The translations under genes and the position numbers were made by a program. A stretch of DNA of 64,000 nucleotides from NCBI RefSeq assembly GCF_003143775.1, contig NZ_QFRJ01000002.1:454501-518500 (forward strand). The letters run 5' to 3'. The stretch is from Brumimicrobium oceani. GTDB taxonomy: Bacteria > Bacteroidota > Bacteroidia > Flavobacteriales_D > Crocinitomicaceae. Shown piece by piece: positions 1 through 64,000 of the stretch (positions are counted from its first letter, which is position 1; every line of letters starts with the position of its first letter). The notes beneath the pieces are model-generated. The model saw nothing but the letters and a program-made list of their open reading frames with translations. It was not told where the DNA came from and searched no databases.

Positions 1-224
1 TTTCTTAGTTTAGTTTTCGCACTTTTATAAATCTGCTGAACCAGATAAAAATCAATAATAGTAGAACCTACAATAACAAATACGAATTTTGGTGCGCCCC
101 AACTGTAAAATAGAATACTCGCTATTAGGATTACAAGATTCTTCCATTTTTTATTCGTCAGATTATAGACCAAAAGGAAAACGGGCAAGAAATACAGTAT
201 AAATAGTGTAGTACTAAAAACCAT
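1..224 (-). CDS. MBOAT family O-acyltransferase, N-terminal fragment (runs off the left edge)
   Basis: An ORF read leftward from an ATG at 222-224 stays open to base 1 and encodes about 74 residues. It begins MVFSTTLFILYFLPVFLLVY and continues through NLVILIASILFYSWGAPKFV. This is the characteristic start of AlgI/DltB-like membrane-bound O-acyltransferases: a first membrane helix, a short basic loop, then a FYxWG-x-P-K/xF motif. Such enzymes transfer acyl groups to extracytoplasmic polysaccharides. The catalytic histidine would lie beyond the window, so substrate and activity cannot be judged. The family call rests on the N-terminal pattern only. Confidence 0.75.
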   Translation of the reverse strand, partial: MVFSTTLFILYFLPVFLLVYNLTNKKWKNLVILIASILFYSWGAPKFVFVIVGSTIIDFYLVQQIYKSAKTKLR

Positions 225-319
225 TGTGCAAGTTTAATCAAATAATCAACTTTTCACAACAGAAAACTGAGCAAGATTACAGATAACTTTACCTGATTAA
301 ACAGTGACAAGAAATAAAC

Positions 320-344
320 TAAAAAGAGCACCTTTCGGCGCTCC
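320..344 (-). terminator. Rho-independent terminator after the 49-residue microprotein gene
   Basis: Read on the minus strand, a GAGCGCC-GAAA-GGTGCTC hairpin with a stable GNRA-type loop is followed by TTTTT. It starts only a few bases after the stop codon at 350-352, which suggests that the small ORF is a discrete transcribed gene. Confidence 0.75.
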
Positions 345-349
345 TTTAT

Positions 350-499
350 CTAGTTTAAATGAATCAGTAACGACTCTTGTTTTGTTTTTTTAACCTCAAC
401 ACTCTTGGAATAATTAAGAATGAATTGAAGTGTAGTTTGCGATGGTTGATGTTTACCCTCCACCATCTCGGGAGCTGTTTTAGAGTAACTGTTTGCCAT
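350..499 (-). CDS. Hypothetical 49-residue microprotein
   Basis: This small ORF (ATG 497-499, TAG 350-352) encodes 49 residues beginning MANSYSKTAPEMVEGKHQPS and containing QTTLQFILNYSKSVEVKKTK. It has no signal peptide or membrane segment. The centre looks helical and the C-terminus is basic and then hydrophobic. A strong terminator hairpin directly follows the stop codon, and no other gene lies on either strand here, so it is probably real. The pattern PS-x-x-T-x-x-x-ILNYSKS resembles small uncharacterised Bacteroidota proteins I have seen, but I cannot name a family. It sits between the MBOAT gene and fabG, both also on the minus strand. Function unknown. Confidence 0.55.
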   Translation of the reverse strand: MANSYSKTAPEMVEGKHQPSQTTLQFILNYSKSVEVKKTKQESLLIHLN

Positions 500-709
500 A
501 AGCGCCTATAATTTAGTTCGATATATTAACGAACTATCTTATCGTTTATTACATGTCCACTAAAAAAAATAAGAGTTCATCCTGAAATCCAAGAATAAAG
601 CAATCTATTTAAGTGCTCTTTTCTTAGTGATTTAAAACAAAAAACCACCAATAACTTTTAAGTAATCAGTGGCCTATATTCAGTATTATCTCCTGAGAAA
701 ATAGCAATT

Positions 710-1456
710 TTACATTTGCATTCCTCCACAAACATTTATAGTTTGCCCAGTAATGTAAGTTGACATGTCAGAGCCTAGGAAAACCACAGCATTGGCAACA
801 TCATCTGGTGAACCACCTCTTTTTAAAGGAATAGCACCTCTCCATTGTTCAACAACTTTAGGGTCCAGTACTTCTGTCATTTCAGTTTCAATAAATCCAG
901 GAGCAATGGCATTGCATCGAATACCACGAGAACCAATTTCTTGAGCTACAGACTTTGTAAAACCAATCATTCCAGCTTTTGAGGCAGCATAGTTCGATTG
1001 CCCTGCATTTCCAGAGACTCCAACAACTGAAGACATATTGATAATGGAACCTTTTCTCGCTTTTAGCATAGGACGCTGAACAGCTTTAGTTAAATTAAAT
1101 GCAGATTTTAAATTGGTGTTAATCACTTCGTCCCACATTTCCTCTGTCATTCGCATCAATAAATTATCGCGTGTAATTCCCGCATTATTTACCAACACAT
1201 CAATGGTTCCAAACTCCTTAATTACATCATCAACCAATGCTTGAGCCGCATCAAAATTTGCTGCGTTGGATTTAAATCCTTTAACTACCCCACCATCCTT
1301 GGTTAATTCTGTAGCCAGTGCGTTGGCTTTTTCTTCCGACGATAAATAAGTGAAAGCAACCTTTGCTCCCTCAGCAACACATTTTTCAGCTATTGCTTTT
1401 CCTATTCCTCTTGAGGCACCTGTAATCAAAACTACTTTATCTTCTAATAACTTCAT
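710..1456 (-). CDS. fabG: 3-oxoacyl-[acyl-carrier-protein] reductase
   Basis: This enzyme performs the NADPH-dependent reduction of beta-ketoacyl-ACP in fatty acid elongation, in the cytoplasm. The 248-residue length is normal for FabG. A TGASRGIG nucleotide-binding loop is at about residues 12-19 and NNAG at 90-93. The SDR catalytic set is N115, S143, Y156 and K160 (SNYAASK). The C-terminal NVCGGM matches the family end. It appears monocistronic, with a TATATTTG box 23 bases upstream of the ATG. No fab genes flank it. Other SDR reductases share the fold, but the overall match is to FabG. Confidence 0.93.
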   Translation of the reverse strand: MKLLEDKVVLITGASRGIGKAIAEKCVAEGAKVAFTYLSSEEKANALATELTKDGGVVKGFKSNAANFDAAQALVDDVIKEFGTIDVLVNNAGITRDNLLMRMTEEMWDEVINTNLKSAFNLTKAVQRPMLKARKGSIINMSSVVGVSGNAGQSNYAASKAGMIGFTKSVAQEIGSRGIRCNAIAPGFIETEMTEVLDPKVVEQWRGAIPLKRGGSPDDVANAVVFLGSDMSTYITGQTINVCGGMQM

Positions 1457-1478
1457 TGCTGTTGTTTTTCAATTTGAA

Positions 1479-1486
1479 CAAATATA
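1479..1486 (-). promoter_or_regulatory. Bacteroidota -7 promoter box for fabG
   Basis: TATATTTG on the minus strand matches the phylum -7 consensus TAnnTTTG and predicts a start of transcription about 17 bases before the fabG ATG. I do not see a clear -33 element. Confidence 0.5.
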
Positions 1487-1561
1487 ATATTCCGTAAATA
1501 TTGTTTTCACTTTTTCATAAAAAATCTAGAATCCATCATCGCTCCTAGTTTTCCTCACCTA

Positions 1562-2614
1562 TTATAAATTGGATAAGAACTCCATTGTATCTACACCATC
1601 TGCATAATCGTTTAAAGCAGGAGATTGCGCAGCACCAAATGGAAGATAATCTTTTCCGACAATAGCTTGAATTTTATCCTCATGCGCTGCCAAGTAGCTT
1701 TCTTTCTCTTCCTCTGATTCATAAAAATGATAATGCAATACAGCTACTGGAGCAAATAATTCTTTGATTTCGCGGGTAAGAATAAAACCATTCTCAATAA
1801 TTTTTTCTTGATTCATTAAATACACGGCCTTGTAATAATCGTAATTATTACCGTATTTGTTATGATTGATTACCTCACCAAAACCAACGATTGCGCCAAA
1901 TATATGATCCAAGTTATATCCTTTTGGCAACAATAAATGGGAAACATTTCTACAACCAAGACCATAATAGGTGAAGATATCTTTTCCCAATTCTTTAAGT
2001 TCTTCAGGTGTTTCATCTCCCTTGATTACTGCAACTGAAGTTCTGTTCTTGCGAATCACACGCGGAAGGTGCCCAAAATATTTCTCAAAATATCTTGCCG
2101 TATTATCACTTCCCGTTGCAATCACAGCTTCTGCATCATTTAACTTGTCTACAATTTCTAATTGTGTTTTCAGTTCTGGTTGAAGCGCAACTAAAACTTC
2201 GAGCATCATAGGAATTAATATTTTGTCATCGCTAGACAATTTTATTATCGCTTTATTTCCAGAAAAAACTGTCGATAAAATATCATGAAAACCAACCAAA
2301 GGAATATTTCCTGCGAGAATTAAGCCAACCGCTTTTGGAGTTTTTACCACAGGATAGCCTTCTAACCAAGATGCTAAATTCTTTTCGGATAAAGTTTCGC
2401 CTATTACCCGAAAACTCTCTTTTACCGAATCTTCAGAAAACCAACCATTGTGCGCTTTCGCTCCAAGAATGGCTGTTTGCATTCTGTCATAAAACTCTTC
2501 CGCAACATAAGGATTAAAAGCTGATTTTTCTGCTCCTTCACCCCATTTAATCATGCTGTCTCCTAAAATTGAAAATGTCTTGATTGTCTTTGATCTGTTC
2601 ATGTGCTTTGTCAA
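1562..2614 (-). CDS. Acyl-CoA reductase, LuxC-like
   Basis: The 350-residue protein belongs to the LuxC/aldehyde-dehydrogenase superfamily, which reduces acyl-CoA or acyl-enzyme to aldehyde with NAD(P)H. A nucleotide-binding stretch GLILAGNIPLVGFHD is at about residues 97-111, a second nucleotide-site segment ATGSDNTARYF at 166-176, and the likely catalytic cysteine is C221 in YYGLGCRNVS. The ATG at 2612-2614 is used, although M5 is equally possible. It diverges from the ferredoxin gene through an 88-bp gap holding back-to-back promoter boxes. This reductase/ferredoxin pairing recurs in flavobacteria. The physiological substrate is unknown. Confidence 0.8.
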   Translation of the reverse strand: MTKHMNRSKTIKTFSILGDSMIKWGEGAEKSAFNPYVAEEFYDRMQTAILGAKAHNGWFSEDSVKESFRVIGETLSEKNLASWLEGYPVVKTPKAVGLILAGNIPLVGFHDILSTVFSGNKAIIKLSSDDKILIPMMLEVLVALQPELKTQLEIVDKLNDAEAVIATGSDNTARYFEKYFGHLPRVIRKNRTSVAVIKGDETPEELKELGKDIFTYYGLGCRNVSHLLLPKGYNLDHIFGAIVGFGEVINHNKYGNNYDYYKAVYLMNQEKIIENGFILTREIKELFAPVAVLHYHFYESEEEKESYLAAHEDKIQAIVGKDYLPFGAAQSPALNDYADGVDTMEFLSNL

Positions 2615-2659
2615 AATAATTTAAGTCCCTTAAAACAAAATTCCTTGTTAAAGGTTTAT

Positions 2660-2667
2660 TATATTTG
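2660..2667 (+). promoter_or_regulatory. -7 promoter box for the ferredoxin gene
   Basis: TATATTTG, a perfect TAnnTTTG match, lies 35 bases upstream of the ferredoxin ATG. It abuts the oppositely oriented box at 2668-2675. Confidence 0.55.
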
Positions 2668-2675
2668 CAAATGTA
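2668..2675 (-). promoter_or_regulatory. -7 promoter box for the acyl-CoA reductase gene
   Basis: TACATTTG on the minus strand matches TAnnTTTG, directly back-to-back with the plus-strand box at 2660-2667. Polymerase could not occupy both boxes at once. Confidence 0.45.
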
Positions 2676-2702
2676 TTGAAGTAACGCTTAAAAAGTAGTA
2701 AA

Positions 2703-3050
2703 ATGGCAATAATAATTACGGACGAATGCATCAATTGTGGAGCATGTGAGCCAGAATGTCCAAATAATGCAATATATGAAGGTGGTGCCGATTGGACCTG
2801 GGCCGATGGGACTTCTTTAAAAGGAATGATTACAACATTAAATGGAAATGAAGTTGATGCAGAGGCCGAAAACGAACCTGTGGATATGGATGTTTACTAT
2901 ATTGTAACAGATAAATGTACAGAATGTGAAGGTTTTCATGACGAACCGCAATGTGCTGCCGTTTGTCCGGTAGACTGTTGTGTCGATGATCCTGACTTCC
3001 CAGAAACAGAGGAGCAACTTTTGAAAAAGAAAGATTTTATGCATTTATAG
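2703..3050 (+). CDS. 4Fe-4S dicluster ferredoxin
   Basis: This is a small soluble electron carrier of 115 residues with two [4Fe-4S] sites. The first site is C9-x2-C12-x2-C15-x3-C19-P. The second is C72-x2-C75-x8-C84-x3-C88-P, with C92 and C93 as further candidates. An acidic, Trp-containing insertion of about 50 residues separates the sites. The second motif has the eight-residue spacing typical of the YfhL-like class. A hairpin terminator follows, so the gene is monocistronic. The acyl-CoA reductase lies divergently upstream; a redox link between the two is plausible but not shown. Confidence 0.9.
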
Positions 3051-3076
3051 TATTTTAATATGCTTTCATAAAACGG

Positions 3077-3111
3077 AGAAGGGGCTATCGATAAGATTGT
3101 CCCTTTTTTTT
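3077..3111 (+). terminator. Terminator of the ferredoxin gene
   Basis: GGGGC at 3081-3085 pairs with GTCCC at 3099-3103 (one G-U pair) and is followed by a run of eight T. Confidence 0.65.
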
Positions 3112-3122
3112 ATGTTTTATTA

Positions 3123-3337
3123 ATTCAAGGATTAAAGGATAAACATTATTCGAAGACATAATGTAGGGACGATTTGCAATTCGTCCTATCCCCTTGGAAG
3201 AATATGATGATTGAAAAAATGTAAAATTCAAGGATTCAAAAATTCCAAGCATAAACATTATTCGAAGACATAATGTAGGGACGATTTGCAATTCGTCCTA
3301 TCCCTTTGAAAGAATATGATGATTGAAAAATTCAAAA
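3123..3337. repeat. Tandem pair of palindromic repeats (GGGACGATTTGC family)
   Basis: Two imperfect direct copies of about 103-112 bp each contain the segment ACATTATTCGAAGACATAAT followed by the palindromic core. Cores are at 3164-3187 and 3276-3300. Downstream, both copies share ATATGATGATTGAAAAA. Apart from these copies the gap between the ferredoxin and cyclase genes holds no gene. Confidence 0.85.
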
Positions 3338-3407
3338 ATAAATACATTCCCTACCACTAACCGATGAAAATTCTTATTTTCGTTGAGTAAGATTTAAACT
3401 CTATTTA

Positions 3408-5102
3408 GTGGAAAGATTTATAAATATTTTAGTTATCGACAATAACCCAATCAACATCAATGATTTACAAAAAATGTTGCTGGGCGCTGGAAATAACTTA
3501 ATATTTTGTCAAGATGAAGAATCCGCTTTTCCAGAGTTAGAAAAACGCAAATTCGGGATCATTCTGATCAACATTCAAAGTAAATGTGTAAACGGTTTTG
3601 AACTCTTGCAGCGGCTAAAATCTAATCCCAATTCCAAAGACGCATACAAAATTGTTATTAGTCAAAGTACTTCAACAGGCGCTGGACTAGTGAAGGGTTT
3701 TAGAGAAGGAGCAGTAGATTATATTTCCACTCCTTTTAATGAGAATTTGGTAAAAGCAAAAATTGAAGTTTTTAAAAGTTTGTACTTTAAAGACCTAAGA
3801 ATAAGTCAGCTTTTAGAAAACATCTTTCCTCAAACCATTCTTAAAGAATTAAGAACTGTTGGAAAATTTACACAGAAAAAAATTGGTGAAGGGGTAGTTT
3901 TATTTACCGATTTTATTGCCTTTACACAATCTGCAAAAGATCAAAACCCACTAGACCTACTTCAAGAGCTAGAAATGTATTTCAACAAATTTGATGAAAT
4001 CATGGAACGCTATAATTTGGAGAAAATCAAAACGATTGGTGATGCATACATGGCCTTGGGAGGAGTGACCGAAAAAAACAGTAAGCCTGCTGTTCGAGCA
4101 ACTCTGGCGGCGCTAGAGATCAGAAACTATGTATTAAGCAAGAAACAATTGGCCATTGCAACCAACCGAGCCTATTGGAACATTAGAATTGGTTTGCACT
4201 TGGGACCTCTCGTAGCGGGAGTAATTGGAACAAAAAAAATAAGCTATGATGTTTGGGGAAACACAGTAAACATTGCTGCAAGAGCCGAGCAAAACTCAAA
4301 AGAAAACTGCATTACAGTTACTCATTCTGTAGCCGAACAAATAAGTGAATATTTTGATGTTACCCATAGAGGAGAAATCCAATTAAAATATGGAAATCAT
4401 GCTGATATGTTTTTTGTTGATCAATTAAAAACAGAGCATTCTCTATTCAATGAAGGAAAATTACCCAATAGAAAATTGAGAGTTGCTTGCGAGTTAGCTC
4501 CGATGGATTTTGAATTTGCTCGCCGATTTATAATTACCAAATTAAAATCGTCCTTGCCAGATGAACTAGATTATCACAATATTAAACACACCCTAAATGT
4601 AGAGAAGGCTGCCATTAGAATAGCAAAGCTAGAAGGCGTAAAAGGCGAAGAGCTAATCCTTCTTAGAACCGCTGTTCTGTTTCATGATGCTGGTTTTATC
4701 TTCCGTTACTCGAAAAATGAAAGCTTCGGAATTAAAATGGCCGAAATTGAACTGAAAAAATTTGGGTATAGCGAAGAGCAAATTGAAACAATTTGTAATA
4801 TAATTTCAGCCACTCGCCAAGATCTTTGCCCAGTTACCTTGTTAGAAAAAATTATGTGTGATGCTGATCATGACTACCTTGGTCGCGCAGATTATCACAA
4901 TGTAGCGAAAACATTAAGACATGAATTGGCCAATTATGGACATACAATGAAAGAGTCGGAGTGGATCGATTTTCAAATAAACTATTTAGAAAACGTGCAT
5001 CAGTATTTCACCCAAACATCTAAGAATATAAGAGAAAGAGGTAAATTAATTCGAATTAATGAGCTCAAGAAATTACGTAAACTTATTCACTCACCACATT
5101 AA
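3408..5102 (+). CDS. Receiver-like / class III nucleotide cyclase / HD-domain protein
   Basis: The 564-residue protein has three parts. Residues 1-125 form a CheY-like receiver, but the phospho-acceptor position is N55 (ILINIQ) and the conserved Lys before Pro is T108, so it is probably not phosphorylated. Residues 155-340 form a class III cyclase with metal aspartates D168 and D212, base-recognition K208 and D281, and transition-state residues N288 and R292 (DVWGNTVNIAAR). This set fits an ATP cyclase. Residues 385-500 form an HD domain (H390/H394, H426-D427, D487), usually a phosphohydrolase fold. The start is GTG at 3408. The 3' end overlaps bshA by 20 bp. It may both make and remove a nucleotide signal; that is inference. 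Confidence 0.8.
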   Translation: MERFINILVIDNNPININDLQKMLLGAGNNLIFCQDEESAFPELEKRKFGIILINIQSKCVNGFELLQRLKSNPNSKDAYKIVISQSTSTGAGLVKGFREGAVDYISTPFNENLVKAKIEVFKSLYFKDLRISQLLENIFPQTILKELRTVGKFTQKKIGEGVVLFTDFIAFTQSAKDQNPLDLLQELEMYFNKFDEIMERYNLEKIKTIGDAYMALGGVTEKNSKPAVRATLAALEIRNYVLSKKQLAIATNRAYWNIRIGLHLGPLVAGVIGTKKISYDVWGNTVNIAARAEQNSKENCITVTHSVAEQISEYFDVTHRGEIQLKYGNHADMFFVDQLKTEHSLFNEGKLPNRKLRVACELAPMDFEFARRFIITKLKSSLPDELDYHNIKHTLNVEKAAIRIAKLEGVKGEELILLRTAVLFHDAGFIFRYSKNESFGIKMAEIELKKFGYSEEQIETICNIISATRQDLCPVTLLEKIMCDADHDYLGRADYHNVAKTLRHELANYGHTMKESEWIDFQINYLENVHQYFTQTSKNIRERGKLIRINELKKLRKLIHSPH

Positions 5103-6228
5103 ATTTGGTCAACACCTCTTCGTATAACGCTTCATATTGAGGCAAAATTTCCGCCAAACTAAACTTCATCGCCTGCGCTTTCGCTTGTATCTTAAACTGA
5201 TTTAGTGTGTCTTCGTTTTCTAAAATTCGAATTCCATTTATTGCCATATCTTCAATATCCCCAACTTTAGAAAGATGTCCAGAATATCCTTCCTTATTCA
5301 CCTCAGGAATTCCGCCAGTATTTGAAGATATTACAGGAACTCCCACTGCCATGGCTTCCAATGCAGCCAAACCAAAGCTTTCTGTTTCAGAAGGTAGCAA
5401 GAATAAATCTGCAACACTCATTAAATTGGAAGCATCTCTAATTTTCCCCACCATCATCACTCTATCGCATGTTCCTAGTTCACGACAGAGCAACTCCACA
5501 TTATGCCTGTCTGGACCGTCGCCAATTAACAGCAAACGAGATTTTACCGTTTGATTTATTTTATGGAACACGCGAACCACATCCTCTACTCTTTTGACTT
5601 TTCTAAAATTAGAGACGTGACAAATGATTTTTTCATCATCATTGGCGTATTTTCTTCGGCGCTCTAAATCCTGACCAATGGGATCATCTATAAAATCATG
5701 TATGAAATTTGAAATCACCTTAATCTCTCTCTTCGTATCAAAATGCTCGTAAGTATCTCGTTTTAAACTTTCAGATACCGCAGTAACTGCATTAGACTGA
5801 TTTAAACAAAAGGTAATTACAGGCTCAAAAGATTTATCTTTCCCCACTAAGGTGATGTCTGTTCCATGTAAGGTTGTGATGAATGGAATCTCCACCCCTC
5901 TGGATTTTAAAATTTGCTGCGCCATAAAAGCAGCAGAGGCATGCGGAATCGCATAATGAACGTGCAGTAAATCCAAACCTTCATTTTCAACTACATCTAC
6001 CATTTTACTGGCTAATTCCGTTTCATAAGGCTGGAAATCAAAAAGTGGATAGTTACTTACCACTACTTCATGATAAAAAATATTATCACGAAATGAACTT
6101 AACCTTACAGGTTGTGAATAGGTAATAAAATGAATTTTATGCCCCTTTTCTGCCAGAGCCTTCCCTAGCTCTGTTGCTACAACACCACTCCCTCCAAATG
6201 TAGGGTATAATACTATTCCAATTTTCAT
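5083..6228 (-). CDS. bshA: N-acetyl-alpha-D-glucosaminyl L-malate synthase
   Basis: This is a GT4-family glycosyltransferase that joins GlcNAc from UDP-GlcNAc to L-malate, the first step of bacillithiol synthesis. The start is set at the ATG ending at 6228, giving 381 residues beginning MKIGIVLYPTFGGSGVVATE, the usual BshA N-terminus with its glycine-rich loop. Upstream in-frame ATGs would add nine residues not seen in the family. The GT4 E-x7-E region is present as SETESFGLAALEAM. No bshB or bshC is in the window. The last 20 bases overlap the convergent cyclase gene. Confidence 0.88.
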   Translation of the reverse strand: MKIGIVLYPTFGGSGVVATELGKALAEKGHKIHFITYSQPVRLSSFRDNIFYHEVVVSNYPLFDFQPYETELASKMVDVVENEGLDLLHVHYAIPHASAAFMAQQILKSRGVEIPFITTLHGTDITLVGKDKSFEPVITFCLNQSNAVTAVSESLKRDTYEHFDTKREIKVISNFIHDFIDDPIGQDLERRRKYANDDEKIICHVSNFRKVKRVEDVVRVFHKINQTVKSRLLLIGDGPDRHNVELLCRELGTCDRVMMVGKIRDASNLMSVADLFLLPSETESFGLAALEAMAVGVPVISSNTGGIPEVNKEGYSGHLSKVGDIEDMAINGIRILENEDTLNQFKIQAKAQAMKFSLAEILPQYEALYEEVLTKFNVVSE

Positions 6229-6244
6229 TTTTGTCATTATTTGA

Positions 6245-6262
6245 TTGAACAACACTGTTCAA
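6245..6262. promoter_or_regulatory. Inverted repeat upstream of bshA (possible operator)
   Basis: TTGAACA-ACAC-TGTTCAA has two perfect 7-bp arms 17 bases upstream of the chosen bshA start. It overlaps the rejected upstream ATG codon. It could be a repressor site or a leader hairpin. Confidence 0.3.
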
Positions 6263-6330
6263 CCTTAAAACCACGTAGTCCAAACACAGTCCAGTTAGAC
6301 ATGTTCGAAATTCTATGTGTTAAAAATACA

Positions 6331-9255
6331 TTATTTCAACGCTTCGTAGATAACTCTCTGTATTTCAGTACGAATATCCATCTTAACTAATTTCCAGTTT
6401 TCAGCACTTGGATAAACTCGGTTAGACAAGAACACATAATTTATATTGTATTCTGGATCTGCCCAAGCTAAAGTTCCCGTAAACCCCGAGTGACCAAAAG
6501 AGGATTTTGAAACAGCCTCTGCGGCTGGACCTCCTGTTCCAGTGCTTACAGGTTTATCAAACCCCGCTCCTCTTCTGTTCTTCGGACAATATTGACAACT
6601 GGTATATTCATCAATTGTTGCCTTAGAAAGATATTTTTGTCCACCATATTCTCCACCATTCAGCAACATTTGCATAAACCCGGCTAAATCTGTCGCGTTT
6701 GAAAAAAGTCCGGCATGTCCTCCCACACCATTAGTCATTGCCGCTCCCATGTCATGCACATAACCATGCACCAATTGATGTCTATAATAGGTATCTTGCT
6801 CCGTGGGCGCAATTTGATTCAAACTAAAACGCTCCAAAGGATGATACCCCAAAGAAGTTAACCCCATCGGAGCGTAAAATTGATTATTCACAAATTCATT
6901 GAGCGGTAAACCTGTCGATTTTTCAACGATCTTTTTTATAAAATAATAGCCTAAGTCTGAATATTTGTAAGTTTTAGATCTTAGGGGTTTGTCCAAAATT
7001 ATTTTAAGAATATCATCCTCGTAATTATCTCTCATATATAAATGATCTGCAACTACAGAATTCTTGTTATCAAAAGGAGCCGTGGAATACAGCAATGTGT
7101 CTGGATGGCCATTCACCAAAGTTTGAGTGTAAAATGGAATCCAAGGAATGAGTCCCGCTTGGTGCGACATCATATCTCTCAATTTAATACTTTCATAATT
7201 GGTAGAACGCGTAATTTCACCAATAAAATCTCCCAAGGTGCTGTCTAAAGAAAATTCTTTGTGATCTTGTAAATACATTAAACTCGCTGTGGATGCCGCC
7301 ACCTTTGTAATTGATGCAATATCATAAATAGTCTTATCGTCCACCGCTATTTTGTGGTCATAGGTTTGATGTCCAAAGGATTTCTGATAAAGTACTTTCC
7401 CGTCTTTTGCAACTACTACTTGACAACCAGGAAATGCTTTTTCCTTTATTCCCTTGTACACAATAGAGTCAATTTGATTAAAAGCAGACGCTTGAACACC
7501 TAACTCCATGGGAACCGTGAACTTTAATCTTGAAGCCTCAGGTGTAACAAGACCAAAACCCTCTTGATATTCTGCACTTAGCGTTATGGGCAAAACAGAA
7601 TTCGCTTGGAAACCACCAAAAATTAATTGCGCTGCTCTATTTTGACCAGAATCCGTGTTTTGAAAAGCCAACAGTACAGCGTCTACTTTTTCGAATGTGA
7701 AAGCATCATCTATCGCATAAGGGTTTCCGAAAATAGAAACATACACATTAGATTCTTCGGGCATTTCTCTTAATAAATCTTTCCATCCTTCAGGATAACT
7801 GAAATCGTTGCGCGGAAGGACTGAAGGAGCAATTAAATTAAGGTAAATATTATCATAGTTGCGAAAAACAAATTTATAAATAGCCCAAGCATCCTTTGCT
7901 GTTTTAGCACTTAAGGTATCTGCAAGTGTGTAAAAACTTGCAGCCTGATTAAAAGCGCTACCCTCAGCTCCAATATTTATAATTAAATTTTTTCCTGAAA
8001 CATCTTTTACTGGAATTACACTGTCATTTTTTAAAACAGTGAGTGCCTTTTCGTAAACATTTAACTTTGCAAATTCTACTTGTTCCTCAAGTAAATTAGG
8101 CTTGTTCTCATTTTCATGAATTATTGCGTAAAATTTCGCCCTTAAAACGCGCAATGCTTTTTCGTTTACTTCTGCTTCACTAATTTCTCCTTTGTCCACC
8201 GCTTTTTTTATCGCTGCAATGGATTCCTTCACTTTGGAAGGATAAAGTAAAATATCGTTTCCTGCCAAGTAAGCACGTTTTACAATATCTATATCACCAT
8301 AATGTTTCGTTAAAGCTTGCATATTTAAGGCATCACTAATTACCAAACCTTCAAACTTCAGCTCTTTTCTAAGAATTTCTTTAATGGTTTTTGGAGATAA
8401 ACTTGATGGCAATCCAGAATCGTCTAGGGCAGGAACATTGAGGTGTCCCATCATAACAGCTGAAGCTCCGGCCAATCGCCCTATTTTGTATGGAACCCAG
8501 TCCACTCTGTTTAATTCTGTTTTTGTTTTATTGACCGTTGGCAAATCCTTATGAGAATCTACATCCGTATCTCCATGTCCTGGAAAATGTTTCATACAAG
8601 TCAAAACATTAAAATCCTGCATTCCTTTGATCATTTCGCGTGCATGGTTTCCAACAAACAAAGGATTTTCACCGAAAGACCTAAATCCGATAACAGGGTT
8701 TTGAGGGTTTGTGTTGACATCCACTACGGGAGAAAAATTCAAATGTATTCCTAGTTCATTCAATTCTGCCCCCATTGCCTGTGCAATAAGATTTGTGCTT
8801 TCTAATTGGTTGGCTGCACCCATTGTTAGTTGAAAAGGAAAGCGCGGCTGATCGCTAATTCTCATGTTGCTCCCCCATTCGCCATCAATTCCCACCAAAA
8901 GTGGAAGCGCACTTTTTTGTTGAAGTCGGTTAATGGCCGTTTTGGTTTCTTGGGTACTTCCTTGAAAAGTAATTATCCCACCAATCTTATGTACCTCAAC
9001 CAAAGAATCGATACTTTTTAGATGTTCTTCGCCCTTTCTTGGAGTGACTTCCACCATAAAACTTTGCGCAATTTTTTCCTCTAAAGTTAAAGTCTCCAAC
9101 TTTTCTAGTGCCCATTGTGGCGATAAACGCATATAAGCAGGAAGTCCGTTCTTATTGAAATCGGGTTCATTAGGTTCAAGTTCTTTGTTTAAAGACCAAC
9201 TGACTAATCCACTGGAAAGAATAACTAGTAAAACAAGAATTGGAACTATTTTCAT
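6331..9255 (-). CDS. GH3 beta-N-acetylhexosaminidase fused to a beta-lactamase-family serine hydrolase
   Basis: This is a secreted or periplasmic two-enzyme fusion of 974 residues from the ATG at 9253-9255, which begins MKIVPILVLLVILSSGLVSW, a signal peptide or anchor. Counting from that start, the GH3 domain spans about 40-375. It has the NagZ-type KHFPGHGDTDVDSH loop (catalytic His-Asp) and nucleophile D308 in VISDALNM. A linker domain follows. From about 590 to the end is a class C beta-lactamase/DD-peptidase fold with S648-x-x-K651, Y765-S-D and H922-S-G. Together they suggest peptidoglycan degradation or recycling. An in-frame ATG at 9307-9309 would add 18 residues ahead of the signal sequence and is rejected. 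This fusion is known in Bacteroidota. Confidence 0.88.
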   Translation of the reverse strand: MKIVPILVLLVILSSGLVSWSLNKELEPNEPDFNKNGLPAYMRLSPQWALEKLETLTLEEKIAQSFMVEVTPRKGEEHLKSIDSLVEVHKIGGIITFQGSTQETKTAINRLQQKSALPLLVGIDGEWGSNMRISDQPRFPFQLTMGAANQLESTNLIAQAMGAELNELGIHLNFSPVVDVNTNPQNPVIGFRSFGENPLFVGNHAREMIKGMQDFNVLTCMKHFPGHGDTDVDSHKDLPTVNKTKTELNRVDWVPYKIGRLAGASAVMMGHLNVPALDDSGLPSSLSPKTIKEILRKELKFEGLVISDALNMQALTKHYGDIDIVKRAYLAGNDILLYPSKVKESIAAIKKAVDKGEISEAEVNEKALRVLRAKFYAIIHENENKPNLLEEQVEFAKLNVYEKALTVLKNDSVIPVKDVSGKNLIINIGAEGSAFNQAASFYTLADTLSAKTAKDAWAIYKFVFRNYDNIYLNLIAPSVLPRNDFSYPEGWKDLLREMPEESNVYVSIFGNPYAIDDAFTFEKVDAVLLAFQNTDSGQNRAAQLIFGGFQANSVLPITLSAEYQEGFGLVTPEASRLKFTVPMELGVQASAFNQIDSIVYKGIKEKAFPGCQVVVAKDGKVLYQKSFGHQTYDHKIAVDDKTIYDIASITKVAASTASLMYLQDHKEFSLDSTLGDFIGEITRSTNYESIKLRDMMSHQAGLIPWIPFYTQTLVNGHPDTLLYSTAPFDNKNSVVADHLYMRDNYEDDILKIILDKPLRSKTYKYSDLGYYFIKKIVEKSTGLPLNEFVNNQFYAPMGLTSLGYHPLERFSLNQIAPTEQDTYYRHQLVHGYVHDMGAAMTNGVGGHAGLFSNATDLAGFMQMLLNGGEYGGQKYLSKATIDEYTSCQYCPKNRRGAGFDKPVSTGTGGPAAEAVSKSSFGHSGFTGTLAWADPEYNINYVFLSNRVYPSAENWKLVKMDIRTEIQRVIYEALK

Positions 9256-9309
9256 GAAATGATACTGGATTGTGTTATTAAAATTGTTGTTTGAAATCAG
9301 CAAATACAT

Positions 9310-9339
9310 TGCCGAAATTCTTAAAAATTTATTTCGGCA
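9310..9339 (-). promoter_or_regulatory. Hairpin in the 5' leader of the GH3 fusion gene
   Basis: TGCCGAAAT pairs perfectly with ATTTCGGCA across a 12-base AT-rich loop. It lies between the -7 box and the start codon, so it would be in the mRNA leader, about 55 bases before the chosen ATG. Confidence 0.4.
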
Positions 9340-9352
9340 CCTTTATTAAGAA

Positions 9353-9360
9353 CAAATATA
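9353..9360 (-). promoter_or_regulatory. -7 promoter box for the GH3 fusion gene
   Basis: TATATTTG on the minus strand, a perfect TAnnTTTG match, predicts a leader of roughly 90 bases containing the hairpin at 9310-9339. Confidence 0.45.
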
Positions 9361-9580
9361 AACAAAGGATGTAGGTGAGTATCTAAAAGAATGCTAATAT
9401 TCAGATGAAATCACTAATTGGTTTTCCAAGATAGGTCATTGATGGAAGAAAATCTTTCTATGCACCGTCTAAAGTTTAGTCCTCAAAGTGCGTGATCTGC
9501 TAATAAAATGTAAGTCGTTTTTTTTTATTGAGCACGCCAGCTGCCAGATGACACAAAAGAATTCGATAGCAACATTAAAT

Positions 9581-9765
9581 AGTGTCTAATCAAGCGGCGA
9601 ACTGACAAGATCCTTCGCAAATTTCTATTTTCAACAAATTGAAAAAGAAATTTTCTTCAGGATGACATTAGGCTAGGGGCATATTTCAAAGGAGAGGGAA
9701 AACCGTTTTCTATTGTAATTTATTGAACTGCTGGTAAAGTTCCCGACAAGCATTATCATTAAAAA
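9581..9765 (+). repeat. Composite element, core-deleted copy
   Basis: The sequence from CTAATCAAGCGGCGAAC through GACAAGATCCTTCGCAAATT, AGGATGACATTAGG and CTAGGGGCATATTTCAAA matches the reverse complement of 26090-26210. The sequence from 9697 onward (TTTTCTATTGTAATTTATTG, then CTGGTAAAG and CGACAAGCATT) matches the reverse complement of 25890-25953. Relative to the 26-kb copy, the central hairpin and flanks are missing. Confidence 0.8.
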
Positions 9766-9773
9766 GCTTTTTT

Positions 9774-9819
9774 TATGCCTCCGTAGGGACGATTTGCAAA
9801 TCGTCCCTACGGAGGCATA
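9774..9819. repeat. Perfect 46-bp palindrome of the GGGACGATTTGC family
   Basis: Two perfect 23-bp arms meet with no spacer at TTTG|CAAA. This is the only copy in the window with a fully symmetric core, and the symmetry extends outwards through CTACGGAGGCAT. It lies about 115 bp before the gene upstream of mutL. Confidence 0.9.
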
Positions 9820-9932
9820 GATTTTAAAGCAAGCATTAAACAAGAAAACATTCTCAAATAGAAAGAAAATGATTTTACAACTTCTGATTTTTACCTTACC
9901 TTTATGCTTTATAAATTAAAGGCAAGAAGAAT

Positions 9933-10259
9933 ATGTTGGAGCGAATTAAGTTCATGAAAGTGAATAGAAACAAGCAATTTGATTACACACCTCGTTATTA
10001 CGATGCGCGAAAGGAACGCATTAAAAATATGCAAAAAGCCTATGACGCAGAGAGCAATTCTACGCCAACAGAACAACAAGCAAGATTAAGAGAGAAAATG
10101 AAAAATGCTTGGAACATCGAAAGCACTTACACCAACCAATCTCGATCGGCTAATATTCGATTAATTATTATCTTGGCTGCTTTACTTTTGGCGACCTATT
10201 TCATATTGGATTATGTTGATATTTTCGCAGCTGAAGTAATTGATTTAGAAAACCCATAA
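9933..10259 (+). CDS. Hypothetical membrane protein upstream of mutL
   Basis: This is a 108-residue protein. The N-terminal 70 residues are strongly basic and helical (FDYTPRYYDARKERI). A single membrane helix follows at about residues 75-93 (LIIILAALLLATYFI), and the tail is short and acidic. M8 is an alternative start. The stop is 14 bases before mutL, so the two are probably cotranscribed. Similar small proteins precede mutL in other flavobacteria, but no function is known to me. A membrane anchor or adaptor role is speculation. Confidence 0.75.
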   Translation: MLERIKFMKVNRNKQFDYTPRYYDARKERIKNMQKAYDAESNSTPTEQQARLREKMKNAWNIESTYTNQSRSANIRLIIILAALLLATYFILDYVDIFAAEVIDLENP

Positions 10260-10273
10260 ACAGGAAATAAAGA

Positions 10274-12160
10274 ATGTCAGAAGTAATTCGTTTACTGCCA
10301 GATAATATCGCAAATCAAATTGCTGCAGGAGAGGTGATTCAAAGGCCCGCCTCTGTGGTTAAAGAACTTATAGAAAATGCTGTAGATGCAGGAGCAAACA
10401 ATATTGAACTACACATAAAAGACGCTGGAAAAACTTCAATTCAAATAATTGACGATGGCAAAGGAATGTCTGAAATGGACGCTAAAATGTCCTTTGAACG
10501 CCACGCCACAAGTAAAATAACATCAGCGGCAGATTTATTTACCTTAACGACGAAAGGGTTTCGTGGAGAGGCATTGGCTTCCATTGCTGCAATAGCCCAT
10601 GTAGACATGGACACCATTGAGTTGGGTGCGCAATTGGGAACAAAAATTCAAATTGCGGGAAGTAAAATCACCTCTCAAGAGCCAAGCTCTCGACCTAAAG
10701 GAACTTCTATTTCTGTAAAGAATTTGTTTTTCAATGTTCCCGCAAGAAGAAATTTCTTAAAATCAGATAATGTTGAAACCAAACACATCATTGAAGAATT
10801 CAATCGCATTGCATTAACCCATCCCGAGATTGGCTTTATTTTTTCACATAACGGAAATGTAATTCATAACCTTGAAGGAGCGGGACTGCGTAAGCGAATC
10901 GTCGATTTATTCGGGAGAAATTTCAACAATAAACTTGTGCCTATTGAGGAGGAAACAGACATTGTGAAGGTGAAAGGGTTTATCGGAAAACCAGAATTTT
11001 CACGCAAAACACGCGGAGAACAGTACTTTTTCGTAAACAATAGATACTTTAAAGACAGTTATTTTAATCATGCTGTGGTCGCGGGTTATGACAATTTAAT
11101 TCCGCCAAAACATCATCCCTCCTATTTTATATACTTGGAAGTTCCTTCACAATCTTTGGATGTGAATGTTCACCCCACCAAAACGGAGGTTAAATTTGAA
11201 GACGGAAGAAGTATCTATAGCATTATCAGAAGCGCAGTTAAATTAGCCTTGGGAAAATACAACATCGCTCCTATTTTAGACTTCGAACACCAATCTCAGT
11301 TTGACCTATCTTTAGAGCAGCAAAACAGTCCTATTCGACAACCCGAAATACAAGTAGACACTTCTTTTAATCCCTTCAAAAGCAGTTCCTCTTCCGGGGC
11401 TTCAGTCGAAAAGAGCAATTTTGGAGGAAACTCAAGTTCTTCTAAAAATTTTGGCAGTTCTGGATCTTTTGGAAATTCGAACGCTTTTAACTCCATCAAA
11501 CCCAACAAGGAGGAATGGGAAGATTTCTATAAAATAAGCGAAGAAGCAGAGGAAGAAATCACCCAAGCACCAAAGGAGATAAAGTTCGAAGAACCGCTGA
11601 AATCAAGTTCCAACAAAATTCAATTACACAAGAACTTACTGCTTATCCAAGTCAAATCTGGTGCAATGTTGGTCCACATAAACCGCGCGAATGAAAGAGT
11701 GCTTTATGATGAATTAATGGAACGTTTTATGCTTTCGCCTATTGCCGCGCAGCAACTGATGTTTCCTTATGAGTACAATTTACTTTCGACTCAAAAACTA
11801 GAATGGGAGAACAACACCAGTACGCTTAAGCGACTAGGATTTGATTGGGACTGGCAGAATAACACACTGGTTTTATCAAGCATTCCTTCGATGCTGGAAG
11901 TCGAATATGTAACCCAGTGCTTGGATGGAATCGTTGAAAAAATTACGCACGAAGAGTTGGATAAAGGAGAATTGGTACACGAATTAATTTTATCTTTATC
12001 CGCTGCAGCAACGAATCACCGAAGTAAGTCACTTTCTGAAGAAGAAATGAACTACTTGATTGACCGATTGTTTCAAAGTGAACAACACCAATATTCTCCT
12101 AGTGGAAAAAGAATATTAAATACGATTTCGATTGACGAACTGAATAATTATCTATCATGA
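10274..12160 (+). CDS. mutL: DNA mismatch repair protein MutL
   Basis: The GHKL ATPase couples MutS mismatch recognition to strand processing. The N-terminal motifs are intact: catalytic E34 in ELIENAVDAG, DDGKGM at 60-65, TTKGFRGEALASI at about 92-104. Residues about 370-425 are a Ser/Gly/Asn-rich linker. The C-terminal dimerisation domain lacks the endonuclease motifs: the DQHA position reads H468-I-N-R, the second Glu is D479, the cysteine of the ACR motif is absent (AATNHRSKSLSEEEM), and CPHGRP reads SPSGKR. It is therefore predicted to be endonuclease-inactive. Its stop overlaps the rhomboid start (ATGA). Length, 628 residues, is normal. Confidence 0.95.
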   Translation: MSEVIRLLPDNIANQIAAGEVIQRPASVVKELIENAVDAGANNIELHIKDAGKTSIQIIDDGKGMSEMDAKMSFERHATSKITSAADLFTLTTKGFRGEALASIAAIAHVDMDTIELGAQLGTKIQIAGSKITSQEPSSRPKGTSISVKNLFFNVPARRNFLKSDNVETKHIIEEFNRIALTHPEIGFIFSHNGNVIHNLEGAGLRKRIVDLFGRNFNNKLVPIEEETDIVKVKGFIGKPEFSRKTRGEQYFFVNNRYFKDSYFNHAVVAGYDNLIPPKHHPSYFIYLEVPSQSLDVNVHPTKTEVKFEDGRSIYSIIRSAVKLALGKYNIAPILDFEHQSQFDLSLEQQNSPIRQPEIQVDTSFNPFKSSSSSGASVEKSNFGGNSSSSKNFGSSGSFGNSNAFNSIKPNKEEWEDFYKISEEAEEEITQAPKEIKFEEPLKSSSNKIQLHKNLLLIQVKSGAMLVHINRANERVLYDELMERFMLSPIAAQQLMFPYEYNLLSTQKLEWENNTSTLKRLGFDWDWQNNTLVLSSIPSMLEVEYVTQCLDGIVEKITHEELDKGELVHELILSLSAAATNHRSKSLSEEEMNYLIDRLFQSEQHQYSPSGKRILNTISIDELNNYLS

Positions 12161-12915
12161 ATAATATATTAGGAAACATGCCCCCAGTAGTAAAAAACTT
12201 ATTACTGCTGAATGTAATCATGTTTATTGTTACGCAACTGGGAGAAATGCAAGGTATTCCCATGACCTACATTTTGGGAGGCTATGTTTTTAACTCTCCT
12301 TATTTTGAGCCTTATCAAATGGTTACGCATTTTTTTATGCATGGCGGATTTTTCCATATCCTCTTTAATATGTTTGCGCTAGTTGTTTTTGGTTCAGCCC
12401 TAGAACAAGTCTGGGGTCCAAAACGTTTTTTCATTTTTTATGTAGCCACAGCCATTGGAGCTTTTTTCCTGCACCAAATCGTTGGTTACATTGAAGTAAA
12501 AAGCATAGAAAACGAATTGATCGCTGCGGGCTATGACTTATTCACTTTGCAGGAGAAAATTTCTCAATTGCGCGCAGGAACCATAAGCACCTTTAATATT
12601 ATGCCCAACACAAACGGATTAGTGCAAGATTACATTTCTGGAATTTCTGTACCCGTAGTTGGTGCCTCTGGAGCTGTATACGGAGTATTGGTTGGATTCG
12701 GTTATTTGTTCCCAAACACAAAACTCATGTTGTTATTTCCCCCCATTCCTATTAAAGCAAAATGGTTGGTTATTATCATGGTGGGAATCGCGCTTTACAA
12801 CTCAATACAGGCCAACCCAGGAGACAATGTAGCCCATTTAGCCCATTTAGGTGGAGCGCTTGTTGGATTTATTATCGTTCTTTTCTGGCAAAAAGACAAA
12901 CGTAAATTTTATTAG
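12157..12915 (+). CDS. Rhomboid family intramembrane serine protease (first copy)
   Basis: A polytopic membrane protein of 252 residues that cleaves membrane-protein segments within the bilayer. The catalytic serine is S171 in VVGASGAVYGV. The histidine is H227 in NVAHLAHLGGALVG. The upstream His-Asn motif is present (HILFNMFAL). A loop of about 50 residues sits between the early helices and the serine helix. Its ATG overlaps the mutL stop by four bases, implying translational coupling. A second rhomboid follows after 3 bp. Substrates are unknown. Confidence 0.9.
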   Translation: MNNILGNMPPVVKNLLLLNVIMFIVTQLGEMQGIPMTYILGGYVFNSPYFEPYQMVTHFFMHGGFFHILFNMFALVVFGSALEQVWGPKRFFIFYVATAIGAFFLHQIVGYIEVKSIENELIAAGYDLFTLQEKISQLRAGTISTFNIMPNTNGLVQDYISGISVPVVGASGAVYGVLVGFGYLFPNTKLMLLFPPIPIKAKWLVIIMVGIALYNSIQANPGDNVAHLAHLGGALVGFIIVLFWQKDKRKFY

Positions 12916-12918
12916 AAG

Positions 12919-13842
12919 ATGAATCGTACTTTTAGCGACGAAGTTAAATATCAGTGGAAACACGGCGGAATGCTCATTAAACTTATTGGTGTTAACCTAG
13001 CTGTATTTCTAGTTATCAATATACTTTTGGTTTTTGGCTCACTCTCTGTTACCAACGGAGCATCCAACCCCCTGGCCAATTTTGTTTATAATTTCTTTAC
13101 ACTTCGTGGAGATATTATGGGCTTTCTTACCCATCCTTGGGGAATTTTCACCAGTATTTTTTCCCATTTCGACTTCTTGCACATCGCATTTAATATGCTT
13201 TTCCTGTATTTTATTTCCCGCTTTTTTTTGATGTACTTTTCCAATCAAAGGTTATTGTACACCTATATTTTAGGCGGAATAATGGGCGGAATATTTCAAA
13301 TCGCTGCATATTCTTTATTCCCAGCACTTCGCGGAACTGAAACCTTTGTTGTTGGCGCCTCAGGAGCCGTAAATGCAATTTTTATGGCCGCCGCTTTTTA
13401 CCGACCTATGGCGGTGGTTCACCTCTTTGGAATAATTAAAGTGAAAATGATTTACCTGGCTGGAATTTTTATTCTGATGGATTTATTACAAATGGGAGGT
13501 TCTGACAACGTTGCACACTTTGCCCATTTAGGAGGTGCTGCTTTTGGAATTTTATCTATTCGCAATATCAACTCAAAAAACAATGTCATTAACTTTACAA
13601 GAGTAACCGTTGAAAATCTGAAAGCAAGTTTCAATGGAAAGCCTAAAATGCGGGCACAGAAAGGTGGGAAAGCGGGAGCAACATCCAGTTCCAAAACACA
13701 AAGACAAACTGACGAACAGTATAATCTGGACAAAAAACAAAAGCAGGCTCAAATTGACGCCATTCTTGATAAAATTTCTAAATCAGGGTATGACAGCTTA
13801 ACCAAGAAAGAAAAGCAAGTACTATTTGATCAAAGCAAATAA
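12919..13842 (+). CDS. Rhomboid family intramembrane serine protease with DUF6576-type C-terminus (second copy)
   Basis: This 307-residue membrane protease has catalytic S148 in VVGASGAVNAI, H200 in NVAHFAHLGGAAFG, and the His-Asn motif HIAFNMLFLY. After the last helix comes a cytoplasmic basic linker (about 225-270). A C-terminal helical module of about 35 residues follows (DAILDKISKSGYDSLTKKEK), which matches the small DUF6576-like tail seen on Bacteroidota rhomboids. It is a diverged paralogue of the gene just upstream, from which it is separated by 3 bp. The EEP hydrolase gene starts 20 bases later. Confidence 0.9.
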   Translation: MNRTFSDEVKYQWKHGGMLIKLIGVNLAVFLVINILLVFGSLSVTNGASNPLANFVYNFFTLRGDIMGFLTHPWGIFTSIFSHFDFLHIAFNMLFLYFISRFFLMYFSNQRLLYTYILGGIMGGIFQIAAYSLFPALRGTETFVVGASGAVNAIFMAAAFYRPMAVVHLFGIIKVKMIYLAGIFILMDLLQMGGSDNVAHFAHLGGAAFGILSIRNINSKNNVINFTRVTVENLKASFNGKPKMRAQKGGKAGATSSSKTQRQTDEQYNLDKKQKQAQIDAILDKISKSGYDSLTKKEKQVLFDQSK

Positions 13843-13861
13843 ACCAACAAAATGAGAAAAA

Positions 13862-14962
13862 ATGCTCTTTCGGTTAATTAAAATAATTGTTCGATTCGCA
13901 ACACTCCTCTGTTCAATAGGGCTTTTAATTAGTTACACTAGCTCTGTAATTCCCCCACAAAAACTCTGGTTTATTCAACTGTTTGGCTTGGCCTACCCTG
14001 CACTATTGATAAGCACTATCGCACTCACAATTGTTAATGTTTTATGGAATAAAAAAATCCTTTTTTCATTACTTGCACTCATTTTAGGAACATTTACTCA
14101 CGCCAAATATTTTGGAGTAGATTTTAAATCTCCAAATCTTGAATCCTATTCAGAAAACGAGGTGAAAATAATGTCATTCAACGCCCGCTTATTCGACGCT
14201 TATAAATTTCTTACCCCCGAATTAAGCAATAGCAAATCGGAGTTTTATGACTTGTTCCAATCTGAATCTCCGGATATTTTATGTATTCAAGAATATGCCG
14301 AAGACGCCTCGAATAAAAGAATCATCTCACCTGAAGAAATTAAGGAGTCAGGAGGTTTTCAATATTCCACAACTACAATGATTTTGGAACTCAAAAACAT
14401 GTTCTCAGGTCAAGCCATTTACTCCAAATATCCAATTATTCATTCCGAAATCATTAGTGACTCCACACAAACCATTCGTAGTTTGTTTGCTGATATTGTA
14501 AAAGGAAAAGACACCATAAGGGTGTACAATTGTCACTTGGAAAGCATACGTTTCCAGAAAGACGAATATTCGCTTTTCGATACCGAAGTAGCCAGCTCAA
14601 AAACCTATTTATCCCGCATAAAAGGATTGGTTTCAAAACTCAAAAAAGCCTATCCACTTCGCGCAAATCAGGCTCAAAAAATTATTGACCACATTCTGAC
14701 CTCCCCTTATCCTGTAATCATCAGTGGAGATTTGAATGATCCGCCAACCTCTTATGTGTATGCGATGTTTGACAAACATTTTAGTGATGCTTTCTACGAA
14801 GGAAACCTAAGCATGACAAGAACTTATGCTGGAAAAGTTCCCGCAGGTAGAATTGATTATATTTTCCATAATGAAGACTTCGCCCCTATTTCTTTTAAGA
14901 CTTGGAAAGAAAAAGTTTTGTCGGACCACTACCCAATAATGGCGAGTTTTAAAATGCGGTGA
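13862..14962 (+). CDS. Endonuclease/exonuclease/phosphatase family membrane protein
   Basis: The first 90 of 366 residues contain two or three membrane helices. The rest is an EEP (DNase I-like) domain with KIMSFNARLFDAY at the start, catalytic-type CIQEY, GDLNDPP, GRIDYIF and the terminal SDHYPIM. All core Asn, Glu, Asp and His residues of the fold are present. The substrate could be a phosphodiester in nucleic acid, phospholipid or inositol phosphate; sequence alone does not decide. It ends the mutL-rhomboid block. An ATG at 13851 is out of frame. Confidence 0.85.
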   Translation: MLFRLIKIIVRFATLLCSIGLLISYTSSVIPPQKLWFIQLFGLAYPALLISTIALTIVNVLWNKKILFSLLALILGTFTHAKYFGVDFKSPNLESYSENEVKIMSFNARLFDAYKFLTPELSNSKSEFYDLFQSESPDILCIQEYAEDASNKRIISPEEIKESGGFQYSTTTMILELKNMFSGQAIYSKYPIIHSEIISDSTQTIRSLFADIVKGKDTIRVYNCHLESIRFQKDEYSLFDTEVASSKTYLSRIKGLVSKLKKAYPLRANQAQKIIDHILTSPYPVIISGDLNDPPTSYVYAMFDKHFSDAFYEGNLSMTRTYAGKVPAGRIDYIFHNEDFAPISFKTWKEKVLSDHYPIMASFKMR

Positions 14963-14989
14963 TAAGGATGGATTTTGAATGATGAATGA

Positions 14990-15125
14990 TCCAAACAACA
15001 ACATTGATCGAAGAGATAATGTAGGGACGATTCGCAATCGTCCCCACCACATTATCAAAGAGAGATCATTAATCCGAAGAGATAACTCCAAGACGATCCG
15101 CAATCGTCCTCAGCGTCCAAAACGC
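14990..15125. repeat. Tandem pair of degenerate GGGACGATT-family repeats
   Basis: Cores at 15021-15047 (GTAGGGACGATTCGCAATCG then TCCCC) and 15090-15111 (GACGATCCGCAATCGTC). Each is preceded by CGAAGAGATAA, spaced about 69 bp. Both lie between the convergent EEP and antiporter genes. Confidence 0.8.
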
Positions 15126-15141
15126 AAAACCTCGGAACCCT

Positions 15142-16086
15142 TTAAAATAATGTAATGATATAGGTAATGTAAAGCGCCAGCAGGATAAACCCACTCAATC
15201 GTCCAACTTTCCTTCTGAAAACCATCATTGGGAGCAGTAAAAGTGAAATTCCAATCATCCACAGAATATCCCAAGACATGACGATCTCTTCAATTGGAAT
15301 TGGATTTACAATTGAAGTCAAACCAAGAACAGCAAGAATGTTAAAAATATTACTTCCTACAAGATTACCTACAGAAATATCTGTTTCCTTTTTGTATGCT
15401 GCCACCACACTTGTAGCCAATTCGGGAACTGAAGTACCGAAAGCGATAATTGTAATTCCAATTACGTGTTTGGAAATGCCAAAATCTTCAGCAATGGCTT
15501 TTGCCCCATCAATCAACCACGTTGAACCAAAATATAAGCCAGCAAGACCTATTCCTAAGTACAATAGGTGCTTTCCAGTTGATATTTTCTTGGTCATTTC
15601 TTCTATTTCTGGAAGATCTACCACGGATGAATCACTACTTTTACGAGACTTTATGATAATGTAGGTGATAAAAGCGATCAAGATAGAAAACATGACTAAA
15701 CCTTCCCAGCGGTTCACTTCTAAGTCTATAGCGAAAACATAAAACAGTACAGAAGCCACCATCATCATTGGCCAATCATAGCGTATTGTGTTTCGTGCAA
15801 CAGGCATAGGAAAAATCAATACGGTTACTCCCAATACCAATGCTAAATTTGCGATATTCGAACCTACTACATTTCCAATCGCCAACTCAGGCAGACCTTC
15901 GCTTGCAGATTGCAAGGACACTAATAATTCTGGAGACGAAGTTCCGAAAGAAACTACGGTCATTCCTATCACTAATTTTGAGAGTTTGGCCTTAGCCGCA
16001 ATACCTACAGCACCTTTAACGAGGAACTCACCTCCTGCAATTAAGAGGGCTAACCCCAAAACAATTAAAAGTATATTTAGAAACAT
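15142..16086 (-). CDS. Calcium/sodium antiporter (CaCA family, YrbG-like)
   Basis: The 314-residue inner-membrane cation exchanger has about ten helices. The two inverted alpha-repeats are clear: VVSFGTSSPELLVSL in the N-terminal half and IIAFGTSVPELATSV in the C-terminal half. Both carry the G-T-S-x-P-E-L signature whose glutamates coordinate Ca2+. Each half also has GNVVGSNIANL or GNLVGSNIFNI. A cytoplasmic Ser-rich loop divides the halves. The ATG overlaps the TatA stop by one base (TAATG), so the two are cotranscribed. Confidence 0.92.
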   Translation of the reverse strand: MFLNILLIVLGLALLIAGGEFLVKGAVGIAAKAKLSKLVIGMTVVSFGTSSPELLVSLQSASEGLPELAIGNVVGSNIANLALVLGVTVLIFPMPVARNTIRYDWPMMMVASVLFYVFAIDLEVNRWEGLVMFSILIAFITYIIIKSRKSSDSSVVDLPEIEEMTKKISTGKHLLYLGIGLAGLYFGSTWLIDGAKAIAEDFGISKHVIGITIIAFGTSVPELATSVVAAYKKETDISVGNLVGSNIFNILAVLGLTSIVNPIPIEEIVMSWDILWMIGISLLLLPMMVFRRKVGRLSGFILLALYITYIITLF

Positions 16087-16595
16087 TAATTAAGGTTTTC
16101 TTGATCCGGTTTACGCTTTAACGACTCATCTTTGGAAGCCTGCTCAGCGTTATTTTTGGAATTATTTCCAGACGAACTATTGATGTTATTATTTATTTCT
16201 GTGGTTGCAGAATTAATGTCTTTTTGAAAACCCTTCACAGGCTCTTCTAAAGTTTTTTCTATACTATTTTCTCCACCGTCATTCAGTATACCGTTAATAT
16301 TTTTGTGGACATCAGTTGCAGAAGATTTCAAATCATTTCCGAAATCCTTAATGGGCGCTTCTAGTTTATTTTTAGCATCGTGCAAAGCTTTATTCACATT
16401 CAAGTCCCTCTGCATATCTGTAGTCGTTTTCCTTATTTCGTCTTGAATATCTTGACTAGCGTCTTTGATTTGACGAATTCCTTTTCCAAGACCACGTGCC
16501 ATACCAGGTATGCTTTTCGCCCCAAAGAAAATAAGAACAAAAAGAAGGATAATCACAATTTCCGATCCCGCAATACTATTAATGAATAATAACAT
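16086..16595 (-). CDS. Sec-independent protein translocase TatA/B-like protein
   Basis: This is a pore or scaffold component of the twin-arginine export system. Residues 8-27 form the single membrane helix. FFGAKSIPGMARGLGKGIRQ is the hallmark hinge and amphipathic helix of TatA/TatE. The C-terminal 110 residues are a long charged helical and then Asn/Ser-rich tail, longer than in classical TatA (about 60-90 residues total). Repeated phrases (EAPIKDFGNDLKSSATDVHK and EEPVKGFQKDINSATTEINN) show internal duplication of the tail. TatC is not in the window. It is cotranscribed with the antiporter. Confidence 0.85.
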   Translation of the reverse strand: MLLFINSIAGSEIVIILLFVLIFFGAKSIPGMARGLGKGIRQIKDASQDIQDEIRKTTTDMQRDLNVNKALHDAKNKLEAPIKDFGNDLKSSATDVHKNINGILNDGGENSIEKTLEEPVKGFQKDINSATTEINNNINSSSGNNSKNNAEQASKDESLKRKPDQENLN

Positions 16596-16778
16596 GATAC
16601 AAAGATACTAGAAATTGATAATTGCAAGACTTAAGTAACTAAAAAGAATTAGTGATTCTCTTTCGACAGAATATTCTTATATTTTTGCAAGACAAAAGGC
16701 TTAACATATAAAACATGACAAAAGTTAGATTTACTATGCATACCTTGTAAAAAGTGTATCTAAAGTAGAATCTTTTTA

Positions 16779-16786
16779 TATTTTTG
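16779..16786 (+). promoter_or_regulatory. -7 promoter box for etfBA
   Basis: TATTTTTG fits TAnnTTTG 30 bases upstream of etfB. A second match, again TATTTTTG, lies at 16680-16687 and could be an alternative promoter. Confidence 0.4.
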
Positions 16787-16816
16787 TAAAAGACTTAAAA
16801 ATTAATAATAAATAAT

Positions 16817-17557
16817 ATGAAAATACTAGTTTGTATTAGTAAAGCTCCAGATACAACCACCAAAATTTCTTTCACTGATGGTGACACGAAGTTTGACGAA
16901 AGTGGTGTCAAATATATTGTAAACCCTTACGATGAGTGGTATGCTCTAGTGAGAGGATTGGAGTTAAAGGAAGCTCATGGAGGAAGCGTAACCACTGTAA
17001 CTGTTGGAACCGCAGAAGATGAAGCTACAATTCGTAAAGCTCTTGCCATCGGTGCTGATGATGCAACCCGAATAGATGTAAAACCGGAAGACGCTAGTCA
17101 AGTAGCTGCAGAAATAGCTCATTTCGCTAAAGAAGGTGCCTATGACTTGGTTTTACTGGGAAAAGAAACAATTGATTATAACGGTTCTCAAGTTGGAGGA
17201 ATGTTGGCTGAGCATTTAGATATGCCTTTTATTTCACTTGCTGAGAAATTAGACGTTGAAGGAACTACTGCCACATTGGACAAAGAAATTATAGGTGGTC
17301 TTCAAACTGTTGAAGCTGAATTACCATTGGTAGTGAGTTGTACTAAGGGAATGGCAGAACAACGTATCCCGAATATGCGTGGAATTATGGCAGCAAGAAA
17401 AAAACCATTAAATGTGGTTCCTGCTTCAGGTGCAGCAAAACAAACTTCGTTTGAAAAATACGCTTTACCTGCTCCAAAATCTGCAGTGAAATTAATCGAT
17501 CCAAACAATATGGATGAATTAGTTGAATTGTTACATAACGAAGCGAAAGTAATATAA
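16817..17557 (+). CDS. etfB: Electron transfer flavoprotein subunit beta
   Basis: This is the beta subunit of the FAD/AMP-containing heterodimer that takes electrons from acyl-CoA dehydrogenases. The 246 residues begin MKILVCISKAPDTTTKISFT. They contain AIGADDATRI, the ETF signature region GKETIDYNGSQVGGMLAEHL, and VVSCTKGMAEQRIPNMRGIM near the C-terminus. It starts the etfB-etfA pair, with a 24-base gap to etfA. With the fused acyl-CoA mutase elsewhere in the window it fits a strain that oxidises branched-chain amino acids or fatty acids. Confidence 0.95.
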   Translation: MKILVCISKAPDTTTKISFTDGDTKFDESGVKYIVNPYDEWYALVRGLELKEAHGGSVTTVTVGTAEDEATIRKALAIGADDATRIDVKPEDASQVAAEIAHFAKEGAYDLVLLGKETIDYNGSQVGGMLAEHLDMPFISLAEKLDVEGTTATLDKEIIGGLQTVEAELPLVVSCTKGMAEQRIPNMRGIMAARKKPLNVVPASGAAKQTSFEKYALPAPKSAVKLIDPNNMDELVELLHNEAKVI

Positions 17558-17581
17558 TCACACCCGAAAAAAGAATTAAAT

Positions 17582-18523
17582 ATGTCAGTATTAGTATATA
17601 TAAATAGTAACGGTGAAAAGATTGCTAAAAATGCATTCGAAGCAGTTACATACGCAAAGAAAATAGGAGACGTAACGGTTGTTACAAACGGTAAAGCGGA
17701 CGACTCTATGCTTTCTCAATTAGGTAAATATGGGGCTAGCAAAGTTATGGTTGATCGCTCTTTCGAAGGAATAGATGAGCAGCAGTTAACTAAAATGGTA
17801 GCAACGGCTGCAGAAAAAATTGATGCAAATACAATTATTTTCTCCAACGATTTAATCGGTAAGGCAGTAGCTCCGCGTCTATCTGTAAAAATGAACGTTG
17901 GACTTGTTGCAGGCGCGTCAGGAGTTCCTGAAGCAGACGGAACAATTCCTGTAAATGTATTCTCTGGAAAAGCCTATGGGTATGTTAAAGTAAACACAGA
18001 CAAAAAAATTATCGCTCTACTCCCCAATTCTATTCCAGTTGAAGAAACTGGATCTGAAGCTCCAGTAGAAGAATTTGAAGGGAACGCAGGAGAATCAAGA
18101 GTTACAGTAAAAGAAACAAAACTTCCGGAAGGAGATATTCCATTACCAGAAGCAGAACTAGTTGTATCAGGTGGTCGAGGACTGAAAGGTCCGGAAAACT
18201 GGGGAATGATCACTGACTTAGCCAAAGAGTTAGGTGCAGCAACAGCTTGTTCTCGTCCAGTTTCCGATTCGGATTGGCGTCCTCATCACGAACATGTTGG
18301 TCAAACAGGAGTAGCGATTGCACCAAATCTGTATATTGCAGCAGGTATATCTGGTGCTATTCAGCACTTGGCCGGAGTGAACAGATCGAAAGTGATTGTT
18401 GTAATTAACACAGACGATGAAGCACCATTTTTTAAAGCTGCGGACTACGGAGTTGTCGGTGATGCATTCGAAGTATTACCACGATTAACAGAAGCAGTAA
18501 AAAAATTCAAGGCTTCGAACTAA
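17582..18523 (+). CDS. etfA: Electron transfer flavoprotein subunit alpha
   Basis: The FAD-binding subunit of ETF, 313 residues. The C-terminal FAD domain is intact: GGRGLKGPENW at 197-207, C223-S-R225-P, QTG at 241-243, LYIAAGISGAIQHLAG at about 250-265, and INTDDEAPFFKAADYGVVGD. The N-terminal domain pairs with EtfB. It is followed by a strong terminator, so etfBA forms a two-gene unit separate from the DUF151 gene downstream. Confidence 0.96.
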   Translation: MSVLVYINSNGEKIAKNAFEAVTYAKKIGDVTVVTNGKADDSMLSQLGKYGASKVMVDRSFEGIDEQQLTKMVATAAEKIDANTIIFSNDLIGKAVAPRLSVKMNVGLVAGASGVPEADGTIPVNVFSGKAYGYVKVNTDKKIIALLPNSIPVEETGSEAPVEEFEGNAGESRVTVKETKLPEGDIPLPEAELVVSGGRGLKGPENWGMITDLAKELGAATACSRPVSDSDWRPHHEHVGQTGVAIAPNLYIAAGISGAIQHLAGVNRSKVIVVINTDDEAPFFKAADYGVVGDAFEVLPRLTEAVKKFKASN

Positions 18524-18561
18524 TCATTCGATAATAAATATTATTTTTACATTATATGAAA

Positions 18562-18590
18562 GTAGGGAGGCATATGCTTCCCTATTTTAT
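18562..18590 (+). terminator. Terminator after etfA
   Basis: A near-perfect hairpin, TAGGGAGGCA paired with TGCTTCCCTA (one G-U pair), is followed by TTTTATT, 40 bases after the etfA stop. Confidence 0.75.
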
Positions 18591-18625
18591 TATTTAATAA
18601 TCAAAATGATGTTCTTTCGCCAACT

Positions 18626-19228
18626 ATGGAAAAAGTAAAACTTGAAATTATTGGATTATCTTATAGTCAGACACAATCTGGTGCCTACGCACTAGTACTG
18701 TCCGAAGTTGAAGGATTAAGGCGTTTACCTATTATTATTGGAGGATTTGAGGCCCAAGCCATTGCAATTGAATTAGAAGATATGACTCCTTCGCGGCCGT
18801 TAACCCATGATTTATTCAAAAGTTTCGCACAAGCCTTTAGTGTTACACTCAAAGAAGTGATTATTTACAATTTAAAAGAAGGTATTTTCTTCTCTAAGCT
18901 GATCTGTGAAAAAGAAGGTAAAGAGGTTGAAATTGATGCCCGAACTTCCGATGCAATAGCACTTGCTGTTCGTTTTAAATGTAATGTTTACACTTATGAA
19001 TCTATACTTAGCTCCGCTGGAATTCGACTAGACCAAGAGGATGTGGACGCAGAAACTCCCACACCTGTAGAAAAACCAAAAAAAAGCGTCACCATCAAAA
19101 AAAGCAAAAACGACCTTTCAGACTTAACAATCAAAGAGTTAGAAAATCGTTTAGACAAAGCTGTTGAAGGGGAAGACTATGAGCTTGCATCAAAAATAAG
19201 AGATGAAATTAACAAACGTACTTCATAG
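18626..19228 (+). CDS. Bifunctional nuclease family protein (DUF151) with UvrB/UvrC motif
   Basis: Residues 1-135 are a DUF151 domain (LPIIIGGFEAQAIAIELE, RPLTHDLF, IDARTSDAIALAVRF), a family with reported bifunctional nuclease members. A Lys-rich linker follows. Residues about 163-198 form a UvrB/C-type helical hairpin (DKAVEGEDYELASKIRDEIN), normally a protein-protein contact. The last 26 bases overlap the start of nupC in another frame, so translation of the two is coupled. The biological substrate in bacteria is unclear. Confidence 0.88.
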   Translation: MEKVKLEIIGLSYSQTQSGAYALVLSEVEGLRRLPIIIGGFEAQAIAIELEDMTPSRPLTHDLFKSFAQAFSVTLKEVIIYNLKEGIFFSKLICEKEGKEVEIDARTSDAIALAVRFKCNVYTYESILSSAGIRLDQEDVDAETPTPVEKPKKSVTIKKSKNDLSDLTIKELENRLDKAVEGEDYELASKIRDEINKRTS

Positions 19229-20846
19229 ATCAGTTCTAATTATCATTGTTTTTATAACTGCTTTTTTCAGCCTTAGCGCACAAGAAAGTGAACAATCGTC
19301 TGATCAAGAATGGTTCAGAAGAAAATTCTCTTTAAAACTAAATGAGAACGGTACCTTCTATACGAATGATACTATACTTACCTATCAAAAATCAGGCTAC
19401 TACGTAATTGAAGATAATAAGCTTGTTTTATCTAGTCTTCTAGATTCCACAGTTACCACCGAAACCTTCCCTATTCTTACGCTCGAGGAGGGTAAATTAG
19501 CATTGGAAAAAGACAACAACAGAGTGGCTTACCTCAAGGAAAACAAGACTCTGGCTACCTCCTTTTCATGGGAAGGTGTGATTAGAGGAATTATAGGTGT
19601 TTCAGCATTAATTTTCATCGCTTTTCTCCTAAGTAAAAACAGAAGAAGAATAAATTGGCCACTGGTCATCAAAGGTATTCTTTTACAAATTGTATTGGCT
19701 CTACTTATCCTTAAAGTACCTTTTATAGAGACTGGATTTGACTTCGTTTCGAAAGCCTTTGTAAAAGTAGTAGATATGGCTCACGAAGGAGCAATGTTTG
19801 TTTTTAGCAGCGTTGTGACTGGTGAAATGAATCCCATTGTGATGAACTTTGCTACGTGGGTTTTGCCATCAGTAATTTTCTTTTCAGCATTAACCAGTTT
19901 ACTTTACTACTGGGGAATACTACAAAAAATCGTTTATGGAATGGCTTATGTCATGAAGCGTTTAATGGGATTATCTGGAGCCGAGAGTGTGTCCGCCGCA
20001 GGTAACGTATTCCTAGGTCAAACAGAAGCTCCATTGTTAGTAAAACCCTACCTAAACAAAATGACTGACAGTGAAATCCTTTGTCTTATGGCCGGTGGAA
20101 TGGCGACTATCGCTGGTGGAGTTTTAGCGGCATATATCGGTTTCCTCGGTGGAGAAGACCCAGAACAAAAAGTATTCTTCGCGAAACATTTACTAACTGC
20201 ATCTTTGATGTCTGCACCAGCAGCAATCGTTTTTTCCAAAATTCTTTTACCAGAAACTGAAAAAATCAATAAGGACCTAAGCGTTCCCAAAGACAAATTA
20301 GGGGTAAATGCCCTAGAAGCCATTGCCAATGGAACAACCGACGGATTAAAACTAGCGGTAAATGTTGCTGCCATGTTAATCGTATTTATTTCTCTAATCG
20401 CGTTGGCAAACTACATGTTAAGCACTGTTGGACATTACACAGGAATCAATGACATCATAGCGAGTAGCTCATCCCTTTACACAGAATTATCCTTCCAATA
20501 TTTGGTTGGAAATGCGCTTTCGCCCGTTGCTTGGCTAATGGGAGTTCCCTGGCAAGATTCAATGATTATAGGACAACTTTTAGGTGAAAAAACCATTATC
20601 AATGAATTTGTAGCTTATCCACATTTAGGCGAGTTACAGGATGAAATCACTGGAAAATCTGTAATTATTGGAACTTACGTGCTCTGTGGATTTGCCAATT
20701 TTGCTTCCATAGGAATTCAAGTTGGAGGAATTGGAGCTATTGCACCTGGTAAAAAACCTACCCTTGCAAGGTATGGAGTGCTTTCATTAATTGCTGGAAC
20801 TTTAGCGTGTATGTTAACTGCAACTATGGTTGGAATGTTGTTTTAG
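19203..20846 (+). CDS. Nucleoside transporter, NupC (CNT) family, with extra N-terminal extracytoplasmic domain
   Basis: A cation-coupled concentrative nucleoside importer. From about residue 120 it shows the CNT fold, with the signature GAESVSAAGNVFLGQTEAPL then LVKPYL, the AGGMATIAGGVLAAYIGFLG segment and C-terminal GFANFASIGIQVGGIG. The first 120 residues are unusual. A signal peptide (residues 1-26, ending SLSAQ) is followed by an all-beta stretch of about 80 residues (GTFYTNDTILTYQKSGYYVI) before the first helix. Total 547 residues versus about 400 for plain NupC. The start is fixed by the signal peptide and overlaps the DUF151 gene by 26 bases. Confidence 0.88.
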   Translation: MKLTNVLHRSVLIIIVFITAFFSLSAQESEQSSDQEWFRRKFSLKLNENGTFYTNDTILTYQKSGYYVIEDNKLVLSSLLDSTVTTETFPILTLEEGKLALEKDNNRVAYLKENKTLATSFSWEGVIRGIIGVSALIFIAFLLSKNRRRINWPLVIKGILLQIVLALLILKVPFIETGFDFVSKAFVKVVDMAHEGAMFVFSSVVTGEMNPIVMNFATWVLPSVIFFSALTSLLYYWGILQKIVYGMAYVMKRLMGLSGAESVSAAGNVFLGQTEAPLLVKPYLNKMTDSEILCLMAGGMATIAGGVLAAYIGFLGGEDPEQKVFFAKHLLTASLMSAPAAIVFSKILLPETEKINKDLSVPKDKLGVNALEAIANGTTDGLKLAVNVAAMLIVFISLIALANYMLSTVGHYTGINDIIASSSSLYTELSFQYLVGNALSPVAWLMGVPWQDSMIIGQLLGEKTIINEFVAYPHLGELQDEITGKSVIIGTYVLCGFANFASIGIQVGGIGAIAPGKKPTLARYGVLSLIAGTLACMLTATMVGMLF

Positions 20847-21167
20847 GATAATTTGAAGGGAATTTCCCTCATTCGGTTCTATGCCTTCTACAGGCTCAGT
20901 CACCGAAGGGTAATCCCGCTGAGTGAGCCTGTCCGAAGGCAGTGAAGAGACAAGGGGAAAAATATTGAAAAGATTAGAAATAATATACAAACAATTTGGT
21001 TATATCTTAGAACGCTCTGTAACCGAAAAGTAAACCGTTAACTGAGCTAGACGAAGGCGATAAAGACAAAGGAAAGCAACTGAGCCCAACATTTACGAAT
21101 AGCATTGTGATATATAAGATTGCACGGGCTTTTTGTAAACATCAATAAAAGATAAATACTTATTCAA
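20847..21167. other. Gap of about 320 bp after nupC, holding a repeat pair
   Basis: No ORF is convincing. It contains the paired repeat described at 20883-21076 and AT-rich sequence leading to the DUF2797 gene. Confidence 0.6.
20883..21076. repeat. Tandem pair of a second palindromic repeat family
   Basis: The first copy (20883-20940) folds with arms GCCTTC-TA-CAGGCTCA and TGAGCCTG-TCC-GAAGGC. The second (about 21007-21060) is a decayed version (GCTCTGTAACCGAAAAGTAA then TGAGCTAGACGAAGGC). Phase is about 120 bp. Both continue with related AAGAGACAAGG or AAAGACAAAGG. Confidence 0.75.
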
Positions 21168-22001
21168 ATGAAAATCAAAGGAGAGTTAAGAAAAATGTTA
21201 GTTGAATTCAACGCTGAAAATGTTGTTCAATATCAAATGCTTTTTTATAATTCTGAAACGAAGGAAGAACAAAAGCTCCCTATGAATGACTTAATTGGGC
21301 AAAACGTTTCGTTTCAATTTGATGGCAATATTTTTTGTAAAAAATGCGGTACAAAAACCAAAACTTCCTTTAATCAAGGCTTTTGTTATCCTTGTTTTAA
21401 GGATGCTCCTGAATCTGCTGAATGTATCATTCGTCCAGAATTGTGCAGAGCCCACTTGGGTGAAGGTCGTGATGTTGAATGGGAAGAGAAGCACCATAAC
21501 CAACCACACATTGTTTATTTAGCCGCCAGTGACGTGGTAAAAGTTGGTGTTACGAGAGAAACACAAGTCCCAACGAGATGGATTGACCAAGGAGCAAATG
21601 AAGCGATTAAATTGGCTGAAACTCCTAACAGATATTTAGCAGGTGTTTTGGAAGTGGCTTTAAAGTCTGAATTCACCGATAAAACCAATTGGAGAAAAAT
21701 GCTCCGAAACGAAGTGGATGAAAACATAGACCTTGAAGAAACAAAATGGCAATTGGAAGAATTGCTTCCAGAAGATTTAGCGCAATACATTACCGAAGAC
21801 GATGAAATAACAGACATTAATTATCCTGTTTTAGCATATCCTGTAAAGATAAAAAGTGTTAATCTAGATAAATTACCTTCTATCTCTGGAAAACTAATGG
21901 GAATTAAAGGTCAATACTTTTTATTGGATGGAGATCGAGTGATGAACATAAGAAGACATACAAGCTATGAAGTTGAATTCTCAATTAGTGATGAATCCTG
22001 A
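21168..22001 (+). CDS. DUF2797 domain-containing protein
   Basis: An uncharacterised 277-residue soluble protein. A zinc-ribbon-like module has C57-x2-C60 and C73-x2-C76, with C86 and C93 following. The middle (about 115-190) carries YLAASDVVKVGVTRETQVPT then RWIDQGA and TPNRYLAG. This spacing of aromatic and Arg residues recalls GIY-YIG nuclease-like folds, which I infer only from motif shape. The C-terminus is beta-rich. It is monocistronic, with a probable terminator at 22131. Function not established. Confidence 0.82.
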   Translation: MKIKGELRKMLVEFNAENVVQYQMLFYNSETKEEQKLPMNDLIGQNVSFQFDGNIFCKKCGTKTKTSFNQGFCYPCFKDAPESAECIIRPELCRAHLGEGRDVEWEEKHHNQPHIVYLAASDVVKVGVTRETQVPTRWIDQGANEAIKLAETPNRYLAGVLEVALKSEFTDKTNWRKMLRNEVDENIDLEETKWQLEELLPEDLAQYITEDDEITDINYPVLAYPVKIKSVNLDKLPSISGKLMGIKGQYFLLDGDRVMNIRRHTSYEVEFSISDES

Positions 22002-22130
22002 GTATTGAACTATACTGCGAAATCCTCTTCTTTACACGGCGATTTATTAAACCAACAGTAACTAAAATCTAATTTTAAAAATCGCTAAAGAAAATTTAGG
22101 ATACGTTCCCTTCCTAGGGTCATCCTTTTA

Positions 22131-22156
22131 AGACACTTTCCCTTAAAGTGTTTTTA
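22131..22156 (+). terminator. Probable terminator downstream of the DUF2797 gene
   Basis: ACACTTT-CCCTT-AAAGTGT followed by a short T run. It overlaps the stop codon of the convergent NlpC/P60 gene. Confidence 0.5.
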
Positions 22157-22798
22157 ATTGATGTTCAGCATCATTTCTTCCAACTCTAAGCGTTTCGCAA
22201 AAAGAAGTCGCTTTTTAAAATAAGTAGCATCCGATATTTTGTCAATCACCACTCCCCTGCTCGAAGAAGCATGCAGAAAGAGCATTTCATCACCAGAACC
22301 TTCTACCACAATGGCCACGTGACCAACATTTTTTGATTTAGAGTTTCTTCCTTTAAAAAACACCAAATCGCCTTTGGCCACTTCATCCATATCCACTTTT
22401 ATTCCCAACTTAGACAGATCGCGACTATTTCTAGCAATCTCAGTTCCCATAGACTCAAACATATAATGAATTAATCCAGAGCAGTCTATCCCTTTTTTTG
22501 AATTTCCAGCATAGCGATAAGGCGTTCCCAAAAGTGCTGTTCCATTAAAAATCAAAGTATCAATCAGTTTATCCTTCACTAAAAATGATTCGTGAATTAC
22601 AGATTCTTGAATTACTGAGTCTGGCATAAACAAAGAAGACTTTTCTTCATCAGCATAGACATCAGCTATAAATAAAATAGATTCTGTAGCTAAGAAGTTC
22701 GTATCAACATTTTCAACCGTTGGTGTTAGAACAATCGAAACTGAATCTGGTGTAGACCAATTTAATGTTGAAAATAGAATAATTGAAAATAAATTCAT
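22154..22798 (-). CDS. NlpC/P60 family C40 peptidase
   Basis: A cell-wall peptidase of 214 residues, probably a gamma-D-glutamyl-diamino acid endopeptidase. The N-terminal 75 residues begin with a hydrophobic signal-like segment (MNLFSIILFSTLNWS) and then a Ser/Glu-rich spacer. The catalytic domain has C106 (KGIDCSGLI), H160 (VGHVAIVV) and third-site H176. The preceding GTPYRYAG is typical. It appears monocistronic and convergent with the DUF2797 gene. Confidence 0.9.
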   Translation of the reverse strand: MNLFSIILFSTLNWSTPDSVSIVLTPTVENVDTNFLATESILFIADVYADEEKSSLFMPDSVIQESVIHESFLVKDKLIDTLIFNGTALLGTPYRYAGNSKKGIDCSGLIHYMFESMGTEIARNSRDLSKLGIKVDMDEVAKGDLVFFKGRNSKSKNVGHVAIVVEGSGDEMLFLHASSSRGVVIDKISDATYFKKRLLFAKRLELEEMMLNIN

Positions 22799-23009
22799 AT
22801 TAATGTGATAAGTGAAATTTTCGAGGGCAATATTACGACATTATCTTCATTCGTAATTAAAGTTCACGTTTGTTTAACATTGTTTGGCTAAAGAAAGACA
22901 GGAGTAAAACACTTAAAATCAAGCCTTCCTTTCCGATTTCCTAACCAAATCCAATTGAAAAGCCCAACTCATTCTAAGAAAACCAAGGATATTCAAAAAC
23001 CTGAACTTA

Positions 23010-23741
23010 TTAAAGCTGATTGAAATGAAAATCAATTGTCAGTGCTTTATATTGCTCCGTATATTGATTTTGACCATCTCTGATTGTAAATGTATCCGGG
23101 GTTGTTATGTCAACTAAATCCGTTTTTGAAAAAACTAAAACATCGCGTACATGCCGATTCGGTTTACCATAAATATCTATTTTTCGAATAAGCTTTAAAT
23201 CCAGCCGCCCTGAAACCAACTCTTCTGTTCTTTCCGAAGGAAGAATTAACCACAGCTCTCCACTTTCATTTAAAATTTCAGCTGAATGATTGATTAACTC
23301 TTGCAGCGACATACTGCTTTCATGTCTTGCCAAACTTCTTTGCTGATCTGAAGAAGGCATTTTGGTATTGAAATAAGGAGGATTTGAGACAATTAAGTCC
23401 AACTTGTGAATTGGACTATATTCTAAAAAGTTATAATGCAAGGCTTGGAAATCATTTTTGAAATCAAAAGGGGATAGTTTAGCATTTTTGAAATTCAAAT
23501 CCGCTTGTTGAACAGCCTGATCATCAATATCAATTCCTGTGATTTGGGATTCAGGAAAATGTTGTGCCAACATTAATGCAATTACGCCACATCCCGTTCC
23601 AACATCAAGAATTGCCTTCGGATTTTTAAACCCTATGGAATTTGGATTTGCCAAAGCACCCAAAATCATAGCATCTGTTCCAATCTTCTGTGGAGCATTG
23701 CTTTGATTAACATTGAATTTTTTGAATTTGAATATGCTCAT
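23010..23741 (-). CDS. trmN6: tRNA1(Val) (adenine(37)-N6)-methyltransferase, YfiC-like
   Basis: An SAM-dependent methyltransferase of 243 residues that modifies A37 of tRNA-Val. The start MSIFKFKKFNVNQSNAPQKI with GTDAMILGAL is characteristic. The SAM loop is ILDVGTGCGVIAL at about 44-56, the acidic end of motif II is GIDID, and the catalytic N120-P-P-Y motif is present (SNPPYF). Two repeat copies separate it from rimM, so it probably has its own transcript. Confidence 0.88.
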   Translation of the reverse strand: MSIFKFKKFNVNQSNAPQKIGTDAMILGALANPNSIGFKNPKAILDVGTGCGVIALMLAQHFPESQITGIDIDDQAVQQADLNFKNAKLSPFDFKNDFQALHYNFLEYSPIHKLDLIVSNPPYFNTKMPSSDQQRSLARHESSMSLQELINHSAEILNESGELWLILPSERTEELVSGRLDLKLIRKIDIYGKPNRHVRDVLVFSKTDLVDITTPDTFTIRDGQNQYTEQYKALTIDFHFNQL

Positions 23742-23774
23742 AATTCATGATTTGAAACCATTGAAAATCAAAAT

Positions 23775-23945
23775 TGCTTATTTGGAACTTGCAGTGGACG
23801 GACGATTTGAAAATCGTCCCTGTCATTAAATGAAGAATGCCGATTAATTCATTTTTTTTTTAAATTAATCAAAAAATGATTCGAAAATTTCAATAATGCT
23901 ATTTGGGATTTGCAGTGCACGGACGATTTGCAAATCGTCCCTACT
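23775..23945. repeat. Tandem pair of GGGACGATTTGC-family repeats ending at the rimM stop
   Basis: Cores at 23796-23824 and 23919-23945, each preceded by related flanks (ATTTGGAACTTGCAGTG versus ATTTGGGATTTGCAGTG), 121 bp apart. The second palindrome overlaps the rimM TAG codon at 23944-23946. Confidence 0.85.
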
Positions 23946-24480
23946 ACAACCCCAAATACATTTCAATCAAACCTTCTGCCGATTGAACATGCAATTCCTT
24001 CTTTTCTCTATCTACGCTTTGCACCAAATCATTGGCCAAGGGAAGTAAAACTTCTTTATCTAATTTATTATTTTGGACTTGCAATAATGGATTTATCTTA
24101 AAATCTAAAACCTGAATCACCTCTCCTACCTCGCCAAAGTTTTTATCGACAACGGTAAACCCGATAATTTCATGATCATAAAAGTTCTTTCCTGAAAGCT
24201 GTGGCAGCTTATCTAGGGAGAGAAAAAGTTCTTTTTTCAATATAACCTTGGCATCATTTTCTGTATCAACCCCCTCGAACTTTACCTTAGCAAAACCTTT
24301 GTCCTTCATTTCAATTTTTTCAACGAAAAAAGGCGTTAAAATACCGTCCACATCAATATAAACGGCATCAAGATCTGCATAATCCTCAGGATTTGTTGCA
24401 TCAAAAAAAAGCGAAACTTCACCTTTATAACTGTGAAGTTTCGCTACGTAACCAAGATTAAAGCAATCTGCTTTATTCAT
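23944..24480 (-). CDS. rimM: 16S rRNA processing protein RimM
   Basis: A ribosome maturation factor for the 30S head, which binds S19. The 178 residues comprise an N-terminal beta-barrel (LGYVAKLHSYKGEVSLFFDA) and a PRC-barrel (NFYDHEIIGFTVVDKNFGEV, then LLPLANDLVQSVD). It is 30 bases downstream of rpsP in the usual rpsP-rimM order; trmD does not follow here. The final codon and stop lie inside a palindromic repeat. Confidence 0.93.
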   Translation of the reverse strand: MNKADCFNLGYVAKLHSYKGEVSLFFDATNPEDYADLDAVYIDVDGILTPFFVEKIEMKDKGFAKVKFEGVDTENDAKVILKKELFLSLDKLPQLSGKNFYDHEIIGFTVVDKNFGEVGEVIQVLDFKINPLLQVQNNKLDKEVLLPLANDLVQSVDREKKELHVQSAEGLIEMYLGL

Positions 24481-24510
24481 TTTCTTTAACGATTGTGAGA
24501 AATTAATCTC

Positions 24511-25065
24511 TTATTTTTCGTCTTCTTTTTTTGCTTCTTCAGCAGCTTCTACAACTGGATCAGCTTCTGGAGTTGGAACCGGAGTTTCAGCCTCTTCTTC
24601 TACCTCTGGTGCATTTTTCGCAGCAATTGCAGCAGCTCTTTCCTCGTTTGTTTTACGCTCTGCAGCTAAACGATCCGCCTCTGCTTTTTTCATTGCATCT
24701 GAATGACCTTCAGTTTTCGCAGTAATTTTAGCTCCTTTATCATTCAACCATGCTTCAAATTTCTTTTCAACATCAGCCTCTGTTAAAGCTCCTTTTGCTA
24801 CACCTTTGATCAAGTGATTTTTGTATAATACACCTTTGTACGAAAGAATCGCACGCGCTGTATCAGACATTTCAGCACCTGTACCAACCCATGTTAATGT
24901 TCTGTCGAAATCGATATCGATTGTCGCAGGGTTTGTGTTTGGGTTGTAAGTACCTAATTTCTCGATGAAACGTCCATCACGTGGAGCACGTGAGTCTGCT
25001 ACTACTACGTGGTAAAAAGCATAACCTTTTTTACCGTGTCTTTGCAATCTAATTTTTGTTGCCAT
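24511..25065 (-). CDS. rpsP: 30S ribosomal protein S16 with acidic C-terminal extension
   Basis: Residues 1-85 are a canonical S16 ([40 protein letters not shown]). The protein is 184 residues, about twice the length of E. coli S16. The extra part is a helical linker rich in Ala/Lys/Glu and then a Pro/Glu/Val-rich acidic tail ([20 protein letters not shown]). Such extensions are common in Bacteroidota S16. It leads the rpsP-rimM operon, with a -7 box and a leader hairpin upstream. Confidence 0.96.
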
Positions 25066-25080
25066 AATGTTTTATTGGTT

Positions 25081-25132
25081 GGAGTACGAAACTCCTATTA
25101 ATAATATATATTTATATAAGGCGACAAAGATA
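25081..25132 (-). promoter_or_regulatory. rpsP promoter box and leader hairpin
   Basis: TATCTTTG on the minus strand at 25125-25132 fits TAnnTTTG. Downstream in the leader, GGAGT-TTCGT-ACTCC (25081-25095) forms a short hairpin 16 bases before the rpsP ATG. It could be a ribosomal-protein autoregulatory leader, or simply cover initiation. Confidence 0.4.
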
Positions 25133-25324
25133 GTTCTTTATTTTTATAAATGAAAAATTATAAATGAAAAGTGAAAAATGCATTTCAATAATTTAGGTCA
25201 GTTTTAAAAGTTGGGGATTAAGTTTTTTCTTGACTAAGAATCCCTGTTTAAAAATTGGTCTTATCATATATTGAGTCAATCTTTTAGACTTTGTAAAAGA
25301 TGAAGTGCATGAAAGAACAAGACT

Positions 25325-25424
25325 AAAGCGTTCCCACAAGAAATACCACAAAGTAGCAAATTAGGTAAATAAAGCGTTCCCGAAATACCTAAAGCGTTCC
25401 CACAAGATATAATCTTGTGGGAAC
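25325..25424. repeat. AAAGCGTTCCC direct repeats ending in a 13-bp hairpin
   Basis: AAAGCGTTCCC begins at 25325, 25371 and 25391. The last copy opens GTTCCCACAAGAT-ATA-ATCTTGTGGGAAC (25396-25424), a perfect 13-bp stem with a 3-base loop, followed by TTCTTTTTATT, which could act as a plus-strand terminator. Confidence 0.75.
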
Positions 25425-25739
25425 TTCTTTTTATTTCTCGGTCTAGTTCCACATCGACAAGCTACAAGAAAACTTATAGCTAAAAGTCGATCTTGATTCG
25501 AAATGAAGCATAAATTCAAAAAATCTTGACGTGATTTTACTTGTAATTGACGTGTGGATATTAGCTGGCCATTGTTTTATGATATAGCATATCCCCACAA
25601 ATTTAATGTGACCCAATAATTTTCAATATATCCTGTTCGATAATAATTTAGATTGTGTCTTTAAATATGGAGGTTATTCAATAACGGCAGAATGACGAAG
25701 TCATGGTGGTGTTTTCTCGACCTTAAATACCTAAATCTA

Positions 25740-25782
25740 TCATCCCGACAGAGTGCAACGACGAGTGATCTCTTTTTAGATC
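25740..25782. repeat. REP-like fragment (TCATCCCGACAGAG...)
   Basis: TCATCCCGACAGAGTGCAAC followed by GACGAGTGATCTC and an AGATC partner resembles dispersed TCATCCCGA...GATCTC repeats seen in other Bacteroidota. Only one copy is in this window. Confidence 0.35.
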
Positions 25783-25879
25783 AAGAATAAATTGGGAATG
25801 CCTTTTACTAAGCCTTTAGAAACTCTCAATAGTTTGATTTAAAACTCTGGCCTACCCTGATATTAATGCAAGTCAATCA

Positions 25880-26243
25880 TTTTAAAGCTAAATGCTTGTC
25901 GAGAGCCTTACCAGCAATTTAATAAATTACAATAGAAAATGGTTTTCTTTTAAATTTGACAAGATCCTTCCATTGTTGAAAATCATAATTTTCAACAATG
26001 ATCAGGATGACAGTTGTGGGAGTTAGTGGGCAAACGAGAGGAAAAACAAAAGCGCTCTGGCGCTTTTGTTTTTTTCCTCTCGTTTGAAATATAGCCCTAG
26101 CCCAATGTCATCTTGAAGTAAATTTCTTTTTCAATTTGTTGAAAATAGAAATTTGCGAAAGGATCTTGTCGGTTCACCGCTTAACCACATACTTGATTAG
26201 ATACATTTACTGGTAAAGTATCGGATAGGCATTTAAAGCTAAT
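25880..26243. repeat. Composite inverted-repeat element of about 364 bp
   Basis: Imperfect arms (about 25880-26055 and 26060-26243) meet at a TCTG loop. The innermost 24 bp per arm (AAACGAGAGGAAAAACAAAA then GCGC) pair perfectly except for two extra T. Farther out, both arms carry GACAAGATCCTT, GATGACA, TTACCAG or CTGGTAA, and a TTTAAAGC end. Inside the left arm is a further palindrome, CATTGTTGAAAAT-CATA-ATTTTCAACAATG (25971-26000). No coding capacity. Confidence 0.8.
26032..26086. terminator. Long hairpin core, possible bidirectional terminator
   Basis: AAAAGCGC-TCTG-GCGCTTTT is followed by GTTTTTTT on the plus strand and GTTTTT on the minus strand. The minus-strand ABC-F gene ends 226 bp upstream of it, so this may be that gene's terminator. 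Confidence 0.45.
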
Positions 26244-26311
26244 TTAAATTCGGTTTTAATACAAAGATAAAGTCTCCGTCAACTGACGAGATCCTCCGAA
26301 GAATTTTACCC

Positions 26312-28201
26312 TTAAGCAAACTCAGCCAGCTCCATCCATCTTTCAGTTTTCGCTTCCAACTCAATCATCAATTCACCAATGCGTTTACTCGCTTCGTTTA
26401 ATTCTTCAGATGTTGACGTTCCTCCAGATAAGATTGCTGTTAACTCCTCTTTTTCAGTTTCAAGTTTTTCGATTTCTGAATCCAATGTTTCAAATTCATT
26501 CTTCTCTTTAAAACTTAATTTTCTTTTTGCTTCTGTTTGAACTGATTTTTCAACCTTTTTTTCAACGGGTACTTTTGCTGCTTCTGCTTTTTCTAACCTT
26601 TTTTCGGCTTGTTCCTCGAGAATTTCTTTCTTTAAATTCTGGCGATAAACAGTATAATTCCCAGTGATGTCTTTGATATTGGCATCCCCTTCGAAAACGA
26701 AAATATGATCCACCATTTTATCCATGAAATAACGATCATGCGAAACCACAATCAAACATCCTTGGAAATTCTTTAAATAATCTTCCAAAACACTCAAGAT
26801 GTAAATATCCAAGTCGTTAGTTGGCTCATCCAGAATCAAAAAGTTGGGATTAGACATCAAAACTTTCATCAGTTTCAGTCTGCGTTGCTCTCCTCCACTC
26901 AATTTGTAAACATAGTTGTGGTGCATATGGCGCGGAAAAAGAAACTTTTCGAGGAAGTGTGCAGCAGACATTTCTCTACCTTTTTCTAAAGGTATAAACT
27001 CCGCTACATCGCGAATTACGTCGATTACTTTCATATTTTCATCCACTTCGATGTTGGCTTGAGAATAATAACCAAAAACAACCGTGTCTCCAACGACTAC
27101 CTTACCCGAGTCTGGAGCCTCCTCACCCATAATAATTCGTAATAGTGTTGATTTACCCACTCCATTTGGCCCTACAATTCCCAAACGCTCCTGTCGCTTG
27201 AATGTATAAGTTAAATTGTCAAGAATATTTAAGTTTGGATAGCTTTTAGAGACTTTGTGCAATTCCAAAATCTTAGAACCTAAACGTTCCATTTTGATTG
27301 GAATTTCAAGCTCTTCCTTCTCTATGTTCTGACTCGCTGTTTTCTTGATTCCTTCAAAAGCATCTGTCCTTGCTTTTTGTTTTGTTCCTCTGGCCTTAGG
27401 TTGTCGCCTGATCCATTGTAATTCTGATTTGAATAAACTCCTGGCTTTTCCAACCTCAATGGCTTTGTTTTCTTCACGTTCGGCTTTCTTTTCTAGATAA
27501 TAAGAAAAATTACCTTTGTAACGGTAGATTTGCTCGTCTTCTAATTCATAAATGATGTCGGTAATAACCTCCAAAAAATAACGATCATGCGTTACCATGA
27601 ATAAAGTAGAATTCGACTTTGAAAGATACTCTTCCAACCATTCAATCATGTCTAAATCCAAGTGGTTGGTAGGCTCATCCAAAAATAAAAAGTCGGGTTC
27701 TGAGATTAAAACTTTTGCCAGAGCTACTCGTTTTCGTTGACCTCCAGAAAGCGTTGATATTTTCGCTTCATGATTATCTAGTTTTAATTTAGACAAAACT
27801 TGTTCTACCAAACTATCTAAATCCCAAGCATTCAATTCTGAAATTTCCTCAAAAAGTTCTGCCATCGCCAATTCGTCATTTTCTCGAACAGCTTTAGAAT
27901 ACTTTTTAAAAACGTTTAATTTCGGTAAATCATGATCAAAAATTTCTTCGTAAATCGTGTTTTCTGGATTCAAGTCATCCGCCTGTTGTAAATAAGCGAT
28001 ATTAATTCCATTTCGAAAAACCACTCTCCCACTATCAAAAGGCTCTTCGCCCATGATGCAACGGATTAAAGTTGATTTCCCACTTCCATTTTTGGCTACT
28101 AGGGCAACTTTCTGACCTTGGTCTATACCAAAACTTAAATCTTCAAAAATCGTACGGTCTGCATACGTTTTGGTTAATTGTTCAACTGATAAATAATTCA
28201 T
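26312..28201 (-). CDS. ABC-F family ATP-binding protein (Uup-like)
   Basis: A cytoplasmic protein of 629 residues with two ABC domains and no membrane segments. Walker A motifs are KNGSGKST (residues 38-45) and GPNGVGKST. Signatures are LSGGQRKRVALAKVL and LSGGEQRRLKLMKVL. Both Walker B motifs are followed by the ABC-F type LDEPTNHLD and LDEPTNDLD. The inter-domain linker carries the PKARGTKQKARTDAF segment. The C-terminal 100 residues form a coiled coil as in Uup. Members act on ribosomes or DNA-associated processes. It overlaps the DUF4293 stop by one base. Confidence 0.93.
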   Translation of the reverse strand: MNYLSVEQLTKTYADRTIFEDLSFGIDQGQKVALVAKNGSGKSTLIRCIMGEEPFDSGRVVFRNGINIAYLQQADDLNPENTIYEEIFDHDLPKLNVFKKYSKAVRENDELAMAELFEEISELNAWDLDSLVEQVLSKLKLDNHEAKISTLSGGQRKRVALAKVLISEPDFLFLDEPTNHLDLDMIEWLEEYLSKSNSTLFMVTHDRYFLEVITDIIYELEDEQIYRYKGNFSYYLEKKAEREENKAIEVGKARSLFKSELQWIRRQPKARGTKQKARTDAFEGIKKTASQNIEKEELEIPIKMERLGSKILELHKVSKSYPNLNILDNLTYTFKRQERLGIVGPNGVGKSTLLRIIMGEEAPDSGKVVVGDTVVFGYYSQANIEVDENMKVIDVIRDVAEFIPLEKGREMSAAHFLEKFLFPRHMHHNYVYKLSGGEQRRLKLMKVLMSNPNFLILDEPTNDLDIYILSVLEDYLKNFQGCLIVVSHDRYFMDKMVDHIFVFEGDANIKDITGNYTVYRQNLKKEILEEQAEKRLEKAEAAKVPVEKKVEKSVQTEAKRKLSFKEKNEFETLDSEIEKLETEKEELTAILSGGTSTSEELNEASKRIGELMIELEAKTERWMELAEFA

Positions 28202-28773
28202 TAACGGATACGATCTATAGATTTAATAAGTCGCACATCACGACGAATTCCAATGTTTGCCAAGAAAGAAAATGCCAAGGCGATGGCAATGCAATAAAAA
28301 CCAAAACCTAACTGCGCACTGGCCTCGTAGCTTGCCGATTCAACGATTGTAGCACTACGGAAAACATAGTACAACGCGATTGCAGCACCAAATAGAAGAA
28401 AGTTCATCACAAACAATAAACGTCCTAATTTCAATTGTCTTTGTAAGTTTTTATACCCCAACAATACTACAACTGTTAGCATAGAAAGCAATATGGTAAT
28501 TGAATAGAAAGGAAAGTAATAAGTCGGAACTCCCTTCATATCTCCATCAATATTCACTTTTCCCGTTGCTTCTTTTAGCAATAAAATATTATTGTCTGAT
28601 AGCTCACCATGAATCTGCACATCCTTTTGTACTCCATATACATTTCCATAACTAATCATTTCAAATTGATCTTTCTGTCCTACTTCAGTCACAAAGACAT
28701 CCGTTCCGACACTTAAAAAAATCAAAGCACCTAAAGTCAGCAATAAATAAAGGGATTGAACGCGTTGAATCAT
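28201..28773 (-). CDS. DUF4293 family membrane protein
   Basis: A 190-residue membrane protein with four helices. The start MIQRVQSLYLLLTLGALIFL is the family hallmark. A periplasmic segment of about 50 residues lies between helices 1 and 2, and a basic cytoplasmic tail ends RRDVRLIKSIDRIR. The gene is directly upstream of, and overlaps, the ABC-F gene, a conserved arrangement in flavobacteria as far as I know. Function unknown. Confidence 0.85.
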   Translation of the reverse strand: MIQRVQSLYLLLTLGALIFLSVGTDVFVTEVGQKDQFEMISYGNVYGVQKDVQIHGELSDNNILLLKEATGKVNIDGDMKGVPTYYFPFYSITILLSMLTVVVLLGYKNLQRQLKLGRLLFVMNFLLFGAAIALYYVFRSATIVESASYEASAQLGFGFYCIAIALAFSFLANIGIRRDVRLIKSIDRIR

Positions 28774-28789
28774 AGTTTTAAATTTTAGG

Positions 28790-28797
28790 CAAAGATA
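28790..28797 (-). promoter_or_regulatory. -7 promoter box for DUF4293/ABC-F
   Basis: TATCTTTG on the minus strand, 17 bases upstream of the DUF4293 ATG, fits TAnnTTTG and predicts a very short leader. Confidence 0.5.
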
Positions 28798-28911
28798 GTT
28801 TTTTTTTGGTGGAATATTGGTTGGGATATTGAAAAGAGTCTATGAAAGAACTTATTTTGAAATTCAAGAAATACCCTATTGCTCTGCTTGGGAAAACAAA
28901 TTGTATTTCCC

Positions 28912-29766
28912 CTACTCACTCAAATGATGTGATTCAAAAATTCTGTATTTGAAAAGCGCTACTACAATTGCTCCACCGATACCATTTCCTGCCAGCGCCA
29001 AAAATAAAAACCACAAATAATCCGTAAACAGCAGGGAATCGGAGTAAATTAAAGCTCCAAATACTTCGATATTTCCAACAATGCTGTGGTGAAATCCACC
29101 AAAACCAATCACTGCGGTAATCATAAAAATTAAAAGGATTTTTGATACTGAACCTTTGGTACTGTTAATCAACCAAGTTAGTAATCCCATTAACCAGCCA
29201 GCGGTTACGGCACTTAACAAAAGTACCCACCACTTATAATCAATGACATGTTCACCCACGGCAACCATTGTATTTGTATCGAAAAGTTTTAATTCGGGTC
29301 CTAATATTCCAATAAAAAGAGCGAATAAAATCCCACCAATGACATTTCCTGTAATCACCAAAGACCAAACCCTTAACAACTCTAAAAAGCTTCTCTGACC
29401 ATTTAAAACAGGGAGTGTTAGAACAGAAGTTTGCTCTGTAAAAAGGGCTGATTTTCCAAGAACTACCAAAATAAAACCTATGGGATAAACAATGCTGAAC
29501 ATTTTAAACACCAATTGCGTATCTACATCCCCAATAAATAGAAAGTAAACCACGCAGACCAATAAATAACTCACACCGATTTCTAATCCGGCAATGATAC
29601 CACTCAACAACATCGCTGTATTATTTACCTTGAAAAGTTCTTCTCCCTCATGAATTACGTTACTTAAAATATCGTCGTATTTCTGAGTACCTTCCACTTC
29701 ATCGGATTTTTTCTGTAAATCCACTTGATAGTCCTCCTGATCTTTTTCCTTTGTCTTTTTTTCCAT
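28912..29766 (-). CDS. Formate/nitrite transporter (FNT) family protein
   Basis: A membrane channel or transporter for small monovalent anions, 284 residues. A charged cytoplasmic N-terminus of about 45 residues precedes six helices. FNT hallmarks are GKSALFTEQTSVLTLPVL and the central histidine in GFGGFHHSIVGN, equivalent to the G-x-x-H-S/x-x-A-N of the family. The long N-terminal extension resembles the YfdC-like branch. It appears monocistronic. Substrate cannot be told from sequence. Confidence 0.85.
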   Translation of the reverse strand: MEKKTKEKDQEDYQVDLQKKSDEVEGTQKYDDILSNVIHEGEELFKVNNTAMLLSGIIAGLEIGVSYLLVCVVYFLFIGDVDTQLVFKMFSIVYPIGFILVVLGKSALFTEQTSVLTLPVLNGQRSFLELLRVWSLVITGNVIGGILFALFIGILGPELKLFDTNTMVAVGEHVIDYKWWVLLLSAVTAGWLMGLLTWLINSTKGSVSKILLIFMITAVIGFGGFHHSIVGNIEVFGALIYSDSLLFTDYLWFLFLALAGNGIGGAIVVALFKYRIFESHHLSE

Positions 29767-30046
29767 TCAATAATCTGATTAATTCTGATTACTCCGCATT
29801 TACATTAAATTTACTGGGAATAATTGAATCCATAAAATACGAATTTCGAAAAAGTAACAAGCCCTAATTTTAGTTATTTCTCCTTAAAAAACAGAATGAA
29901 GTCAAAATCTAAGGAGAAAAACAAGTCATTTCGTCAGCTTAAAACAACTCCGAACGCCATATTGTCATTGAGCTAGAGGGATTTCAGCAATGGATTAGAA
30001 TTTGATATAAAGCTATCGAAAATAAGAATTAAAACATAAAAGATAT

Positions 30047-32668
30047 ATGGATACGAATAAATGGACAACAAAAACGCAAATGGCTGTGCAAAAAGGGCAA
30101 GAATTAGCCCTTGAAGGTGGTCAGCAAGCGATAGAAACTGGACATGTCTTGCGCGGCATGATTCAGGTTGATGACAGTGTTCTTCCCTTTATATTTAAAG
30201 AATTAGGCAGTGATTTAGCTACATTTACATTGGCTTTGGATAGCATAATAAAAAATTATCCAAAAGTTCAAGGAGGCGGTCAAGCTTATCTAAGCAACAC
30301 ATTACAACGTGTTTTTAGTTATGGAATGAACGAAATGCGCAACTTTAAGGACGAGTTTCTTTCATTAGAAATTTTACTCTACGCTTTAATGGACGGAAAC
30401 GATTCAGTAGCGAGTTTAATGAAAGACAACAAGTTCAAAAAATCAACTTTAAAAGAAGCAATTATGAAATTAAGAGATGGGGAAAGTGTAGATTCTCAAG
30501 GCAAAGACGGAACCTACAAGTCTTTGGATAAATTTGCCAACAACCTCAATGAAATGGCAAAAAATGGGAAGTTAGACCCGATTATTGGACGTGATGAAGA
30601 AATTCGTCGTGTATTACAAATCCTAACACGCCGAACGAAGAACAACCCAATTATGATTGGAGAACCTGGAGTTGGTAAAACCGCTATTGCTGAAGGAATC
30701 GCTCAGAGAATTGTCTCAGAAGATGTTCCTGAAAACCTCAAATCAAAGATTGTTTATGCTTTGGATATGGGAGCCTTAGTTGCTGGAGCGAAATACAAAG
30801 GTGAATTCGAAGAGCGCTTAAAAGCGGTGGTCAACGAGGTGATTAAATCGGATGGAGAAATTATTCTTTTCATTGATGAGATCCACACTTTGGTAGGAGC
30901 TGGTGCTGGAGAAGGCGCTATGGATGCTGCGAATATTCTAAAGCCCGCTTTGGCGCGTGGAGAATTGAGGGCGGTTGGAGCAACAACTTTGGACGAATAT
31001 CAAAAACACTTTGAAAAAGACAAAGCATTAGTTCGTCGTTTCCAAACAGTATTGATCGATGAACCTACGGCAGATGATGCAATTTCAATTCTTAGAGGAA
31101 TTAAAGAAAAATATGAAAATCACCACAAGGTTTTAATTAAAGATGATGCGATTATTGCTGCGGTTGAACTTTCACAACGCTATATTACCGACAGACAATT
31201 GCCAGATAAAGCGATTGATTTAATTGACGAGGCGGCTTCTAAGCTAAGAATGGAAATCAATTCAAAACCAGAGGAATTGGATGAAATCGAAAGAAAAATC
31301 ATGCAATTAGAAATTGAACGGGAAGCCATTAAACGTGAGAATGACCAACAGAAATTATCAAGTTTAAAAGCAGAATTAGCCAACCTTTCTGAGCAGCGAG
31401 ATGAATTCATGGCCAAATGGAAAGCAGAAAAAGACGTAATTGATACCATTCAAAATGCGAAAGAAGAAATTGAACAAGTTAAACTAAAAGCGGAACAAGC
31501 TGAGCGTGCAGGAGATTACGGAAAAGTTGCCGAATTGCGCTACGGAAAAGTTAAAGAACTTGAAACGGAAGTAGAAAATGGAAAGGCGAAACTTCTAGAA
31601 CTTCAAGCCGAAAGCAAAATGATTAAGGAAGAAGTGGACGGAGAAGAAATTGCAGATGTTGTTTCTAAATGGACTGGAATTCCGGTAAACAAAATGCTTG
31701 AAAGTGAAAGAGCTAAACTCTTGCGCTTAGAAGATGAATTGAGACTAAGAGTTGTGGGGCAGGAAGAAGCCATTGAAGCCGTTTCAGACGCTGTAAGAAG
31801 AAACAAAGCAGGCTTGCAAAATCCCGACCGACCAATTGGTTCTTTCCTATTTATGGGAACAACAGGTGTTGGAAAAACGGAATTAGCGAAAACTTTGGCC
31901 TCGTATTTATTCAACGATGAAAACGCTATGACGCGAATCGACATGAGTGAATACCAAGAAAAGCACAGCGTGAGTAGATTGGTTGGAGCGCCTCCGGGAT
32001 ACGTGGGTTACGATGAAGGTGGACAATTAACGGAAGCCGTAAGAAGACGTCCATATTCTATTATTTTGCTGGACGAAATTGAAAAAGCGCATCCAGATGT
32101 ATTCAACGTTTTACTGCAAGTATTAGACGACGGAAGATTAACGGACAACAAAGGAAGATTGGTGAATTTCAAAAACACTTTGATCATCATGACCACAAAC
32201 ATGGGAGCAGAAATCATACAAGGCAACTTTGAAGGTGCTGTGGAAGCAGAGATTCCTAGGATTACAGAAAAAACAAAAATGGAAATGCGAGAGTTCCTCA
32301 AGCAACACATTCGCCCTGAGTTCCTAAATAGAATTGATGAACAAATCTTGTTTACGCCTTTAACTAAGGAAAACACCAAGCAAATTGTAGAAATCCAGTT
32401 GAATAACTTGAAAAAACAATTGGAGCAACACGATATCAGATTAATCGTGAAAGACGATGCTTTGAATTGGATTGCAGAAACAGGCTATGATCCTCACTTC
32501 GGTGCAAGACCAGTAAAAAGAGTAATCCAAAAGAGTATTCTAAATGAGTTATCGAAAGACTTACTCGCACAGAAAATTGATAAGTCTCAAAATGTAATTG
32601 TAGATTTATTTGATGGTAAAATCGTGTTTAGAAAACCAATTTCTCAGGAAGAAGAAGAAATTATTTAA
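30047..32668 (+). CDS. clpB: ATP-dependent disaggregase ClpB
   Basis: A hexameric AAA+ chaperone of 873 residues that resolubilises aggregates with DnaK. The N-domain covers residues 1-145. The first AAA+ domain has Walker A GEPGVGKT (205-212) and Walker [11 protein letters not shown]. The coiled-coil M-domain is at about 400-530. The second AAA+ domain has GTTGVGKTE and [16 protein letters not shown], and the ClpB C-terminal domain includes [15 protein letters not shown]. It has no ClpP-binding loop of the IGF/IGL type. No CIRCE-like element is seen in the 280-bp upstream gap. A terminator follows. Confidence 0.97.
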
Positions 32669-32776
32669 GACAATTTCTAGAGAGAGTCGCCGATAAATCG
32701 GCTGGGAGAGAAAAAATAGGGAGAGGGAGAGGTTACATCTTCGCTTTGCCCGATTTCACAAAGAGAAATAAAAGAG

Positions 32777-32813
32777 AAAATCCTCTGTACTGAAAAGTAT
32801 GGAGGATTTTTTA
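32777..32813 (+). terminator. Terminator after clpB
   Basis: AAAATCCTC and GAGGATTTT arms with a shorter inner TACT/AGTA pairing, followed by TTATTTT, about 110 bases after the clpB stop. Confidence 0.65.
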
Positions 32814-32945
32814 TTTTAGATTATGAATTTATGCCCATAAAAGCAAATCAATTAGAAAAACAATATTTGATCCTCCCTCAACCTGTACCGATTTTTATCG
32901 GTATACTCAATACTCTTGCTCAAAACTGAAATTTAAACCTCCGAT

Positions 32946-33425
32946 TTAGATTCCTCTCATCGCTTCTACTATCCTACTAGCAGCAGGACAGATTTCGGTG
33001 TTTTTTAACGTAAGATCAATGATTTGAAACATTTTCTTTCTGTCGGTATGAGGGTATTCTTTACACGCCGCTGGTCTGTCTTCATAAACGCTACAAGTAT
33101 TGTCGTCAAACAAGAAAGGACAAGGTGAAGATTTTAAAACATAGTCCTCTTCTTCGTCTACCCTCAGGTATTCATCAATAAATTGAATGGGCTTCATTCG
33201 GAACCTTTTGGACAACCTTTTAATATCGATATCTCGGAAAATAGGGCTTGTTGTTTTGCAACAATTTGCGCACTCTAAACAGTCAATATCTTGAAATGCT
33301 TTTTCGTGTTCCGCATGGAATCTTTCGTCGAGTTTCCTCTCCGGAGTTCTTCGCATTTGTTTTTTAAGCCTTTTATTATCGGCTTTATTCTCTTTAGCAA
33401 TGTCTAAATCTTCTTGATATTTCAT
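32946..33425 (-). CDS. YkgJ family cysteine-cluster protein
   Basis: A soluble 159-residue protein with the YkgJ pattern: C49-x2-C52-x2-C55-C56 then C102-P, C111-x-V-Y, RPAAC (C121) and C146-P. These probably bind an Fe-S cluster or zinc. The first 40 residues are highly charged and helical. A TAACTTTG box lies five bases before the ATG, so its transcript may be leaderless. Role unknown; family members are often listed as zinc- or iron-chelating. Confidence 0.85.
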   Translation of the reverse strand: MKYQEDLDIAKENKADNKRLKKQMRRTPERKLDERFHAEHEKAFQDIDCLECANCCKTTSPIFRDIDIKRLSKRFRMKPIQFIDEYLRVDEEEDYVLKSSPCPFLFDDNTCSVYEDRPAACKEYPHTDRKKMFQIIDLTLKNTEICPAASRIVEAMRGI

Positions 33426-33430
33426 TGCGA

Positions 33431-33438
33431 CAAAGTTA
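33431..33438 (-). promoter_or_regulatory. -7 promoter box almost touching the YkgJ-gene start
   Basis: TAACTTTG on the minus strand ends five bases before the ATG at 33423-33425, implying transcription starts at or next to the start codon. Confidence 0.45.
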
Positions 33439-33717
33439 GGGGAATAAAGCTAAGCTTCCTGCAAAAAATAGAGATTATACCTTATTTGCATTAATTTTAA
33501 AGAATTCTAAATTGTGCTTTAGCCTTGCTTGATTTAAAATTACTTTACGACAACTTTCGGCGCCATTTAATAAAAAAGAAAATGGTATGCTCTTCAATTA
33601 AGCACAATTCTTCTTTTCTTGAACAACATAATTTTCACCAAAAGAAGAATCCCATTTGCATGAGCTTGAAAAAAGAGAAGAAGAACAAAGCAAAAACGCA
33701 AAACATTTCAGCGCACC

Positions 33718-34275
33718 TTACTCATCTTCCACCGCGCGTATGCCTTTTTCAGGATACTTTCCTTTGAATTGGCTTAACTCCTTTTTAATGAAAGCAATGT
33801 CTTTTTCTACATCCCCTGTCGGGGTAAACAAATCTAAAAATCCTCCAATTTTCTTTTCGTAGTCCATGTAACCAATATAAATTGGAACTTTTGCACGAAG
33901 CGCTATATAATAAAATCCTTTTTTCCAATTTGGACTATAACTTCTTGTACCTTCTGGCGTAAAAACCATGTACATTGAGTCGTTATTATTGAAATGCTTT
34001 ACGGCCTGATCGGTAAATTTATTATTTTTCCCTCGATGAATTGGAATTCCACCAATCGCTTTTAAAAACCAACCCAAAGGTGGAAAGAACAACTCGCTTT
34101 TAATTAGATAACGGCCTTTTACACCGTAGTAAGTAAACGCTAATTTTCCTATAATGAAATCCCAATTACTCGTATGAGGCCCCATTACAATAACTGCTTT
34201 ATCTACTCCTTCAGGACTGTCTTTGATATCCCAACCCATTAATTTCAGTATCCACAAAGAAACTTTCCCCATCAT
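33718..34275 (-). CDS. PlsC-like 1-acyl-glycerol-3-phosphate acyltransferase family protein
   Basis: A 185-residue lipid acyltransferase of the lysophospholipid acyltransferase superfamily. The catalytic HX4D motif is H34-TSNW-D39. The second motif FTPEGTRS, equivalent to the FPEGTR block, lies at about residues 105-112, and GGIPIHRGK forms the intermediate block. There is no clear membrane helix. It is shorter than E. coli PlsC (about 245 residues) and may use another acceptor. It diverges from the unrecognised gene at 34379. Confidence 0.85.
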   Translation of the reverse strand: MMGKVSLWILKLMGWDIKDSPEGVDKAVIVMGPHTSNWDFIIGKLAFTYYGVKGRYLIKSELFFPPLGWFLKAIGGIPIHRGKNNKFTDQAVKHFNNNDSMYMVFTPEGTRSYSPNWKKGFYYIALRAKVPIYIGYMDYEKKIGGFLDLFTPTGDVEKDIAFIKKELSQFKGKYPEKGIRAVEDE

Positions 34276-34360
34276 TATATATTGAAAAATTATTAAGTTT
34301 AACTACTCCTTTATTTTGTATCGGTTAATGACTATTTTTACCAATACAAAATTTAAGCAA

Positions 34361-34368
34361 CAAAGATA
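34361..34368 (-). promoter_or_regulatory. -7 promoter box for the acyltransferase gene
   Basis: TATCTTTG on the minus strand, only 11 bases upstream of the divergent ATG at 34379. Any -33 element of this promoter would lie inside the neighbouring gene. Confidence 0.4.
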
Positions 34369-34378
34369 ATTTTTATAA

Positions 34379-35728
34379 ATGAATCCTCCGCAGGTCGTGA
34401 AAAAATATAAACGTGTATATAAATTTGCTATTGCGCTGTTGCTTTTAGTGAACCTCTGGATTATTATTGGAATCATAAGCTTCACAGCAGAAACTAAATC
34501 TTTTTCAAACAAAAGCCTCGTGCCAGAAGAAGTAGATTTCGTGATGACCATAAACTCAAAAAAACTTATTAAAGAGCTATTAGTCGATGTCTTATTTAAT
34601 ACCGAATTAGATAAAAGTAGCGCTGAATTATTCATTCCAAAAGAAGGAGAAGTCACCAACAGATTAGGAGCTGACATCACCTCTGAAGTTGTTGTGTTCT
34701 ATGATAACTGGCAAGGGAATAGTGCACAAGGATTACTTTTTAATCTCTCCAATCAGGCAGATTTCGACAGGTATCAAAGTAGTGAAGAACACACAATAAA
34801 AAATAGTAATTCTAAATATGGCGTCATTATCAATCTAGATGAAGGAAGCCCAGGAAAAGCAAGAAGTCACTACACAAATTTGGCAAATCGCATCATCAAT
34901 TCAGAAAAAAAAGATGGTCAGGCTGCACACGCTCAACCTATGCTGAACCTAGCCTATAGAGGTGAGGGTGACCAGTATTTAAATGACTTAAGTCTCAATT
35001 TGAACATTGAAAAAGAAACTATTTTTATTGAAGGAAAAGGTAAGCTGAAAGACAGTGCAATTGCTCAATCCTTTATTCAGAATGCTCTACATCTTCCCAT
35101 TTCAGAAAAATATTTCCAGCTTCAAACCAGTGAAATACCTGAAGATGCGATGAAATATTTAACCAACTTTTTGAGTAAACTGGGCGTAACAATCCCCCAC
35201 ATCAAATCGATGCAAATCTTAGTTTATGGTGTTACAATAGGCGAAATAAACGGCTCTATGGCTGTATTGCCCAATTTAGATTGTGTACTCAGGTTAGACG
35301 ACAAGATTCAGATAGATAGCTTGATGAAAGACCTCAATCCATATTATCGTGATTTAGTCAATTTCGAAAAACAACACATTACACTCGGAGATGTAGTCTA
35401 CCATTACACTCAAGTTTCAGAAAATGAAATTCATATTGGAGTCACAGAAAAGCCTAAATATACCGCCAAAGAAATAAAACCGCATTATTCAATGAATGGT
35501 TATCCATCCACTATTTTAGAAATCGAGGGAAAAGGATTTATTGCCGGTTTCATCAAAATGATGCCACCTGTTAAGCTTTCAAAGCAGTTTTTGGAAGAGG
35601 TAGAGCATTTTAATATTCACGCAGAGCAAGCAGGAGATTCATTGGAGATTAAAGGAGAAATTTCTATTCGAGAAGAAAAATTTATGACCGTAGAAATTGC
35701 GAAATACGGACTGTTACTCTTTAACTAA
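34379..35728 (+). CDS. Unrecognised membrane-anchored protein
   Basis: A 449-residue protein I do not recognise. A short basic N-terminus precedes one membrane helix at about residues 15-37 (FAIALLLLVNLWIIIGIISF). The rest is soluble and probably extracytoplasmic, of mixed alpha/beta character. It has no cysteines and no metal-binding or hydrolase motif that I can see. Phrases such as PEEVDFVMTINSKKLIKELL suggest a repeated two-half architecture, with DFVMTIN-like in the first half and LDCVLRLDDK-like in the second. It diverges from the PlsC-like gene by about 100 bp and converges on the metal-receptor gene with 3 bp between stops. Confidence 0.75.
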   Translation: MNPPQVVKKYKRVYKFAIALLLLVNLWIIIGIISFTAETKSFSNKSLVPEEVDFVMTINSKKLIKELLVDVLFNTELDKSSAELFIPKEGEVTNRLGADITSEVVVFYDNWQGNSAQGLLFNLSNQADFDRYQSSEEHTIKNSNSKYGVIINLDEGSPGKARSHYTNLANRIINSEKKDGQAAHAQPMLNLAYRGEGDQYLNDLSLNLNIEKETIFIEGKGKLKDSAIAQSFIQNALHLPISEKYFQLQTSEIPEDAMKYLTNFLSKLGVTIPHIKSMQILVYGVTIGEINGSMAVLPNLDCVLRLDDKIQIDSLMKDLNPYYRDLVNFEKQHITLGDVVYHYTQVSENEIHIGVTEKPKYTAKEIKPHYSMNGYPSTILEIEGKGFIAGFIKMMPPVKLSKQFLEEVEHFNIHAEQAGDSLEIKGEISIREEKFMTVEIAKYGLLLFN

Positions 35729-35731
35729 AAG

Positions 35732-36514
35732 TCATAGCTCAGCCCTCATTTCCCTCATCAATCCTTTTAAATAAGCTGGTGCATTGATCAATCTTGAGCC
35801 ATACCAAGTAAAATACTCTCCATCTACCAGCATTAACTTAGCTTTCGGGAAGTAGTTTTGTATTTCAGCAAAGTGTTTTTCCTTGAAAGGATATGGCTCA
35901 GTACTCAAGAAAACATAATCCAATTCAGGAAGATTTTCCATATCTAATTCAGGATAGCGTTCTTGATTTCCTAAAACGTTCATCATTCCCATATGGTCCG
36001 TAAGAATAACATCTATGAAAGTGTTTGAGCCCACGCCCATAAAAGGATCTTTCCAAATCAAGTAGGCCACTTTAGCTTTGTGCGTAAAAGGAGTTATTGT
36101 TCTAAAATTGCTTTTAATTTCATCAACCATCTCCACTCCTCGCTTTTCAACATTACAGAGCTTTGAAACCTGAGCAATCATTTCCAGGCTGTCTTCTAAA
36201 TCATAAATATCGCTCATATAAACGGGAGCAATCTTGCGCAATGCTTCAATATCTTCCTTGGTATTTTCTTCCTTGTTACCGATAATCAAATCAGGTTTCA
36301 AAGCAGCAATTTTATCAATATTCGCATCTTTTGTTCCTCCAATTCTTTCCTTGGAACGAAACCATTCATTGGGGTGTATACAAAATTTAGTAATCCCAAT
36401 CACCCTATCGCCTAAACCTAAATCATAAAGCAATTCAGTTTGAGAAGGAACCAAAGAGATAATTCTCATCGGTTCCTTTTCTAAAATTATATCATCTCCC
36501 AATTGATCAATCAC
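35732..36514 (-). CDS. Helical-backbone metal receptor (BtuF-like binding protein)
   Basis: A 260-residue protein of the TroA/BtuF superfamily, which binds corrinoids, haem or siderophore-iron for ABC importers. Two small domains are joined by a long helix. Motifs include RIISLVPSQTELLYDLGLGD, GGTKDANIDKIAALKPDLII and the late VFLSTEPYPFKEKH. No signal peptide or lipobox is visible from any in-frame start, so it may stay in the cytoplasm. It lies 9 bp after the cystathionine beta-synthase gene and is likely cotranscribed. No permease gene is nearby. The ligand is unknown. Confidence 0.8.
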   Translation of the reverse strand: MIDQLGDDIILEKEPMRIISLVPSQTELLYDLGLGDRVIGITKFCIHPNEWFRSKERIGGTKDANIDKIAALKPDLIIGNKEENTKEDIEALRKIAPVYMSDIYDLEDSLEMIAQVSKLCNVEKRGVEMVDEIKSNFRTITPFTHKAKVAYLIWKDPFMGVGSNTFIDVILTDHMGMMNVLGNQERYPELDMENLPELDYVFLSTEPYPFKEKHFAEIQNYFPKAKLMLVDGEYFTWYGSRLINAPAYLKGLMREMRAEL

Positions 36515-36523
36515 AACTATAAA

Positions 36524-37885
36524 TTAAGCCATTGCACTAATTACATCGTGCCTTGTAACAATATGGAATTTGTCCTCTCCTAGTTCTACTAAGACTGCAG
36601 GCACATCCTTGTTAATCAATTTAGACAATTCCTTGATTGAAGTATTCGGTTGAACAACAGGAAGTTTAGGCCCCATGATTTTGCCCACTGCTTCATCTTT
36701 CATTTGTTCATTTCCAATCATTTGATTAATCAAAGCAGTTTCGTCGATCAAACCAACAAACTTTCCGTCCTTGGTAACTGGAATTTGAGAAATTTTATAT
36801 TGCCTCATCTTTGCCACCGCGTGAGAAGCCAATTCTTCCACACCAATAGTTACCAAAGGATGGTCTTTGTGATTTTCTAATAAATCATGAGCAGATTTAT
36901 GCGCTTCTTCCAAGAAACCTCTGTCTCTCATCCAATCATCGTTAAACATTTTACCCACATATCGACTTCCGTGATCATGGAATAAAACCACAACAACATC
37001 GTCTTTCTTGAACATGTCTTTCATTTGAAGAATTCCCTTGATAGCAGAACCCGCAGAGTTCCCCACAAAAATCCCTTCTTCACGTGCTAATTTTCTAGTG
37101 TAAATTGCAGCATCCTTATCCGTTACTTTTTCGAAATGATCTATTGTATCGAAATCAACGTTTTTTGGTAAAATATCTTCTCCAATTCCTTCTGTGATGT
37201 ACGGGTAGATTTCATTTTCATCAAAAATACCTGTTTCGTGATATTTCTTGAAAACAGAACCATAAGTATCAATTCCAATGATTTTAACATCCGGATTTTG
37301 TTCCTTCAAGTATTTTCCTACACCAGAAATGGTTCCTCCTGTTCCAACACCAACAACGAAATGAGTGATTTTCCCATCCGTTTGCTCCCAGATCTCAGGT
37401 CCAGTAGATTCGTAGTGCGCCTCACGATTGGCCAAGTTGTCATATTGATTTACATACCAAGAATTTGGGGTTTCTTCTGCCAATCTTCTAGAAACTGAAT
37501 AATAAGAGCGTGGATCTTCGGGCTCAACATTTGTTGGACAAACCACTACTTCAGCACCCACCGCACGAAGAATATCCATCTTCTCCTTACTTTGCTTGTC
37601 GCTTAAAACACAAATCAGTTTATAGCCTTTAATCACGGCTGCCAATGCCAAGCCCATTCCAGTATTTCCAGAAGTCCCCTCAATAATGGTTCCTCCAGGT
37701 TTTATCAACCCTTGCTTTTCAGCTTCTTCGACCATTTTTACCGCCATTCTGTCTTTCACAGAGTTTCCAGGATTTGTAGTTTCAACCTTAGCCAAAACAG
37801 TTGCTGGAATATCCTTGGTCATTTTATTGATCCTTACCATTGGTGTGTTACCGATGGTTTCTAATATGTTGTTGTAAATTTTCAT
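36524..37885 (-). CDS. Cystathionine beta-synthase with CBS domain pair
   Basis: A PLP enzyme condensing serine (or O-acetylserine) with homocysteine or sulfide. From the ATG ending at 37885 it has 453 residues and begins MKIYNNILETIGNTPMVRIN. The PLP lysine is K44 in NPGNSVKDR. The phosphate loop is GTSGNTG and the late GVGTGGTISG is present. The C-terminal 125 residues form a CBS pair (VGLIDETALINQM, VELGEDKFHIVTRHDVISA), a possible adenosyl-ligand sensor. An upstream ATG adding nine residues is rejected because the promoter box sits only 16 bases before the chosen start. A cysteine synthase role cannot be excluded. Confidence 0.88.
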   Translation of the reverse strand: MKIYNNILETIGNTPMVRINKMTKDIPATVLAKVETTNPGNSVKDRMAVKMVEEAEKQGLIKPGGTIIEGTSGNTGMGLALAAVIKGYKLICVLSDKQSKEKMDILRAVGAEVVVCPTNVEPEDPRSYYSVSRRLAEETPNSWYVNQYDNLANREAHYESTGPEIWEQTDGKITHFVVGVGTGGTISGVGKYLKEQNPDVKIIGIDTYGSVFKKYHETGIFDENEIYPYITEGIGEDILPKNVDFDTIDHFEKVTDKDAAIYTRKLAREEGIFVGNSAGSAIKGILQMKDMFKKDDVVVVLFHDHGSRYVGKMFNDDWMRDRGFLEEAHKSAHDLLENHKDHPLVTIGVEELASHAVAKMRQYKISQIPVTKDGKFVGLIDETALINQMIGNEQMKDEAVGKIMGPKLPVVQPNTSIKELSKLINKDVPAVLVELGEDKFHIVTRHDVISAMA

Positions 37886-37900
37886 CAAATCTATTTTTTG

Positions 37901-37908
37901 CAAAGGTA
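37901..37908 (-). promoter_or_regulatory. -7 promoter box for the cystathionine beta-synthase gene
   Basis: TACCTTTG on the minus strand, 16 bases before the chosen ATG, fits TAnnTTTG. Its place also argues against the longer reading frame starting at 37912. Confidence 0.5.
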
Positions 37909-37912
37909 ACAA

Positions 37913-38266
37913 ATGATAAGCGATAAATAAAACTGAGATTTGACAATTCGTTTAGGGGTATTTTTAATGACTAAAACCTGGTTTATCAAATGAAATAGCG
38001 TCACAAAACGAAAAATTCCAAAACAGATAATAAAACACCCAATTGCTGATTGGTTTTTGGGCATTCCCCAGCCGATTTTTTCCTCCCAAAACATTAACCA
38101 ATATTCGAAGACATAATGTCGGGACGATTTGTAAACTTAGCGAAGCGATCTCATGACCAAAGGGAGTAATCGACCTTCATCATTGTTAAAATGGTTTAAA
38201 ATTTGAAAAATGCAAAATCAATCAAAGGCTACCGCGAGAATATTCTCGTGGTTGTCTGATTCCCCG
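37913..38266. other. Gap of about 350 bp with a half repeat and a small palindrome
   Basis: It contains a truncated GGGACGATTTG repeat (38101-38131: ATTCGAAGACATAATGTCGG then GACGATTTG, right half lost). It also contains a 22-bp near-perfect palindrome at 38231-38252 (ACCGCGAGAA/TTCTCGTGGT) just past the stop of the T9SS gene. No gene is visible. Confidence 0.6.
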
Positions 38267-40141
38267 CTACCTTGAAACAACAATCTTCTCCACCCGCATA
38301 AAACTCTCTTTGCCAATCCTCACCAAGTAGACACCATTCGACAAACGAGTTTTGTCAAAGGATGTATTCAATTCTCCATTGAATGTTCCTTTCTTTTGCC
38401 TTTCAATTAATTTTCCACTGATATCGAATAAATCAACATACATTTCCTCTGAAACAGGCAAATCACTTCCTTGAACTAGAATACTTTCATCATTTTGCAT
38501 AAGTATTAGCGCTGCTTCGGATTTCATCGATTCATTTTCTATTCCCACCTGACTTTGCAGATTAAATGAGAAAATTTTTGTTTTCCTATCGCCAATATTC
38601 CCAAATGGCCCCGTATCACCAATATATTCTCCTGTATACCAAAACTCTTGTCCGTCTGGAGAAAGAGACATATGAGAATAATCTCCAAATCTGTTACCCC
38701 CTTTTTGGTAGGACAATCCTTTTTGCGCCCAAGTTTCAGTAAAGGTAAATTCACCTAAATCATCTCCCGCCAAACGTCCTGTAGCCGCTAATCCAGGGTA
38801 TTCCGTCGGTCCCGAAACAGAATAGCCCATTCCAATATTCCCATTATAATCCATGGCTATACTTCCCAGGAAACGACTATTCCCATCATCAATTGAATAT
38901 GTACCTTGTTGATGAATTCCCCAATCATCTCCATCGCTATCTTGACGGAGTTCATACCAGCGAATGCCTGCCGTGTTGTTGTTATCGATATCCACCACAT
39001 TACAAAGCATTACAGTATTGTAAGTTGGCCAAATCAAATATTGAGCTCTGTAATTAAAAACAGAAGCAATCGCATCGATTTTCTGATTTGTTCCTTTTTG
39101 AATAATATCATCCCAAGAATTGGTGAAAGTAGAGTTAAACGGAACAGTTACGATTTCTTGGTCAACCACAATAGAGGAATTACTTGGTGTGTTCCAATCG
39201 GTGGTCATTTTTAACACTTTAATATGGTCTTCATTTATTCCACCACTCCAAGAATCATCTTGAAACAAGAACATGCTTATTGGAGTTCCATAAGGTGGTA
39301 GGTCACCATCAGCATCCGCTGGCAGCACACTATTAAAAAAGTTTTGCGTGGCGAATGGAGGCAAGTTTAGATTAATCATGGAAGCACTAGGATCTCCCAC
39401 CAGCATTTTGTCACGTTCAAAAACAACAACGCCTTTTCCCTGAGTATTTGAGGTCATATAATAACCATCAGACCACACTGAATATTTTGGGTAATCTGGA
39501 AAACTATTAAAACTATAAGCATACAAATGATAAGCACCTGTTGGATCAGAAGTTTCAGAAACAGCCAGCAATATTTCATTCGATCCTGTTTGAAACTGAG
39601 TAATTAAAAATCTTTCAGCATGTCTGTCCCATAAAACAATAGGATCCCCTGAATTTGTTGACCCTGGCCACAAATCTTTTAATTGAATAATTCCGGTAAC
39701 CGGAGAGCCATCCAGGTTATAAACACGATATGCAACATTGACGGCCTGTACATAATACTGATCGCTTACTGCTCCCGATGGGTCTGGCGGAAACGCACCA
39801 TCCATTCCAATAAAGTTTTGAAGTAGCTTTACCTCTCCTCTTTTCTTTTCTGCGGGCCCTGAGGACTTCATGGAATAATTGTTGACCAAAGGATCAAACT
39901 TTAACGGCAACGCTGAAGAGTCCAAATATTCTGGACGCACTCTGTTCTTGCGCACCTTGGCTTCGTCATTATAATACGCCATAGATTTTTCATCGTGAAT
40001 CTGCGGCAAATCTCTCAAGGGCTGAGACAAACCCAAATATGTTCCTTGTTTTTTAATTACACTTGGTTCCTCTGTTTGTCCAAAAGACAAAGTAGAACTG
40101 AATAAGAATAAAGTCGTGACAAATAGATATAAATTCTTCAT
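38267..40141 (-). CDS. Secreted protein with type IX sorting domain
   Basis: A 624-residue protein exported by Sec and then by the type IX system. It has a signal peptide (MKNLYLFVTTLFLFSSTLSF, cleavage near SFG-Q) and a C-terminal Por-type sorting domain over the last 75 residues (VDLFDISGKLIERQKKG, LSNGVYLVRIGKESFMRVEK). The central 450 residues look like a beta-propeller-type surface protein (AVSDQYYVQAVNVAYRVYNL, PDYPKYSVWSDGYYMT). No catalytic motif is evident. It is monocistronic and flanked by repeat fragments. Confidence 0.85.
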   Translation of the reverse strand: MKNLYLFVTTLFLFSSTLSFGQTEEPSVIKKQGTYLGLSQPLRDLPQIHDEKSMAYYNDEAKVRKNRVRPEYLDSSALPLKFDPLVNNYSMKSSGPAEKKRGEVKLLQNFIGMDGAFPPDPSGAVSDQYYVQAVNVAYRVYNLDGSPVTGIIQLKDLWPGSTNSGDPIVLWDRHAERFLITQFQTGSNEILLAVSETSDPTGAYHLYAYSFNSFPDYPKYSVWSDGYYMTSNTQGKGVVVFERDKMLVGDPSASMINLNLPPFATQNFFNSVLPADADGDLPPYGTPISMFLFQDDSWSGGINEDHIKVLKMTTDWNTPSNSSIVVDQEIVTVPFNSTFTNSWDDIIQKGTNQKIDAIASVFNYRAQYLIWPTYNTVMLCNVVDIDNNNTAGIRWYELRQDSDGDDWGIHQQGTYSIDDGNSRFLGSIAMDYNGNIGMGYSVSGPTEYPGLAATGRLAGDDLGEFTFTETWAQKGLSYQKGGNRFGDYSHMSLSPDGQEFWYTGEYIGDTGPFGNIGDRKTKIFSFNLQSQVGIENESMKSEAALILMQNDESILVQGSDLPVSEEMYVDLFDISGKLIERQKKGTFNGELNTSFDKTRLSNGVYLVRIGKESFMRVEKIVVSR

Positions 40142-40221
40142 GACATAAAATTAGTGAAAAATAGAGTAATCCGCGGGATGAGAATATAAGTTTTCATTGG
40201 AAAGCTACGCCGTAATTGATC

Positions 40222-40255
40222 ATTCAAAGAATAATGTAGGGACGAATTGTAACTC
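40222..40255. repeat. Degenerate GGGACGA-family repeat
   Basis: ATTCAAAGAATAATGTAGGG followed by ACGAATTGTAACTC keeps the leader and left half of the family but has lost the right half. It lies about 80 bp upstream of the T9SS gene start. Confidence 0.6.
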
Positions 40256-40303
40256 TTGCATACAGGGACAAGACTTTTGTCTCTGGCAAAAGTTATAAAA
40301 AGG

Positions 40304-40336
40304 AAAAAAGCCATTCTCGATGAGAATGGCTTTTTT
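40304..40336 (-). terminator. Strong terminator after rny
   Basis: A perfect 15-bp stem (AAAAAAGCCATTCTC/GAGAATGGCTTTTTT) with a GAT loop lies 31 bases after the rny stop. The A/T tails make it work in either direction, but only rny ends here. Confidence 0.85.
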
Positions 40337-40366
40337 ATAATTCGTAATTAAATACCTCCTAATGAC

Positions 40367-41899
40367 CTATTTCGCATAGTTCACTGATCTTCTTTCACGG
40401 ATCAAAGTTACTTTCACTTGACCCGGATAAGTCATTTCAGTTTGAATTTTTTGAGAAATTGCAAATGACAATTCATCCGCTTTTAAATCTGAAACTTTTT
40501 CACTTTCTACCATAACACGTAGCTCTCTTCCTGCTTGGATAGCGTAGGCTTTGATTACACCATCATAAGAAAGTGCATGATTCTCTAGTTCCTTAATTCG
40601 ATTGATGTAAGACTCCACCACCTCACGACGTGCTCCTGGTCTAGCTCCAGAAATCGCATCGGCTATTTGCACAAGTGGAGAAATTAATGTCGTCATTTCA
40701 ATTTCATCGTGGTGAGCGCCTATTGCATTACAAACATCTGGTTTTTCACCAAATTTCTCTGCAATTTTCATCCCTAAAATAGCGTGTGGCAATTCTGGTT
40801 CATCCTCTGGAACTTTTCCGATATCGTGGAGCAAACCAGCACGTTTAGCCAATTTCACATTCAATCCTAATTCAGAAGCCATGATTGCACAAATGTTGGC
40901 TACCTCTCTACTGTGTTGCAATAAGTTTTGTCCGTAAGAAGAACGGTACTTCATTCTACCCACCATCTTCAATAACTCAGGGTGTAGACCGTGAATACCT
41001 AAATCTATACAAGTTCTACGACCGGTCTCCGCGATTTCATCATCTAATGATTTTCTTGTTTTCGCTACCACCTCCTCAATTCTGGCAGGGTGAATACGGC
41101 CATCTGAAACCAATTGGTGCATTGCCAATCTCGCGATTTCTCTCCTCACTGGATCGAAACAAGACAGTAAAATTGCTTCTGGTGTATCATCCACTACGAT
41201 TTCAACTCCAGTAGCTGCTTCCAAGGCACGAATGTTTCGCCCTTCACGTCCAATAATTCTACCTTTCACCTCATCAGAATCGATATTAAACACAGAAACT
41301 GCATTCTCCACCGCTTGCTCATGCGCAACACGCTGAATAGATTGAATAATAATTTTCTTTGCTTCTCTGTTGGCATTCAACTTTGCTTCATCAACAATAT
41401 CTTTGATGTGGGCCATTGCATCTGTTCGCGCTTCATCCTTCAATGCTTCCATCAATTGTTTTTTCGCTTCTTCCACATCCATTCCTGAAATTCGGGACAG
41501 CTCTAAAACACGCTTATCTTGGATTTTTTCCAATTCGTCATGCTTCGTTTGGGTCAATTGAATCTTCTCTTCCAAACTTGCGGTTTTAGCATCTAAAGAC
41601 TTCTCTTTACGATTAATCTCTTCAATTTTCTTAGATAAATTTTTCTCTTTAGCTTTAGTTCTATCTTCCGCAGATTGCAACTTACGCTCACGATCTTTTA
41701 TGGTTTTCTCATGGTTTTCTTTCAAGTTTAAGAACTTTTCTTTCGCTTGAATGATCTTGTCTTTCTTAATAGACTCGCCCTCAGTTTCGGCTTCATTAAG
41801 AATCTGTTCTTTTCTTTTCTTCAACAGTGTGTTTTGCACTACAAAGGCAAGTACGACTCCTATTATCAGTCCTATACTTACTCCTATTATTATTTCCAT
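40367..41899 (-). CDS. rny: Ribonuclease Y
   Basis: A membrane-anchored endoribonuclease that initiates mRNA decay. The 510 residues have a single N-terminal helix ([20 protein letters not shown]), a charged coiled coil to about residue 185, a KH domain ([20 protein letters not shown]) and an HD domain ([25 protein letters not shown]). The C-terminus ends [19 protein letters not shown]. It is the third gene of a unit with the ZapB-like protein and zapA, followed by a strong terminator. Confidence 0.97.
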
Positions 41900-41919
41900 A
41901 GTTATTAAAAATTAAAAAT

Positions 41920-41980
41920 CCCACGTCTTTAAAAAGCACTATTGCTTAAAAAAAAAGTGGGAAACGTTTATTATAAAAAA
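41920..41980 (-). ncRNA. Candidate structured RNA between zapA and rny
   Basis: On the minus strand, TCCCAC and GTGGGA close a structure with an inner AAGCA-ATAG-TGCTT hairpin separated by a U/A-rich bubble. The stem-bubble-stem shape is loosely 6S-like but much shorter. It may only be an mRNA processing or stability element in the zapA-rny transcript. Confidence 0.2.
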
Positions 41981-41993
41981 TGCAAGCTATTTA

Positions 41994-42281
41994 TTACTCT
42001 ACTTCAATACTTTGAGACAACAACTTCAATGCTGCTAACATATCCGATTTCAAAACCCGCTCCTTTCCATCTGAAGGTGCATCGTTTACACGGGTTGCCA
42101 ATTGCAACGAAGTCATCGCTAATAAATCTTGCATATCTTTTACTGCATAACTCTCTTGTAGCTTCTGAATATTTGTATTAATATCTTCCACAGCCTTGCG
42201 AACCTTCTCCTCTTCCCCTTCATTTATGGTGAGTGGATAATTGCGTCCAGCAATAACTATTTTAATTGATACTTTACTCAT
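41994..42281 (-). CDS. zapA: Cell division protein ZapA
   Basis: A 95-residue FtsZ-ring stabiliser. The N-terminal beta-strands (SIKIVIAGRNYPLTINEGEE) are followed by a long coiled-coil helix with the ZapA-type DLLAMTSLQLATRV segment. It is the middle gene of a three-gene unit, five bases after the coiled-coil gene and 94 bases before rny. It probably acts with the neighbouring ZapB-like protein. Confidence 0.9.
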   Translation of the reverse strand: MSKVSIKIVIAGRNYPLTINEGEEEKVRKAVEDINTNIQKLQESYAVKDMQDLLAMTSLQLATRVNDAPSDGKERVLKSDMLAALKLLSQSIEVE

Positions 42282-42286
42282 ATATT

Positions 42287-42583
42287 TTATGCTTTCAATC
42301 GACCTATACAGTCATCTATTTCCCTTACCAGTGCGTCTATTTGTTCTGCGTTTCCTTTCTTGTTTTTTTCTTCAAGTGAAACACGCTCCTCGTTTTGACG
42401 CAATAAATCATCGTACTTGTCTTTGAAATCCTGAACCTCATCTGCACGTTCTCTCAACTTTTCATTAAGCAATTGTAGCTCTGATGTCAATTCGGTGTTT
42501 TCAGATTTAACATTAATGAGTGAAGCGTGCATTTTTGCCACTTTCAACTCTATTTCTGCTATTACTTTTTGAATTTCTTCCAT
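42287..42583 (-). CDS. ZapB-like coiled-coil protein
   Basis: A 98-residue, almost entirely coiled-coil protein (KVIAEIELKVAKMHASLINV, LQLLNEKLRERADEVQDFKD) with no cysteines or membrane segments. Length, composition and the position directly before zapA suggest a ZapB-like divisome adaptor. The sequence identity of coiled coils is weak evidence, so the role rests on context. It is the first gene of the unit, behind a good promoter at 42601-42631. Confidence 0.75.
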   Translation of the reverse strand: MEEIQKVIAEIELKVAKMHASLINVKSENTELTSELQLLNEKLRERADEVQDFKDKYDDLLRQNEERVSLEEKNKKGNAEQIDALVREIDDCIGRLKA

Positions 42584-42600
42584 TTTTTTTACGAATCACA

Positions 42601-42631
42601 CAAAGATAATATTTGCATGCTTATAAAACAA
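42601..42631 (-). promoter_or_regulatory. Promoter of the zapB-like/zapA/rny unit (-33 TTG and -7 TATCTTTG)
   Basis: On the minus strand, TTG (42629-42631), a 20-base spacer and TATCTTTG (42601-42608) match the Bacteroidota consensus, 17 bases upstream of the first ATG. This is the best two-part promoter in the window. Confidence 0.65.
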
Positions 42632-42694
42632 TTAATTTTTGGAATGATTTTTTTAATGTGGTTGTGCATTGCGCCTCTACTGGTGGGAAAACCA

Positions 42695-45600
42695 TTACAT
42701 GTTTCTTCTGTATTGTCCTCCAACATTAAACAAAGCAGTAGTAATTTGTCCTAAAGAACAGAACTTACTTGCTTCCATCAATTTCTCGAACATATTCTCA
42801 TTCTTGATTGCTGCTTCTTGTAAAATAGCCAACCATTTTTCGGATTCCTCTTTACGTGCTTCTTTCAATTCGGATAGCATTTCTATTTGATATTGCTTTT
42901 CCTCCTCTGTTGCACGAATCACCTCTTTAGGAACTATTGTTGGAGATCCTGTTGAACTCTTGAAAGTATTTACTCCAATAATTGGGAACTCTCCAGTGTG
43001 CTTCAAAGTTTCGTAATGCAATGATTCCTCCTGAATTTTAGAACGCTGATACATCGTTTCCATCGCACCTAAAACACCACCTCTTTCAGTAATCCTATCA
43101 AATTCGGTCAATACTGCTTCTTCAACTAAGTCTGTTAATTCCTCAATGATGAACGAACCTTGAATTGGATTTTCGTTTTTCGCCAAACCTAATTCTTTAT
43201 TGATAATCAACTGAATGGCCATTGCTCTTCGAACAGAGTTTTCTGTTGGAGTTGTAATCGCTTCATCATAAGCGTTAGTATGCAATGAGTTACAGTTATC
43301 GTAAATCGCATAAAGCGCTTGAAGTGTTGTACGAATATCGTTAAAATCAATTTCTTGTGCATGCAGTGATCGACCTGACGTTTGAATGTGATATTTCAAC
43401 ATCTGAGCACGTTTGTTTGCACCATACTTTTCACGCATAGCTTTGGCCCAAATTCTTCTTGCTACCCTACCTATCACGGCATATTCTGGATCTATCCCAT
43501 TCGAAAAGAAGAAGGAAAGATTTGGTCCAAAAGCGTTGATATCCATTCCACGGCTTAAGTAGTATTCTACATAAGTAAATCCGTTGGAAAGTGTCAATGC
43601 CAATTGTGTAATTGGATTAGCGCCTGCCTCAGAGATGTGGTAACCCGAAATAGATACAGAATAGAAATTTCTTACTTTTTCTTTAATGAAGTATTCTTGG
43701 ACATCTCCCATTAAACGCAAAGCAAATTCTGTTGAGAAAATACATGTGTTTTGTGCTTGATCTTCTTTTAAAATATCTGCTTGAACTGTTCCACGAACGA
43801 CTGCAAGTGTGTCTTTTTTGATTTTTGCATACACATCCGCTGGTAAAACTTGATCTCCTGTAATACCCAATAACATCAATCCTAATCCATCATTTCCTTG
43901 AGGAAGTTCCCCTTGATAAACAGGTTGCTTTGTACCTAAATTATCAAAAATTGATTTAATCTTTTCACGAACTTCTTCCTCTAGATTATTGGCTTTAATG
44001 TATTTCTCACAGGCTTGATCTATCGCAGCATTCATGAAATACCCTAATAACATAGGTGCTGGACCGTTGATAGTCATTGAAACCGATGTTTTTGGATCAC
44101 TTAAATCGAAACCAGAATAGAGTTTCTTTGCATCATCTAAACAACAAATCGAAACTCCTGAGTTACCAATTTTACCATAAATATCTGGTCGCTCCGCAGG
44201 ATCGTTTCCGTAAAGTGTTACAGAATCAAATGCTGTAGAAAGTCTTTTTGCTGGCATTCCCAAACTCACATAATGGAAACGCTTATTTGTACGTTCTGGT
44301 CCTCCTTCACCAGCAAACATTCGTGTTGGATCTTCTCCTTCACGCTTGAAAGGGAATAATCCCGCTGTGTAAGGGTATTCTCCTGGCACATTTTCTTGCA
44401 ATAACCATCTCAAAATATCTCCCCAAGAAGAATATTTTGGTAAGGCGATTTTAGGAATCTGTAAATGAGAAAGTGATTCCGTATGCGTTTGAATCTTTAG
44501 TTCTTTATCGCGCACTTTGAATTTAAAAACGGGGTCTTTGTATTTTTGAATAGTATCTCCCCATGTTTCTATGGCCACCATATTATGTGGATTCAAATCC
44601 ATTTTCAATTTCTCGAAAGTTTCAGTTAACCCCTTAATCAATCTGTCTTTATCCTCCATTTCACTATCAGAAATAGTCTCAATAGATTTTTGTACGGCAT
44701 ACATTTTGTCTGCAACTATCACTTGAGCATCAACCCAACGATCATAATTTCTATTGCTCTCAGAAATTTCAGATAAATAACGTGTTCTTTCCGGTGGAAT
44801 AACGAAGATTTTCTCAGACATTTCATCCGTTATCTCAAATGTTGAAGCCAGTGTGGTATTCGTCTTTTCTTTCAACGTTTCTAAAAGCACTTTGTACAAT
44901 TGATTCATTCCTGGATCGTTGAACTGCGATGCAATCGTTCCGAAAACAGGCATAGCGTCTACAGGATCGTCAAATCGAACATGATTTCTTTGGTATTGCT
45001 TTCTAACATCTCTCAACGCATCTAAAGCTCCACGCTTGTCAAACTTATTTAAGGCGATGACATCTGCGAAATCCAACATATCGATTTTCTCCAATTGAGT
45101 TGCCGCACCATATTCTGGCGTCATTACATATAAACTCACATCAGAATGCTCCATAATTTCAGTATCTGACTGACCAATTCCAGAAGTTTCTAAAATAATC
45201 AAATCAAATTCTGCTGCTTTTAGTACCAATAAGGCTTCTGCTACATATTTTGACAATGCCAAATTAGATTGTCTAGTCGCCAAAGAACGCATGTAAACTC
45301 TATCGCTAGAAATAGAATTCATTCGAATACGGTCGCCCAATAAAGCACCACCTGTTTTTCTTTTCGATGGATCAACAGAAACAACAGCAATTCTTTTGTC
45401 CTCAAAATCGATTAAGAAACGGCGAACCAGCTCATCTACCAAAGAAGATTTTCCTGCACCACCCGTTCCCGTAATTCCAAGAACAGGGACGTTTGCATTT
45501 TCTGCTAAAACATGCATTTCATCCAATAAAGCTTTTGATTCTTCCGGGAAATTTTCTGCCGCTGAAATCACTTTTGCGATATCTGCATCTTTTTTATTCT

Positions 45601-46075
45601 TTAAGATTTTTGGATCAATCTCAACATCTTTACCTACTGGAAAATCAGATTTTTCAATTAAATCATTGATCATTCCTTGTAAGCCCATTTCACGCCCATC
45701 ATCTGGATGATAAATCTTTGTGATACCATAGGCGTGTAATTCATCGATTTCTGAAGGTAGAATAGTCCCCCCTCCTCCAGCAAATATTTTAATTTGCGGC
45801 GCTCCTCTTTCCTGGAGTAAATCGTACATGTATTTCAAATATTCTGTATGACCTCCTTGGTAAGATGTCATTGCAATTGCTTGCACATCTTCTTGAATGG
45901 CACAATTTACTACCTCATCCACACTTCTATCGTGTCCAAGGTGAATTACTTCACAACCGGAGGCCTGAATGATTCTTCGCATTACGTTAATTGCTGCATC
46001 ATGACCATCAAAAAGTGAGGCTGCAGTAACTATTCGAACTTTATTCTTTGTTTTATAAGGTAATATCTTTTCCAT
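42695..46075 (-). CDS. icmF: Fused isobutyryl-CoA mutase (IcmF-type methylmalonyl-CoA mutase family protein)
   Basis: A 1126-residue adenosylcobalamin enzyme with its own G-protein chaperone. Residues 1-140 form the B12-binding domain (D23-G-H25-[12 protein letters not shown]). Residues 195-420 form a MeaB-like GTPase with Walker A G203-[25 protein letters not shown] and [12 protein letters not shown]. From about 540 comes the mutase barrel ([31 protein letters not shown]). The F-P-F-K after YTAGL fits isobutyryl/butyryl-CoA mutase rather than methylmalonyl-CoA mutase, which has RQYAGF there. It is monocistronic, with its own promoter box. Confidence 0.93.
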
Positions 46076-46436
46076 AATTTCAAATACTGAATACCCGCAA
46101 ATATAGTGAGTTTATGTTGAAACAGTGTGGGTTTGGCTGGGTAATTTAAAAAAGTAATGGGAGGAGACAGATATTTATAAATTAGAGGAAATTGAATCTG
46201 AATAGACGTATTTTCAATTGTTAAAACGATAATAATTGGTCTAGTAACTAAAAAGAAAAATTTTGTAATTAAAAAATCTACTATTTAGTGATTGGTCGGA
46301 AACAGACGATTTTTATAAATTGTATAGATTTTGAATTTTTGTTGTCTCCGTCCAAGCCCTATGCATCTTACTTATCGCTTTTTTTCGCATTTGCTTGCAA
46401 GAAATAATGATTTTAAGTCATTCAAAAACAACAGCT
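46076..46436. other. AT-rich gap of about 360 bp
   Basis: I see the promoter box of the mutase gene at the left end and otherwise no ORF, repeat or hairpin that stands out. Confidence 0.5.
46098..46105 (-). promoter_or_regulatory. -7 promoter box for icmF
   Basis: TATATTTG on the minus strand, 22 bases upstream of the icmF ATG. Confidence 0.5.
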
Positions 46437-47155
46437 TTATCGTAAAACCAATTTTTTTCTGTAACATTTTGAATCACCTACTATTTCAACAGAATAAATC
46501 CCTCTTGATAAATTGCTTGTTGAAATGATACAAGTATTAGAATTTTCCGAAAAATCAATACCTATATCTATTTGCTTTCCTTGGCTGTCAAATAGATGAA
46601 TTTCATCTATTTGTGAATTGTCAATCATTTCAATGATAAAGGAATTTCCCGTTACTGGGTTTGGGTATATTTTTATTCTGTTTACTCTATCATTTTCTGA
46701 CAAACTGGCTGTTAAACAAAACTCACTAATGTCTCCAAAAACCGCATTATCACTTAACACTAAAGTATCTGTTAAACTTGCATAAGTCGCTTCATAACTG
46801 CAAGTACATAATCCATAAAAGCCATACGTTAAAAGAGGAGATAAAGGATGTAGGCCACCGACTCCCTCAATGAGGTAATCAACTAATTGGTCATCTTTTG
46901 AAAATATCCAGTACCTGACTTTTTCTACACTATTAATTTGAATTGTGTCAATTCCTAAGATTGAAATAGAAACATTATTGAGCTGACTTCCAAAAGTCAC
47001 GGTATCTCCAACCGCAACGGTGTCTAAAACAGCAAAATCATACAACAGAAAATATTCATCCAATGGGTATTCATCAGGTGCAACGTTATAAGGGTGAAAA
47101 CCTAGATAGTAAATGTCAGAAAAAAAACGAAGATAAGGGTTAGTAAGTTTTTCAT
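46437..47155 (-). pseudogene. T9SS-sorted secreted protein, split by a frameshift after its signal peptide
   Basis: A minus-strand ATG at 47153-47155 opens a signal peptide (MKNLLTLIFVFFLTF) but its frame stops after 17 codons. The adjacent frame is open from the same place and continues through GFHPYNVAPDEYPLDEYFLL to a 46437 stop, with a Por-type sorting domain at the end (IKIYPNPVTGNSFIIEM, LSRGIYSVEIVGDSKCYRKK). The frames join at a run of eight A (T on the coding strand) at 47120-47127. With a one-base change the product would be about 238 residues. A homopolymer sequencing error or a real mutation are both possible. An isolated TTG start at 47063 is less likely. Confidence 0.65.
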
Positions 47156-47258
47156 AGTGAAGTATAATTTGTAGTTCTATAAAAGTAAAGCTAAACTGTA
47201 TAATATCAAAACTATATCGTGTAACTCTAAATAACTTGCAATCAAACCCTATTTAATC

Positions 47259-48338
47259 TCATTCCCCTCTTCCCGGATTCATTACTTTAGTTTGATGACG
47301 AATAGATTCTTGGTGAATGGCATCCAAAACACTTCTTAAAAAGTCAATACTTAATTCTAGTTCTTTGGCTTTTGCTAGGCGTTGATCTATCATTTTCTTC
47401 CAGTGTTCTGATTGCAGAATGGTAATGTTATTTTCCTTTTTATAAACCCCAATGTCCCTTACGATTTGCATTCTTTCTTTCATCAAATCAAAAATCTGGT
47501 TGTCAATTTCCGCAATTTTCCCACGCTGAATTCCTATAAAATCGACTCCTTCCAAGTGCACATCAGCTTTTCGAAGCACCAATTGATTGAGTAGTTCTTT
47601 CAACTGAACTGGAGTGATTTGTTGTTGTGCATCAGACCATGCTTTGTCAGGATTATTATGCGTTTCAATCATTAAACCAGCAAAGTTTAAATCCATTGCT
47701 TTTTGGGCAACATTCAATAATCCATCTCTTCTTCCTGAGATATGACTTGGATCACAGATTACAGGAATATTTGGCATTTCCTCTGTTAAGCCTATGGGAA
47801 TTTCCCAATTCGGTACATTTCTGTATCTGGGATGATTGTAAACGGAAAAACCCCTGTGAATAGCTACTAAGTCTTGGATTCCGGCCTTTTGTAAGCGCTC
47901 GAAAGCCCCAATCCAAAGCATCAAATCTGGATTTATTGGGTTTTTAACCATCACGGTAATATCTGTGCCTTGAATAGCATCCGCAATTTCTTGCACAGCG
48001 AAAGGGTTTACAGTTGTCCTCGCGCCAATCCAGAGTACATCGACACCCGCTTTCAAAGCAGCTTCAACATGTTTTGCATTCGCAACTTCAGTGGTAACAG
48101 GAACGCCAATTTCTTTTCCTGCATTCACCAACCAAGGCAAACCAATGGCTCCCACACCTTCAAAAGAATCTGGCCTTGTTCTCGGCTTCCAAATTCCACC
48201 GCGAATTAAAGCAGGCTTTGTTTCTGCGATGCCTTTAGCCACTGCCATCATCTGCTCTTCACTTTCCACACTGCATGGACCAGCAATTAAAAATGGGCGC
48301 TTGTGTTTTCTAAGATTATTTTGTAAATCTAATTTCAT
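47259..48338 (-). CDS. Bifunctional 3-deoxy-7-phosphoheptulonate synthase / chorismate mutase type II
   Basis: This enzyme makes DAHP from PEP and erythrose-4-phosphate at the entry to aromatic amino acid synthesis, and carries a chorismate mutase that likely also senses prephenate. Residues 1-260 are a type I-beta DAHP synthase (FLIAGPCSVESEEQMMAVAK, GGIWKPRTRPDSFEGVGAIG, MIETHNNPDKAWSDAQQQ). Residues 268-350 are an AroQ-type mutase (QRGKIAEIDNQIFDLMKERM). Domain order catalytic-then-mutase is the Bacteroidota type. It is monocistronic here. Confidence 0.94.
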   Translation of the reverse strand: MKLDLQNNLRKHKRPFLIAGPCSVESEEQMMAVAKGIAETKPALIRGGIWKPRTRPDSFEGVGAIGLPWLVNAGKEIGVPVTTEVANAKHVEAALKAGVDVLWIGARTTVNPFAVQEIADAIQGTDITVMVKNPINPDLMLWIGAFERLQKAGIQDLVAIHRGFSVYNHPRYRNVPNWEIPIGLTEEMPNIPVICDPSHISGRRDGLLNVAQKAMDLNFAGLMIETHNNPDKAWSDAQQQITPVQLKELLNQLVLRKADVHLEGVDFIGIQRGKIAEIDNQIFDLMKERMQIVRDIGVYKKENNITILQSEHWKKMIDQRLAKAKELELSIDFLRSVLDAIHQESIRHQTKVMNPGRGE

Positions 48339-48435
48339 AGGATATTTTCAACTTATTGTAAATTATAACAACAAAGTCTCAAAATTGATTTGCTTTGAAA
48401 GCATTTTAACTTGTTGAGCAGGATTTAATATTGGA

Positions 48436-48582
48436 CTACTTCTTATTTAACGACAAGAAAATGGCTAGACTCGCAATACTTAGAAATATAGCATGCTTAA
48501 AATGAAAGCCAGCAACCACAATATCATAAAAAGTAATTGCTACTAATCCTAACCCCAATATCAAACGGAAATTTATTTTCAT
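48436..48582 (-). CDS. Small membrane protein of 48 residues
   Basis: ATG at 48580-48582 and TAG at 48436-48438 encode MKINFRLILGLGLVAITFYD and then a second hydrophobic segment (HAIFLSIASLAIFLSL) ending in NKK. Two short membrane helices with a positive-inside N-terminus and tail are predicted. It starts three bases after the stop of the lipoprotein gene, so the two are likely cotranscribed. No family is recognised. Confidence 0.55.
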   Translation of the reverse strand: MKINFRLILGLGLVAITFYDIVVAGFHFKHAIFLSIASLAIFLSLNKK

Positions 48583-48585
48583 CTT

Positions 48586-49098
48586 TTACCAATTAATTTT
48601 TGAAAACTCTGCATTTCTGACCGCTAAGGTATCAAATACATCCCCACCTCTATTGAATTTTAAAGTAAAAAATCCAGACAATTGATTTTCTACGTTATCA
48701 ATTTCTGCAAAAACCACCGTACCATTCATTAAATCAGGATAGTTATCTCCATTAATTGTTCCCTGCGAATATGTAGCTGAAATTGGTCTACCTCCCAAAG
48801 AATCTCCTGATCCAAAATTCACATTGAAATACAAACTATCATTCTGGAAAGTTAAAATCCAGTCTGGTGTTTTTGTTAAAGTAAAATCAGAGAAAGATAC
48901 TTTTTGACCATTCACCGTGGTGCTCAGATAAGTATCGATTATCGTTGGCTGATAATCACATGGAGGACAAACGCCCCCACAATCTGTTTTTACTTCCTTT
49001 TCTGGGGTAAAAATACCGTCTGAGCAAGATTGCTCTTCTTTTCTACAAGAAAAAAGGACAATTGTAAATACGAGCAACATCGTTAATCTGGTCTTCAT
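48586..49098 (-). CDS. Lipoprotein with DCGG-x-C-x-x-C motif
   Basis: The start is taken at the ATG ending at 49098, giving 170 residues that begin MKTRLTMLLVFTIVLFSCRK: a lipoprotein signal with lipobox FS-C18. After the anchor comes C-S-D-G then EVKTDCGGVCPPC, a small Cys motif found repeatedly in Bacteroidota surface proteins (DG-x-n-DCGG-x-C-x-x-C). The rest is beta-rich (IDTYLSTTVNGQKVSFSDFT). The upstream in-frame ATG at 49129-49131 would put eleven charged residues before the signal and is rejected. Function unknown. Confidence 0.75.
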   Translation of the reverse strand: MKTRLTMLLVFTIVLFSCRKEEQSCSDGIFTPEKEVKTDCGGVCPPCDYQPTIIDTYLSTTVNGQKVSFSDFTLTKTPDWILTFQNDSLYFNVNFGSGDSLGGRPISATYSQGTINGDNYPDLMNGTVVFAEIDNVENQLSGFFTLKFNRGGDVFDTLAVRNAEFSKINW

Positions 49099-49118
49099 AA
49101 TTTCAGCGATTACTTTAT

Positions 49119-49126
49119 TATATTTG
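49119..49126 (+). promoter_or_regulatory. -7 promoter box for the YigZ-family gene
   Basis: TATATTTG places the predicted transcript start near 49132, about 12 bases before the CTG codon at 49144. A divergent box, TATTTTTG on the minus strand at 49136-49143, probably serves the lipoprotein gene. Confidence 0.5.
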
Positions 49127-49135
49127 CACAAAAAC

Positions 49136-49143
49136 CAAAAATA
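49136..49143 (-). promoter_or_regulatory. -7 promoter box for the lipoprotein gene
   Basis: TATTTTTG on the minus strand, 37 bases upstream of the chosen ATG, overlapping the start region of the divergent yigZ transcript. Confidence 0.35.
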
Positions 49144-49758
49144 CTGAAAATACCCACAACATACAAAACATTAAAAGGCACTTCTGAAGGTCAGTACAAA
49201 GAGAAGGGCTCCAAATTTATTGGAATTGCCATTCGTTGCGAGGACGAGGAAGAGGCTAAACACCTTTTGGCACAATGGAAGAATGAGCACCACCAAGCCC
49301 GGCACCTTTGCTATGCCTATCGTTTTGGAATAAAGCAAGATATTTATCGTGCGAACGATGATGGAGAGCCCAGTAATTCAGCAGGGGCTCCTATTTTAGG
49401 ACAAATTCAATCTTTCGATCTTACCAATGTTCTTATTGGTGTGGTAAGGTATTATGGAGGAACAAAACTGGGTGTTGGAGGATTGATTAACGCTTACAGA
49501 ACTGCTGCAAAAGAAGCCATTGAAAATGGCAAAATAATTACAGAAGTGGTTAAAGATAGATTTGAACTTTTCTTTAGCTACCAAGACATGGCTTTAATTA
49601 TGGATGCTGTAAAAGAGAGCGATGCCAGCATAAATAAACAAATATTTGAGAACGATTGCTATTTGAAAATTGCTATTAAAATAGAATCTACTGAATTGCT
49701 CTTATCAAAACTAGCATCGTTTGATTCATTAAAAATTGAGAAAATTGGGACATTTTAA
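49144..49758 (+). CDS. YigZ/IMPACT family protein, probably starting at CTG
   Basis: The frame is open from 49087 and includes the complete family N-terminus (YKTLKGTSEGQYKEKGSKFI), but no ATG or GTG precedes it. The first TTG, at 49267, would delete this conserved 41-residue segment. CTG at 49144 would give 204 residues starting M/L-KIPTTYKTLKG, the normal length. The domain continues HHQARHLCYAYRFG, DDGEPSNSAGAPILGQIQ and YYGGTKLGVGGLINAYRTAA, the family hallmarks. The C-terminal 60 residues are the usual small domain. A -7 box is about 18 bases upstream. It overlaps the peptidase gene by 23 bases. Members may contact ribosomes or translation factors. Confidence 0.75.
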   Translation: MKIPTTYKTLKGTSEGQYKEKGSKFIGIAIRCEDEEEAKHLLAQWKNEHHQARHLCYAYRFGIKQDIYRANDDGEPSNSAGAPILGQIQSFDLTNVLIGVVRYYGGTKLGVGGLINAYRTAAKEAIENGKIITEVVKDRFELFFSYQDMALIMDAVKESDASINKQIFENDCYLKIAIKIESTELLLSKLASFDSLKIEKIGTF

Positions 49759-50686
49759 ACCAGAATTACTAGAAAAACTTATCGAAGTACGCGGAGCTTC
49801 AGGAAACGAGGGAAATATCAGAGATTTTATTCTTGATTATGTCGAGATGAATAAGAAGTCTTGGAAAAGTGAAGTGACTGTGCACTACGGAGAGGGTTTT
49901 CAGGATGCCATTGTTTTAATTTTTGGAAAACCCAAGACTGCTGTTTTCGCTCACATAGACACCATTGGATTTACAACAGCGTACAACTACAACTTAATTA
50001 AAATAGGTGGACCAAAAGCCATCGACGGAATGAAGCTTGTGGGTAGCGATAGTCAAGGAGAAATTGAAACTGAGCTAATGATTATCGAGGACGATGAAGG
50101 GAATAAATCCATGAAATATGTTTTTGATAGGGAAATTGATAGGGGAACAGATTTGACCTTCAAGCCAAATTTCAATTTAACGGATGAATATGTTCAAACT
50201 CCTTACTTAGATAACCGACTGGGAGTTTTGAATGCCTTAACTGTTTGTGAAGATTTAGAAAACGGCGCTATTGTTTTTTCGACATACGAAGAACACGGCG
50301 GAGGATCGGTTGGGTTTTTAGGACGCTTTTTATATGACAATTATAAAGTACATCAAGCCTTAATTTCCGATATTACTTGGGTAACAGATGGAGTTAAACA
50401 CGGCGGTGGAGTTGCTATTTCGATGCGTGATAAAGCTGTTCCAAGAAAGAGTTTCTTAAACAGAATTATAAAAATTGCGAAAGAAAATGATATTCAATTT
50501 CAACTAGAAGTAGAATCTGCAGGTGGAAGTGATGGGTCCATGTTGCAAAACACAGATTTACCTTTCGATTGGTGCTTCATTGGAGCTCCAGAAGATAATG
50601 TTCATTCACCAACTGAGAAAGTTTTTCTGAGTGACATTGAAGCAATGATGGAGTTTTATAAGGTTTTGATGAAGGAGATGAACTAA
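49736..50686 (+). CDS. M42-like metallo-aminopeptidase
   Basis: A dinuclear-metal peptidase of 316 residues. Metal and catalytic positions are recognisable: H73-I-D75 (AHIDTIG), bridging D159 in YLDNRLG, catalytic pair E185-E186 in STYEEHGGG, D212 in LISDITW, and a late His in NVHSPTEKVF. The start is a TTG at 49736, inside the 3' end of the YigZ gene; no ATG lies before the conserved RGASGNEGN. Overlap suggests translational coupling. The exact substrate is unknown; it could also be a deacylase of the M20/M42 clan. Confidence 0.82.
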   Translation: MRKLGHFKPELLEKLIEVRGASGNEGNIRDFILDYVEMNKKSWKSEVTVHYGEGFQDAIVLIFGKPKTAVFAHIDTIGFTTAYNYNLIKIGGPKAIDGMKLVGSDSQGEIETELMIIEDDEGNKSMKYVFDREIDRGTDLTFKPNFNLTDEYVQTPYLDNRLGVLNALTVCEDLENGAIVFSTYEEHGGGSVGFLGRFLYDNYKVHQALISDITWVTDGVKHGGGVAISMRDKAVPRKSFLNRIIKIAKENDIQFQLEVESAGGSDGSMLQNTDLPFDWCFIGAPEDNVHSPTEKVFLSDIEAMMEFYKVLMKEMN

Positions 50687-50727
50687 ATAGTGTTTAATTG
50701 GTAATGATTAATGGCTAATTATTAGTT

Positions 50728-50822
50728 GTTTAACGCTCAGTGATGTGAAATTTCAACTGCGTTAAAATTGTGGTTTGTTCACAGAAAAAAAACACAAGTC
50801 CAGCGAAACATCACCGTTAAAC
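50728..50822. repeat. Long imperfect inverted repeat upstream of the OmpA-family gene
   Basis: GTTTAACG-CTCA-GTGATGT (50728-50746) pairs with ACATCAC-CGTTAAAC (50808-50822), leaving a four-base bulge and an inner GTGAA/TTCAC partner. The rest of the 270-bp gap has repeated TTAAACATT/TTAATCATT phrases and the -7 box at 50919-50926. Confidence 0.5.
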
Positions 50823-50918
50823 ATTAAACCTTAATAATTAAACATTAGAATACAGCGCAAACCAAGTTAAACATTGATAATTAATCATTAGAAATCCCAA
50901 CAATACTTTGAAAATCTG

Positions 50919-50926
50919 TATATTTG
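50919..50926 (+). promoter_or_regulatory. -7 promoter box for the OmpA-family gene
   Basis: TATATTTG, 30 bases upstream of the ATG, matches TAnnTTTG. Confidence 0.5.
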
Positions 50927-50956
50927 GTTAAATAGAATTAAAACGAACAATAGACT

Positions 50957-51919
50957 ATGAAAAATAAAAATCTCGCATTATTAGCAATTGGTACCTTGTT
51001 TACTCTTGCTTCTTGTGCTCCGGTTTACAAATGTGGAGAACCAAGACCTGAGGGTGGAATTGCAGGAAGCAGTCGCCTTATTGATGTGGTAAACGAGCGT
51101 GATGAGCTGTGTGAAGACCTAAGCATTAAAACGGAAGAAAACGAATATTTGATTAAGAACAATCAAAAATTAGGATTTGTAAATGATAGCTTGGCTACGA
51201 CGAATAAAAACTTAAAAGAAGAAAAAGCGATACTTGACAAAAAGCACACTGCACTCAAAAAAGACCACTTAGAATTGAGTGAACGCTATTCTGATGCAGT
51301 AACCAACAACTTGAATCAAGGTCACCTTTATGATGAAAGAATTAAGGAAAAAGAACGCAAACTAGCCGAAAAAGAATCTGCGTTGAGTGAAAGAGAAGGT
51401 GAAATCAAAAAACTCGAAGACGAAATTGCACGCCAAGATTCTATTGCAAATCGATTAAATTCTTTACTACGCGAGGCTTTGCTTGGATTTGATGGTGATG
51501 AATTGACAACGGAAATCAAGAATGGAAAGATTTACGTTTCAATGTCAGATAAACTAATGTTCCAATCAGGAAAAGCGAATGTTCAGTCTAAAGGTAAAGA
51601 AGCTTTAGCTGCACTAGCAGATGTTTTAAAGAAAAACAAGGAATTCCAAATATTGGTTGAAGGTCATACCGACAGTATTCCAATTAAAACAGCACAATAC
51701 AAAGACAACTGGGATTTAAGTGTAGCTCGAGCAACATCGATGGTGAGAATTTTACAATCAGAACACAATTTACACCCAGACAGATTGACTGCTTCTGGTC
51801 GTGGAGAATATGATCCTAAAGCCAGTAATGACACAGCAGAAGGAAGAGCTAAAAACAGAAGAACAGAAATTATATTGTCTCCAGATTTGAGTGAGGTGAT
51901 GGAGTTTTTGGGTAAATAA
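50957..51919 (+). CDS. OmpA-family lipoprotein
   Basis: An outer-membrane lipoprotein of 320 residues linking the membrane to peptidoglycan. The signal with lipobox is LLAIGTLFTLASC (C20). A long coiled coil covers about 35-175 (heptads from ENEYLIKNNQKLGFVNDSLA to EGEIKKLEDEIARQDSIANR). The C-terminal OmpA/MotB domain (about 190-310) has ILVEGHTDSIPI, NWDLSVARATSMVRIL and the NRRTEII peptidoglycan-binding Arg motif. It is monocistronic, with a hairpin after the stop. Confidence 0.92.
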   Translation: MKNKNLALLAIGTLFTLASCAPVYKCGEPRPEGGIAGSSRLIDVVNERDELCEDLSIKTEENEYLIKNNQKLGFVNDSLATTNKNLKEEKAILDKKHTALKKDHLELSERYSDAVTNNLNQGHLYDERIKEKERKLAEKESALSEREGEIKKLEDEIARQDSIANRLNSLLREALLGFDGDELTTEIKNGKIYVSMSDKLMFQSGKANVQSKGKEALAALADVLKKNKEFQILVEGHTDSIPIKTAQYKDNWDLSVARATSMVRILQSEHNLHPDRLTASGRGEYDPKASNDTAEGRAKNRRTEIILSPDLSEVMEFLGK

Positions 51920-51920
51920 G

Positions 51921-51966
51921 AGTATGCTAGCAATCACGAATTAGAAACTCGCGATAGCATACTTTA
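51921..51966 (+). terminator. Hairpin directly after the OmpA-family gene
   Basis: AGTATGCTA (51921-51929) pairs perfectly with TAGCATACT (51955-51963), followed by TT. The T tail is short, so it may stabilise the mRNA as much as terminate it. Confidence 0.45.
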
Positions 51967-52013
51967 TAAGGAAAATAGAAGCATACTTTTAAAATAAACT
52001 TAGATTATAAATT

Positions 52014-52043
52014 AAAGAGCAGCAGAAATGTTGCTCTTTTTTA
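52014..52043. terminator. Bidirectional terminator between convergent genes
   Basis: AAAGAGCAGC-AGAAAT-GTTGCTCTTT, with a T run on both strands, between the OmpA-family gene and the HsdR_N-type gene. It overlaps the stop codon of the latter. Confidence 0.75.
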
Positions 52044-52499
52044 TTTGGTCATTTCTTGGTAAGAAGGAATTTCTTCGAAATATTGAATTGCTCCCGATTT
52101 TTGATCCACGAATGCGGTAATAGTTTGTAATCCATTGGTGAGGATGAGCCATTGCACACGTAGTTTAAAATTGTATTGTGCGATTTGATGTAAAACGGCT
52201 TCATTGAGTTTAATTTTCGGAGCTTTACATTCAATAATTGCTATTGCTTTTCCTTCTCGGTTAAAGATAACTCCATCACATCTGCGTACCATTTTGTTGA
52301 CTTCAATTGGATATTCAGCCGCGATGAGAGGTAAAGGAACCTCTTTATGTTCGACTAAGAAATGTAATATATGTTGTCTCACCCATTCTTCAGGAGTAAG
52401 CAGAAGTTTTTTCTTCCTAAAAACATCCCAAACGTAAATCTCCTCCCCTTTTTTGGAGAGTTTTAATGCAGTTTTTGGGAAATTCAATGGTGTTAACAT
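52041..52499 (-). CDS. Stand-alone type I restriction HsdR N-terminal domain protein
   Basis: A 152-residue protein made of one PD-(D/E)xK nuclease-like domain (HsdR_N, PF13588 type). Candidate active-site residues are D75 (RRCDGVIFN) and E90-x-K92 (AIIECKAPK), with E38 earlier (TPEEWVRQHIL). Helicase, specificity and methylase subunits are absent, so it is not a type I restriction system. Stand-alone copies are common in Bacteroidota, which points to a housekeeping DNA role. Function unproven. Confidence 0.85.
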   Translation of the reverse strand: MLTPLNFPKTALKLSKKGEEIYVWDVFRKKKLLLTPEEWVRQHILHFLVEHKEVPLPLIAAEYPIEVNKMVRRCDGVIFNREGKAIAIIECKAPKIKLNEAVLHQIAQYNFKLRVQWLILTNGLQTITAFVDQKSGAIQYFEEIPSYQEMTK

Positions 52500-52624
52500 G
52501 CCGCAAAAATACTATTAAAAAGTCTTGAAATAAATTTTTGGTTATTGAACTTAATATTAAGTAAGGTGCTGAAATCAATCTTTTGTATATTTGATTCAAA
52601 TTGTTTTGATAATAATTATAAACT

Positions 52625-53137
52625 ATGAAATACCTCCTTCTGTTTTTAGCATCAAGCTTGCTTTTATTTGGATGTGAAAATAAAGTCCCTAATCAAGAGA
52701 CTAAAATCACTGTAAAGAATCATGCTGTCGAGAGTTTGTCTGGAAAGTCAGCCAAACAAAAACTAACCAAAAAGGTTTATGTTCCAGTGTATTCCAATAT
52801 TTATCAAAGCACACGAAACGATAGAACTTCCTTGACTTCTACTTTAAGTATTCACAACACGAGTGAGACTGACACTTTATTCATTACAAGAATTGATTAT
52901 TTCGATACCCAAGGAAAACTTGTAAAGAAATACCTCGAAAACCCAATATATGTCAACACTTTTGAAACGATAGAGTACGTAGTAGATGAAAAAGATGACA
53001 GTGGTGGTTCTGGGGCAAATTTCGTAGTTGAATGGTATGGAAGTGAAAAATTAAACCCTTTATTTCAAGCGGTTATGATTGGTGGATTAGGAAGTAAATC
53101 TTTCTCTTTCACCACAGAAGGGGTTTATTTTGAATGA
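52625..53137 (+). CDS. DUF3124 family lipoprotein
   Basis: A 170-residue lipoprotein: signal MKYLLLFLASSLLLFGC with lipid-carrying C17. The mature domain is beta-rich and matches DUF3124 (VYVPVYSNIYQSTRNDRTSL, DTLFITRIDYFDTQGKLVKK, FVVEWYGSEKLNPLFQAVMI). It is the first of three short plus-strand genes in a row, 26 bp before the next. Function unknown. Confidence 0.82.
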   Translation: MKYLLLFLASSLLLFGCENKVPNQETKITVKNHAVESLSGKSAKQKLTKKVYVPVYSNIYQSTRNDRTSLTSTLSIHNTSETDTLFITRIDYFDTQGKLVKKYLENPIYVNTFETIEYVVDEKDDSGGSGANFVVEWYGSEKLNPLFQAVMIGGLGSKSFSFTTEGVYFE

Positions 53138-53163
53138 AGTTATCTCATTAAACACTCGTAATT

Positions 53164-53460
53164 ATGGAGCACAAGACACTAAAAGAGTTGATACAAAAAT
53201 TGGGGGAACTTCATAAAGAAGCTGTGAAACACACCCTTTCCCTCACTAAACCCGAAGCTGAAAGACTAATTCAAAATAAAAGCAAGGATATTAAAGTCAT
53301 TGAAAGAACTTTGGATGCATTGTTAGAAACTGCTTTTGATGAGGAAGTATTGATTGTATACAAAAAATTATGTCGCTATTATTATGATATAGACCAACGC
53401 GCAGCAATTCAATATGTTGATTTTTATCGAGAAATGTGGGACAGTGATTTAGGGGATTAA
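53164..53460 (+). CDS. Hypothetical helical protein of 98 residues
   Basis: A soluble, mostly helical protein (TLKELIQKLGELHKEAVKHT, CRYYYDIDQRAAIQYVDFYR) with one cysteine and no signal peptide. No family recognised. It lies 26 bases after the DUF3124 gene and 54 bases before a small lipoprotein gene, so all three could share a transcript. Codon use and base composition are like the neighbours. Confidence 0.65.
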   Translation: MEHKTLKELIQKLGELHKEAVKHTLSLTKPEAERLIQNKSKDIKVIERTLDALLETAFDEEVLIVYKKLCRYYYDIDQRAAIQYVDFYREMWDSDLGD

Positions 53461-53514
53461 CATTTATCCAACAACATTCTGTTTAAAATTCCGTTCTGTT
53501 CTAAAACATACTTT

Positions 53515-53733
53515 ATGAAAACTCTATTCCAATCCATTTCTGCACTAACTCTTCTCAGTTTACTTCTTATTAGCTGCAAGAAAGAATACACTTGCGAATG
53601 CTTTAATCCTGGTGGAGTATTTGAAACTCATTCAATAAAGGATACAAAAAAGAATGCGGAAGAAAAATGTTCAGAATATGCTGTGAAATTTCAAACCATG
53701 CCATTTAGCGAAACCTCTTGCCAGCTCAAATGA
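53515..53733 (+). CDS. Small lipoprotein of 72 residues
   Basis: A signal peptide with lipobox (LLSLLLISC, C21) is followed by a compact 50-residue domain containing four cysteines (YTCECF, EEKCSEY, ETSCQLK) that could form two disulfides. Similar short lipoproteins with KKEYTCEC starts are frequent in flavobacteria and have no known function. Confidence 0.75.
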   Translation: MKTLFQSISALTLLSLLLISCKKEYTCECFNPGGVFETHSIKDTKKNAEEKCSEYAVKFQTMPFSETSCQLK

Positions 53734-53882
53734 GGTAAATGAGCAAAGGGCAATAACCGTATTTCTTAATAATTCTTGTCACTAAACGCTATTCGAAAAT
53801 TTCTTCCGTACATCTCCTTTTCCATTTCTTTCTAAATCAGCTTAAAAATCGTACCTTGCACGCCTATTTAAAGTAGATAATT

Positions 53883-55739
53883 ATGGAGGCAAATAAAATG
53901 CGAGATTATATTAAAGATGTACTTATAAACATGCCAAGTGATTGGTTGGAATTAACTACGCACCGATTAGATATTTATGATGAAGAGTTAGCAAAAACTC
54001 AGTTTTTAAGTCAATTGGAAGAGTTGTTTCAAAAGAACACTTCTGATTTATTATCATTAGAAAAATTGCCTACAGCTTATGATTATATTCGTTTAGGTCA
54101 CCCTTTGTCTTGTGTATTGGAATGGGGAATCGCACAATTACATAATTTAAACGCAGAAAATGTAATCAGTTTTGATTCAAATATCGTTCCTGTTTTGGCA
54201 GTTTTAAGAACAAATTCATTAGCCAATAAAAAGACTCAGATTTGTTACGTAGACCAATTACCAGCCAATTTTGATGCGGAAATTATTCAAAACGTATATG
54301 AATACAATTTCGAATTAAAGAAAGTTGATAAAGCAGCAGATGTTCACTCATTTGATGGAAGCACAATCTTTATTTCTGAGGATAATAAAATTGGAGATAT
54401 TCAGCTTACTGACCACATCGACTTTTACCTTAATTTACATGCTCACATAGGAAGTGTTTTGACTGTAAATGGAGAGAAAAATGAAAGTTATATTTCAGAC
54501 ATTCAGCATGTGAGAAGAAGAGAAACAATTGCGATGACACCAGACAATTGTGATGTAGCTTTAAATGCATTTGTTGAAGATGCTGCGATTGATTTTGATG
54601 CTTTTTTTGATAGAAATTTAGAAGAAAATAAAACAAGCGTTTTAAACTCGATTAATGAAATTACAGGTACAGAAATAAAACCTTTGGTGGCTTCCAGCGG
54701 ACTTTCTATGCAATACGCAATCATGATGGGACTTATTCATGATGCGATGGAAAATCACAAAGGGAAAGCAATTAAATTTATTGTCCCTCCGAATTGTTAT
54801 GGAGGAACAAACGACCAAGCGAGAAGAGTTGCAGCGTGTAATGACAATGTTGAAGTTGTCGATTTACCAGTAGACGGCGACAATGACATGGTTCAAAGTA
54901 TCAATACTGTGCTTACGAAAGTAGCAAAGGAAGATGCTGTACCTTATATCATTGCTGAAATCCCAACAAATCCAAGAGTTGAAGTTCCAGACTTAGAGGC
55001 TTTAAAAGCAGCTTTAAGTGCTGAGAGAAAAACTGAAAAAGGCGAAGTTGCTGTTGACCCAGTTTTTATTTTAGACCAAACATTTTGTCCGAACGTTCAT
55101 TTCTTAGGTGAAGGAGAAATTCTTTCAACGGTGAGAACAATTTCTTACGCAAGTGGTTCGAAATTTCCAAGTGGTGGAAAAGTCACTGCTGGATATTGTG
55201 TTGGAAACAATAAAACGCAAGCGTTAATGGATAAAATTGAATTGCATTTGACACTTTGTGATAACGAAGCAACTCATCTTCAATATGAATATTTGTCAAA
55301 ACAATTGCCTTCAATGAATCAAAGAATTGCAGATGCATACAAAAATACGCGTGAATTTGTAAACTTTATTCATGATGTTTTACCTGAAGCAAAAATCAAT
55401 TTTGTTTCTGATGAATTGGCTGAGCAAGAATTTACACCTTCCGTTTTCTCTTTGGATCTTCCAACAAAAGGAGATACAGCCGAAGAAAAAGAAGCACATA
55501 AAAGAGCTTTGAATTTGAGATTAATCAACATGATGATTACAGAAATTCCTAATGAAAGTAAGTTCTGTGTAAGTTATGGTCAGTTGAAAGGTTGTTACTG
55601 GACGATTCCAGCGACATCAACACAAGGAACAACAAAAGAAGGAGATAAGGATTACATAGTTCGAGCTTCACTTTCTGGAAACATGGATTTAGAAAAACAT
55701 AAGGAAGTGTTTCAGAAATTTGTAAAATCAATTGGTTAG
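53883..55739 (+). CDS. Large PLP-dependent enzyme of the Cys/Met metabolism (transsulfuration) fold
   Basis: A 618-residue protein, about 220 residues longer than typical cystathionine gamma-synthase/lyase enzymes. The fold-type I core starts near 265 (LVASSGLSMQYAIMMGLIHD). It has NCYGGTN (Y306), pyridine-binding D398 in ILDQTFCPN and probable Schiff-base K427 in SYASGSKFPSGGK. The N-terminal 230 residues begin RDYIKDVLINMPSDWLELTT and contain RLGHPLSCVLEWGIAQLHNL. I recognise no named domain there. It may act on cystathionine, methionine or a related thioether; the reaction is unassigned. Confidence 0.75.
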   Translation: MEANKMRDYIKDVLINMPSDWLELTTHRLDIYDEELAKTQFLSQLEELFQKNTSDLLSLEKLPTAYDYIRLGHPLSCVLEWGIAQLHNLNAENVISFDSNIVPVLAVLRTNSLANKKTQICYVDQLPANFDAEIIQNVYEYNFELKKVDKAADVHSFDGSTIFISEDNKIGDIQLTDHIDFYLNLHAHIGSVLTVNGEKNESYISDIQHVRRRETIAMTPDNCDVALNAFVEDAAIDFDAFFDRNLEENKTSVLNSINEITGTEIKPLVASSGLSMQYAIMMGLIHDAMENHKGKAIKFIVPPNCYGGTNDQARRVAACNDNVEVVDLPVDGDNDMVQSINTVLTKVAKEDAVPYIIAEIPTNPRVEVPDLEALKAALSAERKTEKGEVAVDPVFILDQTFCPNVHFLGEGEILSTVRTISYASGSKFPSGGKVTAGYCVGNNKTQALMDKIELHLTLCDNEATHLQYEYLSKQLPSMNQRIADAYKNTREFVNFIHDVLPEAKINFVSDELAEQEFTPSVFSLDLPTKGDTAEEKEAHKRALNLRLINMMITEIPNESKFCVSYGQLKGCYWTIPATSTQGTTKEGDKDYIVRASLSGNMDLEKHKEVFQKFVKSIG

Positions 55740-55740
55740 G

Positions 55741-55912
55741 ATTCAAAACAATAAACATTTACCGAAGGAATAATGTAGGGACGATTTGCAAATCGTCCTT
55801 TTACATTATTAAATGTATTATTTGATTCAAAAATTGGATAAAATTCAAAAATCCAACGAAAAACCCATTTATCGAAGACAATAAAGGGACGATTTGCAAA
55901 TCGTTCTCCATT
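55741..55912. repeat. Tandem pair of GGGACGATTTGC-family repeats
   Basis: Cores at 55775-55802 and 55884-55908, 109 bp apart, each after an ATTCAAAA-type leader and CGAAG. They lie between the PLP enzyme stop and a terminator hairpin. Confidence 0.85.
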
Positions 55913-55936
55913 ATGATAAATGGTTATTTCAATAAT

Positions 55937-55966
55937 TAGGGAGGTCGAAAAGCCTCCCTTTTTTTA
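55937..55966 (+). terminator. Terminator after the repeat pair, downstream of the PLP enzyme
   Basis: GGGAGG-TCGAAAAG-CCTCCC followed by seven T. It ends at the stop codon of the convergent 109-residue gene. Confidence 0.7.
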
Positions 55967-56293
55967 TCGTTTTATTTTCTTGTAATCACCATAAACAAGA
56001 ATCAGCCAATAGAAACTAAAGGTACTTGCTGTGAAAATAGTTGCTACTATAAATGTTTGCGACTGAAAGGGATTTCCTTCAGTTTGGTGATAAAAGTAGA
56101 CTGATAATGTCAGTAGAAGCAAATACATAATTCCAAAAATATAAAAGTAACTTCCATTTGAATTGGTAGCTTTTTGTTTTTTAGGAATCAATGCCTTCTC
56201 AGCATTAATTTGATGAATAATCCTGTCTTTTAATTTATCATCAGCCTTCAACTTTGTTTCTGCTAATAAATCTTTTATTTCTTTTTCTTCCAT
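55964..56293 (-). CDS. Small membrane protein of the sigma-factor operon
   Basis: A 109-residue protein with a helical, charged N-terminus (MEEKEIKDLLAETKLKADDK) and two membrane helices (about 46-66 and 78-100). It follows the ECF sigma gene by five bases. The position and topology suggest an anti-sigma or regulatory partner, but it lacks the HxxxCxxC zinc-binding anti-sigma motif. Role is inferred from context only. Confidence 0.7.
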   Translation of the reverse strand: MEEKEIKDLLAETKLKADDKLKDRIIHQINAEKALIPKKQKATNSNGSYFYIFGIMYLLLLTLSVYFYHQTEGNPFQSQTFIVATIFTASTFSFYWLILVYGDYKKIKR

Positions 56294-56298
56294 GATAA

Positions 56299-56832
56299 TT
56301 ATTTTAAAATGTCATGTAATTTTTTTCGGGCTCTGAAAAGTATTATTTTGACATTACTTTTCGTTAAGGACATAATTTCAGAAATTTCAGTCACCGAGTA
56401 TTCCTCTAAATAATAAAGAGAAATAACTACCGCTTCATTTCGTGGCAGCTGTTCAATCGCTTTATTCACACGATTTTTTTGATTTTCTTGCTCATCCAAT
56501 TGACCCGCCTCGGCAATTATCTTTTGCAGGTCTTCTGATGTATTCTCGTTAAAACCCTCCTCGCTCCTACTTTTAACTTTGTTGATTGCTGTAATTCCTG
56601 TATTGTAAACAATGCGATAAAACCAAGTAGAAAATTTACTGTTTAATCGGTAAGTATTCAAATTAAAATACGCTTTAACAAAAGCATTTTGCACAACATC
56701 TTCCGCCTCCTGCTTATTTCCTAAAATACGAAAAGCAATTGTCAAGGCCATGCCTTGATATTGATCCACAAGAATACCGAAAGAAGAAGAGTCTCCTTTC
56801 AGTATTTGCTTTATGAGTTGCTTTTCTGTCAT
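56299..56832 (-). CDS. ECF sigma-70 family RNA polymerase sigma factor
   Basis: A 177-residue ECF sigma factor. Region 2 spans about 12-75 (LVDQYQGMALTIAFRILGNK, EAEDVVQNAFVKAYFNLNTY, KFSTWFYRIVYNTGI). Region 4 spans about 120-175 (IEQLPRNEAVVISLYYLEEY, SVTEISEIMSLTKSNVKIIL, FRARKKL). It directs transcription of a small regulon, probably a cell-envelope or stress response. It lies two bases after the DUF6249 gene and five before the membrane protein gene. No duplicated promoter typical of autoregulation is evident. Confidence 0.92.
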   Translation of the reverse strand: MTEKQLIKQILKGDSSSFGILVDQYQGMALTIAFRILGNKQEAEDVVQNAFVKAYFNLNTYRLNSKFSTWFYRIVYNTGITAINKVKSRSEEGFNENTSEDLQKIIAEAGQLDEQENQKNRVNKAIEQLPRNEAVVISLYYLEEYSVTEISEIMSLTKSNVKIILFRARKKLHDILK

Positions 56833-56834
56833 AC

Positions 56835-57218
56835 CTAGTCTTCTTCCGTTTCATTATATTTCTTTGACATAAAGAAATAAATCAAATGTGAAATTCCTAA
56901 GAAAAGTAGAACCGTTGGCGCGATTGCCCAGAACCCTTCATCCTCATTTAAATTAAAAGATTTGACAATAACAATACCAATTCCAACACCTAAACCTAAA
57001 CCAATTAATAAAGTAGCATTTTTCAATGTTTTCAGCCGATTCGGGATTTCTTTATCATCACTTGGAGGTATCAGACCTTGCTTTATCATTTCCATTCTTT
57101 CATTATGCTTATAGTTTGCTGTGCGCAACGCAAAATAAACCCCTAATCCGATAGGCAAAGCAATAGCAGATAGAATTGCAACTATAGCTATTACACTTCC
57201 AAAAATATCATTCATCAT
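56835..57218 (-). CDS. DUF6249-type membrane protein
   Basis: A 127-residue membrane protein with three helices. The first segment is IVAILSAIALPIGLGVYFAL. A cytoplasmic loop NHxxRMEMIKQGL-like (KHNERMEMIKQGLIPP) is the recognisable family feature. It heads the three-gene ECF sigma operon, with a two-base gap. This pairing with ECF sigma factors is common in Bacteroidota. Function unknown; it may help sense membrane state. Confidence 0.78.
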   Translation of the reverse strand: MMNDIFGSVIAIVAILSAIALPIGLGVYFALRTANYKHNERMEMIKQGLIPPSDDKEIPNRLKTLKNATLLIGLGLGVGIGIVIVKSFNLNEDEGFWAIAPTVLLFLGISHLIYFFMSKKYNETEED

Positions 57219-57629
57219 TTCTAATTTTAAGTTAAAACTATTTTCGTCTCAGTAATAAGACTAATGATAAAATGATTTGGTTACAAATTCGATATCTTTT
57301 TAAAAAAATGGACAGTCGTTCCCAAGAAACATAGATGTACAGTTTCTCTCTAATGGTTCATGGATGACACGGATTTTCTTACCTCAGATGATTGCTCATT
57401 GTCACAGATTTTGCAAAACGAGAATAAACTCAGTGTAAAAGAGTTAACTGAATTACAGCACTTCATTGAAATAAGGACTGATAATATCATTGTGTTTGTG
57501 AAAATGACAAGTAATTTTTAACTGATACAGTTCTTGCTTAATTTTTTTATACTATCTTCAATTTTGTTAATTTTATTCACAATCGTTGGAGTGCAACTAA
57601 GATTTACATTAAAAAAAATTAAATAACTT
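57219..57629. other. Intergenic region of 411 bp between divergent genes
   Basis: Apart from the doubtful small ORF at 57360-57521, I see no repeat or strong promoter box. It should hold the promoters of the sigma operon and of the thioredoxin-like gene. Confidence 0.5.
57360..57521 (+). CDS. Possible 53-residue ORF
   Basis: ATG at 57360 to TAA at 57519-57521. The product begins MDDTDFLTSDDCSLSQILQN, with LSVKELTELQHFIEIRTDNI later. Acidic, with a helix-like middle, no signal peptide. It has no supporting terminator, promoter or recognised family. It may be a gene remnant or chance ORF. Confidence 0.25.
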   Translation: MDDTDFLTSDDCSLSQILQNENKLSVKELTELQHFIEIRTDNIIVFVKMTSNF

Positions 57630-58895
57630 ATGCGTATAGCGAAAAATAAAATTTTCTTTTTCATTACTATTCTTCTTTTGGGGATTCAAAATATCACTCA
57701 AGCTCAAGATTCTCTGTTCATCAAATTTAATAATGGATATTATCATGCAAGTGATAATTCACATGGTTTTATGAAATTACTCCAATGCTCTTCGGATGGA
57801 ACAGTCACACATTATGGTAAAGTTCAAAAAGTTATTTATCCAGAAAATTTCAACATCAAAGATTCTGCTTTAGCGTTTAACTATTTTACAGGTTGGAAAA
57901 ACTCTATAACAGTTAAGTCTACTCCTTTCTTATTTGGAAATTACAAGAGCTATAAACCCATTGTTTATGTAGACTACAATCATAATCTAGATTTTTCTGA
58001 TGATGGCCAACCACTGATTTTTGATGAGGACTCTACACTTGTTGTCTATTTGAGCAATTCAGAAAACTCAAATGCTCAATTTCCAATAAAATTTTTCTAC
58101 CCAAAACTCACTACTGAATCAAAAGCACAAATCGCATCTATCATTACAAATTCTGGTCCTGACGCTCTTGGAAATACTGCCCTCAACATTGATTATTGGC
58201 TAGCTGATAAAAGAATGAATTATCGAGTTACGGAAACGTTAATTAACGGAGAGGAAGTTAAAATTGGACTTTACGATAATAATTGCAATGGATTGTACAA
58301 TGACCTCGGTAAAGACAGGATTGTTATAGGAGATTATGAAAATGATTTAATTTTCGGAGAGTTAGATAAAGGTGCGGTCGAATATAATAGCACAACACAA
58401 ATTGAAGTTGGCGGTGGAATTTATGAGATTCAAGAAATCGAAGCAACCGGAAAGCACATTATTTTAAAAAGAAGTCAAAAAGAATTTAATCGACCATTAG
58501 GAATTGGAGACAATATTTCTCATTTCGAAATCGAGTTGATTAATGGTCAAAAGAAAACAGTAAAGGAAATTCAAGAAAGTGAAAAATATTTACTTCTGGA
58601 CTTTTGGGGAACATGGTGCAAAGGATGTACGCAACAACTTCCAGATTTAAAAGAGTTGGTAAAATCAAATAGCGAAAATGTTCAGGTCTTAGGATTAATT
58701 GTAAATGATAAAATCGAAAATGTAAATAAATACATTGAGAAACATAATTTAAAATGGCAACAAGGATTTTCAAACGAAGAGATAATCGAAAAACTTAGAA
58801 TTGATGGTTTTCCTACTTACTTATTATTGGACAATGAGGGGAAAATTCTTATGATGAACGGTGAAATTGAGGAGATTAAGAAGATAATTAAGTAA
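57630..58895 (+). CDS. Secreted TlpA-like thioredoxin-fold protein
   Basis: A 421-residue protein with a signal peptide (MRIAKNKIFFFITILLLGIQ, cleavage near TQAQ). About 260 residues of an unrecognised beta-rich, EF-hand-like region follow (VYVDYNHNLDFSDDGQPLIF, GLYDNNCNGLYNDLGKDRIV, both calcium-loop-like with D-x-N/D-x-D patterns). A C-terminal thioredoxin-like domain has W-C330-K-G-C333 and cis-Pro P395 (GFPTYLLLD). Likely a periplasmic thiol reductase in the ResA/TlpA style. Monocistronic. Confidence 0.85.
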   Translation: MRIAKNKIFFFITILLLGIQNITQAQDSLFIKFNNGYYHASDNSHGFMKLLQCSSDGTVTHYGKVQKVIYPENFNIKDSALAFNYFTGWKNSITVKSTPFLFGNYKSYKPIVYVDYNHNLDFSDDGQPLIFDEDSTLVVYLSNSENSNAQFPIKFFYPKLTTESKAQIASIITNSGPDALGNTALNIDYWLADKRMNYRVTETLINGEEVKIGLYDNNCNGLYNDLGKDRIVIGDYENDLIFGELDKGAVEYNSTTQIEVGGGIYEIQEIEATGKHIILKRSQKEFNRPLGIGDNISHFEIELINGQKKTVKEIQESEKYLLLDFWGTWCKGCTQQLPDLKELVKSNSENVQVLGLIVNDKIENVNKYIEKHNLKWQQGFSNEEIIEKLRIDGFPTYLLLDNEGKILMMNGEIEEIKKIIK

Positions 58896-59061
58896 AATAA
58901 TTATTAAGAACATAAGACAATCAATCAAAATTCAACATTTAAAAAAACAACTATACCATGATATAAAAACGACTAAATCACTTCAATTTATGATTATGAA
59001 AAATCTTGTTTTAGCTACTTTGTAGTCGTTGCCTATTTCAAAGAAAAACAAATTACTCCAC

Positions 59062-60723
59062 TTACTTCCCCTTATTCGCATCCTTAAACAATATCTGATA
59101 AAGTAAATACATTCCAATCAATGCGGCAATTATAAAAAGGACAAAGGCAAATGCTGGATAACCAAATACGGTGAAAGAACTTGGAATTTGAACCAACATA
59201 GCAGCTCCAATAATTAATGCGGCGATAATTAAGCCTGCTGTGATTCGATTGGCTACTTTTTGAAACGCTCCAGTGAATTTATCTTCATCAATCGTGTCTA
59301 CTTTAACCCTAATCTTATTGTTGGCTAGGTTTTCAGAGAATTTATTGATGCGAAATGGCAAGTTTTCAGTTAAATCTTTCATTTCTAAGAATAATTCCAT
59401 GAAATTACTTGGCTTCAAGTCTTCCTTCATTTTCTTCTGCATCAACTTCTGAACATACTTCTTCATCGTTTGCTGCATATCGTAATCAGGAGTTAGATAG
59501 GCCACAATTTGATCTAAATTCAATAGAATTTTACCTAGAATATTCAAATCTACAGGAATATGAATATTTTGTTTAGCGGCCATTTGATTGATCTCAATAA
59601 GAATTCGCCCCGTTTGTAAATCTTTGGCTTTTTGATTTTCGCTTTCTTGGATTTTGCGTTCTATATTTTTCTTAAAGAGTGCAACATCTACTTTTTGCTC
59701 ATCATATTCACTAATAGACAATAACAATTCTGAAACTCTTCTACTGTCATAGTTACTTAATCCAATTATTAGTTTGAGCACCGTTTCTTGCATTTCGTTG
59801 CTAAATCTGGCCACCATTCCGGCATCCATCAATGCAATTTTATTTTCAGGTGTCAAATAAACGTTTCCTGGATGAGGGTCAGCATGCGCAATTCCATCAA
59901 TAATGATTTGCTTTAAATATCCTTTTATTAAATCATCAACCAAAGGAACTAAATCTAAATCCATCAATTTTAACGGAGAAACTTTGGTGATTTTTCCACC
60001 TTCAACAAATTCCATTGTCAATACGCGAGATGAACAATAATCCATAATTGGCGCTGGAATAAACAAGAGTTTAAAATCCTTTAAATTCTCTTTCAGCGTA
60101 ATTAAGTTTTGTGCTTCTAGGGTATAATCCAATTCCTTCAAAAGAATATAGCGCAATTCTTCAATTACGTTATGAACACCAAAGTTTCGTGCAACTTCAC
60201 TAACACTTTCGGCTTTTTCAGAAATATCCATCAAAGTATCTAAGTCTTCGATAAAGCGTTTTCTAATTCCAGGACGTTGAATTTTAACGGCTACCGTTTC
60301 TCCAGAATGCATTATTGCCTTATGAACTTGCCCAATTGACGCACTTGCCATTGGTTTAGGGTCAAAAAATTTATAGGCTTTTGAAATTCTCATTCCCACC
60401 TCATCTTTAAAGATTTCTTCAATAATTTTGTAGTCTACCTCATCAACATCGTCTTGCAATGTTGCTAAAGCTTCCATAAATTGTGGAGGAAGTAAATCTG
60501 GTCGTGTAGAAAGTAGCTGACCTAACTTCACATAAGTTGGTCCCATTTTCTTGAGGTCTTCAGTTAATTCTTCAGGCGTGTGGTCAAATTCCGCAGAGGC
60601 ATCGGCCTTATCAGAGGACGGCACTCCGCCATCTGGAAAGGTGAAAACATCACTGTTCCAGTATTTCATCATGAATTTAAAAAAGCGAACGTATTTATCG
60701 TATTGATCAGGAAGAATACCCAT
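59062..60723 (-). CDS. ABC1/UbiB family kinase-like protein
   Basis: A 553-residue atypical kinase of the AarF/UbiB/ADCK group. It has the KxGQ motif (YVKLGQLLSTRPDLLP), the Ala-rich nucleotide loop ASASIGQVHKA, VAVKIQRPGI with the catalytic Lys, ELDYTLEAQNL, HADPHPGNVYL and LMDAGMVARF. Two helices at the C-terminus (about 490-545) anchor it in the membrane. Members support isoprenoid quinone or lipid metabolism. Its ATG overlaps an out-of-frame ATG on the opposite strand at 60722. Confidence 0.92.
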   Translation of the reverse strand: MGILPDQYDKYVRFFKFMMKYWNSDVFTFPDGGVPSSDKADASAEFDHTPEELTEDLKKMGPTYVKLGQLLSTRPDLLPPQFMEALATLQDDVDEVDYKIIEEIFKDEVGMRISKAYKFFDPKPMASASIGQVHKAIMHSGETVAVKIQRPGIRKRFIEDLDTLMDISEKAESVSEVARNFGVHNVIEELRYILLKELDYTLEAQNLITLKENLKDFKLLFIPAPIMDYCSSRVLTMEFVEGGKITKVSPLKLMDLDLVPLVDDLIKGYLKQIIIDGIAHADPHPGNVYLTPENKIALMDAGMVARFSNEMQETVLKLIIGLSNYDSRRVSELLLSISEYDEQKVDVALFKKNIERKIQESENQKAKDLQTGRILIEINQMAAKQNIHIPVDLNILGKILLNLDQIVAYLTPDYDMQQTMKKYVQKLMQKKMKEDLKPSNFMELFLEMKDLTENLPFRINKFSENLANNKIRVKVDTIDEDKFTGAFQKVANRITAGLIIAALIIGAAMLVQIPSSFTVFGYPAFAFVLFIIAALIGMYLLYQILFKDANKGK

Positions 60724-60901
60724 GTTGTATTATTTTTTCTGTGTAATCTACGAAAAATGCGCTTATGGTAGCTTTTTTTATGAAAAATTAGAAAGAATAG
60801 CACAAGTCTTATTTTTCAGAATTCTGAAATATCAGGCAAATGCCGTATTTCCTGGCAGCCACTTTCCCTCTAATTTTACAATGAATTTTAAAACAAATAG
60901 T

Positions 60902-62176
60902 ATGAAAGCGATTTTTACTTTTATATCCATTGCATTGGCTACAAGCGCATTTGGCCAATTCTGGACAGCCACGAATGCACTAACAACTGCTGGTGGAGGC
61001 TATCTTGTAGCAGCAACAAGCATTGGTGATGATGTTTTTGCCGTTGGAGCAACTACAACATTTGTACATTCTGCGGATAAAGGCCTAACATGGACTGCTC
61101 CAGCTATAACCGCTCCTCCAGGTGCTTTTTACGCATTAATTGCCTGTAACAACTATTTGTATGCTTCAATGAAAGTCAACAATTATGACCACACATTGAA
61201 CTATAGTTTAGACAATGGAGTTACTTGGTCGGTTGATACGGTGGGCTTACCTCAAAATTTACCCAACACAGGAAAAGAAGCCATGAATGTTCGCTATATG
61301 GGAAATGATTATGTTATGGCTTTTAATCCAACAAAATCTTATTACAAGAAACTAGGAACAATTGACTGGATTGAAACAACTATTGATTACACAATTCCAG
61401 ATGTGATTGGAATGAATGACAATTGGTATGCAATTGGAGCAGGAAAATTGCTCAAAAGCACGAACCACGGAGATTCCTGGACAACTTTAGCAGCTTCCGG
61501 GCTTCCTTCAGGTTTTCAAGGAAATAAATTAGCGAGCAATGGTTTAGACCGACTTTTCGTTTCTAATTCACCTGCAAATGGCGGAACAGATATTTATATT
61601 TCAACAGATGGAGGAAATTCATTTGCACTCACAAATTCAGCGGGACAACACACACATAGCAATGCTTGGGTAGGACCAATGTTTGCCGTGGACGATTACA
61701 TTTTCGCTTCCATCTTACCTGAGGCGGGTAATTTTAGTGACGCGCCGCCTTATATCATGTCCTCGACTTCTGCACCAAATTTCAACGTTGGAGATGTTTC
61801 AGGATTACCAACGGGGGCTACTGTTTCAGAAATTCCATTTTACTTTAATTCTGGAAACAAATTATTTACAATGTATGGTGATTTATATAGCAGTACACCA
61901 GGATTTGTTGGCGACCCAGTAATTGTTTCTGTTGACAAAAACGAAGTTTTAGAAGTTGGTGTTCATCCAAATCCAGCACAAAATAAGATTTATATTTCAA
62001 CTAAGGAAATGATGGATTTAACTTCTGTCTCCATTTATTCTTCTCAAGGTCAATTAATTAAAGTATTTAAGAATGATCTACAAAGCATTAATGTTTCTGA
62101 TTTGCCGAGAGGTCATTATATTTTAAAAATACAGAGTGCTATTAATTTGACCACGAAGCAAGTAATATTGAATTAA
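60902..62176 (+). CDS. Secreted protein with BNR-like repeats and type IX sorting domain
   Basis: The start is set at the ATG at 60902, which begins a signal peptide (MKAIFTFISIALATSAFGQF, cleavage near AFG-Q); 424 residues. The longer frame from 60722 would place 60 non-signal residues in front and is rejected. The body carries Asp-box-like turns (HSADKGLTW, NYSLDNGVTWS, STNHGDSWTTL, STDGGNSF), a six- or seven-bladed propeller feature. The last 75 residues are a Por-type sorting domain (VGVHPNPAQNKIYISTKE, LPRGHYILKIQS). No enzymatic residues are apparent. Confidence 0.85.
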   Translation: MKAIFTFISIALATSAFGQFWTATNALTTAGGGYLVAATSIGDDVFAVGATTTFVHSADKGLTWTAPAITAPPGAFYALIACNNYLYASMKVNNYDHTLNYSLDNGVTWSVDTVGLPQNLPNTGKEAMNVRYMGNDYVMAFNPTKSYYKKLGTIDWIETTIDYTIPDVIGMNDNWYAIGAGKLLKSTNHGDSWTTLAASGLPSGFQGNKLASNGLDRLFVSNSPANGGTDIYISTDGGNSFALTNSAGQHTHSNAWVGPMFAVDDYIFASILPEAGNFSDAPPYIMSSTSAPNFNVGDVSGLPTGATVSEIPFYFNSGNKLFTMYGDLYSSTPGFVGDPVIVSVDKNEVLEVGVHPNPAQNKIYISTKEMMDLTSVSIYSSQGQLIKVFKNDLQSINVSDLPRGHYILKIQSAINLTTKQVILN

Positions 62177-62193
62177 GAATTAAACCCCAAATC

Positions 62194-62236
62194 AAAAAAA
62201 CCCTGCTCTAAACATTTCTGTTCGGAGCAGGGTTTG
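62194..62236. terminator. Bidirectional terminator between two convergent T9SS cargo genes
   Basis: AACCCTGCTC pairs with GAGCAGGGTT. The A-rich left flank gives a T run on the minus strand, so it is strongest for the CHRD gene. Confidence 0.75.
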
Positions 62237-62267
62237 AACTAAACCAGGCAGTTAAGCAAACAAACGC

Positions 62268-64000
62268 TTATTTTTTAATGATTCTGGTAACGTCATTTCC
62301 AGCTTTCAACATGTAAACACCACTTGGTAAATTAGACATATCAATCGTTGCGTCATTTGCTTTAATTGATTTTGTTTGAATAACTTTACCGAATATATCT
62401 ACTAACTGAACAGTCATTTCACCATTGAATTTTTCGAATGATAAAGTGATTTTATCTGATGTTGGATTTGGATAAGCCGTCAAACTATTTTGATTTAACG
62501 CTTCATTTTCAGAAAGACCTAAAGTTTCTTGAACACATTCTGATCCACGTAAAACCTGACCACGAACCTCTCCATCAGGGTTTGCTGCTGTATGAATATT
62601 CACATACATTTCATTGTTTCTGAATTTAGTTTCAGCGGCTGCATTCATTGGAGTTGCATCATCAGCAGTTAAATAACCGTAAGCACCATCATAATTTTCG
62701 GTCATAGAGAACCATGAAGACAAGTTAAACTCTACTCCTCCATTCATTCCAGCTACTGCATTGTGAATGTGCGCTGCATCAATTGGTCCAGAAAGATCTT
62801 TCACTACTAACATAACGTGTGCATTATCTCTGTCTCTTGAAATGGTAACAATTCCACCTCCATTCGCCATTGTAGAAACACTTGGAACCTCTTGGTCTCC
62901 ACTTAAGTTTACAGAATAACCTTCACGAGCGACTCTATTAATTTGTGCTCTAATTTCTCCATTTGGATTCGCTGCAGTGTGAACGTTTAAATAAACATTT
63001 CCTTTCAACATTTCAATAACTAAGGCTTGATCAATTGCTCCTCCTGAAATTGTTCCAGAAATTGTGTTTCCTGTAACATCTCCAGTTAAATCAACTACTA
63101 CAGGACCATTAGCACCTGCTTCGGCATTGTGTAAATGCGCTCCCATAATTGCACCAGACAAACCTTCCACTTGTACCCTATAATCGATTGCTGTGAAATC
63201 ACTGTTTAAAGAAAACTGAGCTACACCCATTGCATTTGTTGTTACCGCTGGAACTTCTTGCATTCCTGAAAGCATACCATCAAAAGCCAATTGGTCATCA
63301 TACGCAAGTTGACCTCTAATTTCACCATTCATGTTTGCTGCAGTATGAATATTAATGTAAATATCACCTGCTGCTAAATCTGAAGCAAAACCAGCTACAG
63401 CAGAAACATCGGCAACACCAACTATTGAATTCCCCATAATTGAAGGTGTTAAGTCTACAACAACTCCTCCGTTTGTTCCGGCAGCTCCCATGTGTAAATG
63501 TGCTCCCATTATGGCACCGCTCAATCCATCAGCAGTTACCCAATACATTAGTTTTTTCTTATCTAATGAAAGGTTAAAAACTCCCAATCCTGTTGCAGAT
63601 GTAACCACCAAAGGCACCTCTTGAAGTCCATTTAATTCTGCACGGTAAGGCAAGTCTGTTTCTAATTTTACTTGACCTCTAATTTCACCGTCCATATTGG
63701 TCATTGTGTGTGCATTTACATAAATGTCACCTTCAATCATATTTGAAATTAAAGCTGGCGTTAAATCTGTGCCAGTAATAATTGTTTTTACATTACCATT
63801 AATTAAAAACGGTGTTAAATCATAAGCAACACCTCCATTCGTTCCCGCAGCTCCGTTATGCAAGTGTATTCCGCTGATTGCCTCTGGAACTCCTGCCGTA
63901 TAAATGGAAACACACAAGGTATCTCGTGTTCCGTTCAACACCATTGTAGCCACTCCTTGTCCAGTTGTTGTAACTGCTGGCACTTCTTGTAATCCGTCCA
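62268..64000 (-). CDS. CHRD-repeat protein with type IX sorting domain, 5' end outside the window
   Basis: At least 577 residues; the frame runs through base 64000, where DGLQEVPAVTTTG begins a CHRD repeat. Four CHRD (chordin-like) domains of about 120 residues are visible. Each opens with L-x-G-x-QEVP (QEVPAV, QEVPLV, QEVPAV, QEVPSV) and contains GAHLH or AHIHNA, then IHTAANxxGEIRxQ. The C-terminus is a Por-type sorting domain (LTAYPNPTSDKITLSFEKFN, LPSGVYMLKAGNDVTRIIKK). No enzyme motif. Probably a surface or adhesive protein; role inferred. Confidence 0.9.
   Translation of the reverse strand, partial: DGLQEVPAVTTTGQGVATMVLNGTRDTLCVSIYTAGVPEAISGIHLHNGAAGTNGGVAYDLTPFLINGNVKTIITGTDLTPALISNMIEGDIYVNAHTMTNMDGEIRGQVKLETDLPYRAELNGLQEVPLVVTSATGLGVFNLSLDKKKLMYWVTADGLSGAIMGAHLHMGAAGTNGGVVVDLTPSIMGNSIVGVADVSAVAGFASDLAAGDIYINIHTAANMNGEIRGQLAYDDQLAFDGMLSGMQEVPAVTTNAMGVAQFSLNSDFTAIDYRVQVEGLSGAIMGAHLHNAEAGANGPVVVDLTGDVTGNTISGTISGGAIDQALVIEMLKGNVYLNVHTAANPNGEIRAQINRVAREGYSVNLSGDQEVPSVSTMANGGGIVTISRDRDNAHVMLVVKDLSGPIDAAHIHNAVAGMNGGVEFNLSSWFSMTENYDGAYGYLTADDATPMNAAAETKFRNNEMYVNIHTAANPDGEVRGQVLRGSECVQETLGLSENEALNQNSLTAYPNPTSDKITLSFEKFNGEMTVQLVDIFGKVIQTKSIKANDATIDMSNLPSGVYMLKAGNDVTRIIKK

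Follow-up and report, generated by a model that had tools for sequence, protein, structure and literature searches.

A mirrored repeat of Brumimicrobium oceani as a probable IS1595-type MITE carrying a three-hairpin interior

With regard to its ends, the element described here most resembles the ISHwa6-related MITE of Haloquadratum walsbyi, an IS1595-type element of 165 bp with 25-bp inverted repeats and 8-bp direct repeats (PMC3852290). Both are non-autonomous, with inverted repeats of about 25 bp, IS1595-type ends, and an 8-bp duplication, but the element from B. oceani is 343 bp long, has an interior of three hairpins, resides in a Flavobacteriales host, and has ends reading AATGC, not GG. 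The dinucleotide GG is common at IS1595 ends.

With regard to its interior, the closest relatives are the CGTC/TGTC-tagged REPs, which combine a tag with a stem that begins with AT, occur mostly as head-to-head pairs, and have no known dedicated transposase (PMC3733652). The unpaired (C/T)GTC tag, the stem starting with AT, and the head-to-head placement all recur here. Unlike those REPs, which have stems of 8 to 9 bp and loops of 4 to 5 bases, the stems of hairpin 1 are mostly 13 to 20 bp; furthermore, the stems are AT-rich and the pair flanks a long, near-perfect hairpin. The neisserial intergenic mosaic elements (NIMEs) are built from RS units with dRS3 repeats (PMC3898611), dRS3 being the CGTC-1 of the REP survey (PMC3733652). 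Like NIMEs, the cassette described below assembles variable short units and inverted tagged palindromes into intergenic arrays, a resemblance of layout only; unlike NIMEs, it has no dRS3 (ATTCCC-N8-GGGAAT), its palindromes being of other sequence, and the unit that it encloses is always a near-perfect hairpin. To our knowledge, the cassette also has no link to a phage integrase, unlike NIMEs. Finally, SPRITE is a terminator-like MITE, and QMITE2 has 7- to 9-bp direct repeats and terminal inverted repeats (TIRs) of 23 to 29 bp (PMC10969869); these are structured MITEs as well, in different hosts, and resemble ours in description.

Taken as a whole, the locus is best explained as an IS1595-type MITE, moved in trans, that carries a three-hairpin cassette not derived from an insertion sequence (IS), a reading to which we assign a probability of about 0.85. 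As a MITE it is of an ordinary sort. What is unusual is the cassette that recurs, whose function we infer.

Boundaries and fold of the window copy

The window is the whole 64-kb stretch of DNA that was analyzed (G000:C12:454501-518500), taken from a 3.85-Mb draft genome. Within it, the element is flanked by two minus-strand genes, named from a reading of their translations: an ABC-F gene, whose end is at 26312, and rpsP, whose start is at 25065. An exact 8-bp direct repeat, TAAAGCTA, lies at 25883-25890 and again at 26234-26241, so the element proper spans 25891-26233 (plus strand, 343 bp); these limits were set by 43 TIR-paired copies and their target-site duplications (TSDs). The TIRs are 24 bp each: AATGCTTGTCGAGAGCCTTACCAG at 25891-25914 on the plus strand and, reading inward on the minus strand, AATGCCTATCCGATACTTTACCAG at 26210-26233.

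Between the TIRs, two GTC-tagged palindromes stand head to head and flank a long hairpin. The first palindrome (25958-26013, minus strand, head to the core) comprises the tail AAGGATCTTGTC, a hairpin at 25971-26000 with a perfect 13-bp stem and a 4-base loop, and the GTC tag TCAGGATGACAG at 26002-26013. The core hairpin (26031-26086) is 56 bp long, has the loop tctg, and is terminator-like on both strands; in this copy A5 is set against T7, leaving an uninterrupted stem of 14 bp versus 26 to 28 bp in the other full copies. The second palindrome (26106-26170, plus strand, head to the core) comprises the GTC tag TGTCATCTTGA at 26106-26116, a hairpin at 26120-26154, and the tail AAGGATCTTGTC at 26159-26170. 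The stem GACAAGATCCTT is present in both arms, at 25958-25969 and 26159-26170.

A preliminary description of this DNA had proposed two arms of mirrored modules meeting at a four-base loop, with a further palindrome inside one arm. The mirrored modules and the loop are present as proposed, except that the module called the TTTAAAGC end is not mirrored, being a direct repeat that corresponds to the TSD. The palindrome inside one arm is real on the left, and the right arm has one too, at 26120-26154, which is less perfect. The same description held the element to be noncoding, and no open reading frame (ORF) of at least 60 aa occurs within it. Folding, which had been suggested as a check, gave structures far more stable than shuffled sequences on both strands: −138.1 kcal/mol on the plus strand (z = −12.6) and −126.6 kcal/mol on the minus strand (z = −10.8), with 0 of 100 shuffles equally stable in either case.

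Other repeats share this neighborhood. Positions 25195-25614 hold an unrelated MITE-like element of 420 bp with the ends AGGTCA../GGGTCA.. and the 8-bp duplication AATAATTT; it has four near-full copies in the same genome, and at another locus (L062) a copy is inserted within a copy of the IS1595-type MITE, with the duplication GAAATATG. A relic of a CGTC-tagged cassette lies at about 25685-25775, and its relatives are arrayed in tandem in the corresponding gap of the congener G003 (L034). An AT-rich short repeat, AAATGAAAAATTATAAATGAAAAGTGAAAAAT, at 25149-25180 is repeated across many of the family's genomes and is found in tandem upstream of rpsP in genome G002.

A dispersed family with IS1595-type ends

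That the repeat is a non-autonomous mobile element, as the preliminary description had suggested, is well supported by its copies, TIRs, duplications, and empty site and by the IS1595-type partner described below. The family comprises about 50 to 60 copies in the host genome. A search with the element matched about 45 places (101 pieces), including eight near-full-length copies that are identical or 89 to 92% identical, along with a second subfamily at 73 to 82% identity. A TIR pattern had 66 + 74 matches in this genome versus 9 + 14 in the reversed control, and a stricter version had 56 + 53 versus 0. Pairing of inward-facing ends yielded 43 elements of 168 to 749 bp, with a mode at 343 to 347 bp (14 lie at 340 to 347 bp); the 749-bp element contains a second element, elements of the shorter classes are missing at least the core, and in a class of 203 to 204 bp two hairpins are fused at a common TTTTCAA. 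The window itself holds a second, deletion-bearing copy (9592-9764, minus strand), in which element positions 1-68 are joined to 192-303 and the right end is lost. At another locus (L077 1190-1550; C12:158405-158747), a copy has its middle inverted relative to both ends, and its TSD matches at 7/8 positions.

A perfect 8-bp TSD flanks 20 of the 43 end-paired elements, compared with an expectation of 0.4% from mismatched flanks, and at least 7 of the 8 positions are identical in 31. Flank identity at this length averages 0.84 versus 0.50 for mismatched flanks, and lengths of 4 to 7 and 9 to 12 bp gave no peak and at most one perfect case among the 43. The target sites are AT-rich, and all 43 elements lie outside ORFs. 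Of the 43, 13 are in convergent gaps, which account for about 15% of the intergenic sequence (P = 0.007), the background being a small one drawn from a single 64-kb window with rough ORF calls. In the congener G001 (G001 to G009 are all Brumimicrobium), the gap between the ABC-F gene and rpsP measures 205 bp, compared with 1,246 bp in the host, and the element is absent, an empty site that is not base-precise because the flanks have diverged; some congeners have the element and others do not. Being short, devoid of a transposase gene, bounded by TIRs and TSDs of fixed length, dispersed in intergenic copies, and missing from a relative's site, the window element is a MITE. Its copies are 8 to 25% diverged, so its activity is not recent.

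The preliminary description had also suggested an assembled cluster of hairpin elements, and it took arms that are independent REP insertions, without other genomic copies, as speaking against its reading. A cluster of hairpin elements is partly borne out: both palindromes resemble free-standing tagged repeats elsewhere in the genome, and REP-like tagged palindromes recur together with a hairpin as a unit. Independent REP insertions that lie in mirror order by chance, however, are refuted, with a residual chance that we regard as negligible, by the occurrence of the whole ordered unit of 343 to 347 bp at many loci, each with its own duplications.

The question of what moves the MITE was approached through its 24-bp ends (AATGC..TATC..ACTTTACCAG). 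A degenerate end pattern run against 84,980 species genomes returned 16 stretches, and the relatives that share these ends are Brumimicrobium. At one locus (L148), two such ends face inward 1,053 bp apart and enclose a 321-aa ORF; this 1,053-bp IS (L148/L161), whose duplication at L161 is degraded to 5/8, has the same ends as the MITE. A protein search within the family added further elements. One (L163) is an intact IS of 1,054 bp, with a 24/24 inverted repeat (AATGCTTGTCGTAAACTTTACCAG), a 326-aa ORF, and a perfect 8-bp duplication (TTATAAAA); another (L154) is a decayed relative. Altogether, MITE-type ends are common to the ISs with a DDE_Tnp_IS1595 transposase at L148/L161, L154, L162, and L163. 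The IS ORFs pass the curated cutoffs of Pfam PF12762 and NCBIfam NF033547, the IS1595 family. E. coli IS4 begins AATGCC; IS4-family transposases (PF01609) were considered as movers and rejected, as none of 28 loci had MITE ends. The MITE duplication length of 8 bp is the value typical of the IS1595 family (PMC8101967).

The MITE and the ISs at L161 and L163 have only their terminal 33 to 34 bp in common, which argues for IS ends joined to a foreign interior over a simple internal deletion, and the MITE looks to have been assembled in this manner. In the host's own draft assembly, no intact IS1595 with MITE ends was found; a single decayed IS1595 is present, 41% identical, with other ends (AATGCTTCCCCG) and the duplication AAACTTAA. 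Given the state of this sole copy, we infer mobilization in trans from the shared ends: a DDE transposase of the IS1595 family, provided in trans, would recognize the 24-bp ends and insert the element into AT-rich intergenic DNA, generating the 8-bp duplication. The draft assembly may hide intact copies, and the MITE is probably either idle now or dependent on an IS that has been lost or left unassembled.

The tagged cassette outside the MITE

Each arm of the MITE contains a palindrome tagged TGTCATYCTGA, and the tags face each other over the core. Of 247 Bacteroidota genomes sampled, 65 contain the motif GTCATYCTGA-[8-38]-GAAGRATCT (one match in the reversed control). Judged by reading the listed places, its Y and R positions covary (C with G, T with A) with four exceptions, and the interior varies freely. 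A search for head-to-head tags 78 to 108 bp apart returned 74 sites across six Brumimicrobium genomes, compared with none in the reversed control.

We measured 58 cassettes, 52 of them from Brumimicrobium; because the six from outside the genus were chosen partly for a visible hairpin, only the 52 constitute a test. All 52 of these tag pairs, from six genomes, enclose a hairpin of 17 to 29 bp; the set includes a few neighbors from tandem arrays and, in G005, one relative of the MITE (L295). Across the full 58, every stem reaches at least 17 bp, with 39 perfect stems and 49 different ones; the stem score averages 19.8, compared with at most 8 for shuffled interiors. By contrast, among one pair from each of 29 other Bacteroidota genomes, outside the family, only 3 had a long hairpin and 26 scored 8 or less, and the 3 all belong to a single family (f34) distant within the phylum.

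Cassettes also occur in repeats that lack MITE ends and have other flanks (the copies in G004), and in G003 a tandem cassette array lies beside rpsP, in the gap corresponding to that of the window element. The G003 cassettes carry CGTCAT, and the palindromes inside the MITE carry TGTCAT. A literal search for the tag sequences in open-access papers returned only unrelated papers, and no description of the enclosed hypervariable hairpin was found in open-access text.

These observations raise the possibility that the cassette itself is the functional or mobile unit, much as NIMEs are in Neisseria, with the IS1595 ends serving as one vehicle only. The layout without MITE ends in six Brumimicrobium genomes, the 49 distinct stems, the distant family that shares the layout, and the breadth of the tag motif would all be in keeping with this. 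On the other hand, the boundaries and duplications of the window copy fit IS1595 ends exactly, and it may be that the cassettes spread solely as parts of larger repeats, leaving us doubtful of this alternative while taking it seriously. We offer in the same tentative spirit, as an idea that may well prove wrong, that a self-standing Bacteroidota cassette has been adopted by mobile repeats with unrelated ends, its core being renewed by arm copying; if so, hairpins of any sequence would stay perfect, one arm serving as template for its partner. As for the IS1595-type MITE, exact ends and duplications allowed a mirrored repeat to be assigned to a transposase family, and its interior is a three-hairpin module that can be reused, its near-perfect stems differing widely in sequence. 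What spreads GTC-tagged palindromes is now open to experiment, as are the means by which long palindromes are kept perfect in the genomes of bacteria.

Pairing and arm copying in the hairpins

RNAalifold missed the core, where the alignment slips, so each copy had its stems measured separately. Over the 12 full copies covered in this way, 299 of 312 core-stem positions are Watson-Crick paired; shuffling the right arms among copies lowers this to 242, and 0 of 20,000 shuffles reached 299. This pairing holds across eight different core sequences. The arms have lengthened on both sides in step (A6/T6, A7/T7, A8/T8), and the loops occur in both orientations (tctg/caga and tcta/taga). In five copies of hairpin 1, the block TCAGGAT has become AAGGAT, equal to the opposite arm, and in some of them a private substitution is mirrored too; in hairpin 3, a block likewise matches the opposite arm in two copies of different subfamilies. 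A further copy (C35:102505) matched a loose pattern for symmetrized copies and was rejected on reading.

Block copies and loop flips characterize intrastrand template switching at quasi-palindromes. The copied arms and flipped loops seen here suggest template switching in DNA over selection on RNA, and we propose that arm-to-arm switching of this kind would keep the stem paired as its sequence drifts. The preliminary description had allowed for a long structured RNA, and a functional RNA whose stems are held paired by selection would account for the very stable fold on both strands and for the paired changes between MITE copies. This now seems very unlikely. An excess of G-T mispairs in the MITE traces to a single mispair in hairpin 3 that the copies of one subfamily have in common, and mispairs in the cassettes (10 G-T, 6 A-C, and 10 transversions) show no clear strand bias, which gives no indication of selection at the RNA level; moreover, the multi-base arm copies and flipped loops fit DNA-level copying, the core stems are wholly different between cassettes, and no Rfam family scored over its threshold.

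Judging from its sequence, the core hairpin is most likely a bidirectional intrinsic terminator. Termination in both directions would make insertion near the 3′ ends of genes tolerable. The A-run and T-run of such a terminator are present in 38 of the 58 cassette hairpins and lacking in 20. Selection for a terminator or a cruciform could explain the symmetry of the stems by itself, with no copying between arms, and the 38 hairpins with runs on the two arms and the enrichment of insertions in convergent gaps are points in its favor; indeed, template switching and selection for a hairpin on two strands are predicted to yield similar stems. We nonetheless find selection alone rather unlikely, as it leaves unexplained the multi-base block seen in hairpin 1 of five copies, which is identical to the opposite arm and in some of them mirrors a private substitution, and the block copy of hairpin 3 in two subfamilies.

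Cassette hairpins seem to break draft assemblies, and the module is therefore probably underreported. Two contigs of the host assembly, C31 (L198) and C35 (L199), end inside a cassette hairpin, and at a further locus (L092 2470-2780) a long perfect cassette hairpin coincides with an assembly blind spot, appearing as a contig end or as N.
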